Part shown: positions 1 through 52,701 of the stretch, piece by piece
Position numbering within the stretch: position 1 is the stretch's first letter
Layout of the letters: the number at the start of each line of letters is the position of its first letter
From: Betaproteobacteria bacterium
Lineage (GTDB): Bacteria > Pseudomonadota > Gammaproteobacteria > Burkholderiales > Burkholderiaceae_E
Length of the DNA stretch: 52,701 bases
Assembly: GCA_018970865.1 (NCBI GenBank)
Contig: JAGWVN010000014.1
Location: 1 to 52,701, forward strand
Direction: 5' to 3'
The notes under the pieces: model-generated
Told to the model about the DNA's origin: nothing
The model's input: only the letters and a program-made list of their open reading frames with translations
Database searches by the model: none
Made by a program: the position numbers and the translations under genes

Positions 1-168
1 ATCGGCGCCACCGGCCTGGGCCAGATCGCCGAGCTCACCTGGCAGCTGCGCGGCGAGGCCGGGCCGCGGCAGGTGGCCGATGCGCGCTTTGCCATCGCCG
101 AGAACGGCGGCGGCTTCATCGGCTGCGAAGAAGCCGCGGCCTGCATCACCATCCTGGGGCGGGCCTGA
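1..168 (+). CDS. Thiolase-family protein, C-terminal end (partial)
   Basis: Only the last 55 codons are in the window, read in frame 1 to a TGA. The peptide carries the C-terminal thiolase signature: an [12 protein letters not shown] stretch like the usual G-H-P-x-G-A-T-G loop, then an NGGG segment and a final A-A-x-x-I-T-I-L-G. The spacing resembles the SCP-x/lipid-transfer type of acetyl-CoA acyltransferase. Its stop codon shares one base with the start of the acyl-CoA synthetase, so the two are probably translated together in a fatty-acid or aromatic-acid degradation operon. The substrate cannot be told from this fragment. Confidence 0.75.
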
Positions 169-1703
169 TGAACACCGCCGGCTTTCTTGCCGCCACCGCG
201 CGCAGCTTCGGCGAGGCCCGCGCGGTCTCGGTCGGCGATCGCCTCATCCACACCTACGCCCAGCTGCACGAGCGGGTGGCGCGGCTCGCCGGCGGGCTGC
301 GCCGTCATCCTGCGGTGGCGGCCGGCGACCGCATCGCGCTGGTGATGAAGAACAGCGCGCCGTACTTCGAGCTGATGTGGGCCGCCTGGCATGCCGGCCT
401 GTGCGTGGTGCCGGTCAACGCGAAGCTGCATCCGCGCGAGGTGGCGTTCATCCTCGAGAACTGCGGCGCGCGGCTGTGCTTCGTGTCGCCTGACCTGGGC
501 ATGGACTTCACTGCGATGGGCGGCCAGCCGCCGGCCCTGGCGGCGCTGATCAGCGTCGACGATGACGCCTACCGCGCGCTGTGCCGCGCCGATCCGCTGC
601 CGATGCAGGCGGTGGCCGAACACGATCCGGCCTGGCTCTTCTACACCAGCGGCACCACCGGCCGGCCCAAGGGCGCCACGCTCACGCACCGCAACCTGCG
701 CGCGATGGCGCTGCGCTACTACGCCGACATCGATTCGGTGAGCACCGAAGACACCATGCTGCATGCCGCGCCGCTGTCGCACGGCGGCGGCCTGTACTCG
801 CTGCCGCAGATCGCCCGCGGCGGCCATCAGGTGGTGCCCGAGTCGCAGGGCTTCGATCCGTCCGAGATGGTCGACCTCATCGGCCGCTACCGGCAGGTGT
901 CGTTCTTCGGCGCGCCCACCATCGTGATGCGCATCGTCAACCATCCCAGCGCCGCGCGGCTGCGCGCCGAGCACATGAAGACGCTGTTCTACGGCGGCGC
1001 GCCGATGTACCTGGAAGACCTGCGCCGGGCCATGACGGTGTTCCCCGGCTCGCTGCTGCAGATCTACGGCCAGGGCGAGACGCCCAACACCATCACCAGC
1101 GTGTCCAAGGCCATGCACTCTGACAGCGCGCACCCGCGCCACGCCGAGCGCCTGAGCTCGGTGGGCATCGCGCGCACCGGCGTGCAGGTGCGGGTGGTCG
1201 ATCCCGATGACCGCGACCTGCCGCCGGGCGAGATCGGCGAGGTGATCTGCCGTTCCGAAGTGACCATGGCCGGCTACTGGAACAACCCGCAGGCGAGCGA
1301 GGCCGCGCTGCGCGACGGCTGGCTGCGCACCGGCGACCTCGGCAGTTTCGACGCCGACGGCTTTCTCACCCTGAAGGACCGCGCCAAGGACCTGATCATC
1401 TCGGGCGGCACCAACATCTATCCCCGCGAGGTGGAGGAGGTGCTGCTGCTGCATCCGGCGCTGGCCGAGGTGTCGGTGGTGGGTCGTCACCATGCCGACT
1501 GGGGCGAGGAGGTGGTGGCCTTCCTGGTGGAGCGGCCCGGTCAGCGGGTGAGCGACGCGGAACTCGATGCGCTGGTGGTGGCGCACATCGCGCGCTTCAA
1601 GCGGCCCAAGGCCTACTTCCGACTTGAGGCGCTGCCCAAGAACAACTACGGCAAGGTGCTCAAGACCGAGCTGCGGGCCCGGCTGGCCGGGGCTCAGCGG
1701 TAG
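168..1703 (+). CDS. AMP-forming acyl-CoA synthetase (ANL superfamily)
   Basis: This 511-residue protein should activate a carboxylic acid to its acyl-CoA through an acyl-AMP intermediate. The P-loop motif YTSGTTGRPKGA lies near residue 160, the A5-type YGQGE near residue 305, the hinge GWLRTGDLG near residue 385, and the A8 region KDLIISGGTNIYPREVEEV near residue 405. The C-terminal lysine motif PKNNYGKVLK completes a full-length family member. It follows the thiolase with a one-base overlap (TGATG), suggesting a fatty or aromatic acid catabolic operon. Its 3' end overlaps the convergent cupin gene by 10 bp. The exact substrate is unknown. Confidence 0.9.
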   Translation: MNTAGFLAATARSFGEARAVSVGDRLIHTYAQLHERVARLAGGLRRHPAVAAGDRIALVMKNSAPYFELMWAAWHAGLCVVPVNAKLHPREVAFILENCGARLCFVSPDLGMDFTAMGGQPPALAALISVDDDAYRALCRADPLPMQAVAEHDPAWLFYTSGTTGRPKGATLTHRNLRAMALRYYADIDSVSTEDTMLHAAPLSHGGGLYSLPQIARGGHQVVPESQGFDPSEMVDLIGRYRQVSFFGAPTIVMRIVNHPSAARLRAEHMKTLFYGGAPMYLEDLRRAMTVFPGSLLQIYGQGETPNTITSVSKAMHSDSAHPRHAERLSSVGIARTGVQVRVVDPDDRDLPPGEIGEVICRSEVTMAGYWNNPQASEAALRDGWLRTGDLGSFDADGFLTLKDRAKDLIISGGTNIYPREVEEVLLLHPALAEVSVVGRHHADWGEEVVAFLVERPGQRVSDAELDALVVAHIARFKRPKAYFRLEALPKNNYGKVLKTELRARLAGAQR

Positions 1704-2428
1704 GCGGGGTCTCGCGGCGGGGTGGACAGCATGACCACCTGCGCCCCGCCGGGGCCGGCGCGCAGCAGCGGCGCCGGATCGTCGGCGGCCGCGAACAGGC
1801 TTTCCCAGGGCGTGAGCGTGATGCCTTCGTGCTCGAGGCTGCCGGCCAGCACGAACACGAACTGGCCCTGGGCGGCCGGGATGGCCTGCGAGCGCACCGA
1901 GCCGCCGGGCGGCAGTTCGGTGACGATGGCGGCCAGGCCGTCGGGCTCGGGCGCGATCAGCACCTGCTGGCGCACCGCGGTGAGCGCGGCCAGGGTCGCG
2001 GCGTCGGGCACGGCGATGGGCCCGGCGGTGGCGTGGCGGCGCGGGCCGCGCAGCAGCTTCTCGCCGGCATCGGCCACCGGCACGAAGCCGCTCTCGCACA
2101 CCGGCCGGATGGTGAAGTACTTGACGCCCTGCGGCCCGGAGACCAGCGGTCCGTAGCCGGTGTAGGCGCCGGCGTAGTGCACCGTGACCGGGCCGAGCGG
2201 GTTGCGGCCGATGGTGCCGCCGCCTTCGACGAAGAGCTGGAACTGGTTCTGCCGGTGGAAGTGCGGCACCAGCGTGGTGTTGGGCGGCTGCTCGACCAGG
2301 AAGGCGGTGGGCGAGAGCACCGGGTCTTCGCCGCTCTCGAGCCACTCGGACTTGTGGAAGGTGTCCTGCATCACGGGCACCGCGCGGCGGCGGCGCTGCC
2401 CGTGTTCCCTGGTGCCCAGCACGATCAT
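1694..2428 (-). CDS. Cupin-domain protein of unknown function
   Basis: The 244-residue protein has a cupin-like metal site, HFHRQNQFQLFVEGGGTIG, around residues 55-75, and a second barrel half near residues 175-235, so it looks bicupin-like. I chose the ATG at 2428 because it overlaps the ubiK stop codon in an ATGA arrangement typical of translational coupling. A longer reading starting at 2548 would run inside ubiK and has no recognisable extra domain. No signal peptide or membrane segment is visible. The function is unknown; the histidine pair suggests binding of a divalent metal. Confidence 0.7.
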   Translation of the reverse strand: MIVLGTREHGQRRRRAVPVMQDTFHKSEWLESGEDPVLSPTAFLVEQPPNTTLVPHFHRQNQFQLFVEGGGTIGRNPLGPVTVHYAGAYTGYGPLVSGPQGVKYFTIRPVCESGFVPVADAGEKLLRGPRRHATAGPIAVPDAATLAALTAVRQQVLIAPEPDGLAAIVTELPPGGSVRSQAIPAAQGQFVFVLAGSLEHEGITLTPWESLFAAADDPAPLLRAGPGGAQVVMLSTPPRDPAYR

Positions 2429-2712
2429 GTCGGTCTCCCGGGTTCGGCCGGCCTGGCGGGGCTGCCGGCGCTGGCGCCGGCGGCGGCCTCGAGTTCGGTG
2501 ATCCGCGCCTCCAGCCGCTCCACCCGCTGGCGCATGCCGGCGGCCCATTGCGCGTAGGCCTCGAGTTCGGAGCGGGTGGCCAGGTCGAACTGGGCCAGGC
2601 CCTGTTCGAGCACCGTCCGCAGCCGGCGAGACAGGTCGGCGGCAGCCGGCGCCTCGGCGATCACCCGCGACAGGCGGGCAAGCAGCTCATCCAGCGGATC
2701 GGGTCGGTTCAT
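2425..2712 (-). CDS. ubiK: Ubiquinone biosynthesis accessory factor UbiK
   Basis: The 95-residue protein matches the UbiK (YqiC/BMFP) family in length and layout. A short amphipathic N-terminus (MNRPDPLDELLARLSRVI) is followed by a helical central part and a C-terminal coiled coil rich in R, E, L and A (residues 60-80). Known family members help the UbiJ-containing complex in aerobic ubiquinone synthesis. Divergent glnK/amtB neighbours are common for ubiK in Burkholderiales. The gene overlaps the start of the cupin gene by 4 bp. The last 20 residues are a disordered Ala/Pro/Gly tail. Confidence 0.8.
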   Translation of the reverse strand: MNRPDPLDELLARLSRVIAEAPAAADLSRRLRTVLEQGLAQFDLATRSELEAYAQWAAGMRQRVERLEARITELEAAAGASAGSPARPAEPGRPT

Positions 2713-2766
2713 GGCGGTCAGGGCAGTCTAGCACCGCGCCCGAGCGCGGCCGCGGCCTGGTTGGAA

Positions 2767-2810
2767 CGCACCAGAATGGGGATTTGCCTTGGTGCGCACC
2801 AAAACAGGGC
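2767..2810 (+). promoter_or_regulatory. Candidate NtrC enhancer sites upstream of the porin-glnK-amtB operon
   Basis: Two GCACCA half-sites lie here. The first, at 2768, has the NtrC-like form GCACCA-N3-TGG. The second is inside a perfect 14-bp palindrome, TTGGTGCGCACCAA, at 2789-2802. They lie about 65-110 bp upstream of the sigma-54 promoter core, a normal distance for an NtrC enhancer. The sites are seen; the binding is inferred. Confidence 0.55.
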
Positions 2811-2875
2811 GTTTCTCCCGGGTCGAATCGCGGGATTGCCGGCGGATCGGGTGCGCGATTCCCGGGCAGACGAGG

Positions 2876-2891
2876 TGGCACGGTAAATGCA
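2876..2891 (+). promoter_or_regulatory. Sigma-54 (RpoN) promoter for porin-glnK-amtB
   Basis: The core TGGCACG-N4-ATGCA matches the -24/-12 consensus TGGCACG-N4-TTGCA except for one base. The invariant GG (2877-2878) and GC (2889-2890) have the required 10-bp spacing. Transcription would start near 2902, about 65 bases before the porin ATG. This is the expected control for a glnK-amtB operon under nitrogen limitation. Confidence 0.7.
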
Positions 2892-2965
2892 AGACGCTGC
2901 TGACCCATCCCCGCCCCGGTGCGGGGCCGCTTTCCACGATCCCATTCACGCCAGGAGCGCCATCC

Positions 2966-3748
2966 ATGAAAAAGCTGATCGCCGCGGCAGGTCTCGCTGC
3001 CCTCACCGCCACCCTCCCGACCCTGAGCGTCGCCCAGGACAAGAAGGAGGCCTCGCCGCACACCTTCACCGGCAATGTCGGTTTCGCCTCCGAGTACCGC
3101 TATCGCGGCATCGCGCAGACCAACGGCAAGCCGGCGCTGCAGGGTGGCTTCGACTACTCGCACGCCAGCGGCTTCTACCTGGGCACCTGGGGCAGCAATG
3201 TGAGCTGGCTCTCCGACCAGGCCACCACCGCGGCCCCGGTCAGCAACAGCCTGGAGCTCGACCTCTACGGTGGCTACAAGGGCGCCGTGGGTGACCTGGG
3301 CTACGACATCGGCTTCCTGCAGTACCTCTACCCGGGTTCCTACCCGAAAGGTTTCACCAAGCCCGACACCCTGGAAGCCTATGTGGGTGCGACCTGGAAG
3401 ATGCTGACCCTGAAATACTCGCATTCGCTGACTGACACCTTCGGGAATGCCAGCAGCAAGGGCTCGAGCTACCTCGACCTGACCGGCAACTTCGAACTGC
3501 CCGCCGGTTTCACCCTGGTGGCGCATGTCGGCTCGCAGACCATCGCCGCCGGCGCCGGTCGCGCGAAGTCCGCCTGCTCCTACACCGACTGGAAGCTGGG
3601 CGTGACCAAGGAAGTCGCCGGCCTGACCTGGGGCGTGTCGTACATCGACACCAATGCCAAGGGCGGCATGGGCCAGTGCTATCGCAACGCCTACTCGCGT
3701 GACATGGGCAAGGGCGTGGCGGTCCTGTCGGTCACCAAGACCTTCTGA
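2966..3748 (+). CDS. TorF-family putative outer-membrane porin
   Basis: The 260-residue protein starts with a classical signal peptide (MKKLIAAAGLAALTATLPTLSVAQ, cleavage probably after SVA). The mature part alternates polar and aromatic residues as in a beta-barrel. It has the family opening G-N-V-G-F-A-S-E-Y-R-Y-R-G-I-A-Q-T, repeated Y-L-D-L-type strands, and a C-terminal phenylalanine (VTKTF) as an outer-membrane sorting signal. The start is set by the SD AGGAGC and the signal peptide. The gene lies between a sigma-54 promoter and glnK-amtB, so it is probably nitrogen-controlled and may pass small nitrogen compounds. The substrate is unproven. Confidence 0.85.
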   Translation: MKKLIAAAGLAALTATLPTLSVAQDKKEASPHTFTGNVGFASEYRYRGIAQTNGKPALQGGFDYSHASGFYLGTWGSNVSWLSDQATTAAPVSNSLELDLYGGYKGAVGDLGYDIGFLQYLYPGSYPKGFTKPDTLEAYVGATWKMLTLKYSHSLTDTFGNASSKGSSYLDLTGNFELPAGFTLVAHVGSQTIAAGAGRAKSACSYTDWKLGVTKEVAGLTWGVSYIDTNAKGGMGQCYRNAYSRDMGKGVAVLSVTKTF

Positions 3749-4144
<396 letters not shown>

Positions 4145-4175
4145 TCCACCCCGTCAACGAATCCCGGAGAACATC

Positions 4176-5714
4176 ATGAAGAATCTGTTGAGGGCCATCG
4201 CGCTCGCGCTCGCCCTGGGCATCGCCCCGATGGGCGGCGCTCTGGCGCAGGACAAGGGCGGCCCTGCCGCCGAGGCGCCCAAGGCCGAGGCCAAGGCGGA
4301 AGCCAAGGCCGACGAGAAGAAGGACGAGGCCAAGGCCGACGCGAAAGCCGATGCCAAGGCCGAGGCTGCCAAGCCCGAGGAAAAGGCCGAAGAGGCCAAG
4401 CCCCCGGTGCCCAACAAGGGCGACACCGCCTGGATGACGGTGGCCACCCTGCTGGTCATCCTGATGACCATCCCCGGCCTGGCGCTGTTCTACGGCGGAC
4501 TGGTGCGCAGCAAGAACATGCTGTCGGTGCTGATGCAGGTCTTCGTGGTGTTCTCGCTGGTGGTCGTGCTGTGGGCGATCTACGGCTACACCCTGGCCTT
4601 CGGTGGCGGCGGCTCGTTCTACGGCAACTTCGACAAGGTGTTCCTCAAGGGCATCACGATCGAATCCGTGGCGGCCACCTTCAGCAAGGGCGTCTACATC
4701 CCTGAGCTCACCTTCGTCGCCTTCCAGGCCACCTTTGCGGCCATCACCTGTGCGCTGATCGTCGGCGCGTTCGCCGAGCGGGTGAAGTTCTCGGCGGTGC
4801 TGCTGTTCACGGTGCTGTGGTTCACCTTCTCGTATGTTCCGATGGCCCACATGGTGTGGTTCTGGGACGGCCCGGACGCCTTCACCTCGGCTGATGTGGT
4901 CGAGAAGGTCACGGCCAATGCCGGTCTGCTCTGGCAGTGGGGTGCGCTTGATTTCGCGGGCGGCACGGTGGTGCACATCAACGCGGGTGTGGCCGGCCTG
5001 GTGGGCGCCTACGTGATCGGCAAGCGGGTGGGCTACGGCAAGGAATCGATGGCCCCGCACTCGCTGACCATGACCATGATCGGCGCCTCGCTGCTGTGGG
5101 TGGGCTGGTTCGGCTTCAACGCCGGCTCCAACCTGGAGGCCAATGGCGCGGCCGCCCTCGCCTTCATCAACACGCTGATCGCCACCGCCGCGGCCACGCT
5201 GTCGTGGGTGCTCGGCGAGTGGATGGGCAAGGGCAAGCCCTCGATGCTCGGCGCCGCCTCGGGCGCGGTGGCGGGTCTGGTTGCCATCACCCCGGCCTGC
5301 GGTTTCGTGGGTCCGATGGGTGGCCTGATCATCGGCCTGGTGGCGGGCGTGGTCTGCCTGTGGGGCGTGAACGGCCTCAAGCGCATGCTCGGTGCCGATG
5401 ACTCGCTGGATGTGTTCGGCGTGCACGGCGTGGGCGGCATCCTCGGCGCGATCCTCACCGGCGTGTTCGCGGCGCCCTCGCTCGGCGGCATCGGCTTCCC
5501 CGACTGGGTGACCATGCAGACCGCCGAGTACTCGATCGGCGGTCAGGTGTGGACGCAGATCAAGGCAGTGGTCGTGGCCGTGGTCTGGTCGGGCATCGCG
5601 GCCTACATCTCCTACAAGCTGGTCGACATGATCGTCGGCCTTCGGGTGGCGGAAGACGAAGAGCGCGAGGGCCTGGACATCGCCTCGCATGGCGAGTCGG
5701 CCTACCACCACTGA
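4176..5714 (+). CDS. amtB: Ammonium transporter AmtB
   Basis: The 512-residue protein is an Amt/MEP channel for NH4+/NH3 with about 11 transmembrane helices from residue 85 on. Landmarks are GLALFYGGLVRSKN, a DFAGGTVVHINAG segment with the first pore histidine, and the C-terminal FGVHGVGGILG with the second. Residues 1-25 form a cleavable signal peptide (ending GALAQ). Between it and the first core helix is an unusual stretch of about 55 residues made of Lys-Ala-Glu/Asp repeats (26-80), which would face the periplasm. The gene is transcribed with glnK and is followed by a strong intrinsic terminator. Confidence 0.95.
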   Translation: MKNLLRAIALALALGIAPMGGALAQDKGGPAAEAPKAEAKAEAKADEKKDEAKADAKADAKAEAAKPEEKAEEAKPPVPNKGDTAWMTVATLLVILMTIPGLALFYGGLVRSKNMLSVLMQVFVVFSLVVVLWAIYGYTLAFGGGGSFYGNFDKVFLKGITIESVAATFSKGVYIPELTFVAFQATFAAITCALIVGAFAERVKFSAVLLFTVLWFTFSYVPMAHMVWFWDGPDAFTSADVVEKVTANAGLLWQWGALDFAGGTVVHINAGVAGLVGAYVIGKRVGYGKESMAPHSLTMTMIGASLLWVGWFGFNAGSNLEANGAAALAFINTLIATAAATLSWVLGEWMGKGKPSMLGAASGAVAGLVAITPACGFVGPMGGLIIGLVAGVVCLWGVNGLKRMLGADDSLDVFGVHGVGGILGAILTGVFAAPSLGGIGFPDWVTMQTAEYSIGGQVWTQIKAVVVAVVWSGIAAYISYKLVDMIVGLRVAEDEEREGLDIASHGESAYHH

Positions 5715-5798
5715 TCGGTCCTCTACCGCAAGCATCCTCCTCGGCCGGCCCTGCGGGGCCGGATAACCGGCAGCCGACCCTCACCGGCGGCCGGTGGA

Positions 5799-5828
5799 GC
5801 GGGCTCCCCTCGGAGCCCGCTTTTTTTT
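5799..5828 (+). terminator. Rho-independent terminator after amtB
   Basis: A perfect 9-bp stem (GCGGGCTCC / GGAGCCCGC) with a 4-base loop is followed directly by eight T residues. It closes the porin-glnK-amtB operon. A TACAAT hexamer at 5836-5841 could be the -10 box of the following gshA transcript, but no good -35 box was seen. Confidence 0.9.
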
Positions 5829-5956
5829 GTTTGGCTACAATCGCCGGCCGGGCGCTGCTCGCGCGGCCGATCACGCGTCGTGCGGCGACCCGCCGCACCG
5901 GCCTCCCGCGTCGTCTGCACAGCCCTGTCCTTGCCCGCCGAAAGCCGCCGCCCGCG

Positions 5957-7237
5957 ATGGTTCCACACCTGATCACCGCCCTGAAGGGCCCGCTGCTCGA
6001 TCTGGAGCGGCGCTTCCTGCAGGCCACGCCGGCAATCGAGCGCTGGCTGCGCATGGAGTGGCAGGAGCACACCCCGCCCTTCTACTGCTCGGTGGGTCTG
6101 CGCAACGCGGGGTTCAAGCTCGCGCCGGTGGAGGCCGACCTGTTCCCGGGCGCCTTCGACCAGCTCTCGGATTCCACGCTGCCGCTGGCGGTGCAGGCGG
6201 CCATGGCGGCCATCGAGAAGTACTGCCCCGACGCCCGCAACCTGCTGCTCGTTCCGGATCGTCGGCGGCGCGAGCCGGGCTACTTCGCGAGCATCCATCG
6301 CCTGGCGGCCATCCTGCGCCAGACCGGCCTGAACGTGCGTTTCGGCTCGCCCGATCCGGCCATCGTCAGTCCGCTGCGCATCGCGCTGCCCGACGGCTCG
6401 GCGCTGCTGCTCGAGCCGCTGCGTCGTCAGGGCCGCCGGGTGGGCCTCACCGATTTCGATCCCTGCTCCATCCTGCTCAACGACGACCTGGCCACCGGCG
6501 CGCCAGCCGTGCTCGCCGACCTGCACGAGCAGGTGCTGCTGCCGCCCCTGCACGCCGGCTGGCCGGTGCGCCGCCGCTCGCAGCACGCCGCGGCCTACCG
6601 CGAGGTGGCCAAGCGTTTCGCGAAGATGCTCGAGATCGACCCCTGGCTGATCTCGCCGCAGCACGGCCTGTGCGAGCGGGCCGACCTGACCACCCGCGCC
6701 GGCGAGGACAGCGTGGCCGGCGCGGTCGATTCCCTGCTGCGCCAGACCCGCGCGAAGTACCGCGAGTACGGCATCCAGAGCGCGCCCTTCGTGGTGCTGC
6801 GCCCCGACGCCGGCGATGCGCCCTCGCTGCCGCTCACGGTGCGCGACACCGGCGAGGTGCGCCGCCTGCCCGCCCGCGAACGCGAGCGGCTCTCGCCCGA
6901 CGGCCCGGCGCCGCTGCTGCTGCAGGAAGGCGTGCCCACGGTCGAGACCCTGGGCAGCGCCACCGCCGAGCCGGTGGTCTACCTGATCGACCGCTATGTG
7001 GTCGGCGGCTTCTACCGGGTGCATGGCGAGGGCGGCGCGCAGGCGCCGTCGGCCGCGGCCGAACCGCACCATGTGCCCCTGCCCTTTGCCACCAGCTGCC
7101 ATCTGCCCGACTGCGACGCCGATCCCGACCTGGCGCAGAATCGGTTCTATGCCTATGGCGTGGTGGCCCGGCTGGCCATGCTCGCCGCCGCCATCGAGCT
7201 CGAAAAGACAGATCCCGACCAGTCGCTCTACGGCTGA
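5957..7237 (+). CDS. gshA: Glutamate-cysteine ligase (betaproteobacterial type)
   Basis: The 426-residue protein should catalyse ATP-dependent gamma-glutamylcysteine formation, the first step of glutathione synthesis. It resembles the compact GshA class of Betaproteobacteria and acidithiobacilli rather than the E. coli enzyme. Conserved-looking parts include SVGLRNAGFKLAPVEADLFPG near residues 40-60, LTDFDPCSILLNDDL near 165, and a C-terminal QNRFYAYGVVARLAMLAAAIELE. I started it at the ATG at 5957. The frame stays open upstream, but that stretch crosses the amtB end and the terminator. The adjacent glutathione synthetase gene supports the call. Confidence 0.85.
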   Translation: MVPHLITALKGPLLDLERRFLQATPAIERWLRMEWQEHTPPFYCSVGLRNAGFKLAPVEADLFPGAFDQLSDSTLPLAVQAAMAAIEKYCPDARNLLLVPDRRRREPGYFASIHRLAAILRQTGLNVRFGSPDPAIVSPLRIALPDGSALLLEPLRRQGRRVGLTDFDPCSILLNDDLATGAPAVLADLHEQVLLPPLHAGWPVRRRSQHAAAYREVAKRFAKMLEIDPWLISPQHGLCERADLTTRAGEDSVAGAVDSLLRQTRAKYREYGIQSAPFVVLRPDAGDAPSLPLTVRDTGEVRRLPARERERLSPDGPAPLLLQEGVPTVETLGSATAEPVVYLIDRYVVGGFYRVHGEGGAQAPSAAAEPHHVPLPFATSCHLPDCDADPDLAQNRFYAYGVVARLAMLAAAIELEKTDPDQSLYG

Positions 7238-7300
7238 GCCGGCCCCCGCCCCACCTGCGCGGCGCGCCTGCCGCGCCGCCCTGCCTTCCGGAGATCGCCC

Positions 7301-8263
7301 ATGCGCATCGCCATCGTTCTCGACCCGCTCGACACGCTCAAGACCTACAAGGACTCCACCTACACGATGATGGTCGCGGCGCAGGCCCGCGGCCATGAGA
7401 TCCATGTCTGCGAGCAGGGCGAGCTCTCGCTGTCGGGCGGCAGCGTGCTCGCGCGCATCCGCCGCCTGCACCTCACCGACCTCACCGGCTCGCAGCCCGA
7501 CTGGTATCGCCTCGACCCCGACACCGAGCAGCCGCTGAAGGCCTTCGATGCGGTGCTGATGCGCAAGGATCCGCCCTTCGACATGGAGTACATCTACTCC
7601 ACCTATCTGCTCGAGCATGCGGTGCGAGAGGGCGCGCGGGTGTTCAACGACCCGCGATCGGTGCGCGACCACAACGAGAAACTGAGCATCGCGCAGTTTC
7701 CGCAGTTCACCGCGCCCACCATCGTCACCCGCGACCCGGCGCGGCTGCGCGCCTTCGCGCTCGAGCACGGCGAGGCGGTGTTCAAGCTGCTCGACGGCAT
7801 GGGCGGCGCCTCGATCTTCCGGGCCCGCGCCGACGACCCGAACCTCTCGGTGATCATCGAGACCATGAACCAGTTCGGCAGCCGCACGGTGATGGCGCAG
7901 CGCTACCTGCCGCAGATCGTCGATGGCGACAAGCGGGTGCTGCTGATCGGCGGCGCGGTGGTGCCCTGGTGCCTGGCGCGCATCCCGAAGCAGGGCGAGG
8001 CGCGCGGCAATCTTGCGGCCGGCGGCACCGGCGTGGCCCGCGAACTGTCGGCCAGCGACCGGCGCATCGGCGAGGCGCTGGCGCCGGTGCTGGCCGCGCG
8101 CGGGCTGCTGCTGGTGGGGCTGGATGTGATCGGCGAGAACCTCACCGAGGTCAATGTCACCAGCCCCACCTGCTTTCGCGAGATCATGGACCAGACCGGT
8201 TTCGATGTGGCCGGCCTGTTCATCGACGCCCTCGAGCGCGCGGTCGCCGCCGGGCCGCGCTGA
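7301..8263 (+). CDS. gshB: Glutathione synthetase
   Basis: The 320-residue protein joins gamma-glutamylcysteine and glycine with ATP. It has the prokaryotic GshB layout: an N-terminal domain starting MRIAIVLDPLDTLKTYKDST, then an ATP-grasp fold with the glycine-rich loop LLDGMGGASIFRA near residue 165. The metal and substrate region GEARGNLAAGGTG is near residue 230 and LTEVNVTSPTCFREI near residue 285. Length is normal for the family. It lies 63 bp after gshA, in the order expected for Burkholderiales, and is followed by PTS genes. Confidence 0.95.
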   Translation: MRIAIVLDPLDTLKTYKDSTYTMMVAAQARGHEIHVCEQGELSLSGGSVLARIRRLHLTDLTGSQPDWYRLDPDTEQPLKAFDAVLMRKDPPFDMEYIYSTYLLEHAVREGARVFNDPRSVRDHNEKLSIAQFPQFTAPTIVTRDPARLRAFALEHGEAVFKLLDGMGGASIFRARADDPNLSVIIETMNQFGSRTVMAQRYLPQIVDGDKRVLLIGGAVVPWCLARIPKQGEARGNLAAGGTGVARELSASDRRIGEALAPVLAARGLLLVGLDVIGENLTEVNVTSPTCFREIMDQTGFDVAGLFIDALERAVAAGPR

Positions 8264-8291
8264 GGCCGCGGCACGGCCGTATCATTGCGCC

Positions 8292-8723
8292 ATGATCGGC
8301 ATCCTGATCGTCTCCCACGAACCGCTGGGCACCGCGCTGCTCAACTGCACGCGGCACATCTACGGTCGCCTGCCGGTGCAGCTCGCCGCGCTCGATGTCA
8401 TCCCCGATGAAGACCCGGCCGCGGCAGTGCGCGCCGCCGGCGACCTGCTGTCGCGCATCAACGACGGCAGCGGCGTGGTCGTGCTCACCGATGTCTTCGG
8501 CGCCACGCCCTCGCGCATCGCGCGCGGTCTGGCCGATCCCGGCCGCGCGGTGGTGATCGCCGGCGTGAACCTGCCGATGCTGCTCAAGGCCCTGGGCAAC
8601 CGCCGCTCGCCCCTCGAGACCCTGGCCGCGCTGCTCATCGACAGCGCCAAGGGCGCGATCATCGAAGTGCCCTGCGAGCCACAGGCGGCCCATGCCCCCG
8701 GAGAGCCCGATGCGCAGCCTTGA
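8292..8723 (+). CDS. PTS EIIA component, mannose family
   Basis: The 143-residue protein has the EIIA-Man fold, with the phosphoryl-accepting histidine near the N-terminus in ILIVSHEPLG (His9) and the VLTDVFGATPS loop near residue 70. I chose the ATG at 8292; the frame is open further upstream inside gshB. No sugar permease (EIIB/EIIC) is encoded here, so this is probably part of a regulatory phosphorelay rather than a sugar uptake system. The 3' end overlaps the HPr gene. Confidence 0.85.
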   Translation: MIGILIVSHEPLGTALLNCTRHIYGRLPVQLAALDVIPDEDPAAAVRAAGDLLSRINDGSGVVVLTDVFGATPSRIARGLADPGRAVVIAGVNLPMLLKALGNRRSPLETLAALLIDSAKGAIIEVPCEPQAAHAPGEPDAQP

Positions 8724-8979
8724 AGCGGTGGTGGTCAACAAGCTCGGGCTGCACGCCCGACCCTCGGCCAAGGTGGCGCAGCTGGCCACCCGGTTCCAGT
8801 CCGATGTCTGGATGGCCAAGGGCGCGCGCCGCATCAACGCCAAGAGCATCATGGGGGTGATGATGCTGGCTGCGGCCAAGGGCACCACCCTGGTCATCGA
8901 GGCCAGCGGGCCCGACGAGGACGCGGCCGCCGCCGCGCTGGCCCAGCTGGTGGCCGACGGCTTCGGCGAGGAGATCTGA
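8710..8979 (+). CDS. ptsH: Phosphocarrier protein HPr
   Basis: An 89-residue HPr. The active histidine is in LGLHARPSAK (about His15). The regulatory serine region, NAKSIMGVM, is about where HPr kinase modifies other HPrs. I chose ATG 8710 because a GGAGA sequence lies 7 bases before it and the length then fits the family. An ATG at 8692 would add six residues. The gene overlaps the EIIA gene by 14 bp and touches ptsI. Confidence 0.9.
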   Translation: MRSLEAVVVNKLGLHARPSAKVAQLATRFQSDVWMAKGARRINAKSIMGVMMLAAAKGTTLVIEASGPDEDAAAAALAQLVADGFGEEI

Positions 8980-10699
8980 GTGTTCACCCTGTGCGGCACG
9001 GGCATCGGTGGCGGCATCGTCATCGGCCGTGCGCGCGTGCTCGAGTCGCGCCGCTTCGATATCGCGCGCTACCGGGTCGCCGAGGAGCTGCGCGACGCCG
9101 AGCAGGCCCGCCTGCGGCGCGCCCTGGGCGAGGTCAAGGCCGACCTTGCCGCGCTGGCCGACGAGCTGCCGCCCGAGGCTCCGCCCGAGGCGCGGGCGCT
9201 GCTCGAGGTGCATTCCATGATCCTCGACGACCCCTCGCTCGCCGAGGCCGCGCTCACCCTGGTGCAGGCGCAGGGCTGGAACGCCGAGTGGGCGCTCTCG
9301 CACCAGGCCGATGAGCTCGCGGAGCAGTTTGCCGGCTTCGAAGACCCCTACCTGCGCGAGCGCGGCCGCGATGTGCAGCAGGTGACCGATCGCGCGCTCA
9401 AGGCGCTGGCCGGCATGCGCGCCAGGCATGGCGCGGGCGAGCCGGCCATCTATGTGGCCTCCGACATCGCGCCCGGCGACATGCTGGCGCTGAAGTCGGC
9501 GCTGGGCTTTGCCATCGACCTCGGCGGCACCACCTCGCATACCGCCATTCTGGCGCGCAGCATGAACCTGCCGGCGGTGGTCGGCCTGGGCAGCGCCAGC
9601 GAACTCATCGAGGACGACGACTGGCTGGTGCTCGACGGCGAGGCCGGGGTGGTCATCGTCGCGCCCGACGAGCCGCTGCTGGCCGAGTACCGGCGCCGGC
9701 AGGCCGCCGACCTTGCCGAGCGCGAGAAGCTGCTCGGTCTGGTTTCGGTGCCGGGCGACACCCGCGACGGCACCCGCGTCGAGCTGCACGCGAACATCGA
9801 GCTGCCCGAGGAGGCGCAGCAGGCCCGCGACCTCGGCGCCGACGGCATCGGACTGTTCCGCTCCGAGTTCCTGTTCATGAACCGGCGCGACCTGCCCGCC
9901 GAAGACGAGCAGTACGAGGCCTACCGCGCCGCCGTGCTGGCCATGCGCGGCAAGCCGGTGACCATCCGCACCCTCGACATCGGCGCCGACAAGGCGCTCG
10001 AGCCGCCCACCGCCGGCCTGTCGCCCAATCCGGCGCTCGGGCAGCGCGCCATCCGCTTCTGCCTGGCCGAGCCCGAGATGTTCCTCGCGCAGCTGCGGGC
10101 CATCCTGCGCGCCGCCGAACACGGGCCGGTGCGTCTGCTGATCCCCATGCTCGCGCACCGGCACGAGATCGACCACTCCCTGGCGATGATCGCGCAGGCC
10201 CGCGAGCAGCTGCGCGAGCGCGGCCAGCACGAGGGCGCCGGCGTGCCGGTGGGCGGCATGATCGAGGTGCCGGCCGCGGCGCTGTCGGCGCGGCTCTTCC
10301 TCAGCCGCCTGGACTTCCTGTCGATCGGCACCAACGATCTCATCCAGTACACCCTGGCGATCGACCGCGCCGACCACACCGTGGCGCCGCTCTACGATCC
10401 CTTCCACCCGGCGGTGCTGCGGCTGATCGCCATGACCATCCGCGAGGCGCGGCGGGCGGGCAAGCCGGTGTCGGTATGCGGCGAGATGGCCGGCGAGGTG
10501 GACGCCACCCGCTTGCTGCTCGGCATGGGCCTGCAGCAGTTTTCGATGCACACCGCCAGTCTGCTGCCGGTCAAGCGCGAGGTGCTGCAGTCAGATACCC
10601 GCTGGCTGGCGCCGCGGGTGGCGCGTCTGCTGCGCTCCGACGACCCCACTCGGGTGAGCTCGGCGATCCGCCGTCTGCGCGAGAACGGTCCGATCGGGC

Positions 10700-10719
<20 letters not shown>
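8980..10719 (+). CDS. ptsI: PTS enzyme I (phosphoenolpyruvate-protein phosphotransferase)
   Basis: The 579-residue enzyme transfers phosphate from PEP to HPr. The phosphohistidine motif GGTTSHTAILARSM is near residue 185. The PEP-binding domain shows GADGIGLFRSEFLFM near residue 287 and the active cysteine region VSVCGEMAGE near residue 500. Translation starts at a GTG directly after the ptsH stop codon. The 3' end overlaps the convergent diguanylate cyclase gene by 20 bp. With EIIA-Man and HPr it makes a three-gene phosphorelay. Confidence 0.95.
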
Positions 10720-11782
<1,063 letters not shown>

Positions 11783-11890
11783 GGGCAGGGCGGGATGATA
11801 CCGGCCTCGGATTCCTGCCGGGCACAGCCGGTTTCCGGTATCGGTCGTCCGGTCGGTCGGCCGGTTGGCCGCCCGGGCCTGGGGCCGGCC

Positions 11891-12193
11891 TCAGCCGCGC
11901 CAGCGGATCCGCAGGTCGATCGCGTGGGCCACGCCGGCGGCCATCAGGCAGGCCACCAGCCAGGGCCAGGGGGCGCCCGCCACCACCGCGCGCAGCGCGG
12001 CCATGAGGGTGAGTCCGCTGGCCATCGTGCTCAGCAGCGGCCGCGGCGCGATGCCGCGCCCGCTGACGCGGCGCCAGGCGAGCAGGGCCAGGGTCTCGAG
12101 CAGGGTGAAGGCGATCACCGCGTCGACCAGCATCAGGGCATCGGGCGTGCCCGCCATGGCCAGCAGGCCGCCCGGCCCGGCGGGTGAGGCCAT
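11891..12193 (-). CDS. Small membrane protein at the end of the bchG-pucC-bchP operon, unknown
   Basis: The 100-residue protein has about three hydrophobic helices (residues 20-40, 52-73, 76-95) with an Arg-rich loop (WRRVSGRG) between the first two and a basic C-terminus (RIRWRG). Its ATG is 5 bp from the bchP stop, and bchP is 1 bp from the pucC-like gene, so it is almost surely the last gene of that operon. I recognise no family. A role in bacteriochlorophyll phytylation or antenna assembly is inferred from context only. Confidence 0.65.
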   Translation of the reverse strand: MASPAGPGGLLAMAGTPDALMLVDAVIAFTLLETLALLAWRRVSGRGIAPRPLLSTMASGLTLMAALRAVVAGAPWPWLVACLMAAGVAHAIDLRIRWRG

Positions 12194-12198
12194 GCCGC

Positions 12199-13428
12199 TC
12201 AGACCCGCGCCAGCCCGAGCAGGTGGGCCATGTCCTTCAGGAAGATGCGCACATGGGCGATCGGCTTGCGGCGCACCAGCTCCTTGTTCATGTACGACTC
12301 GAAGGTGAGCTGCTGCACATCCTTGTCGCGGCAGATGCTCACGAAGCGCTCGCGACGCGCGTCGCTCGAGTACCAGAAGCGCTGCATGATGCCCAGCACC
12401 CAGAACACCTTGCCGTGGGCGCGCATGAAGCGCCGTCGCGCGCCGGCCAGCGCGCGGGCGTCGCCGCTGCGCAGCAGTTCGTCGACCGCATCGGCGGCGA
12501 GGCTGCCGCCGACCATCGCGTAGTAGATCCCCTCGCCGGAGGCGGGCGCGACCACGCCCGCGGCGTCACCGGCGAGCACCACATCGCGGCCGTTGTCCCA
12601 GCGCCGCAGCGGCTTCATGGGCAGCGGCGCGCCTTCGCGGCGCAGGGTGGGCGCGTCGGCCAGGCCTGCCGCTTCGCGCAGGCGCCCCACCGCGTTGCGC
12701 AGCGAGAAGCCCTTGTCGGCGCTGCCCGTGCCCACCGAGAGGGTGTTGCCGTGGGGAAAGACCCAGCCGTAGAAGTCGGGCGAGAGCGAGCCCTGGTACC
12801 AGACATCGCAGCGCGAGCCATCGTAGCCCGCGGGCGGCCGGGCCGGCGCGGCGATGATCTCGTGGTAGGCGAACACATAGCGGGTGTTCTCGGCGCCCGG
12901 CACGGCCTGACGCGCCACGCCCGACTTCGCGCCATCGGCCCCGATGATGGTGCGGGCCCGTACCCGGGCCGGCACGCCCTCGCCGGGGCGCAGGCGCTCG
13001 CGGTGCTGGTAGTGCACCACGGCCATGCCGTCGGGGTCGCGCTCGATGCGCTCGAACTGTCCGGTGCGGCGCACCGCGCCGGCGGTGGCGGCGCGCTGGC
13101 GCAGCCACTCGTCGAACTGGTCGCGGTCGACCATGCCCACGAAGCCGTTCTCGATGGGAATGTCGACATGGGCCGAGCGCGGCGAGACCATGCGCGCCGA
13201 GGTGGCCCGCGCCACGAGCTGGGAGTCGGGGATGGCGTAGTCGCGGATCAGCCGCGGCGGGATCGCGCCGCCGCAGGGCTTGATGCGCCCGGCGCGATCG
13301 AGCAGCAGCACCTTGCGGCCCTTGCTGGCGAGCTCCTGCGCGGCCGTGGCGCCGGCCGGGCCGCCGCCCACCACCACCACATCGAAGGTTTCGTCGGCCG
13401 GGGGCGCCGTGTGTCCGGTTCCGGGCAT
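12199..13428 (-). CDS. bchP: Geranylgeranyl reductase BchP
   Basis: The 409-residue flavoprotein reduces the geranylgeranyl tail of bacteriochlorophyll to phytyl. The FAD-binding Rossmann motif VVVVGGGPAGATAAQEL is at about residues 17-33. The second FAD motif VVLAGDAAGVVAPASGEGI is near residue 285, and the family segment CGGAIPPRLI near residue 52. I chose ATG 13428 because AAAGGGG lies just upstream and because the pucC-like stop codon is one base away. A longer reading to 13599 would overlap pucC by 170 bp. It works with BchG, encoded two genes upstream. Confidence 0.93.
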   Translation of the reverse strand: MPGTGHTAPPADETFDVVVVGGGPAGATAAQELASKGRKVLLLDRAGRIKPCGGAIPPRLIRDYAIPDSQLVARATSARMVSPRSAHVDIPIENGFVGMVDRDQFDEWLRQRAATAGAVRRTGQFERIERDPDGMAVVHYQHRERLRPGEGVPARVRARTIIGADGAKSGVARQAVPGAENTRYVFAYHEIIAAPARPPAGYDGSRCDVWYQGSLSPDFYGWVFPHGNTLSVGTGSADKGFSLRNAVGRLREAAGLADAPTLRREGAPLPMKPLRRWDNGRDVVLAGDAAGVVAPASGEGIYYAMVGGSLAADAVDELLRSGDARALAGARRRFMRAHGKVFWVLGIMQRFWYSSDARRERFVSICRDKDVQQLTFESYMNKELVRRKPIAHVRIFLKDMAHLLGLARV

Positions 13429-13429
13429 G

Positions 13430-14803
13430 TCAGCCCCTTTCAAGCGGGGCAACCCGCAGATCGCCGACCCGGGGGCCGACGGGCCGGCCGGAATCGGCCG
13501 GGTCGATGCGGAATTCGCCGCTGTCGGCGCGGCCGATGCGGGCGGCGAGCACGGCGGAGGCCACGAACAGCAGCCCCTCCAGCGCGAAGACCGAGGCATA
13601 GGCCCAGCCGGTGGTGCTGATCAGCCAGCGGGCGAGGTCGCTGGCGGCCGCGCCGGCCAGCCCGCCGATGCCGAAGGCCAGCGCCTGCGCCGCGCCCCAC
13701 AGGCCCATGCGCACGCCTTCGCGGCGGGCATGACCCTCGCCGGCCAGGCGCATCATGGAGGCGATGGCGGCGATCGCGAAGGCGCCGTTGGCCACGCCCA
13801 GCGCGAAGACATTGGCCCGCAGCGGCCACTCGCCCTCGCTCAGCCCGGCGCCGGCCAGTCCGACCAGGGTGAGCGCCGAGGCGAGGCAGCCGCCGATGGT
13901 CCAGGCCCGCAGCGTGCCGAGCTGCCGCCCGGCCAGCCGGCTGCCGGCGAAGGCCGCGAGCAGCATGCCGGCGAACGCGCCGCCGTGCTGCAGGCCGGCG
14001 AGCTGGGTGGACTCGCCGGGCGTGTAGCCGAAGACCGCGCCGGCGAAGGGCTCGAGGATGAGGTCCTGGGCGCTGTAGGCCAGCATCGACACGAACACGA
14101 AGACCGTGAAGCGGCGCGCCTGGGGCTCGGCCCAGACCTCGGCCAGCGCCTCGCGAAAGCGTGGCCGCGGCTCGCCGGGCGCAGCGCCGGCTGCGGCCTC
14201 GGCGCGGCCCTCGAGCCGGTAGAGCGCGACCAGGCTGAGCAGCACGGCGCACAGCGCGACCACGCCGGTGACCGCGATCAGCCGCTGCGGCGAGTAGGGA
14301 TCGAGCAGGCGCCCGGCCACCCCGGCCGTGACCGCGAAGCCCATGATCATCATCAGCCAGACGATGGTGGCCGCGGCCGCGCGCCGCGGTTCGGGCACCC
14401 GCTTGGCGAGCAGCACCAGCAGCGAGGTGCCGGCCGCGCTCACGCCCACGCCGATGACGGCGAAGGCCAGCACCGCGGCCAGCGTGCCGGCCATCGGTTG
14501 CTCGGCCATCAGCGCGGTGGCCCCGGCCGCGGCCACGCCGCCCAGCGCCAGCACCGCCATGCCGCCGGCGATCCAGGGCGTGCGCCGGCCGCCGACATCG
14601 GAGCCGAAGCCCATGCGCGGCCGCAGCCCCTGCATGGCGTAGTGCACGCCCACCAGCAACCCGGGCAGCAGCGCCGGCAGGGCGAGCTCGACCACCATCA
14701 CGCGGTTGAGCGTGGAGGTGGTGAGCACCACGATCGCGCCCAGCGACATCTGGACCAGGCCCAGGCGGACGATGGCCCACCAGCCGAACGGCACACCGCT
14801 CAT
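13430..14803 (-). CDS. PucC/LhaA-family major facilitator (BCD family)
   Basis: A 457-residue protein with about 12 membrane helices of the PucC/LhaA/BCD group. It has the family signatures TSTLNRVMVVEL (residues 28-39) and GLRPRMGFGSDVGGRRTPWI (59-78). Relatives assemble light-harvesting complexes or deliver bacteriochlorophyll to them. The position between bchG and bchP matches the ORF428-type gene of other purple bacteria, which is distinct from lhaA; the second copy here, at 29480, is the lhaA one. It starts just after the bchG stop. Confidence 0.88.
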   Translation of the reverse strand: MSGVPFGWWAIVRLGLVQMSLGAIVVLTTSTLNRVMVVELALPALLPGLLVGVHYAMQGLRPRMGFGSDVGGRRTPWIAGGMAVLALGGVAAAGATALMAEQPMAGTLAAVLAFAVIGVGVSAAGTSLLVLLAKRVPEPRRAAAATIVWLMMIMGFAVTAGVAGRLLDPYSPQRLIAVTGVVALCAVLLSLVALYRLEGRAEAAAGAAPGEPRPRFREALAEVWAEPQARRFTVFVFVSMLAYSAQDLILEPFAGAVFGYTPGESTQLAGLQHGGAFAGMLLAAFAGSRLAGRQLGTLRAWTIGGCLASALTLVGLAGAGLSEGEWPLRANVFALGVANGAFAIAAIASMMRLAGEGHARREGVRMGLWGAAQALAFGIGGLAGAAASDLARWLISTTGWAYASVFALEGLLFVASAVLAARIGRADSGEFRIDPADSGRPVGPRVGDLRVAPLERG

Positions 14804-14804
14804 G

Positions 14805-15689
14805 TCAGCTTCCTCCGAGGGAGCGCAGCGCGAAGGCGCTGACCATCATGCCGGCGACGAAGAGCGGCACGCCGAACCCGCTGTAGGGCAGGGCCCGCCG
14901 GCTGGGCGAGGCGACGAACCAGCGCATCAGCGCCCCCTGGGCGAGCAGCAGCGCGGCCACCCCGGCGGCATGCGCCGGCTGCTCCCAGGACAGCAGCAGG
15001 CCGATCACCGCGACCTGCGGCAGGGCCATGGTCCAGCAGGCCACCCGCGCCGCGCGGTCGATGCCCAGGCGCACCGGCAGCGAGCCCACGCCCATGCGCC
15101 GGTCGCCTTCCACCGACTTGAAGTCGTTCAGGGTCATGATGCCGTGCGCCCCCAGGCTGTAGAGCGCGGCCAGACCGAGCGAGCGGGCATCGGGAATGGT
15201 GCCGCCGGCCATCACCGCCGCACCGGTGACCCAGGCCAGGCCCTCGTAGCACAGACCGCAGGCGGCATTGCCCAGCCAGCCATTGAGCTTCAGCCGGATG
15301 GGCGGGGCGCTGTAGGCCCAGGCCAGGGCGAGACCGACCAGGGCTGCGCCGAAGCCCCAGGGGCCGAGCGTGCTGGCCACGACCAGCGAGAGCAGGCTCC
15401 AGCCGATGGCGATGTACAGGCCCCAGCGACCGGGCATCCGGCCCGAGGGGATCGGCCGATGCGGCTCGTTGATGGCGTCGACATGGCGATCGAACCAGTC
15501 GTTGACGGCCTGGCTGGTGGCGCAGACCAGCGGCCCGGCCAGCAGCACTCCCACCAGCACCATCGGCCAGCGCTCCACCGGCGACGCGCCCGAGGCCACC
15601 ACCCCGCAGGCGAAGGCCCACATCGGCGGAAACCAGGTGATCGGCTTGAGCAGCTCGGTGACGGTGGACAGCGCGGGCCGGGGCATCAT
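14805..15689 (-). CDS. bchG: Bacteriochlorophyll synthase BchG
   Basis: The 294-residue UbiA-type prenyltransferase esterifies bacteriochlorophyllide a with geranylgeranyl or phytyl diphosphate in the membrane. The first Asp-rich motif NDWFDRHVDAINEPHRPI is near residues 62-79, and the second, LNDFKSVEGD, near 185. About eight or nine helices are visible. I chose ATG 15689 (AGGGG about 9 bases upstream). A TTG start 12 codons earlier is possible. It lies 39 bp after crtD and is followed by the pucC-like gene and bchP. Confidence 0.93.
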   Translation of the reverse strand: MMPRPALSTVTELLKPITWFPPMWAFACGVVASGASPVERWPMVLVGVLLAGPLVCATSQAVNDWFDRHVDAINEPHRPIPSGRMPGRWGLYIAIGWSLLSLVVASTLGPWGFGAALVGLALAWAYSAPPIRLKLNGWLGNAACGLCYEGLAWVTGAAVMAGGTIPDARSLGLAALYSLGAHGIMTLNDFKSVEGDRRMGVGSLPVRLGIDRAARVACWTMALPQVAVIGLLLSWEQPAHAAGVAALLLAQGALMRWFVASPSRRALPYSGFGVPLFVAGMMVSAFALRSLGGS

Positions 15690-15728
15690 CGCAGTCTGCC
15701 CCTGACACTGCAAGGCGTCAATCAATCC

Positions 15729-17243
15729 TTACAGGAGGCGGGTCTTGGCGGAACCCTCGAGGCCGGCGAGCAGGGCGCGGGCCGCCAGCCGGCCCGACAG
15801 GGTGGCCATCGGCACGCCGGGCCCGGGATGCACGCTGCCGCCGGCCAGCCACAGGCCGGGAATCCGGCTGGCCGAGCCCGGCCGCGCGAACGGCGTCATC
15901 CAGCCGTGGGAGGCGCGGCCGTAGAGCGCGCCCCCGGTGGCCGGGAACAGGCGCTCGAAGTCGGCCGGCGTGGTGACCACGGTGTTGGCGGCGCTGCGCG
16001 CGATCCGCAGCCCGCAGCGCTCGAGCAGGCCGAAGGCGCGCCCGGCGCAGGCCTCGACCTCGGGCGCGTCGAAGGCGCGCCGGTCGCCCACCGGCGGCGC
16101 GTTCACCAGGCAGAGCAGCCGCTCGCCGGCTGCGGCCGGCGCCGCGTCATGGTCGAGCCGGTCCTGGGCGCAGAGATACACCGTGGGCCGCGCTGGCAGC
16201 CGGCCCTGCCCGAAGACATCGCTGAACTCGCTGGCGTAGTCCTGATCGAAGAAGACATTGTGGTGCAGCAGCGGAAAGCCCTCGGTTGGCGCGTGCATCG
16301 ACCAGGTCAGGGCCGACAGCGAACGGGCGCCTGGCGGCACCGGCCGCGCGGCCGGCCGCACCGTCTCGCCGAGCAGGCCGCCGGCCAGCGCGCCGACATC
16401 GCCGTTGAATACCACCGAGTCGGCGGCGATGCGCTCGCCGCCGGCCAGCACCACGCCGCGCACCCGCCCGCCCTCCAGGAGGATGCGCTCGCAGTGCGCC
16501 TGGCAGCGGATGCGCGCGCCGTGGCGTTGCGCCAGTTCGGCCAGGGCGCGGGCCAGCGCGATCATGCCGCCGCGCACCGCCCAGACCCCGTCCATCTCGA
16601 CCTGGGCCACCAGCATGAGCGTGGCCGGCGCGCGCATCGGCGAGCCGCCGCAGTAGGTGGCGTAGCGGCCGAAGAGCTGCTGCAGGCGCGGATCGTGGAA
16701 GTGCCGGGCGAGCGAGCGCCAGAGCGTCTGCAGCGGCCCGAGCCGCCACAGCGTGGCCAGGCCCGCCGGGCCGAGCGCGCGGGTGAGCCCGGTCAGCGTG
16801 GGCCGCGCCGAGCGGATGTACGGGCCCTCCAGGGCGCGATAGACCGTGGCTGCCTGCTCGCAGAAGGCGAGGAAGCGGCGGGCCTCCTGCGGGCCGCTGA
16901 ATTCGCCGATCGCCTCGGCCGAGCGGTCGCGGTCGGCGAACAGGTCGAGCCGCCCGCCCTCGCCCCAGGCATGGCGGGCGAGCACGCTCAGCGGGGTGAG
17001 CGCCAGCGCCTCGTCCAGCCGCACGCCGGCATCGGCGAACAGCGACTCGAACACCCAGCGCATGGTGAAGACCGTGGGGCCGCTGTCGATGCCGGCGCCC
17101 TGCGGATGCACCTGGCGCAGCTTGCCGCCGGGCTCGGCGGCGCGATCGAGCACCGTGACCGACAGGCCGCGACGGGCGAGATCGATGGCCGCGCTCAGCC
17201 CGGCCGCGCCCGCGCCGATCACCACGACACGGTGCTCAGCCAA
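15729..17243 (-). CDS. crtD: Hydroxyneurosporene/methoxyneurosporene 3,4-desaturase CrtD
   Basis: The 504-residue FAD-dependent carotenoid desaturase starts with the dinucleotide-binding motif VVVIGAGAAGLSAAIDLARRG. Its C-terminal CrtI-type signature, LWLAGGSVHPGPGVPMA, is near residue 470. It is shorter and more divergent than the CrtI at 34844. Its neighbours crtA and bchG and the single CrtI elsewhere point to CrtD, which introduces the C3-C4 double bond on the spheroidene route. Its start overlaps the crtA end by 8 bp. Confidence 0.88.
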   Translation of the reverse strand: MAEHRVVVIGAGAAGLSAAIDLARRGLSVTVLDRAAEPGGKLRQVHPQGAGIDSGPTVFTMRWVFESLFADAGVRLDEALALTPLSVLARHAWGEGGRLDLFADRDRSAEAIGEFSGPQEARRFLAFCEQAATVYRALEGPYIRSARPTLTGLTRALGPAGLATLWRLGPLQTLWRSLARHFHDPRLQQLFGRYATYCGGSPMRAPATLMLVAQVEMDGVWAVRGGMIALARALAELAQRHGARIRCQAHCERILLEGGRVRGVVLAGGERIAADSVVFNGDVGALAGGLLGETVRPAARPVPPGARSLSALTWSMHAPTEGFPLLHHNVFFDQDYASEFSDVFGQGRLPARPTVYLCAQDRLDHDAAPAAAGERLLCLVNAPPVGDRRAFDAPEVEACAGRAFGLLERCGLRIARSAANTVVTTPADFERLFPATGGALYGRASHGWMTPFARPGSASRIPGLWLAGGSVHPGPGVPMATLSGRLAARALLAGLEGSAKTRLL

Positions 17244-17982
17244 GCGCGCGACCCTGCCAGTGGCCCTCCAGCCGTTCGGGCACGAAGCGCACGAACATCG
17301 ACTCGGAGAAGAAGCCGCGCTCGGCCGCGGCGCGGATGGCCGCCTGATGCGCGCCCTGGCGCGCGTAATCGTTCATGTCGGCCACGCTGTCCCAGAGGCT
17401 GAAGGTGGCCTGGCGCAGCAGCGGCGCCTCGCCCACGCCCACCGCCAGGCGGCAGCCGCGCACGCCGGTGAGCGCGCGCTCGGCGGCCGGCTCCATGCCC
17501 CAGAAGGCCGCGGCCCGGCTCGGGCGGATGGAGGCGCGGGTGAGTGAGGCCACCGGCCCCACGGCCGGCGCCACCGTGGTGACCGGCAGCCGCATGCCCG
17601 ACCAGCTGCCGCGGCTCGACCAGGGATGCAGGCGCACGCAGAAGTGGTCGCCGGCGCGCTGGCGCCAGGCCTGCAGGGCGCCCCCGGGCGCGGTGAAGGC
17701 ATCGGCGCTGGCGGCGTCTTCGAAGACGCAGAACAGGCCGGTGATCGAGGCGCTGGGCTTCAGGCCGAAGCGGCCCTCGTGGCCGCTGCCCAGCACCTTG
17801 ACGAAGCGCAGCCCGCGCACGCCCCGCAGCGCGAATCGGCCGACCACGAAGCGCGACCAGCCCCACAGCCGCGAGCGCGGCGCGATGTCGAAGAGGCAGA
17901 AGAGCACCACCGGCGTCGGTCCGGCCGCCGAGGCGGCGGCGGTGTCGCGGGGGTGAGCGGCCTGCGGCGGCGACCGCTCCAT
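17236..17982 (-). CDS. crtA: Spheroidene monooxygenase CrtA
   Basis: The 248-residue protein should oxidise spheroidene to spheroidenone with O2. It shows the CrtA layout: an N-terminal VVLFCLFDI segment, GSGHEGRFGLKPSASITGLF around residues 64-83, an ASIRP-x-RA-x-AFWG segment near residue 145, and a C-terminal FSLWDSV...ESMFVRF. It lies 12 bp after ppsR and overlaps crtD. Its presence means that keto-carotenoids can be made under oxygen, which fits the oxygen-dependent cyclase AcsF in the same cluster. Confidence 0.88.
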   Translation of the reverse strand: MERSPPQAAHPRDTAAASAAGPTPVVLFCLFDIAPRSRLWGWSRFVVGRFALRGVRGLRFVKVLGSGHEGRFGLKPSASITGLFCVFEDAASADAFTAPGGALQAWRQRAGDHFCVRLHPWSSRGSWSGMRLPVTTVAPAVGPVASLTRASIRPSRAAAFWGMEPAAERALTGVRGCRLAVGVGEAPLLRQATFSLWDSVADMNDYARQGAHQAAIRAAAERGFFSESMFVRFVPERLEGHWQGRALG

Positions 17983-17994
17983 GGCCGGCGGCGG

Positions 17995-19413
17995 CTAGTG
18001 CCCGTCGCCGGCCTGAGGGTCGCCCAGGCCGTAGCGGCGCAGCTTCACATACAGGCTCTGGCGGGAGAGCCCGAGCATCTCGGCGGCCGCGGCGCGGTTG
18101 TCGCGGGTGAGCTGCAGCGCCGATTCGATGCACATCTGCTCGATGAGGTCGGTGGTCTCGCCGACGATGTCCTTGAGCGGCATCTGCCCGACCAGGTCGG
18201 CGAGCTGGCCCACCGACTGCGACAGCCGCGGATTGCCGGTGCCCTCGGGGCTCAGGCGCCGGCTGACATCGCGGATGGTGAAGCCCAGGCAGGCGAGCTT
18301 GCCGCCGTTGGCGGCGGCGGCCGAGACCTCCACCGAGGTCTCGTTGCCGAAGCGGCCGCGGATCACGGTGGGGAACAGGCGCACCGCTTCATTGCGCCGC
18401 AGGTTGGACATCAGCACGCCCAGGTCGACGCCCGAGCGGCCGAGCCAGCGGTCGAGGGGGTCGCCGACGGCCTGGTCGGTGGAGTCGAGCTCGGCCATCT
18501 CGGCAAAGCTGGTGTTGGCGTAGAGGATCTGCCCGCCCGGATCGGTGACCACCAGCGCGTCGGGCACGGCGTCGATCGCATGCATGACCGAGTTCTGGGT
18601 GCCCGAGGTCTGACAGGCGGCCGCGCCCGCGCCCACCGAGAGCCGCACCAGGAAGAGCACGCCGGCATCCGGGCGGAACACCGTGGCCGAGACCTCGACC
18701 GGGGTGGATTCGGGGCGGGCCAGCGCCAGCGCCAGCGGCTCGGCCTGCTTGCCGCTGCGTACGGTCTCGAGCAGCGAGAGCAGCGCCGGGCGGCCACCCG
18801 CCTCGACGCAGTCGGCCACCGGCCGGCCGACCAGGCGGCGCACGGTCTCGTCGAACAGGCGCGCTGCCGCGGGGTTGGCCTCGGTGACCCGCAAGGACCC
18901 GCCGTCGACCACCAGCACCGGCTCGGACACCACCTCGAAGAGCGCGCGGTAGCGCATCTCCATCTGGCGCAGCCGCGCGTAGTCGCGCTGCATGGCCTGC
19001 TGCGCGCTGACCAGCCGCTGCTGGATGGCGGTGAACTGGCGCAGGTCGCGTCCGATGGCGAGCATCTGCCCGGCCGTGCCCGCGCGCACGATGGAGTACA
19101 GCACCGGCATGGAATCGCCGCGGTTGCCCGGGTGGTTGATGTGACGCCAGCGCGGCTTGGCTGTGGCGTCGGTGCCCTTGAGCAGCGCCTCGACCTTGGG
19201 CCGGCTCTCGATGGTGACGGTGTCGAGCCAGGGCCGGCCGATCCAGTCGGGGCTGACCAGCTCGGCAAGGTCCTGGCTGGCCACCGAGACATCGCGGATG
19301 ACGCCCTGGTTGTCGAGCAGCAGCGCGACATCAGCCGCCGCGGCGATCAGCGAGGCGGTGTCGGCCGGGCGCAGACCGGCGATGGTCTGGTCCACCGGGC
19401 GGGCTTGGCTCAC
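17995..19413 (-). CDS. ppsR: Photosynthesis gene repressor PpsR/CrtJ
   Basis: This 472-residue regulator represses bch, crt and puc-type genes under oxygen by binding TGT-N12-ACA. It has an N-terminal PAS-like region (about 15-125), a coiled linker (about 130-155), two further PAS domains (about 155-255 and 275-385), and a C-terminal Fis-type helix-turn-helix (about 436-460, with AAEMLGLSRQSLYVKLRRYG). Cysteines are at 202, 267, 375 and 428. Cys428, in the EQMCIESAL segment next to the HTH, corresponds to the redox-sensitive Cys424 of known PpsR/CrtJ. The start is a GTG with only a weak GAAAG upstream. The neighbouring ppaA gene encodes its likely partner. Confidence 0.93.
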   Translation of the reverse strand: MSQARPVDQTIAGLRPADTASLIAAAADVALLLDNQGVIRDVSVASQDLAELVSPDWIGRPWLDTVTIESRPKVEALLKGTDATAKPRWRHINHPGNRGDSMPVLYSIVRAGTAGQMLAIGRDLRQFTAIQQRLVSAQQAMQRDYARLRQMEMRYRALFEVVSEPVLVVDGGSLRVTEANPAAARLFDETVRRLVGRPVADCVEAGGRPALLSLLETVRSGKQAEPLALALARPESTPVEVSATVFRPDAGVLFLVRLSVGAGAAACQTSGTQNSVMHAIDAVPDALVVTDPGGQILYANTSFAEMAELDSTDQAVGDPLDRWLGRSGVDLGVLMSNLRRNEAVRLFPTVIRGRFGNETSVEVSAAAANGGKLACLGFTIRDVSRRLSPEGTGNPRLSQSVGQLADLVGQMPLKDIVGETTDLIEQMCIESALQLTRDNRAAAAEMLGLSRQSLYVKLRRYGLGDPQAGDGH

Positions 19414-19474
19414 AACGACTTTCGGGGGGAGGGGGTTGCGCGGGACGGACGGCGGCGGTCGGACGCGAACATGG

Positions 19475-20359
19475 CTAGGACTGACGATGCCGGGCGGCGA
19501 GGTAGGCTTGCGCGGCCGTCACCGCCGATGCGGCATCCGGCGCGCTGAGATCGGCGCCGACGCGTGAGGACAGGTTGGGCATCTGCAGCAGTAGCGGACC
19601 GCCCACCATCACCCCGACCGCCGGATTGCGAGACGACTGTCGGAGCGCGATGATAACCGAGCGCATCGGCTCGAGATCGGCCTGCAGGCTGGCCGACAGG
19701 CCCACCAGGTGGAATTCGCTGGCGGCCACCCGCTGAGTGAGCGCGGCCGGCTCGAGACCGGGCTCGGCATGGACATCCCAGCCGTCGCGCCGGAAGGTGC
19801 CCGCCAGCACCGACAGCCCGAGGGAGTGCTGGGCGCCCGGCATCGACGAGAGCAGGATCCGGCCGCGGGCGGCCGCCGGCTCGGCCGGGAGATCACCCGA
19901 CTGCTCGTGCTCGGCCACCAGGCGCTGCAGCCGCCAGACCGCCAGGGTCACCTGGGTGAAGTCGCAGCTGTCATCCACCCACATGGCGCCCAGCAGCCGG
20001 GCGGTGGGCACCACCAGGCGCTCGCAGAAACCGACGAAGTCGAGCCTGCCATCGCGCAGGGCACGCTCGACCTCGGCGCAGGCGGCGTCCTCGTCGGACA
20101 GCAGACGGCGGGCGAAGATTTCCGGATCGAGGGAGAAGGGCTCGGACACGCCGGGGGCTCGCAGGCCGCGGAAGGGCGGCTCTACCCGCATCATGAGCAT
20201 CAGGCGCGGAATGAGTTCGGACTCGATCGTCGCTTTCAGCCGATTCTGGAACGCCAGGCGCTCGGCGATGTCGGTCTCCTGGCCCCAGCCCTCGTAGCCC
20301 AGCGGGGATCTCGACCCCTGGGACTCAGGTGCAGGACTTTCTCGTCCGGACCGGTCCAT
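19475..20359 (-). CDS. ppaA: PpaA/AerR-family B12-binding photosynthesis regulator
   Basis: The 294-residue protein matches the AerR/PpaA group that binds cobalamin and modulates PpsR/CrtJ. A helical domain (about 80-160, with WVDDSCDFTQVTLAVWRLQ) precedes a B12-binding Rossmann domain (about 166-290). The cobalt-ligand position lies in PGAQHSLG (His178), and a G-x-M-V-G-G-P-x-L-L loop is near 250. I chose ATG 20359 because AGGAGGAAGCAG lies directly upstream. A start at 20407 lacks this. It is 61 bp before ppsR, consistent with repressor-antirepressor pairing. Light control through adenosylcobalamin is known for relatives and inferred here. Confidence 0.85.
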   Translation of the reverse strand: MDRSGRESPAPESQGSRSPLGYEGWGQETDIAERLAFQNRLKATIESELIPRLMLMMRVEPPFRGLRAPGVSEPFSLDPEIFARRLLSDEDAACAEVERALRDGRLDFVGFCERLVVPTARLLGAMWVDDSCDFTQVTLAVWRLQRLVAEHEQSGDLPAEPAAARGRILLSSMPGAQHSLGLSVLAGTFRRDGWDVHAEPGLEPAALTQRVAASEFHLVGLSASLQADLEPMRSVIIALRQSSRNPAVGVMVGGPLLLQMPNLSSRVGADLSAPDAASAVTAAQAYLAARHRQS

Positions 20360-20401
20360 CTGCTTCCTCCTTCGCCGGGCCCCCTTCGGGGCTCGGCCGC
20401 C

Positions 20402-22458
<2,057 letters not shown>

Positions 22459-22470
22459 TCGGCCGACACC

Positions 22471-24079
22471 ATGCAGCTCACCCTCTGGACCTATGAAGGA
22501 CCGCCGCATGTCGGCGCCATGCGGGTGGCCACGGCCATGCGCGACGTCCACTATGTGCTGCATGCGCCGCAGGGCGACACCTACGCCGATCTGCTGTTCA
22601 CCATGATCGAGCGGCTGCCGCGGCGCCCCCCGGTCACCTACACCACCTTCCAGGCCCGTGACCTCGGCGGCGACACCGCCGAGCTGTTCAAGAACGCGGC
22701 GCGCGAGGCCTACGAGCGCTTCTCGCCCAAGGCCATGCTGGTGGGCGCCTCATGCACCGCCGAGCTCATCCAGGACGATCCCGGCGGTCTGGCCGCGGCG
22801 CTCGCCCTGCCGGTGCCGGTGGTGCCGCTCGAGCTGCCCTCCTACCAGCGCAAGGAGAACTGGGGCGCCGCCGAGACCTTCTACCAGGTGGTGCGCCGGC
22901 TCGCCTCCACCGAGCCGCGGCCGCCGCGCGCCGAGGGCGAGCGGCCCTCGTGCAATCTGCTCGGGCCCACCGCCCTCGGTTTCCGTCATCGCGACGATGT
23001 CCGCGAGATCACCGGCCTGCTGGCCGAGATCGGCATCGATGTGAATGTGGTCGCGCCCCTGGGCGCCGGGCCCGACGAGATCGCGCGCCTGGGCCATGCC
23101 GACTTCAATGTGGTGCTCTACCCCGAGACCGGCATGCAGGCGGCGCAGTGGCTGTCGCGCACCCTGCGCCAGCCCATGACCCGCACCGTGCCGATCGGCA
23201 TCGCCGCCACGCTGGCTTTCCTGCGCGAGGCCGCCGCCCTGGTCGGCATCGATCCCGAGCCGGCGATCGCCCGGCTGCCGCAGAACGCGCGCTGGTATTC
23301 GCGTTCGGTCGACTCCACCTACCTCACCGGCAAACGGGTGTTCGTCTTCGGCGATGCCACCCATGCCGTGGCCGCGGCCCGGTTCGCGGCCACCGAGCTC
23401 GGCTTCACCGTCGTGGGGCTGGGCACCTACAGCCGAGAGTTCGCCCGGGAGCTGCGCGAGGCCGCCAAGGGCTACGGCGTCGAGCCGCTGATCACCGACG
23501 ACTACCTCGAGGTCGAGGAGCGCGTGGCTGCCCTGCAACCCGATCTGGTGCTTGGCACGCAGATGGAGCGGCACATCGCCAAGCGCCTGGGCCTGCCCTG
23601 CGCGGTGATCTCCGCGCCGGTGCATGTGCAGGACTTTCCGGCCCGCTACGCGCCGCAGATGGGGCTGGAGGGCGCCAATGTGCTCTTCGACACCTGGGTG
23701 CAGCCGCTGATGATGGGCCTGGAGGAGCACCTGCTGGGCATGTTCCGCGAGGACTTCGAGTTCCACGCCGAAGCGCCGGCCTCGCATCTCGGCCGCGCGA
23801 TGCCGGGACGGGGCGAGTCGGGGGGCGATGCGCCGATGCCGGCCGGCCAGGATGAGGCGCAGCCGCCGGCCGATGCCGCGCCAGCAGGCGCCGCCACCGA
23901 GCCGCAGGCGCCCGCCGCCGCCGAGCCGCAGGCCCCTGCCGCCAATGACCTGACCTGGTCGGACGATGCCCGCGCCGAGCTGCAGAAGATCCCGTTCTTC
24001 GTGCGCGGCAAGGCGCGGCGCAACACCGAGCGGTTCGCCCAGGAACGCGGCGTGGCGCTGATCACCGTCGAGACCCTCT

Positions 24080-24108
<29 letters not shown>
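22471..24108 (+). CDS. bchB: Light-independent protochlorophyllide reductase subunit B
   Basis: The 545-residue BchB pairs with BchN. Asp36 (in HAPQGD) is the expected fourth ligand of the NB cluster. The N-terminal catalytic part runs to about residue 440. A low-complexity Ala/Pro/Gln/Glu linker follows (about 450-495). The C-terminal protochlorophyllide-reductase domain starts at about 496 ([20 protein letters not shown]). The linker is longer than I would expect for the family. The 3' end overlaps bchH by 29 bp, and the gene follows bchN by 12 bp. Confidence 0.95.
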
Positions 24109-28755
<4,647 letters not shown>

Positions 28756-28769
28756 GCCGGAGCGCAGCC

Positions 28770-29483
28770 ATGAACACCGCCTCGTACCAGCAGCGCCGCG
28801 GCCAGATCGAGACCTACTTCGATCGCACCGCGGCCAGGGCCTGGGAGACCCTCACCTCCACCGCGCCGGTCGGCCGCATCCGCGCCACCGTGCGCGCCGG
28901 CCGCGACCGCATGCGCGAGACCCTGCTCGACTGGTTGCCGGCCGATCTCTCCGGCGCGCGCCTGCTCGACGCGGGCTGTGGCACCGGCGCGCTGGCCATC
29001 GAGGCGGCGCGCCGTGGCGCGCAGGTGCTGGCCATCGACCTCTCGCCCTCGCTGGTGGAGATCGGCCGCCGCCGGGTGGCCGAGCTGCCCGATGCCGCGC
29101 TGCTCGCCGAGCGCATCCGCTTCCACAGCGGCGACATGCTCGATCCGGCGCTCGGCGCCTTCGATCATGTGGTGGCCATGGACTCGCTGATCCACTACAA
29201 CGCCACCGATGCGGTGCGCTGTCTGGCGGCGCTGGCGCCGCGCACCGGCGCGACCCTGCTCTTCACCTTCGCGCCCAGCAATCCGATGCTCGCGCTGATG
29301 CGCGCCACCGGCCGCCTGTTCCCGCGCGCCAACCGCGCGCCCTGGATCGAGCCGGTGGCCGAGCGCGCGCTGCGGGCGCGCATCGGCGCGCATGCCGAGC
29401 TGGCGGTCTGGCAGCCGGCCCGCACCGAGCGGGTGTCGAGCGGCTTTTACACCTCGCAGGCCATGGAGCTGGTGCGCCGATGA
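28770..29483 (+). CDS. bchM: Mg-protoporphyrin IX O-methyltransferase BchM
   Basis: The 237-residue SAM-dependent enzyme methylates the C13 propionate of Mg-protoporphyrin IX, the step between BchH/D/I and AcsF. SAM motif I is LLDAGCGTGALAIEAARRGA (about 66-85), followed by IDLSPSLVEIGRRR. MAMDSL-IHY-type residues (AMDSLIHYNATDAV) near residue 140 are typical of BchM. The start has GGAG about 9 bases upstream. The 3' end overlaps lhaA by 4 bp. Confidence 0.95.
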   Translation: MNTASYQQRRGQIETYFDRTAARAWETLTSTAPVGRIRATVRAGRDRMRETLLDWLPADLSGARLLDAGCGTGALAIEAARRGAQVLAIDLSPSLVEIGRRRVAELPDAALLAERIRFHSGDMLDPALGAFDHVVAMDSLIHYNATDAVRCLAALAPRTGATLLFTFAPSNPMLALMRATGRLFPRANRAPWIEPVAERALRARIGAHAELAVWQPARTERVSSGFYTSQAMELVRR

Positions 29484-30937
29484 GAACCTCGGGCCGTCCG
29501 CCGGTGGGGGTGCGCATGATCCAGGCGTGGTCGCGCCTGGGCCCGCGCTATCTGCCCTTCGCCGACGCGGCCAGCGCCGACCTGCCGCTTGGCCGGCTGA
29601 TCCGGCTCTCGCTCTTCCAGGTGTCGGTGGGCATGGCCACCGCGCTCATCGTGGGCACGCTCAACCGGGTGATGATCGTCGAGCTCGGCGTGGCGGCCTG
29701 GCTGGTGGCGCTGATGGTCGCCCTGCCGCTGCTGGCCGCGCCCTTCCGGGCCTTCACCGGATTTCGCTCCGACACCCACCGCTCGGCCTTCGGCTGGCGG
29801 CGCGTGCCCTACATCTGGACGGGCACGATGCTGCAGTTCTTCGGGCTGGCGGTGATGCCCTTCGCGCTGCTGGTGCTCTCCGGGCAGGGCGCGGTGCCGG
29901 TGCCCGCCTGGTTCGGCCCGGCAGTGGCGGCCATCGCCTTCCTGGTGGTCGGTGTGGGCCTGCAGACCGCGCAGACCGCCGGCCTCGCGCTGGCCACCGA
30001 TCAGGCCAGCGACGAGACCCGGCCGCGGGTGGTGGCGCTCATGTATGTGATGCTGCTGGCCGGCATGGTCGGCAGCAGCTTCGGGTTCAGCGTCCTGCTG
30101 GCCGAGTTCAGCCCCCAGCGGCTGGTGCAGGTGGTGCAGGGCGCGGCCCTGCTCACCCTGGCCCTGAACGGCGTGGCCCTCTGGAAGCAGGAGGCGCGCG
30201 ACCCCGCGCGCGTGGCGGCGCTGCGCGGACAGCCCGAGCCCGCCTTCCTGCCGGTGTGGCGCCGCTTCATCCGCAACGGCCGCGCCCGTCGCTTCCTGTG
30301 GTCAGTGGGCCTGGGCACCGCCGCCTTCAACATGCAGGACATCGTGCTCGAGCCCTACGGCGGCGAGATCCTGCGGCTGTCGGTCGGTCAGACCAGCGCC
30401 CTCACCGCCCTGCTGGCCGGGGGCTCGCTGATCGGCTTCGCGCTGTCGGCGCGGCGCCTGGCCGCGGGCGTCGATCCCCTGCGGCTCGCGGCTTACGGCG
30501 CGCTGGCCGGCCTGCCCGCCTTCTCGGCGGTGATCTTCGCCGCGCCGCTCGACGCGCCCTGGCTGTTCCGCCTTGGCTCGCTCGGCATCGGATTTGCGGG
30601 CGGCGTGTTCTCGGTGGGCACGCTCTCGGCCGCCATGCGCATGGAGCAGCGCGAGTTCGTCGGTCTGGCGCTCGGCGCCTGGGGCGCCGTGCAGGCCACC
30701 GCCGCCGGGCTCTCGGTGGCCGCGGGCGGCGCGCTGCGCGATCTGATCTCGGGGCTCGCCACGCATGGCGCGCTCGGCGCGGCCCTGTCCTCGCCGGTCA
30801 CCGGCTACAGCATGGTCTATCACCTCGAGATGCTGCTGCTGTTCATCACCCTGGTTGCCATCGGACCGCTGGTCGGCCGGCGGTCGGCGGTGTCCTACAC
30901 CCCCAGCCGGTTCGGGCTTTCCGACCTGCCGGGCTAG
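29480..30937 (+). CDS. lhaA: Light-harvesting complex I assembly protein LhaA
   Basis: A 485-residue 12-helix protein of the PucC/LhaA (BCD) family. It has VGTLNRVMIVELGV (about 54-67) and FRAFTGFRSDTHRSAFGWRR (about 90-109). Its position between bchM and puhA is that of lhaA (ORF477) in other purple bacteria, where it is needed for LH1 assembly. It differs from the second family member at 13430. It overlaps bchM by 4 bp and lies 32 bp before puhA. Confidence 0.93.
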   Translation: MRTSGRPPVGVRMIQAWSRLGPRYLPFADAASADLPLGRLIRLSLFQVSVGMATALIVGTLNRVMIVELGVAAWLVALMVALPLLAAPFRAFTGFRSDTHRSAFGWRRVPYIWTGTMLQFFGLAVMPFALLVLSGQGAVPVPAWFGPAVAAIAFLVVGVGLQTAQTAGLALATDQASDETRPRVVALMYVMLLAGMVGSSFGFSVLLAEFSPQRLVQVVQGAALLTLALNGVALWKQEARDPARVAALRGQPEPAFLPVWRRFIRNGRARRFLWSVGLGTAAFNMQDIVLEPYGGEILRLSVGQTSALTALLAGGSLIGFALSARRLAAGVDPLRLAAYGALAGLPAFSAVIFAAPLDAPWLFRLGSLGIGFAGGVFSVGTLSAAMRMEQREFVGLALGAWGAVQATAAGLSVAAGGALRDLISGLATHGALGAALSSPVTGYSMVYHLEMLLLFITLVAIGPLVGRRSAVSYTPSRFGLSDLPG

Positions 30938-30969
30938 TCGCCCTCACCAAGACGAGAGGAGAAGTCATC

Positions 30970-31737
30970 ATGGAATTCGGCGCGTTCACCGGTTATGTCG
31001 ATCTGGCTCAGGTGCTCCTGTACCTGTTCTGGCTGTTCTTCGCCGGCCTGATCTACTACCTCGTCCGCGAGGGTCATCGCGAGGGCTACCCCATGGAGTC
31101 CGACAGCCTGGGCACGGCCACCATCCGCGGCTGGCCGATTCCCGAGCCCAAGACCTTCAAGCTCGCCGACGGTCATGAGGTGACCGTGCCCGATCTGACC
31201 CGGTCCGAGAACAATTACTCGGCCGCCAGCACCGGCGCCTCGCCCGGATCGCCGGTGGAGCCGACCGGTGACCCGATGCTCGCCGGCGCCGGCGCCGGCG
31301 CCTGGTCCAACCGGGCCGACAAGCCTGACCTTACCGCCCATGGCGAAGTGAAGATCGTCCCGCTGCGCGTGGCCAGCAGCTATCAGGTCTCGGGCAACGA
31401 CACCGATCCGCGGGGCCTGCCGGTGATGGGCGCCGACGGCATCCAGGCCGGCACGGTGCGCGACATCTGGCTCGACCAGTCCGAGATGATGTTCCGCTAC
31501 CTCGAGGTCGAGACCTCGGCCGCGAACGGCGCCCGCCGCGTGCTGCTGCCGATCCCCTTCGCGCGCATCCGTCGCGATCGCATCGAGGTCAACTCGATCA
31601 TGGCCCGCCACTTCGCGCAGGTGCCGGCCACGCGCAATCCCGACCAGGTCACCTTCCTCGAGGAAGACCGCATCTCGGCGTACTACGGCGGCGGCACGCT
31701 CTACGCCGACCCCAAGCGCAGCGAACCGATTCTCTGA
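30970..31737 (+). CDS. puhA: Reaction centre H subunit PuhA
   Basis: The 255-residue H subunit has one N-terminal membrane helix (about residues 10-32, LAQVLLYLFWLFFAGLIYYL) and a large cytoplasmic beta-rich domain that caps L and M. Features include YYLVREGHREGYPM after the helix and the PRC-barrel-like region GTVRDIWLDQSE near 160. The C-terminus contains DRISAYYGGGTLYA. The start has AGAGGAGAAG upstream. The insert around residues 85-110 (Gly/Ala/Ser-rich) looks flexible. puhB and puhC follow. Confidence 0.96.
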   Translation: MEFGAFTGYVDLAQVLLYLFWLFFAGLIYYLVREGHREGYPMESDSLGTATIRGWPIPEPKTFKLADGHEVTVPDLTRSENNYSAASTGASPGSPVEPTGDPMLAGAGAGAWSNRADKPDLTAHGEVKIVPLRVASSYQVSGNDTDPRGLPVMGADGIQAGTVRDIWLDQSEMMFRYLEVETSAANGARRVLLPIPFARIRRDRIEVNSIMARHFAQVPATRNPDQVTFLEEDRISAYYGGGTLYADPKRSEPIL

Positions 31738-31750
31738 GCACGGAGGCGGC

Positions 31751-32422
31751 ATGAACATCCCGGGTCATCGGCACGAGCATGAACTCGAGCCCCAGTACGG
31801 GCTCCCGGAGCGCCTGCCCGCGGGCGAGCGCATCCTCTGGCAGGGCTCGCCCGATGCCCGCGTGCTGGCGCGCACCGCCTTCCACTGGCGCAAGCTGGTG
31901 GTCTACTTCGCGCTGATGGTCGGCTCGCGCGGCGCCTTCGTGCTGGCCGAGGGCGCCAGCCCGGCCGAGGCGCTGGCCGCGCTGCTGTGGCCCACGCTCC
32001 TTGCGGTGGTGGCGCTGGCCGCCGTGGCGCTGCTCGCCTGGCTGTCGGCCCGTACCACGGTCTACACCCTGACCGACCGCCGGGTGGTCATGCGCGTGGG
32101 CATCGTGCTCACCATGGCCTTCAACCTGCCGCACACCCGCATCGCGTCGGCGGCCTTCCGTGAAGGCCCTGACGGCTGCGGCGACATCGTGCTCACCCTG
32201 GCCGGTTCCGACCGCATTCCGTGGCTGCAGCTCTGGCCCCATGCCCGACCCTGGCGGCTCGCCCGACCCGAGCCGATGCTGCGCGCGCTGCCCGATGCCC
32301 GCGCCGTGGCGGCCAGCCTGTCGGCGGCGTGGTCGCAGGCCACCGGGGTGGCCGCGCGACCGTCCGCCGAGGCCGCCGCCGACAGCAGCCGCGCGCCCGA
32401 CTGGCAGCCGAGCCTGACATGA
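31751..32422 (+). CDS. puhB: Photosynthetic complex assembly protein PuhB
   Basis: The 223-residue protein helps reaction-centre assembly in known phototrophs. A soluble N-terminus ([19 protein letters not shown]) leads to two membrane helices (about 48-68 and 77-97). A bacterial PH-like domain follows, with [20 protein letters not shown] and LPHTRI. The C-terminal 40 residues are low complexity. It lies 13 bp after puhA and overlaps puhC by 4 bp (ATGA). Confidence 0.9.
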
Positions 32423-32892
32423 GCAGCCTGCCGCACACCCGCATGGTTGCCGGCCGACCGGCGCCCGACACCTTTCCGCGCGGGTTCCTCTACGCCGCGG
32501 CCGCGATGATCCTGGTCTCGCTGGCCAGCGTGGCGCTGGTTCGCATCACCGGCAACGGCCCGGATCAGCGCGCGGCGCCGGCCGTGCAGGAACGGCCGCT
32601 GCGCTTCATCGACCGGCCCGACGGTGGCATCGCGGTGGTGGATGCCCGCACCGGCGAGCCGGTGGCCGACATCCACGGCGAGCAGGGCTTCCTGCGGGGC
32701 GCGCTGCGCGCCCTGGCCCGCGAGCGCCGGGTGCGCGGCCTGGGCAGCGAGCAGCCCTTCCAGCTCATCGCCCGCACCGATGGGCGCCTCACCCTGGCCG
32801 ATCCCGCGACCGGCCAGCGCATCGATCTCGAGTCCTTCGGTCCGGCCAACGCGGGCGCATTCGCCGTGCTGCTCGAACCGGCCTCCCGCTGA
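32419..32892 (+). CDS. puhC: Photosynthetic complex assembly protein PuhC
   Basis: The 157-residue protein has one N-terminal membrane helix (about residues 25-45, [19 protein letters not shown]) and a periplasmic domain. The family-like parts are [21 protein letters not shown] near residues 60-80 and the C-terminal [19 protein letters not shown]. PuhC promotes RC-LH1 assembly in known species. The ATG overlaps the puhB stop. It is followed after 14 bp by acsF, and the puhA-puhB-puhC order supports the call. Confidence 0.85.
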
Positions 32893-32906
32893 AAGGGTCA
32901 AGCACC

Positions 32907-33986
32907 ATGCAGCCTGCCACCGCCACCATCGACTCGCCGCAGGATGTCGCCCAGCGGGCGAAGACCGAATCGCTGATCAGCCCGCGCTTCTACACCACCG
33001 ACTTCGCCGCCATGGACCGCATCGATGTCTCGTCGATCCGCGCCGAGTGGGACGCGATGATGGCCGAGTACGAGGGCGACAACAACCACGACCACTTCCA
33101 GCGCGACGAGCAGTTCACGCAGGAGGTGCGCGAGGTGTTCTCGACAGTCTCGCCCGAGCTGCGCCAGGAATTCCTCGATTTCCTGATCACCTCGGTGACC
33201 AGCGAATTCAGCGGCTGCATCCTGTACAACGAGATCCAGAAGAATGTCAGCAACCCCGACATCAAGGCGCTGATGCGCTTCATGACCCGCGACGAGTCGC
33301 GTCACGCCGGGTTCATCAACCAGAGCCTGAAGGACTTCGGCCTGGGCCTGGACCTCGGCGATCTCAAGCGCACCAAGCGCTACACCTACTTCCGGCCGAA
33401 GTTCATCTTCTACGCCACCTACCTGTCCGAGAAGATCGGCTATGCCCGGTACATCACGATCTTCCGGCAGCTGGAACGCAACCCCGACAAGCGCTTCCAT
33501 CCGATCTTCCGGTGGTTCGAGCGCTGGTGCAACGACGAGTTCCGCCACGGCGAGTCCTTCGCGCTGATCATGCGCGCCAACCCGCACCTGCTGCGGGGCG
33601 CGAACCTGCTCTGGGTGCGCTTCTTCCTGCTGGCGGTCTACGCCACCATGTATGTGCGCGACCACACCCGGCCGATGCTGCATCAGGCCATGGGCCTCGA
33701 TTCCACCGACTACGACCACCGGGTCTTCGACATCACCACCGAGATCTCGCGGCAGGTCTTCCCCATCTCGCTGGACACCCGCCATCCCGCCTTCATGGCC
33801 GGGCTCGAGCGCCTGTGCCGCATCCAGGTCGGGGTCAACCGCGCCCGCGAGCGCGGTGGTCTTGTCGGACGCCTGCAGCAGGCCGGGCTGGCGGTGGCTG
33901 GCGCGTTTACCTTCGCGCGGCTCTACCTGCATCCGGTGAAACGCCACGACCTGCCGGCCCAGGTCAGGGTGGCGCCGGCCTGGTAG
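32907..33986 (+). CDS. acsF: Oxygen-dependent Mg-protoporphyrin IX monomethyl ester cyclase AcsF
   Basis: The 359-residue di-iron enzyme forms the isocyclic ring E using O2. Ferritin-like iron-binding motifs are visible: DESRHAGF near residue 130 and [12 protein letters not shown] near residue 210, with an earlier glutamate in [13 protein letters not shown]. No anaerobic cyclase gene (bchE) and no ycf54 or bciE was seen in the window. The cyclase of Rubrivivax gelatinosus is reported to work without those helpers, so this is consistent. It lies between puhC and puhE. Confidence 0.95.
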
Positions 33987-34017
33987 GCCGGTCCGGCCCC
34001 GCCTCGGAACCGCCCGC

Positions 34018-34869
34018 GTGAACGGCCTGCTGCCCGCCGTTGCCACCGCCGTCTTCGTGTGGTGGTTCAGCACGGGCCTGGTGCTGATCCTGGTGCGCCT
34101 GTCGCGTCGTGCGATCCGCCTGAGCGTGGCGCTGGCCACCGGGGTGGGCGTGGTCGCGCTCTACGGCCTGTCGCACACCGCGCGCCAGACCGGGCTGGCC
34201 GGGGCCTACTGCGCCTTCACCTGCGCGCTGCTGGCCTGGGCCTGGCATGAGCTGACCTTCCTGAGCGGCTGGATCACCGGCCCGCGCCGCACCGCCCTGC
34301 CGGCGGGGCTGAGCGGCTGGCCGCGTTTCGTGCAGTCGCTGCGCGCCATCCTGTGGCACGAACTCGGCATCCTCGCGGTGGGCCTGATCATCGTCGCCAT
34401 CACCTGGCGCCAGCCCAATCAGGTGGGCACCGGCACCTTCCTCGTGCTGTGGGTGATGCGCACCAGCGCCAAGCTCAACCTCTTCCTGGGCGTGCGCAAC
34501 CTCAGCGAGCAGTTCCTGCCCGAGCACCTCGCCTACCTGCAGAGCTTCTTCCGCCGCCGGCGCATGAACGGCTTCTTCCCGGTGGCGCTCAGCCTGTCCA
34601 TGCTGGTTCTGGTGGCGCTGGTGATGGTCGCCCTGCAGCCCTCCACGCCGGCGGCCACCTCGGTCGGCCACGCCCTGGTGGGCACCATGCTGGCCCTGGC
34701 CATCGTCGAGCACGCCCTGCTGGTGCTGCCGGTGGACACCGCCGCGCTGTGGCGCTGGGCGCTGCGCTTCTCGGGCGGCGCACCAGAGGTCGCCGTCTCC
34801 ACCGACCGGGCTTTGTCCGGCAACGACTCACCGGTCCGCACTGATGAAACACTCCTTCATGCCCGATAG
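34018..34869 (+). CDS. puhE: Putative photosynthetic complex assembly protein PuhE (DUF3623 type)
   Basis: A 283-residue polytopic membrane protein with about seven or eight helices. It has the family stretch FSTGLVLILVRLSRR near the start, GAYCAFTCALLAWAWHELTF near 60, and MRTSAKLNLFLGVRNLSEQF near 145. Relatives lie after puhC or acsF in most purple bacterial clusters and affect RC-LH1 levels. Translation starts at a GTG with GGAA about 9 bases upstream. The 3' end overlaps crtI by 26 bp. Confidence 0.85.
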   Translation: MNGLLPAVATAVFVWWFSTGLVLILVRLSRRAIRLSVALATGVGVVALYGLSHTARQTGLAGAYCAFTCALLAWAWHELTFLSGWITGPRRTALPAGLSGWPRFVQSLRAILWHELGILAVGLIIVAITWRQPNQVGTGTFLVLWVMRTSAKLNLFLGVRNLSEQFLPEHLAYLQSFFRRRRMNGFFPVALSLSMLVLVALVMVALQPSTPAATSVGHALVGTMLALAIVEHALLVLPVDTAALWRWALRFSGGAPEVAVSTDRALSGNDSPVRTDETLLHAR

Positions 34870-36406
34870 CCCGTCGGGCAGACCCACCGGCCCCGCCGGC
34901 GACGGTCGCGCGCCGCTCGCCGTGGTGATCGGCAGCGGCTTCGGCGGGCTTGCCGCGGCAATCCGCCTGGCGGTGCGCGGCTGGCGGGTGCAGGTGCTCG
35001 AGAAGCTCGACGCGCCCGGCGGCCGGGCCTATGTCTGGAAGCAGGACGGCTTCACCTTCGACGCCGGGCCCACCATCATCACCGCGCCCTTCCTGCTCGA
35101 GGAGCTCTGGGAGACCGCCGGCCGCCGGTTTGCCGACGATGTCGAGCTGCGGCTGATGGATCCCTTCTACCGCATCCGCTTCGACGACGGCACCTGGTTC
35201 GACTACTCCGGCGACCCCGACCGCATGCGCGCCGAGGTGGCCCGCTTCAATCCGGGCGATCTGCCCGGCTACGAGGCCTTCCTGGCCGAGGCGGCCAAGT
35301 GCTACCAGCTCGGCTTCATCGAACTCGGCACCATCGCCTACAACACCCTCGGCGACCTGGTGGGCGCGCTGCCCAACATGGCGCGCATGCGCGGCTGGCG
35401 CAGCATCTGGCAGATGGCCTGCCACCACTTCCACGATCCGAAGCTGCGAATCGTGATGAGCTTCCACCCCCTGCTCATCGGCGGCAATCCGCTGGCGGTC
35501 ACCCGGATCTACAGCCTGATCAACACGCTGGAGCGCCGATTCGGGGTGCACTGGGCCATGGGCGGCACCGGCGCGGTCATCCAGGCCATGGTGCGGCTGC
35601 TCGAGAGCCTGGGCGGCCAGATCCGCTACGACGCCGAAGTGGCGCGCATCGACATCGAGGGCCCGGCCGGCGGCCGCGGCCGCGCCACCGGGGTCACCCT
35701 GGCCAGCGGCGAGCGCATCGCCGCCGACATCGTGGTCTCCAATGCCGACACGCTCTGGACCTACCGACATCTCGTCGCGCCGCAGTGGCGCCGGCGCTGG
35801 ACCGACCATCGCATCGAGAAGAGCCGCCACTCGATGAGCCTGTTCGTCTGGTACTTCGGCACCGACCGCCGCTGGGACGATGTGCCCCACCACATGATGG
35901 TGCTCGGTCCGCGCTACGAGGGGCTGCTGCGCGACATCTTCAAGCGCCATGTGGTGCCGGCCGACTTCAGCCTGTACCTGCACCGGCCGAGCGCCACCGA
36001 TCCCTCGGTGGCGCCGCCGGGCTGCGACGCCTTCTATGTGCTCAGCCCGGTGTCGCACCTGGCCAGCGGCACCGACTGGCCGGCGCAGGCCGAGGCCTAC
36101 CGGCAGTCGATCGAGCGGGCGCTGGAGCGCACCGTGCTGCCCGGCCTGAGCCGGCATGTGGTCACCTCCCGGGTCACCACCCCGCAGGATTTCCACGACC
36201 GGCTGCTGGCCTACAAGGGCGCGGCCTTCGGCATGGAGCCGCTGCTGCTGCAGAGCGCCTGGTTCAGGCCGCACAATCGCAGCGAGGATGTCGACCGGCT
36301 GTTCATGGTCGGCGCCGGAACCCACCCGGGCGCAGGCGTGCCCGGCGTGCTCATGTCCGCCAGGACGCTCGAACAGGTGCTTCCCGATGTCCGCGCCTTC
36401 GCGTGA
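34844..36406 (+). CDS. crtI: Phytoene desaturase CrtI
   Basis: The 520-residue FAD enzyme desaturates phytoene to neurosporene or lycopene. The dinucleotide motif VVIGSGFGGLAAAIRLA is at about 27-43. GGRAYVWKQDGFTFDAGPTI follows, and the C-terminal carotenoid-desaturase signature FMVGAGTHPGAGVPGVLMSA is near 487-506. It is full length and clearly CrtI rather than CrtD. The start inside puhE has no SD; ATG 34859 is an alternative. Its location inside the bch-puh operon, followed directly by crtB, would tie early carotenoid synthesis to bacteriochlorophyll synthesis. Confidence 0.93.
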   Translation: MKHSFMPDSPSGRPTGPAGDGRAPLAVVIGSGFGGLAAAIRLAVRGWRVQVLEKLDAPGGRAYVWKQDGFTFDAGPTIITAPFLLEELWETAGRRFADDVELRLMDPFYRIRFDDGTWFDYSGDPDRMRAEVARFNPGDLPGYEAFLAEAAKCYQLGFIELGTIAYNTLGDLVGALPNMARMRGWRSIWQMACHHFHDPKLRIVMSFHPLLIGGNPLAVTRIYSLINTLERRFGVHWAMGGTGAVIQAMVRLLESLGGQIRYDAEVARIDIEGPAGGRGRATGVTLASGERIAADIVVSNADTLWTYRHLVAPQWRRRWTDHRIEKSRHSMSLFVWYFGTDRRWDDVPHHMMVLGPRYEGLLRDIFKRHVVPADFSLYLHRPSATDPSVAPPGCDAFYVLSPVSHLASGTDWPAQAEAYRQSIERALERTVLPGLSRHVVTSRVTTPQDFHDRLLAYKGAAFGMEPLLLQSAWFRPHNRSEDVDRLFMVGAGTHPGAGVPGVLMSARTLEQVLPDVRAFA

Positions 36407-37466
36407 ATCCGCTGAACCCGCCGTGCCGGCGGCCGATTTCGACCTGCGGGCCTGCCGGGCGCTGATGCGCGGCGGCTCCAAGACTTTCTTTGCCGCCTCG
36501 CTGCTGCTGCCGGCGCGGGTGCGCGCCCCGGCCACCGCGCTCTATGCCTTCTGCCGTCTGGCCGATGACGCGATCGACCACGGCGCCGACCCGGCGGCCG
36601 AGATGCGCGCCTTGCAGGCCCGGCTCGATGCCATCTACGAGGGCCGGCCCGGCCCCGAGGATGCCGACCGGGCGCTGGCCCAGGTGGTGCATGCCTTCGC
36701 GGTGCCGCGCGCGCTGCTCGACGCGCTGCTCGAGGGCTTCCTGTGGGACACGCAGGGGCGGCGCTACCACACCCTGTCCGATGTGATGGCCTACGGCGCC
36801 CGCGTGGCGGGCACGGTGGGCGCGATGATGGCGCTGGTGATGGAGACCCGCTCGCCGGCCGCGCTGGCCCGCGCCTGCGAGCTCGGCGTGGCCATGCAGC
36901 TCACCAACATCGCGCGCGATGTCGGTGAAGATGCCCGCAACGGCCGGCTCTATCTGCCGCGAGAGTGGCTGGCCCAGGCCGGCGTCGATGCCGATGCCTG
37001 GCTGCGCGAGCCGCGCTTCACCCCGGCGATCGCCGGCGTGATCCGCCGCCTGCTCGACGAGGCCGATCAGCTCTACCGCCGCTCCACCTACGGCATCGCC
37101 GAGCTGCCGCGCGATTGCCGGCCCGCGATCAACGCCGCCCGAAAGGTCTACGCCGAGATCGGCCATCAGCTGTCGCGCGACGGTCTCGACTCCGTCAGCC
37201 GCCGCGCGGTGGTGTCGGGCCGGCGCAAGCTGGTGCTGATCGCCGCGTCCACCGGCGCCATGCTGCTGCCCGCGCCGGGCGGCGCCGACGGTCTGGCGCC
37301 GCTGCCCGAGATCGCCTTCCTGGTCGATGCGGTGCAGGTCGGCGGCCTGCCGGCCCGCCTCGGGCGCGAGCCCGCGGTGCCCCGCCGCAGTTTCGACGAG
37401 CGCATGATCTGGGCGGCCGATCTCTTCGCCCGTCTGGCCGAGCAGGACCAGCGCGGGGCGCGCTGA
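36387..37466 (+). CDS. crtB: Phytoene synthase CrtB
   Basis: The 359-residue enzyme joins two geranylgeranyl diphosphates to phytoene. The first Asp-rich motif is CRLADDAIDHG (about 60) and the second QLTNIARDVGEDARNGRLYL (about 171-190). The FFAASLLLPARVR opening is typical. I chose ATG 36387, which overlaps crtI by 20 bp. A GTG at 36423 would shorten the N-terminus by 12 residues. The substrate is supplied by CrtE, encoded at the other end of the cluster. Confidence 0.93.
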   Translation: MSAPSRESAEPAVPAADFDLRACRALMRGGSKTFFAASLLLPARVRAPATALYAFCRLADDAIDHGADPAAEMRALQARLDAIYEGRPGPEDADRALAQVVHAFAVPRALLDALLEGFLWDTQGRRYHTLSDVMAYGARVAGTVGAMMALVMETRSPAALARACELGVAMQLTNIARDVGEDARNGRLYLPREWLAQAGVDADAWLREPRFTPAIAGVIRRLLDEADQLYRRSTYGIAELPRDCRPAINAARKVYAEIGHQLSRDGLDSVSRRAVVSGRRKLVLIAASTGAMLLPAPGGADGLAPLPEIAFLVDAVQVGGLPARLGREPAVPRRSFDERMIWAADLFARLAEQDQRGAR

Positions 37467-37486
37467 GCCGCCGCGCAGCAGCCGCC

Positions 37487-37720
37487 ATGAGCGAGTCGGT
37501 GCCCCTGCTCAAGCTGGTCGAGGTGCTGGTGGTGCTGGCTGCCGGGGTGGGCTTTGCCTGGTGGCAGTTCTCCGACCTGGCCCGCGCCCGGCGGCAGACC
37601 GAGCGCGAACGGGAGCGTGAACGGGAGCGTGAACGGGAGCGTGAACGGGAGCGTGAACGGGAACAGGCGGCGGCCGGCGAGTCCACGCAGGCGGGTCCCG
37701 GGCCGCAGGAGCGCCCATGA
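37487..37720 (+). CDS. Small single-helix protein with an Arg-Glu repeat tail, unknown
   Basis: The 77-residue protein has one N-terminal membrane helix (about residues 7-25, KLVEVLVVLAAGVGFAWWQF). A charged stretch of alternating Glu and Arg (about 38-59) follows, then a Pro/Gly/Ala tail. The alternating part is encoded by five 12-bp units. The ATG is 20 bp after crtB and the stop overlaps the next gene by 4 bp, so it should be a translated member of the operon. I recognise no family. The repeat would form a strongly charged, probably helical, cytoplasmic rod. Confidence 0.65.
   Translation: MSESVPLLKLVEVLVVLAAGVGFAWWQFSDLARARRQTEREREREREREREREREREREQAAAGESTQAGPGPQERP
37601..37660 (+). repeat. 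Five tandem 12-bp units encoding Glu-Arg-Glu-Arg
   Basis: The unit GAGCGTGAACGG is repeated perfectly four times (37613-37660), preceded by one copy with a single C-for-T change (37601-37612). Because 12 is a multiple of 3, copy-number changes would keep the reading frame and only lengthen or shorten the charged stretch. Confidence 0.95.
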
Positions 37721-38169
37721 GCGCCACGCTCAAGATCATCCATGTGCTGAGCGCCTGCCTGTTCCTGGGCAATGTGATCGTGAGCGGCACCTGGGCGGCG
37801 CTGGCCGAACGCACGCGCAACCACACCATCATCCAGTTCAGCAACCGCCTGGTGCTGATCACCGATGTGCTCTTCACGCTCACCGGCTCGCTCGGCGTGG
37901 TGATCACCGGCTATCTGATGGCCGACCGCTGGGGCGGCGAGGCGCAGCATCCCTGGATCCGCTGGTCCTACCTGCTCTTCGGGCTCTCGGGCCTGATCTG
38001 GCTGTTCGTGCTCATGCCCATCCAGCTCAAGCAGCGCCAGTTGCTGCGCCAGACCGATGTGATCACCCCGCAGTACCTCAGGCTCTCGCGACAGTGGCAG
38101 ATCTGGGGCGCCGGGGCCACCATCCTGCCGCTGCCCATTCTCTACTTCATGGTCACCAAGGCGGCATGA
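37717..38169 (+). CDS. DUF2269-type integral membrane protein
   Basis: The 150-residue protein has four membrane helices (about 5-25, 45-65, 85-105, 130-147). Features typical of DUF2269 proteins are KIIHVLSACLFLGNVIVSGTWAA at the start with an intramembrane His, VLITDVLFTLTGSLGVVITGY, and a WIRWSYLLFGLSGLIW segment. The His residues could bind haem, but this is a guess. It overlaps the Arg-Glu protein gene and the following dehydrogenase by 4 bp each, forming a coupled trio after crtB. The function is unknown. Confidence 0.75.
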   Translation: MSATLKIIHVLSACLFLGNVIVSGTWAALAERTRNHTIIQFSNRLVLITDVLFTLTGSLGVVITGYLMADRWGGEAQHPWIRWSYLLFGLSGLIWLFVLMPIQLKQRQLLRQTDVITPQYLRLSRQWQIWGAGATILPLPILYFMVTKAA

Positions 38170-39092
38170 GCGCGGCTGCCGCCGGACTGCGCGGCCGGGT
38201 GATCCTGGTAACCGGCGCCGGCGCAGGCATCGGCGCGGCCGGCGCGCGCGAGTTCGCGCGCCGCGGCGCCCTGCCGGTGCTGATGGATGTCGATGCGGGT
38301 CTTGCCCAGGCAGCCGCCGAGTCCATCGGCCCGCAGGCCATGGCCGTGGCCGGCGATGTCTGCGAGATGGCCGACTGCGAGGCCGCGGTGGCCGCTGCGC
38401 TGGAACGACACGGTCGGCTGGACGCGGCCTGGGCCAATGCCGGCATCGCGTCCTTCGGACCCCTCTCGCACACCGACCCGCAGGCCTGGCGACGCTGCAT
38501 CGATGTCAATGTCGTCGGCGTGTTCAACACCCTGCGCGCGGCGCTGCCGCCGGTGCGCGCGCAGCGCGGCTACCTGCTCGCCTCGGCCTCGGCCGCCAGC
38601 TTCGCGCACCCGCCGATGATGTCGGCCTACGCGGCCTCCAAGGCCGCCGTCGAGGCGATGTGCAATGCCTGGCGCATCGAGCTGGCCGCGCATGGCGTGG
38701 GCGTGGGCGTGATGCATGCCTCCTGGGTGCGTACCCCGCTGGTCGAAGAGGGCGAGATGCACCCCGGCTTCCAGCGGCTGCGCGACGCCGCCCCGCCGAT
38801 GCTGCGCGCCCAGATGACCGCCGAGGAGGCCGGCCGGCGGATCGCCGATGGGCTGGAAGCCCGCGCCGACCGGGTCTGGCTGCCGGGCTGGGTGCGGCTG
38901 CTGCACTGGCTGCGTCCGCTGCTGCATCTGCGCGGCGCCGAGCGCGAGCTGCGGCGCGCCGCGCCCGATCTCGAGCGCATCTACCTGGAGGGCCTGCAGA
39001 CCCACGGCGCGCTGGCCTCGTCATTCGGGCCGCGCGAGCATGAGCGCGCGCTGACGCGGGTCCGCGAAGGAGCGGACAGCAGCCGGGGCTAG
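38166..39092 (+). CDS. Short-chain dehydrogenase/reductase, substrate unknown
   Basis: The 308-residue classical SDR has the cofactor motif VTGAGAGIGAAGAREF (about 16-31), the ANAG motif near 92, the catalytic Ser in LLASASAAS, and YAASK near 155. A C-terminal basic, hydrophobic extension (about 240-265, VRLLHWLRPLLHL) could attach it to the membrane. It is the last gene of the plus-strand superoperon and overlaps the DUF2269 gene by 4 bp. It does not resemble the atypical SDR BciA, so I do not call it an 8-vinyl reductase. An oxidoreductase step on a pigment or lipid is inferred only from location. Confidence 0.8.
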   Translation: MSAAAAGLRGRVILVTGAGAGIGAAGAREFARRGALPVLMDVDAGLAQAAAESIGPQAMAVAGDVCEMADCEAAVAAALERHGRLDAAWANAGIASFGPLSHTDPQAWRRCIDVNVVGVFNTLRAALPPVRAQRGYLLASASAASFAHPPMMSAYAASKAAVEAMCNAWRIELAAHGVGVGVMHASWVRTPLVEEGEMHPGFQRLRDAAPPMLRAQMTAEEAGRRIADGLEARADRVWLPGWVRLLHWLRPLLHLRGAERELRRAAPDLERIYLEGLQTHGALASSFGPREHERALTRVREGADSSRG

Positions 39093-39172
39093 CGGGGCCC
39101 GCCCGGCGGGTGGGCAGGTGCGCCGCGAGCGGCGCGGCATTCGCGGGGCGGGCCTTGCCCCGGAGCCGGCCT

Positions 39173-40189
39173 TCAGGGCCGTCGTGGCATCCGCCAGGGC
39201 AGCATCAGCCGCACCGGCAACGAGACCACGCGCGGCACATCGAGGGTCTCGTGGATCGACACCACCGATTCCCCCAGCAGCGAGGAGCGGATGGTCGATC
39301 GCACATAGAATGGTGTGTCCTCGAGGGTGTCGAGCAGCACCGGCGGGGCCGCGGCGTCGCCGCGCGCCTGGCGGGCGATCCGCCACAGCGATCCGGGCAG
39401 CGGATGCCGTGGCGGCGCCTCGAAGGGCGCATGGCTGCCATCGGGCCGGAAGCGCTGCGCGAGCACGCGCTCGCCCCCGCCCAGGGGGCGCACATCGTAG
39501 ATCACGGTGGTGTCGCCATTGGCCATGCCGGCGCGCGACCAGTCCCAGTCGGTGAAGGCCCGTTCGACCGGCTCGGCGCCGTCGTTGGCGTCCATGTAGG
39601 CATGGCCCGACCAGCGCAGCGCGGGTTGATCGAACGCGACCTCCACCCGCGCGCAGGGCGCGATCGGCCCCCAGCGATGGCGGCCGGCCGCGTCGAGGTC
39701 GGCGACGAAACGGCACAGCCCTTCCGGCCACAGGCGGATACGGCCCCGCAACGGGAAGGGAAGGGGCGCGCAGCGCTCGTGGATGTCCACGGTGAGGCAG
39801 CGGCCGTCCCACGACAGTCGGCTCGGGCCGATGCGGAAGGACTCGCGCGAGCGCTGGCTGTGCCGGCGGCCGCGTTCGGTCATCGACCAGCGTTTGCCGC
39901 CGTCGCCGTAGAGCGCGACATTGAGCGCGCAGTAGTCCTCGGGATCGTCGCGGCCGAGGGCGCGACCGAGCGCGTAGTAGGGCGAGAACACGCTGCCCAC
40001 GAAGGCGATCACGGTCAGGCCGTGGCGGCCGTCGTCGCTCAGGGCATCGAAGTACCACCAGAGATAGCCGCCGGGGGGGACGGCCTGGTCGAAACGCGGT
40101 GCCCCATCAGGACCACGCCCGCCGGCCGCGGTGTCGCGGGCGGCGGGCGTGTTGCCCGGAGGGGTGAGACTGACCGGCGGGTCGATCAC
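39173..40189 (-). CDS. crtC: Carotenoid 1,2-hydratase CrtC
   Basis: The 338-residue protein adds water to the psi-end of neurosporene or lycopene, the step before CrtD and CrtF. CrtC features are GGYLWWYFDALSDDG near residue 40, FVGSVFSPYYALGR near 63, a central GHAYMDANDGAEP near 195, and FTDWDWSRAGMANGDTTVIY near 210. The start is a GTG at 40189 with no strong SD. It is the last gene after pufC (48-bp gap) and is convergent with the SDR gene; the 80-bp gap between them holds only GC-rich hairpins. Confidence 0.93.
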   Translation of the reverse strand: MIDPPVSLTPPGNTPAARDTAAGGRGPDGAPRFDQAVPPGGYLWWYFDALSDDGRHGLTVIAFVGSVFSPYYALGRALGRDDPEDYCALNVALYGDGGKRWSMTERGRRHSQRSRESFRIGPSRLSWDGRCLTVDIHERCAPLPFPLRGRIRLWPEGLCRFVADLDAAGRHRWGPIAPCARVEVAFDQPALRWSGHAYMDANDGAEPVERAFTDWDWSRAGMANGDTTVIYDVRPLGGGERVLAQRFRPDGSHAPFEAPPRHPLPGSLWRIARQARGDAAAPPVLLDTLEDTPFYVRSTIRSSLLGESVVSIHETLDVPRVVSLPVRLMLPWRMPRRP

Positions 40190-40237
40190 TCGGTATCGAC
40201 GCGCCGGCGCGCCCGCCCCGGGTAGGGCGAGGCCTGC

Positions 40238-41389
40238 CTACTTCTTGGCGTCTGCCGCGGGGGCGGCAGGGGCGGCGCCGGCGGCAGCCGGCGTGGCGGC
40301 GGGCGCCGCCTCGCTGGCCGCCGGTGCCGCGGCATCGGCCGCGGCCGGCGCAGCGGCTGCGGCTGCGCCAGACACCGCCAGCAGCTCCGGGTGGTCCTTG
40401 GCCATCTTCGCGCCGTACAGCGGCTTGTAGGCGCCCTGGTGGCAGGTGCCGCAGGCCACCTTGGCGACATCACCCTTCGGCCCCAGCCGTTCGGCCGGGA
40501 AGGTCTTGGTGAGCGGCTCCATGTAGGCGTTGTTGAGGTCGCGCGCCATGCGGATGCCATGCCAGGCGGTGACCCGCTGGGGCGGCGCCTCGCTCCAGGA
40601 CTGGAAGCTGCGGGTGTTGTGGCAGTAGGTGCAGTTCACGCCCAGCGACTCGGACATGTGCACCATCAGCGCGTAGGTGTGCTCCGTCTGCTTGGTGGTG
40701 TTCCGGTTGAACGCCGCGCCGGTGAACCGCAAGGCCTGATCGCCATTCACCCGGATGGGCTTGTCGTCCTTCAGGTAGGGCGTGAAGGGATCGAACGGCA
40801 GCGAGCTCAGGGCCACGCTCGGCGCGGCGATGTTCTGCCCGGCGAGGTCACCCATCAGCGAGTTCTCGTGGCGGCGATCCTTCGGCGCGAACCAGACCTG
40901 CGCCGGCACCGGATTGCCCCGGTGGCAGGTGTAGCAGGTGACCCCGGTGTCGCCGACATGCTTCTTCCAGTCGGCGTTCACATGCTGGGTCATCTGGATC
41001 ATGCGCCGGGCGACCACCTTGGTGTACTTGCTGTCGTCGGCCAGGTTCTGCAGGTTGTGGCAGTAGCCGCAGCCCTGCGTGGGCGCCACCCACTGCGTGA
41101 TCGCCGTCATGTGACGGGTGAACTCGGCCACGCTGAGGTCGCCGAGCACCTGCACATTCTGGTAGATCTCCTTCGCCTTGGGCCCGTCGGAGGCCGCGGC
41201 CGGCTGAGCGGCCGGCGCGGCGTTCAGGCTGGCCTGGGTGGCGAGGGTGCGCGGGTTGTAGATCTGCTCCATGCCCGTGCCGCGATAGCCGGTCTGGACC
41301 GTGACGATCGGCGGTCGCTCGCAGCCCGCCAGCAGCAGTGCGGCCAGCGGCAGGGCGAGCAGCCGGATGGATTTGGCGAACGCGCTCAT
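40238..41389 (-). CDS. pufC: Reaction centre tetraheme cytochrome c subunit PufC
   Basis: The 383-residue lipoprotein re-reduces the special pair from the periplasm. The signal peptide ends in a lipobox LLAGC (Cys23). Four haem motifs are present: C107GYCH, C152YTCH, C253TYCH and C313GTCH. Methionines such as those in [10 protein letters not shown] and RRMIQMTQH are likely axial ligands. The last ~43 residues (after 340) form an Ala/Pro-rich tail absent from the conserved core. The ATG overlaps the pufM stop in an ATGA. Confidence 0.96.
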
Positions 41390-42360
41390 GGTTTGACTCC
41401 CAGCAGGGCAGGGTCGACGCTCAGCGGATAGACGGCGGGGTAGGACGGCACCACGTGATGCTTCATCGCCCACAGGTACCAGTTGTCCACGACGGTGCCG
41501 GTCAGCAGGATGCCGATGCCGCCGGTGAGCGGGCACAGCACCGCGAACCACCAGGCCCAGCGGTGGATGGATTCCATGGTGGCGTTGAAGCCCATGGTCC
41601 AGCGCCAGAACAGCGCCGCGCGCTCCGAGGCCGTGCCGCGATCGACGATCTGCTCGATCTCGCGCTCGCCGCCGTAGCGGCCCACCGCGAGGATGGTCGC
41701 GCCGTGCATGGCGAACAGCAGCACCGAGCCATACAGGAACACGATCGACAGCGCGTGGAACGGGTTGTAGAACAGGTTGCCGTGCCGCAGCGACAGCGCC
41801 GAGACCCAGTCGAGGTGCGGGAAGATCCCGAAGGGCACCGCCTCGGCCCAGTTGCCCATGAGCAGCGGCCGGAAGAAGCCGCAGACCAGGTAAAGCCAGA
41901 TCGCCGCCGCGAAGGCCCAGGCGATGTGCGTGCCCAGGCCGAGCTGCCGCGCCCGCCGATAGGTGCGTGCCCACCACAGGATCATCGAGACCGTGAGCAG
42001 GAAGCCGGTGATGATCCACCAGCCGCCCTGCGCAAGCGGCGGGATGCTCAGGCCGTAGGCCGGCGCGGGCGGCTCCAGCGCCAGCCAGAAGATCTGGCGC
42101 AGTAGCTGGATGGGGCTGAAGTCGACCGCCGCCAGCATGTTGAAGCCGATGATGTTGAAGGCCAGCGTGCCGAAGACCAGCGAGGCCACGCCCAGGCCGC
42201 CGAGATACACCGGCCCGATCTGCGCGTTGCCGATGCGGCCGAGCAGGTGCCACAGGAAGGGCTTGCCGCTGCGCTGCCAGTCGCCGCGCGGCAGCGCGAC
42301 GCCGTCGTGCAGGGGACCGACCGGCTGCACCGCTGTGAAGAGGTTCTGATATTCCGCCAT
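41386..42360 (-). CDS. pufM: Reaction centre M subunit PufM
   Basis: The 324-residue M subunit has five membrane helices. Pigment and iron ligands fit known numbering: His182 (PHLDWVSAL), His202 (FYNPFHAL, special pair), His219, His266 and Glu in GGEREIEQ (non-haem iron). I chose ATG 42360, the expected MAEYQNLF start. A longer reading starting at 42477 would overlap pufL. It follows pufL by 17 bp and overlaps pufC. Confidence 0.97.
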
Positions 42361-42377
42361 GACTTCCTCCTGAGCGG

Positions 42378-43202
42378 CTAGCGCCAGATCGGCATGTTGA
42401 GCCACCAGCCCCACCACTCGGGCCAGCTGCGTGTCCAGAAAGGTCCGCTCACCACGATGCACAGCGCGGCGAACCACACCGAGGCCAGCGCCAGGAACAG
42501 GCCCAGCCGGTGGATGCCCAGGGTGCCGACCGAGTAGCCGATGAAGTCGCGGAAGAAGGTGTCCTCATGCTCCGGGGTCTTCACCACCTCGCCCTTCTTG
42601 GGGTTGGTGGACGACAGCACCAGGCCGCCGTGCATCGACAGCGCCAGCGTGGTGGCGAAGAACAGGCTCGCCGCGATGCAGTGCCACGGGTTGTAGTGGA
42701 AGTGCAGGTACTGGTAGGCGACATTGCTCACCCAGTCGAGGTGGCTGTAGATGCCGTAAGGGAAGGCATGCCCCCACGCACCCATCAGCACCGGGCGGAT
42801 CACCTGCAGCGTCACATAGCCCAGGATCGCGAAGCTGAAGGCCACGGGCACATGCAGCCCCATGCCGAGCTTGCGGCAGATCTCCACCTCGCGAAGCGCC
42901 CATGAGCTGAAGGCGCCCAGCGCGCAGACCGTGATGATCTGCCACAGGCCGCCCTCCATCATCGGCGCGAGATTCAGCCCGTACTTGAGGTCGGGCGGCG
43001 CGATGCTGATCTGCCAGAGGTTCCAGGTCGGGCCCATGGCCGCGCCCCAGAGAATCATGGCGGTGCCCACCAGCGAAAAGAACGCAGTGGTGACACCGAA
43101 AAAGCCGACGTAGAACGGTCCGATCCAGAAATCGAACAGGTCTCCGCCGACGAGGGTTCCCCCTCGAACTCGGTACTTTCTCTCGAAGCTCAGCATGGCC
43201 AT
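42378..43202 (-). CDS. pufL: Reaction centre L subunit PufL
   Basis: The 274-residue L subunit starts [17 protein letters not shown] as in other purple bacteria. Ligands are His154 (SHLDWVSN), His174 (YNPWH, special pair), and His191 and His231 (iron), one above the usual numbering. Five helices are visible. It lies 124 bp after pufA, and that gap contains two strong hairpins. Confidence 0.97.
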
Positions 43203-43266
43203 GTCGGGTTCTCCAGTTGCTGTGCGCTGCGTGGCGGCCGATCGCGTTCCGGCGTTGGCGCGGAAA

Positions 43267-43321
43267 GCGGGCGGGGGCCTCAGCCCTGATCCGCCCGCCC
43301 GCGCGGCGTCAGACGCCGCGC
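43267..43321 (-). other. pufA-pufL intercistronic double hairpin
   Basis: Just after the pufA stop codon, two 10-base arms (43301-43310 and 43312-43321, GCGCGGCGTC and its complement) form a near-perfect palindrome. Next comes a second stem of 8 bp (43267-43274 with 43291-43298) with a 16-base loop. Neither is followed by a T-run. In Rhodobacter, hairpins at this position protect the pufBA messenger and give excess LH1 over RC. The same role is inferred here. Confidence 0.7.
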
Positions 43322-43326
43322 GGCCG

Positions 43327-43524
43327 CTACTTGCCCGGGGGCGTCGGCGCGTTCTGCGAAGCCTTCGCAGCCGCGGCCTTCGCCGTGTCGGGGTGCCAGC
43401 TGTTGATGTTGTAACGATCGCCGCTGATCTGGATCAGATGGATGCTCGTCGAGACGAAAGCGATCAGCAGTCCGGTGAGGATGATCGCCTTGCGTGGGTC
43501 GACGATTCGCCAGTAACGCCACAT
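43327..43524 (-). CDS. pufA: Light-harvesting 1 alpha polypeptide PufA
   Basis: The 65-residue alpha chain has the typical [13 protein letters not shown] start, one membrane helix, and the bacteriochlorophyll-liganding His29 (STSIHLIQ). A C-terminal Trp (NSW) may tune the bacteriochlorophyll absorption. The last 20 residues are an Ala/Lys/Pro tail. The SD is AAGGAC. It is separated from pufB by an extra 73-codon gene, which is unusual because pufB and pufA normally adjoin. Confidence 0.93.
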
Positions 43525-43539
43525 GTTGGTGTCCTTTCG

Positions 43540-43761
43540 CTAGCTCAGATGGGAGATGACCGTGTAGACGGCAGACTTCACGCCGCTCCAGGTCGATTGC
43601 GCCCCTTCGGCTCCGGGGAGCCAGGTGCGCCAGTTCCAATTCAGCAGCTGCCCGACAACGGCCAGCACCAGGAACACGGCGAACAGCGCGAAGAAGATCA
43701 GATGGAGCCCGTCGAGGGGCTTGCCGATCGACATCGGCTGGTCAGCGGATTTCAGTGCCAT
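43540..43761 (-). CDS. Unknown 73-residue single-helix protein between pufB and pufA
   Basis: It encodes 73 residues: a short polar N-terminus (MALKSADQPMSIGKPLDG), one membrane helix at about 20-40 (His20 at its start; LIFFALFAVFLVLAVVGQLL), an aromatic patch NWNWRTW (41-47), and a polar C-terminal tail that ends in an amphipathic VKSAVYTVISHL. AAGGAGG lies 5 bases before the ATG, the strongest ribosome binding site of the puf operon. Gaps to pufB and pufA are 27 and 15 bp. It lacks the central His of LH1 alpha and beta, so it probably does not bind pigment like them. It does not resemble PufX or PufQ as I know them. An RC-LH1 accessory subunit is a reasonable inference. Confidence 0.8.
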   Translation of the reverse strand: MALKSADQPMSIGKPLDGLHLIFFALFAVFLVLAVVGQLLNWNWRTWLPGAEGAQSTWSGVKSAVYTVISHLS

Positions 43762-43788
43762 GACTGCCTCCTTGGGTTGGGGTCTATC

Positions 43789-43932
43789 TCAGAACCAGGG
43801 GCGCCAGATCCACACCAGGCTGTGCGCGAAGAACGCGCCAGCCGCCCAGAGCAGGTAGCCCTGGATGTAGTACTTGTGGAATTCCTGACACTCCGCGTCC
43901 GTCAATCCGGACGGATTCACCTTGTCAGCCAT
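43789..43932 (-). CDS. pufB: Light-harvesting 1 beta polypeptide PufB
   Basis: The 47-residue beta chain has the signature SGLTDAECQEFHKYYIQGY with His19, the bacteriochlorophyll-liganding His37 (FFAHSLVW), and the terminal WIWRPWF. The frame is open far upstream through bchZ, but the ATG at 43932 with GAGGA upstream gives the standard beta chain. The 145-bp gap to bchZ holds no pufQ; it contains only a GC-rich imperfect hairpin (about 44061-44093) overlapping the bchZ stop. Confidence 0.93.
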   Translation of the reverse strand: MADKVNPSGLTDAECQEFHKYYIQGYLLWAAGAFFAHSLVWIWRPWF

Positions 43933-44077
43933 AGTCGAAGTCCTCGTTGAATTGCCTTGCGGCAACGGCCTTGCCGACCGGCGCGGCCCATAACGCCTGC
44001 GCGTTGCCGCGCCGGCACCCAGACGCCGGGAGAACCCCGACGCATGCCCGACCGACCCTGGGGGAGGGCTCCGCCTG

Positions 44078-45535
44078 TCACGCGGGGCTCCCCATCCGGG
44101 GTCGACCAAACAACCTTGAAAGCTGCTCTTCCTGCACTTCGCCCAGCCCGGCAGCGCGCGCCGCCTGCTCGGCCGCATCGCGCATGCGCTTGGCCGCCGA
44201 GATGCGCACCAGCACCGGTTCGGCCTCGAGCAGCTGCTCGAGAAGACGATGCGCGGCCGGGTCCCAGGGCATGGAGCCGGCGCCGCTCGCCCGGCTGGGC
44301 GTGGCCTCGATGCGGTCCATGTCGGTGGCCAGCGGCAGGATGTGGAAGAGCGCGTCGAACAGCGCGTTGCACACCTCCTGCACCAGGTAGGTGGCGCCGG
44401 CGTAGCCCATGAAGGGCGTGCCGGTGTGGCGGCGGATGATCGCGCCCGGGAACGAGGCCGGGATGTAGGCCGCGCGCCCGCCGCACTCGGCGAGGTACAT
44501 GCGCTCGTTGTAGCTGCCGAACAGCACCAGCGGGGTCTGTTCCTGCACCAGCTGGCGCACCGTGGCGTTGTCGGTCTTCTCGCCGGGCTTGCGCGCCACC
44601 GCGAAACGGCAGGGCAGGCCCATCTCGTCTTCGAGGAAGCGACGGATGCCGCGGGCGTAGGTGTCGTTGGCCACGACCGCGAAGCTGGCCGTGCCGAAGA
44701 AGTCCTGGGTGACCGAGCGCCAGAGATCCCAGAGCGGCTTGATGGTGGTGTGCTTCTCGCGCTCGATGAAGGGCTCGGGGTCCAGGCCGAGCAGTTCGCC
44801 GAGCTTGCGCAGGAAGCGGGTGGTGCTGTGCAGGCCCACCGGGGCCTGCAGCCAGGGGCGGTCGAGCGCCTCGCACAGCATCTGGCCGAACTCGCGGTAC
44901 AGGCAGATGTTGGCGTCGGCCTCGACCAGTCGCGAGACATCGGCGAGGTGGCTGCCGAGCGGGAACACCATGTTGATCTCGGCGCCGATGCCCTGCACCA
45001 GGCGGCGGATCTCGGCGAGGTCGCTCGGCGAGTTGAACACGCCGTAACTCGGGCCGATCAGGTTGACGCGCGGCTTCTCGCCGGGCGCGCGCGGCTTGCG
45101 TGCCGGCACCTTGCGCATGCCGTACTCCGACCACAGCCAGAACATGGCGCGGTTGGCGCACTGCCACTGGTCTTCGTCGATGGTGCGCGGCAGGAATCGC
45201 TTGAGGTTGGTGCCCTCCGGCGTGACGCCGCCGCCGATCATCTCGGCGATCGAGCCGGTGACCACCACCGCGGGCAGGTCGGGATCGAGCACGCTGTGCG
45301 CGCGCTTCATGGCGCCCTCGGTGCCCTCCCGCCCCAGCTGCTCCTCGGCGAGGCCGGTGACCACGATCGGCAGCTCATGCGGCGGCAGCGCGTCGCTGTA
45401 GTGCAGCACCGAGGTGACCGGCAGGTTCTCGCAGCCCACCGGGCCGTCGATGACCACCTGCAGCCCCTTGATCGCGGTGAAGACATACACCGCGCCCCAG
45501 TAGCCGCCCGCCCGGTCGTGGTCGAGGACCAGCAT
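44078..45535 (-). CDS. bchZ: Chlorophyllide a reductase subunit Z
   Basis: The 485-residue BchZ forms the catalytic component of chlorophyllide oxidoreductase with BchY. It is NifK/BchB-like: [20 protein letters not shown] at the N-terminus, [16 protein letters not shown] near 34 with a cluster cysteine, and [17 protein letters not shown] near 100. Its ATG overlaps the bchY stop by one base (TGATG). It is transcribed toward the puf genes, giving the usual bchCXYZ-puf superoperon. Confidence 0.95.
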
Positions 45536-47067
45536 CAGATCATCTCCTCGGACTTGAGCTTCTTCTGGAGCTTGATCACCTGGCGGCGGGTGTGCTCGCG
45601 GAACTCGGGCCGGTCCTGCGGCACGCCTTCCCAGACCCCCGAGGCATGGCCATGACCGACATCGCCGAAGAAGGCCTTCATGTCGTCGAAGCGGGCCTTG
45701 TTGGCGATCGCGGTGTTGATCACCGTGGCGAGCGAGCCCGCGCCGGCCGGGCCCATCAGCGGCCGGGCCGAGATCAGGTTGGTGAAGTAGAGCGCCGGGA
45801 TGCCGGCCTGCTTGGCGGCCTGCACCACCGGCGTGGTGCCCACGGCGAGGTCGGGCTTGAACTCGCGCATGGCGGCGAGGTCGTCTTCGAGCGAGGCGCG
45901 AAAACGCACCAGCACGCCGCGCGACTCGAGCCACTCGCGGTCGGCCTGCGACCAGGGCGTGGCCGGGCAGGCGCTGCCGACATAGCGCAGGTCGGCGCCG
46001 CTCTCGACCAGCAGCCGCGCCACCAGCAGCTCGCTGCCCTCGTAGCCGCTCAGCGTGATGCGGCCCTGGATGGGGGTGCGCTGCAGCGCGGCGCGGATGG
46101 CCGGCAGGAAGCGGTTCTTGGCGTCATCGATGCGGGCCTGGGCCACGCCGGCGGCGCTGCCCACGGCCTGCAGCCAGGCCTCGGTGCCGTCATGGCCGAC
46201 CGGCGCGGAGCCGACCACCGGACGCCCGGCGGCCTCGAACTCGCGCACGCTGGCGGTGTAGAAGGGATGCAGCGCCGCGGCCACGCGGCAGTCGAGCGCG
46301 GCATAGAGCTCTCGCCACTCGCGGGTGGGCACCACCGGGCCGGCAGCCAGGCCGAGCGGGTCGAGCATCATGCCGATGCCCACCGGGTCGGCGGGGAAGA
46401 CCTCGCCGATCAGCGCCACCGTGGGCTTGTCGGCGCGACCGGCGCGCGGCGCCTGCACCGGGCCGGCGGCGATCTCGCCGCGCGCGAACTTCAGCATCGC
46501 GCCGGCGAGCACATCCTTGGCCTCGGCGTGCGTGGGCACCCCGAAGCCGGGCACATCGATGCCGATGATGCGCACGCCGTTGATCTCGCGCGGCAGCAGC
46601 TGCAGCGGCACGCCGCTGGCGGTGGGCACGCACAGGTTGATGATGACGATCGCGTCGAACTGCGCCGGGTCGGCCTGGGCGTGCACCGCCTCGCGGATGT
46701 CCTCGAAGAGCTTGCCGGTGACCAGGGTCTCGGAGTTGAAGGGCACATAGCCCACCGAGCGCCGCGCGCCGTAGAAGTGCGAGGTGAAGGTCAGGCCGTA
46801 GACGCAGCAGGCCGAGCCCGACAGGATGGTCTGGGTGCGCCGCATGCGCAGGCCCACCCGCAGCGAGCCGAAGGCCGGGCACATGCTCTGCGGCTGATCG
46901 TGCGGGCCCTGGGGGTAGTCGGCGGCGTAGCGCGCCAGGGTGTCGCTCTTGCCCGCCGAGGCGGCGGCCTCGCGCAGCGCCTGGGCGCCGGAATGGCAGC
47001 CCAGCCCGTCACCCTCGAGGGCCTGCGGGTTGGGGACGGGAGCCTGGGCCGGGCTGTCCATGGCCAT
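45535..47067 (-). CDS. bchY: Chlorophyllide a reductase subunit Y
   Basis: The 510-residue NifD/BchN-like subunit. Candidate cluster cysteines lie in [13 protein letters not shown] (about 62), [20 protein letters not shown] (about 84-103) and [14 protein letters not shown] (about 145). The first 40 residues are variable and Ala-rich. It lies 4 bp after bchX and overlaps bchZ. The complex reduces the C7-C8 bond of chlorophyllide a, and in some species also the 8-vinyl group. Confidence 0.95.
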
Positions 47068-47071
47068 GGTC

Positions 47072-48085
47072 TCAGGCGGCGTCGTAGACGACTTCGAGGG
47101 ACGGGCGCACGGACTGGGTGCTGCCGGTCATGTCGGCCTGGGTGGCCGGCTCGAGCACCACATCGCGGCCGACCGCGGCGCCCGAGAACAGGCCGAGCAG
47201 GCGGTCCTGGGAGAGCGGCGCGGGGCGCACCGGCGGGGCCTCGGCGACATTCACCGCCAGCGTCTCGAACAGCGGCGCCCATTGGGTGCCGGGCCGGCCG
47301 ATGATCTCGTAGCTCGCGCTTTTGCGGCGGATGTCCTCGTGGGCCGGAATGGCCGCGAGCACCGGGATGCCGGCCTCGCGGGCGAAGGCCGCAGCCTCGC
47401 CGGTGCCGTCGTCCTTGTTGATGACCATGCCGGCCACGCCGACATTGCCGCCGAGCTTGCGGAAGTACTCCACCGCCGAGCAGACATTGTTGGCCACATA
47501 CAGCGACTGCAGGTCGTTGCTGCCGACCACGATCACCTTCTGGCACATGTCGCGGGCGATGGGCAGGCCGAAGCCGCCGCAGACCACATCGCCGAGGAAG
47601 TCGAGCAGGACATAGTCGAAACCCCAGTCGTGGAAGCCGAGCTTCTCGAGGGTTTCGAAGCCGTGGATGATGCCGCGCCCGCCGCAGCCGCGGCCGACCT
47701 CGGGCCCGCCGAGCTCCATGGCGAAGACGCCGTCGCGCTTGAAGCAGACATCGCCGATGGACACCGCCTCGCCGGCGAGCTTCTTGCGCGAGGAGGTCTC
47801 GATGATGGTCGGACAGGCGCGGCCGCCGAACAGCAGCGAGGTGGTGTCGCTCTTGGGATCGCAGCCGATGAGCAGGACCTTCTTGCCCTGCTGGGCCATC
47901 ATGTAGGAGAGGTTGGCCAGCGTGAAGCTCTTGCCGATGCCGCCCTTGCCGTAGATCGCGATGATCTGGGTTTCCTTGGTGGCCGGCGCGGTGCTCACCG
48001 GGTCGGGTTCGATCGCCGCCTCGGCGCGCAGCCGCTCCTTCTGGATGAACTGCACGGTGGCGGTGGACGGGCCGTTCGGGGTCAT
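47072..48085 (-). CDS. bchX: Chlorophyllide a reductase iron protein X
   Basis: The 337-residue NifH-like electron donor for BchYZ. The P-loop [10 protein letters not shown] is at 45-54, the switch region GCDPKSDTTSLLFGG near 75-90, and the cluster cysteines lie in GRGCGGRG and GDVVCGGFG. It differs from BchL by its longer N-terminus and the CPTIIETSS segment. The ATG overlaps the bchC stop (ATGA). Confidence 0.96.
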   Translation of the reverse strand: MTPNGPSTATVQFIQKERLRAEAAIEPDPVSTAPATKETQIIAIYGKGGIGKSFTLANLSYMMAQQGKKVLLIGCDPKSDTTSLLFGGRACPTIIETSSRKKLAGEAVSIGDVCFKRDGVFAMELGGPEVGRGCGGRGIIHGFETLEKLGFHDWGFDYVLLDFLGDVVCGGFGLPIARDMCQKVIVVGSNDLQSLYVANNVCSAVEYFRKLGGNVGVAGMVINKDDGTGEAAAFAREAGIPVLAAIPAHEDIRRKSASYEIIGRPGTQWAPLFETLAVNVAEAPPVRPAPLSQDRLLGLFSGAAVGRDVVLEPATQADMTGSTQSVRPSLEVVYDAA

Positions 48086-49035
48086 GCGCTTTGCCTCCAG
48101 TCGAGAACCATCTTCAGACAGGCCGGGTCATCGAACGCCACGGGGTAGGCATGAGCCGCCCGGCTGGCGGGCTCCAGGTGGGTGAGCAGTCCGTCGAGCG
48201 AGAGCTGGCCGCTTTCGATCAGCCATTTGACGGCGAGCAGGTCGGCGCGCTTCCACTCGGCGGCCACGCGCAGATGGGTCTCGCGCATGAAGGCCGGGGC
48301 GAAGGCGAAGGCGATCGGCTGGGTGTAGAAGCCGGCGAGCGCGATCTCGCCGCCCGGCGCGGTGCGCGCCACCAGCGAGTCGAGCAGCGAGGCGTCGCCG
48401 CTCACGTCGTAGATGACGCGGTAGTTGCGGCGGTCGTCGTCCTCGGGGCGGATCACCGGATAGCCGACCGCGCCGCCGGCGCGCTGCGGGTTGCGTTCCC
48501 AGACCACCGGCGCCGGCGCGCCGGAGAGCACGGTGAGGCGGGCGAGCAGGCGGCCGAGCACGCCGTGGCCGACGATGAGCTCGGGCGGCTGGTGCGGGCC
48601 GTGGGGCGCGCTGCCCGCGACCGCGTGGTAAGCGGTGGCGGCCAGCGCGAGCAGCACGCTGCGCTCGCCGAGCTGGTCGCTGATCGGCACCACCCGGTCG
48701 CTGGGGACCACCACGCGGGAGGCGGCGCCGCCGAACAGGCCGCGGATCTCGCCGAAGCAGCGCGCGCCGGGCACGAACACGGTCTGGCCTTCGCGCAGGC
48801 CGGAGGCGGCGCCGGCCTGGCGCACGCGGCCCACGGATTCATAGCCGGGCACCAGCGGGTAGCCCATGCCGGGGAAGAACGGCATGCTGCCGCTCCAGAG
48901 GAGTTTCTCGGTGCCGGTGCTGATGCCGCTGAACTCGATGTCGACCACGACATCGGCCTCGGCCGGCGGCGTGATGCCGATCTGGCCGAAGCGGATGTGC
49001 CCGGGCTGCTCGAGCACGACAGCCATGGTGTTCAC
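48082..49035 (-). CDS. bchC: Bacteriochlorophyllide a dehydrogenase BchC
   Basis: The 317-residue zinc-free MDR-type dehydrogenase oxidises the 3-hydroxyethyl to 3-acetyl group. It has EFSGISTGTEKLLWSGSMPF near 35-54 and GMGYPLVPGYESVGRV near 57-72, plus a nucleotide-binding GHGVLGRLLARL near 150. I chose the GTG at 49035, since GGGAGG lies 6 bases upstream. An ATG at 49026 is the alternative. It is the first gene of the bchCXYZ-puf operon, with its own PpsR-controlled promoter. Confidence 0.94.
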   Translation of the reverse strand: MNTMAVVLEQPGHIRFGQIGITPPAEADVVVDIEFSGISTGTEKLLWSGSMPFFPGMGYPLVPGYESVGRVRQAGAASGLREGQTVFVPGARCFGEIRGLFGGAASRVVVPSDRVVPISDQLGERSVLLALAATAYHAVAGSAPHGPHQPPELIVGHGVLGRLLARLTVLSGAPAPVVWERNPQRAGGAVGYPVIRPEDDDRRNYRVIYDVSGDASLLDSLVARTAPGGEIALAGFYTQPIAFAFAPAFMRETHLRVAAEWKRADLLAVKWLIESGQLSLDGLLTHLEPASRAAHAYPVAFDDPACLKMVLDWRQSA

Positions 49036-49133
49036 CGGTTCCCTCCCTGGTTTGTGCGGCTGGCCGGTTGCGCTGGTGGTGCGCCGGCAGGCCGGGCGGA
49101 CCGAATGAAGACACGCCGCCGGTCTTGTCTGAG

Positions 49134-49177
49134 TGTCATCTTAGCCTTACAACTAAGTGTGTCAAGAGAAAATGACT
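49134..49177 (-). promoter_or_regulatory. bchC promoter with two PpsR boxes 8 bp apart
   Basis: A perfect TGT-N12-ACA lies at 49134-49151 and a one-off copy, TGT-N12-ACT, at 49160-49177, separated by exactly 8 bp. This is the arrangement known for CrtJ/PpsR at bchC in Rhodobacter. On the minus strand TTGACA (49165-49160), a 16-bp spacer and TAAGAT (49143-49138) make a sigma-70 promoter, with the -35 in one box and the -10 in the other. The leader would be about 95 bases. Confidence 0.8.
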
Positions 49178-49226
49178 TTATCCGTCGGGAGTTGTGCTGG
49201 GTGAATCCGGGGTTGCAGCTGACGAA

Positions 49227-50417
49227 TCAGCCGCGTCGGCCGCGGGCCAGCATCACCCGGGTCTGCAGCGGCAGTCGGGTGGGCAGCAGCCGGGCCTCGG
49301 CGAAGCCGGCGGCCAGCAGCAGCTCGCGGATGCGCTCGGGCGTGCGCGAGCGGCCGCGGCCCATGGCGAGCAGGTACAGCCCGTAATAGGCGTCGCCGAT
49401 CGCCTGCGCGCCCGGCGTGCCGGACATGGGCTCGCTCACCAGCAGCACGCCCTCGGGCGGCAGCGCGGCGCGCGCGGCGCGCAGGATGGTGAGCACGCGC
49501 TCGTCGGGGTGGTCGAAGAGCACCCGGACCAGGGTGATGATGTCGGCGCCGGCGGGCAGCGGGTCGGTGAAGAAGCTGCCGCCGTGGGTGCGCACCCGGG
49601 CGCCCAGGCCGCGCTCGGCGAGCCGCTCGCGGGCCCGCTCGGCCACCGCCGGCAGGTCGAAGAGCATGAGCTCGAGGTGCGGGGCGCGCTCGGCCACCGC
49701 GGCCAGGAAGGTGCCCTCGCCGCCGCCGACATCGAGCAGCCGGCGGTGCCCGCGCAGCGGGTAGGCGTCGAGCACCTGCTCCGAGACCAGCGGCTGGGAG
49801 GCCGACATCAGGGTGGAGTATTCGGCCACCTTGTCGAGGGCGAGCGCCTCGGGGCGCGCGTCGGGATCGGTGTCGGCGTAAGGCCAGTAGCCCGACAGCG
49901 CCGTGGCCGGGCGCTCGCCGCGCAGCAGCGCCACGGGGTCGGCGAGATCCTGGTAGAGCGCGGCATGGTGCTCGACCATGGCGGCGACCGCCGGCAGCGC
50001 GACCATCGGCGCGCCCAGCGGGCCGAGACCCCAGCGGCCGTCGTCGTGGCGCTCGAGCAGGCGCAGCGAGGCGGCGGCGTGCAGCAGACGCAGGGCGTTG
50101 TCCTCGGGCAGAGCGAGGCGGTGGGCCAGCGCCGCGGCGGTCTCGGGGCCGCGGGCGAGCAGCTCGAACAGGCGCAGCCGCACGCAGGCGAACAGCACCT
50201 GCGAATAGGTGAAGCCGGCGACGATGTCGAACAGCGCGCGCGACTCGCGGCGGGCCATCGGCCGGGTGAGCGGGAAGGCGGCCGCCCAGCGGTGGAAGCG
50301 CGGGCTGCTGAACAGCCGGTTGCGCAGGCCGCGCCAGCGGTCGCGCAGGCTCAGGGGGCCGGGCGAGGGCAGGCCGGCGCCCATCGGGGCGTGGTCGAGC
50401 GGCGGTGAGCCGGACAC
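49227..50417 (-). CDS. crtF: Demethylspheroidene O-methyltransferase CrtF
   Basis: The 396-residue SAM methyltransferase methylates the 1-hydroxy group on the spheroidene route. It has the CrtF N-terminal region FHRWAAAFPLTRPMARRESR, an AGFTYSQVLFACVRLRLFEL helix, SAM motif I (LLDVGGGEGTFLAAVAERAP, about 227-246) and a C-terminal G-D-A-Y-Y-G-L-Y-L-L-A-M-G-R-G-R. I chose the GTG at 50417 (GGAACG upstream). The ATG at 50384, 11 codons later, has no SD but is possible. It lies 25 bp after crtE. Confidence 0.9.
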   Translation of the reverse strand: MSGSPPLDHAPMGAGLPSPGPLSLRDRWRGLRNRLFSSPRFHRWAAAFPLTRPMARRESRALFDIVAGFTYSQVLFACVRLRLFELLARGPETAAALAHRLALPEDNALRLLHAAASLRLLERHDDGRWGLGPLGAPMVALPAVAAMVEHHAALYQDLADPVALLRGERPATALSGYWPYADTDPDARPEALALDKVAEYSTLMSASQPLVSEQVLDAYPLRGHRRLLDVGGGEGTFLAAVAERAPHLELMLFDLPAVAERARERLAERGLGARVRTHGGSFFTDPLPAGADIITLVRVLFDHPDERVLTILRAARAALPPEGVLLVSEPMSGTPGAQAIGDAYYGLYLLAMGRGRSRTPERIRELLLAAGFAEARLLPTRLPLQTRVMLARGRRG

Positions 50418-50442
50418 GGCGCGTTCCGGGCGGGCCGCGGCG

Positions 50443-51327
50443 TCAGGCGGCAACCCGGCGCGCCACATCCTCGCACCAGGCGCGGGGCACGAGGCGCTCG
50501 GACTCGGCGCGCACCAGGGCGCGCAGCAGCGGCGCGCCCGGGCACTCCGGCACCGCGGCGATCGCGCCGGCGACCAGGCCGTCGAAGTGCCGGATGGCGC
50601 CGTCGAGCCCGAGCTGGTGGGCGGCGCTCGGGCGGCCGAGCGCGGCGTCCTGGCCGACCGGCTTGCCCAGCACATCGGGCTCGCTGAGTACATCGCGGAT
50701 GTCGTCGGCCACCTGGTAGGCCTCGCCCAGGCGTTCGCCGAGCGGGCGCCAGGCCTGGGCCTCGGCCCCGGCAGCCTGAGCCCCGGCAGCGGTGGCCGCT
50801 GCGAAGAGCGCCCCGGTCTTGGCGCGCTGGTAGTCGGCGAGCGCCACGCGCGGCTCGCACTCCCAGGCCTGGCCTGCCACGATGCCGGCCGGCATGCCGG
50901 TGGCCGAGGCGACCGTGGCCAGCAGGGGCGCCAGGCGCTGCGGCGAGCGGCCCGCAGCGTAGCCCAGCGCCTGGAAGGCCATGACGATCAGCGCATCGCC
51001 GGCCAGCACCGCCAGCGGCTCGCCGAAGGCGGCCTGCACCGAGGGCCGGCCACGGCGCACGGCGGCGTCGTCGAAGCAGGGCAGGTCGTCGTGGACCAGC
51101 GAGGCGCAGTGCAGCAGCTCCAGCGCGCAGGCGGTGGCGTCGGCCAGCGCCGGGTCGTCGTCGCCGCAGGCCATGGCCACGGCCAGGCAGAGCTGCGGCC
51201 GGATGCGCGCACCGCCCGGGAAGACTGCGTGGCGCACCGCGGCGGCCAGCCGGGGCGGCGCGCCGGGCACATCATGCAGGTTGATGATGGCCGACAGGGC
51301 CTGCTCGATCCGGTTCAGGATGTCCAT
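50443..51327 (-). CDS. crtE: Geranylgeranyl diphosphate synthase CrtE
   Basis: The 294-residue trans-prenyltransferase makes GGPP for both carotenoids and the bacteriochlorophyll tail. The first Asp-rich motif is in SLVHDDLPCFDDAAVRRGRP (about 77-96) and the second in YQVADDIRDVLSEPDVLGK (about 212-230). GGARIRPQL near 45 is also typical. I chose ATG 51327, preceded by GGAGGAG; the open frame upstream has no homology that I recognise. crtF follows. Confidence 0.94.
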   Translation of the reverse strand: MDILNRIEQALSAIINLHDVPGAPPRLAAAVRHAVFPGGARIRPQLCLAVAMACGDDDPALADATACALELLHCASLVHDDLPCFDDAAVRRGRPSVQAAFGEPLAVLAGDALIVMAFQALGYAAGRSPQRLAPLLATVASATGMPAGIVAGQAWECEPRVALADYQRAKTGALFAAATAAGAQAAGAEAQAWRPLGERLGEAYQVADDIRDVLSEPDVLGKPVGQDAALGRPSAAHQLGLDGAIRHFDGLVAGAIAAVPECPGAPLLRALVRAESERLVPRAWCEDVARRVAA

Positions 51328-51362
51328 GGGTCGTCTCCTCCCCGGATGTCGGCCGGCATGTA

Positions 51363-51425
51363 TGTCACGCCGATAGGACGGTCTGGAGTGTAAGGGACGA
51401 TAGACAGTTCCGCGGTGAGCGTCAA
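51363..51425 (-). promoter_or_regulatory. crtE promoter with two PpsR boxes 8 bp apart
   Basis: A perfect TGT-N12-ACA lies at 51389-51406 and a one-off copy, TGT-N12-ACG, at 51363-51380, again exactly 8 bp apart. On the minus strand TTGACG (51425-51420), a 17-bp spacer and TATCGT (51402-51397) form a likely promoter whose -10 is inside the perfect box. The second box lies in the transcribed leader. The crtE start is about 60 bases downstream. Confidence 0.75.
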
Positions 51426-51451
51426 CCGCCGCTCCGGCAGCGGGCGTGAAT

Positions 51452-52399
51452 TCAGTCCGCCGCGTCCAGGAAGGCCAGGATGCGCTCGGCGATCCGGTCG
51501 GGCTGCTCCTCGTGGGCAAGATGGCCCAGGCCGGCAAGCCGTTCCAGCTGCGCGCCGGGCAGGGCGCGGGCCGCGCGCTCGGACTGCGCGCAGGGCACGG
51601 TGAGATCGGCGCTGGCGGCGAGCAGCAGCAGCCGCGGCCGCAGCGCGGGCAGCGCCTCGACCAGGTCATCGAGCCGCCAGTGGGCCATCATCGACAGCGC
51701 CGCCGCGACATGGTCCGGGCTGCGCAGCAGCCGCGCATAGGCCTGCTCGCCGAGGGCGTCGATGCGCGAGCCGGTGCCGGCCAGCAGCCGTCGGGCGAGC
51801 GCCGGATCGCGGGCCAGGCGCGCGAACAGCCAGGGCGCGGCGCCGCGGGTGGCGAGCAGGCGCGCCGCCGGCGAGAACAGCCGGCTTGCCGGGCCGCCGA
51901 AGGGCAGCCACGCGCCATTGATGCCGATCAGGGCCTGCGGGCTCACCAGGCCCGACAGGCACAGCCGGGCGCCGATGGCCGCGCCCGCCGAGTGGCCGAC
52001 CACCGCCGTGGGCTGCGCCGGCAGGGCGCGCAGCAGGGCGCCGATCGCCTCGGCCATGCCGGGCAGCGAGAAGCTGCGCGCCGGCGGCATCCCCGAGAAG
52101 CCGTGACCGGGCAGGTCGGGCGCGATCACCTCGGCCCGCGCGGCCAGCCGCGGCGCCAGGGCGCGCCAGGAATGGGTGCTGGCGCCGGTGCCGTGCAGCA
52201 GCAGGATGCAGTGCCGCGCCGTCGGCGGGCCCGGGAACCGCTGCACATGCCAGCGCAGGCCGCCGGCCTCGATGAAGACGCTGCGCTCGGCATGCGGCCA
52301 GGCCGCGCCCTCGCGCGCCCAGCGCATCGGCCCGCTGTCCGGCCAGGGACTGGCGCCCGGGCCTGCCGCCGCGGCGCTGGTCGAGGTGCCCGCCGGCAT
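51452..52399 (-). CDS. bchO: Alpha/beta hydrolase BchO
   Basis: The 315-residue protein has the alpha/beta-hydrolase motifs LLLHGTGASTHSW (about 67-79), the nucleophile elbow VVGHSAGAAIG (about 133-143) and a late His in LAGLGHLAHEEQPD. Its position right after bchD matches bchO, placed in the magnesium chelatase operon of purple bacteria; its exact task is not established. I chose ATG 52399, 4 bp after the bchD stop. A TTG at 52423 would overlap bchD. Confidence 0.9.
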   Translation of the reverse strand: MPAGTSTSAAAAGPGASPWPDSGPMRWAREGAAWPHAERSVFIEAGGLRWHVQRFPGPPTARHCILLLHGTGASTHSWRALAPRLAARAEVIAPDLPGHGFSGMPPARSFSLPGMAEAIGALLRALPAQPTAVVGHSAGAAIGARLCLSGLVSPQALIGINGAWLPFGGPASRLFSPAARLLATRGAAPWLFARLARDPALARRLLAGTGSRIDALGEQAYARLLRSPDHVAAALSMMAHWRLDDLVEALPALRPRLLLLAASADLTVPCAQSERAARALPGAQLERLAGLGHLAHEEQPDRIAERILAFLDAAD

Positions 52400-52403
52400 G
52401 GTC

Positions 52404-52701
52404 TCAGCCCCGACGGGCGCCAAGGGCGGCGGCCGCCCGCACCGCGCCGGAGACGCTCGCGGCGTCGGCCCGCGGCAGCGGCAGGTAGGCCGCGCCCATC
52501 TCGGCGGCGAGCTCGCGGGCGGCGGCCTGGGGCTGCGGCGAGGTGTCGATCAGCAGACTGACCTGACCCTCGGCGCGCAGATGGCGGGCGGCGGCCCGGG
52601 CATCGGCGGCGGCGCGTTCGCGGCCGCCGGCGCCATCGCGGGCGACATTGGCGCGGCCGTCGGTGAGCACCACCAGCACCGGCGTGCCGCCGCGGCGCCG
52701 G
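52404..52701 (-). CDS. bchD: Magnesium chelatase subunit D, C-terminal end (partial)
   Basis: Only the last 98 codons are in the window. They belong to the von Willebrand A domain of BchD: VLVVLTDGRANVARD, the LLIDTSPQPQ strand and a LAAEMGAAYLPLPR segment before the C-terminus. BchD is the AAA+/VWA partner of BchI and BchH. The gene runs off the right edge; bchI is expected upstream of it, outside the window. Confidence 0.9.
   Translation of the reverse strand, partial: RRRGGTPVLVVLTDGRANVARDGAGGRERAAADARAAARHLRAEGQVSLLIDTSPQPQAAARELAAEMGAAYLPLPRADAASVSGAVRAAAALGARRG

Follow-up and report, generated by a model that had tools for sequence, protein, structure and literature searches.

RC-LH1 cores differ in how quinone leaves them, and the known solutions use PufX, protein-U, protein-W or gamma. 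PufX, protein-U and protein-W are small extra membrane chains of the core (PMC8564508), and an origin of PufX from the cytochrome subunit has been looked for (PMC9640540). The gamma chains of Blastochloris and Rhodopila are extra small ring helices beside beta; the Rhodopila gamma-like chain is present in 11 copies between betas, has 22 residues and runs in the opposite orientation (PMC9640540). LH1 betas themselves can bear a C-terminal tail, as in Rhodopila globiformis (7xxf_B), Rps. palustris (6z5s_2) and the chains 9m8m_B and 8z81_B, and also in the order of the window (the whole 52,701-nucleotide stretch of DNA analysed here), where a tailed beta is the sole beta of its operon (G248, G235, G101, G320 and G349). 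Such tailed betas are ordinary ring subunits, with 16 chains of 9m8m_B, 16 of 7xxf_B and 14 of 6z5s_2 in one entry each.

The puf operon of Rubrivivax gelatinosus has two ORFs of unknown function, of which ORF2 lies upstream of pufA; the literature on it goes back to 1994 or earlier (Nagashima et al., cited by PMC12817894), and its alignment with alpha chains in a 2025 paper gave 10.1-14.5% identity to PufA2 (PMC12817894). In Roseateles depolymerans, ORF74 is placed between pufB and pufA by its locus tag, is reported to be co-transcribed with both in a major 1-kb transcript and, together with them, is among the loci that change most upon carbon starvation (PMC10037100). The gene is not mentioned in the excerpted text of a review of aerobic phototrophs (PMC12654162), the Rhodoferax antarcticus genome paper (PMC5374385) or PMC10214105. 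Neither descent of this gene from beta nor a division of tail and His between two genes was found in the literature searched; Nagashima 1994, Suyama 2002 and Kasalicky 2018 may hold remarks on either.

The initial annotation of the window proposed that a gene between pufB and pufA could encode an undescribed LH1 subunit. The gene is indeed conserved and LH1-related, but it is already in print, as ORF2 (strain IL144) and ORF74, to which it was matched by its place between pufB and pufA and its length class. The counterpart in Rvi. gelatinosus DSM 1709 (L089 5938..6162, 74 aa) shares 48% identity with the window protein (alignment A6).

The gene between pufB and pufA

On the minus strand of the window, the gene order is the frame upstream of pufB, pufB, the extra gene, pufA, pufL and pufM. 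The following features are referred to below:

44078..45934, minus strand: frame upstream of pufB, holding bchZ (context)
43789..43932, minus strand: pufB, tail-less LH1 beta of 47 aa, with His37
43767..43773 (plus-strand numbering), minus strand: AAGGAGG ribosome-binding site of the extra gene, with a 5-nt spacer to the ATG
43540..43761, minus strand: extra gene, ATG start, 73 aa, beta-derived, ORF2/ORF74 by place and length
43642..43713, minus strand: predicted membrane helix of the extra gene, homologous to the LH1 beta helix (codons 17-40)
43648..43650, minus strand: Gln at the place of beta's bacteriochlorophyll-ligating His (codon 38)
43621..43638, minus strand: W-N-W-R-T-W belt, homologous to beta WxWRPW (codons 42-47)
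43543..43620, minus strand: C-terminal tail (LPGAEG...GVKSAVYT..SHLS), homologous to that of LH1 betas with a tail (codons 48-73)
43327..43524, minus strand: pufA, LH1 alpha of 65 aa
42378..43202, minus strand: pufL, reaction-centre L subunit (context)

The coordinates of the 73-codon gene and its AAGGAGG site were confirmed, with gaps of 27 bp to the pufB stop codon, which ends at 43789, and of 15 bp to pufA, which starts at 43524. What the initial annotation said of the product likewise stood: a single membrane helix (predicted at residues 17-39), an NWNWRTW belt at 41-47, no mid-helix His (Gln38 instead) and an amphipathic tail, here assigned to a helix at 57-72 with a moment of 0.335, a value reached by 138 of 5000 shuffles. 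The predicted structure, of low to fair confidence (mean pLDDT 69.9), has helices at 17-39, 44-47 and 57-72. The reported His at the helix start is present in the window protein (His20, the -18 site of beta) but is not a family trait, being found in 10 of 110 distinct relatives. The assembly containing the window is 3.9 Mb; its single match to the LHC family is the pufB beta, and no LH2 was seen in a search in which pufA itself fell below the threshold, so that an LH2 could be missed.

A sample of 399 genomes of the order, drawn from a larger group, was searched for pufL and pufM. Matches were obtained in 48 genomes, including two that were unreadable at contig ends (G216 and G365), and the extra gene lies between pufB and pufA in 38 of the 46 readable puf operons. 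Homologues in related operons are thus the rule, and the premise of the initial annotation that LH1 beta and alpha genes are normally adjacent does not hold in this order, where that same fraction has them separated. One additional genome (G340), not among the 48, carries the extra gene without a pufL match. Eight of the 55 genomes matching the extra protein had only weak hits outside puf operons or were unread (G110, G156, G172, G189, G341, G370, G407 and G443); the match in G110, when inspected, was a chance one. In the window's own family, 26 of 74 genomes match the extra protein, three of which (L024-L026, genus g12) have a single tailed beta instead when read, and the ten of the 48 non-matching genomes that fall within the order sample show no pufL match.

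Scanning named genomes with the pattern WR[TSA]W[LF]PGAE gave 191 confirmed relatives. The record titles of the best 80 of these (L032-L111) are mostly from Burkholderiales, Comamonadaceae, Rubrivivax, Rhodoferax, Limnohabitans, Comamonas, Curvibacter and Piscinibacter, some being titled merely "beta proteobacterium" or less, and the nearest relative of the window protein among them is from an uncultured-bacterium MAG (97% identity). The three genes occur together in 77 of these 80 loci; L100 is without pufB, and L049 and L054 are without pufA, near a contig end. Since these 80 loci were chosen by the pattern, the conservation of its letters and the loss of Pro are partly selected among them; the His site, Ala-4 and tail length lie outside it. 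Across 114 distinct relatives, the order pufB-gene-pufA is kept in 109, four being cut by a contig end and one having the gene upstream of pufB. Among 123 loci distinct by DNA, the gap between the extra gene and pufA is 9-22 bp; one pufB-extra gene gap of -127 probably reflects a wrongly chosen start. At least five ribosome-site bases are matched ahead of 76 of the 123 extra genes, 73 pufB and 116 pufA, and by these counts the extra gene looks as well translated as pufB.

Descent of the extra gene from LH1 beta

The NCBIfam LH1 beta model NF040862 matched the window protein weakly (E = 0.0012; 18.7 bits, where the cut-off is 61). An hmmscan of Pfam at E ≤ 10 gave no match to PF00556, nor to the Pfam families of PufX and PufQ. 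The scan returned Imm17 and DUF2567 alone, both under the cut-off; these were discounted as chance matches on a hydrophobic helix. A Foldseek search with the predicted model gave one meaningless ribosomal hit (E = 8.7), a single helix with pLDDT of about 70 being uninformative.

Comparison of profiles with hhalign gave a far clearer relationship. The profile of 21 extra proteins (A6) aligned with that of 11 tailed LH1 betas (A3) over 61 ungapped columns at 39% identity (probability 99.5, E = 3.3e-23), and with that of 11 tail-less betas at a probability of 96.9 (E = 1.7e-10). Against eight alphas the probability was 0.9, and an alpha-like origin was rejected; the family is thus matched here to tailed beta, whereas ORF2 had been compared with alpha (PMC12817894). 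The best matches of the extra profile among PDB sequences are LH1 beta chains, namely 8z81_B (E = 1.7e-15), 7xxf_B (1e-12) and 9m8m_B (1.8e-12). All three alignments pass the belt and two run well into the tail. The closest chains of solved structure thus belong to ordinary LH1 betas from other bacteria; none of the PDB matches is named as protein-W or protein-U.

In the alignment to beta, Gln38 falls on the bacteriochlorophyll-ligating His, Ala34 on Ala-4, and W42, W44, R45 and W47 on W+4, W+6, R+7 and W+9. The extra protein shares with tailed betas the helix, Ala-4, the WxWR.W belt and the tail, without a gap, whereas those betas keep both the His and an N-terminal SGLT..EA..EFH motif. The window protein lacks this motif, and the conserved columns of alignment A1 do not include it; the N-terminal part of the extra protein is poorly conserved, with a trace of the motif (AFHGIF) left in L076. 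As judged by these alignments, the extra gene is a paralogue of LH1 beta, with common descent of helix and belt.

The PufQ gene is found upstream of pufB. A PufQ-like regulator of pigment supply, acting on tetrapyrrole enzymes, would also be a small protein of the puf operon, of which PufQ is an example (PMC5725709), but the clear homology to LH1 beta and a Pfam scan yielding just the two sub-threshold families make such a role for the extra protein very improbable.

The residue at the His site was next to never His. Counting 110 distinct relatives, a cleaner count than one of 120 rows that took in one out-of-order genome and rows differing only in the N-terminus, we found Q in 87, S in 7, T in 6, A in 3, K in 3, and E, H, L and G in one each. 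Restricting the count to the 56 distinct sequences recovered solely by profile or protein searches gave Q in 37, S in 7, T in 5, K in 3, A in 2, and L and G in one each, with no His. The sole His in the 110 belongs to two near-identical Curvibacter MAGs (L077 and L078), where it is perhaps a reversion from Gln. Other features of beta were retained: Ala-4 in 108 of the 110, Trp+9 in 109, and also Trp+6 and Arg+7. The Pro of WRPW is gone in all 110, with Ser or Thr instead in 101, and is likewise absent from the restricted set of 56. Past Trp+9, the tail is 26 residues long in 107 of the 110 and 25 or 27 in the remaining three. The rows of short betas were picked by a rule requiring His and WRPW, and their count of 94 of 94 therefore carries no weight.

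Bacteriochlorophyll could be bound by Gln, Glu, Ser or Thr, either directly or with water in between, so that the description of the protein as pigment-free is one we infer; the occurrence of Ala, Leu, Gly and Lys at the site speaks against a ligand being conserved there. Gln also ligates chlorophyll in some plant antenna sites, and the extra protein might by analogy be a second antenna beta that binds bacteriochlorophyll via Gln or water at a spectrally distinct site. The prevalence of Gln (with Glu, Ser or Thr in 14 more) and the retention of Ala-4 and Trp+9 fit this proposal. We nonetheless regard it as improbable, given the Ala, Lys, Leu or Gly in 8 of the 110 relatives, the complete loss of the WRPW Pro and an N-terminal beta motif that is not conserved.

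Loss of the key ligand might also point to a decaying duplicate without function. This reading has next to nothing left to recommend it and is already contradicted by the data on selection and conservation: dN/dS of the extra gene was about 0.20 across 35 close pairs that share no locus, tail length is nearly fixed, and the place of the gene is kept in nearly all distinct relatives. For the same 35 pairs, dN/dS was 0.16 in the extra helix, 0.11 in the extra tail, 0.10 in beta and 0.10 in the first 44 codons of alpha; by these values, constraint on the tail is similar to that on the antenna proteins.

Distribution of the tail and the histidine

The readable operons of the order sample fall into three states: a tail-less beta together with the extra gene (38 of 46); a single beta with His and a tail of 27-28 residues, without the extra gene (5 of 46), as also in the three g12 genomes of the window's family, which lie outside the sample; and a tail-less beta without the extra gene (3 of 46), all of genus f22 g74. 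The last state was read at loci L148, L149/L211 and L156 (G257, G140 and G287). The f22 g74 cores seem to do without both the tail and the extra protein, a natural control, and since L186 and L187, outside the order, also have a tail-less beta and no extra gene, neither tail nor gene appears indispensable to every core.

Where the extra gene is present, the accompanying beta ends 1-3 residues after WRPW in 170 parsed locus rows, the three rows of G475 being set apart; these 173 rows are redundant and were not deduplicated. Six more rows are without a parsed beta (L016 and L100, both cut by a contig end, and L083, L095, L103 and L104), and L205 was a chance hit. The betas of L095, L103 and L104 end in WRSWL and the beta end of L083 is broken, with no tail in any of the four. 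In L083 (Piscinibacter aquaticus), the beta is normal up to HVLVW and then breaks off without WRPW, as a frameshift or an error in sequencing would cause.

The tail sequences of the two kinds of protein are close, as seen in DGVKAAVNSFMPYVFM (tailed beta, G349) and GGVKAAVYTFMSHL (extra-protein consensus), and tails in tailed-beta loci are 21-28 residues long after WRPW. Because the tailed beta and the extra gene distribute complementarily, His and tail seem divided between two copies, and duplication of a tailed beta followed by complementary loss would be the simplest account. Both the tailed and the split states were found within one genus (f29 g44). Locus L202 (G124), in the split state, has Ser at the His site and an intermediate-looking tail ending in VIPLMFM like those of tailed betas. 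On a PufL tree of 104 rows, with some genomes present twice and 39 of 101 inner branches left open, seven changes between the split and non-split states are needed, at least two of them forced; a single origin with losses and gene transfer is thus not proved. In a helix-only tree of 82 rows, built from 33 columns and with few supported forks, 54 extra proteins lie on one side of a branch with an SH-aLRT of 94.

A parallel case was noted outside the order, in family f82, where 6 of 12 genomes match a beta-like gene of G475, one of them weakly. Loci L206 and L212-L216 (G475, G825, G826, G830 and G834) have this second beta-like gene upstream of pufB. Read by eye in five genomes, its counterpart of the His is Arg (VLARLLPRxWRPG in G475 and G825); the tail ends in LPFVFM in four. 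The operon's own beta keeps His and tail in G475, G825, G826 and G830 and is tail-less in G834. Tail and His-less gene are therefore not always complementary, as G475 has a tailed beta beside the His-less gene. The f82 gene looks like a separate event, since its place and residues differ from those of the window's family, and an independent origin is possible, based on position and two rows in the helix tree.

A possible role in the RC-LH1 core

Taken together, these comparisons make it moderately probable that tail and His were divided after duplication of beta and that the extra gene now encodes a pigment-free structural subunit of RC-LH1. The starting point would be an LH1 beta gene whose product had the bacteriochlorophyll-ligating His together with a tail of about 26-28 residues in the periplasm. 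Following duplication, the upstream copy (pufB) would have kept the His and lost the tail, and the downstream copy (the extra gene) would have kept the tail and lost both the His and the N-terminal SGLT..EA..FH motif. The product is probably a beta-derived, pigment-free structural subunit, or at least one that would not bear B870, in the RC-LH1 core. Its helix would occupy or adjoin a beta position of the ring, packing there via the Trp/Arg belt and the small Ala-4, while the amphipathic helix of its tail would lie on the periplasmic membrane surface, so that the tail would be supplied from a separate pigment-free beta-like helix. There, the tail would hold neighbouring subunits together, or mark the end of the ring or a quinone gate. 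The protein might replace beta at a ring end, sit between betas like gamma, or act in assembly only. We infer the direction of the split, membership in the complex, location, copy number and function from sequence, and lean slightly towards a low copy number, one or a few in each ring, since a chain without His cannot complete a normal pigment pair.

An assembly factor in the narrower sense would mimic beta and pair with alpha (or beta) as it is being made. It would aid ring closure, pigment delivery or insertion and would no longer be part of the core once this is complete. Conservation of a gene that has lost its pigment site would suit such a factor, as would its position, which puts synthesis of the product at the same place as that of alpha and beta. 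For a helper, however, the co-transcription with pufB and pufA reported in Roseateles (PMC10037100) would be costly, and the tail descends from that of ring beta chains; we therefore consider an assembly factor unlikely.

If the structural reading is right, the extra protein would resemble PufX, protein-U and protein-W in being a small extra membrane chain of the core. Its root would lie in beta, whereas that of PufX has been sought in the cytochrome subunit (PMC9640540). The likeness to protein-U and protein-W, and to the gamma chains, is one of description only, and the Rhodopila gamma-like chain differs in its 22 residues and opposite orientation (PMC9640540). Use of a copy of the very antenna protein, free of pigment, would then be a different solution to quinone exit, and a gene of unknown function gains a clear descent and a testable role. 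The group is large, with cultured members including Rubrivivax gelatinosus and Roseateles depolymerans, and its cores should be modelled with a possible third chain in view. Extended to the order, the proposal becomes more tentative, though still quite possible: most of its phototrophs would have a third ring polypeptide, a pigment-less beta paralogue that supplies the periplasmic tail in trans and fixes the ring end, gate or cohesion, and family f82 would have evolved its own His-less beta-like gene upstream of pufB. Among solved structures, chain 4 of PDB 8k5o is a 105-residue beta-domain chain, single in its entry, and may be a one-copy beta variant in another core.
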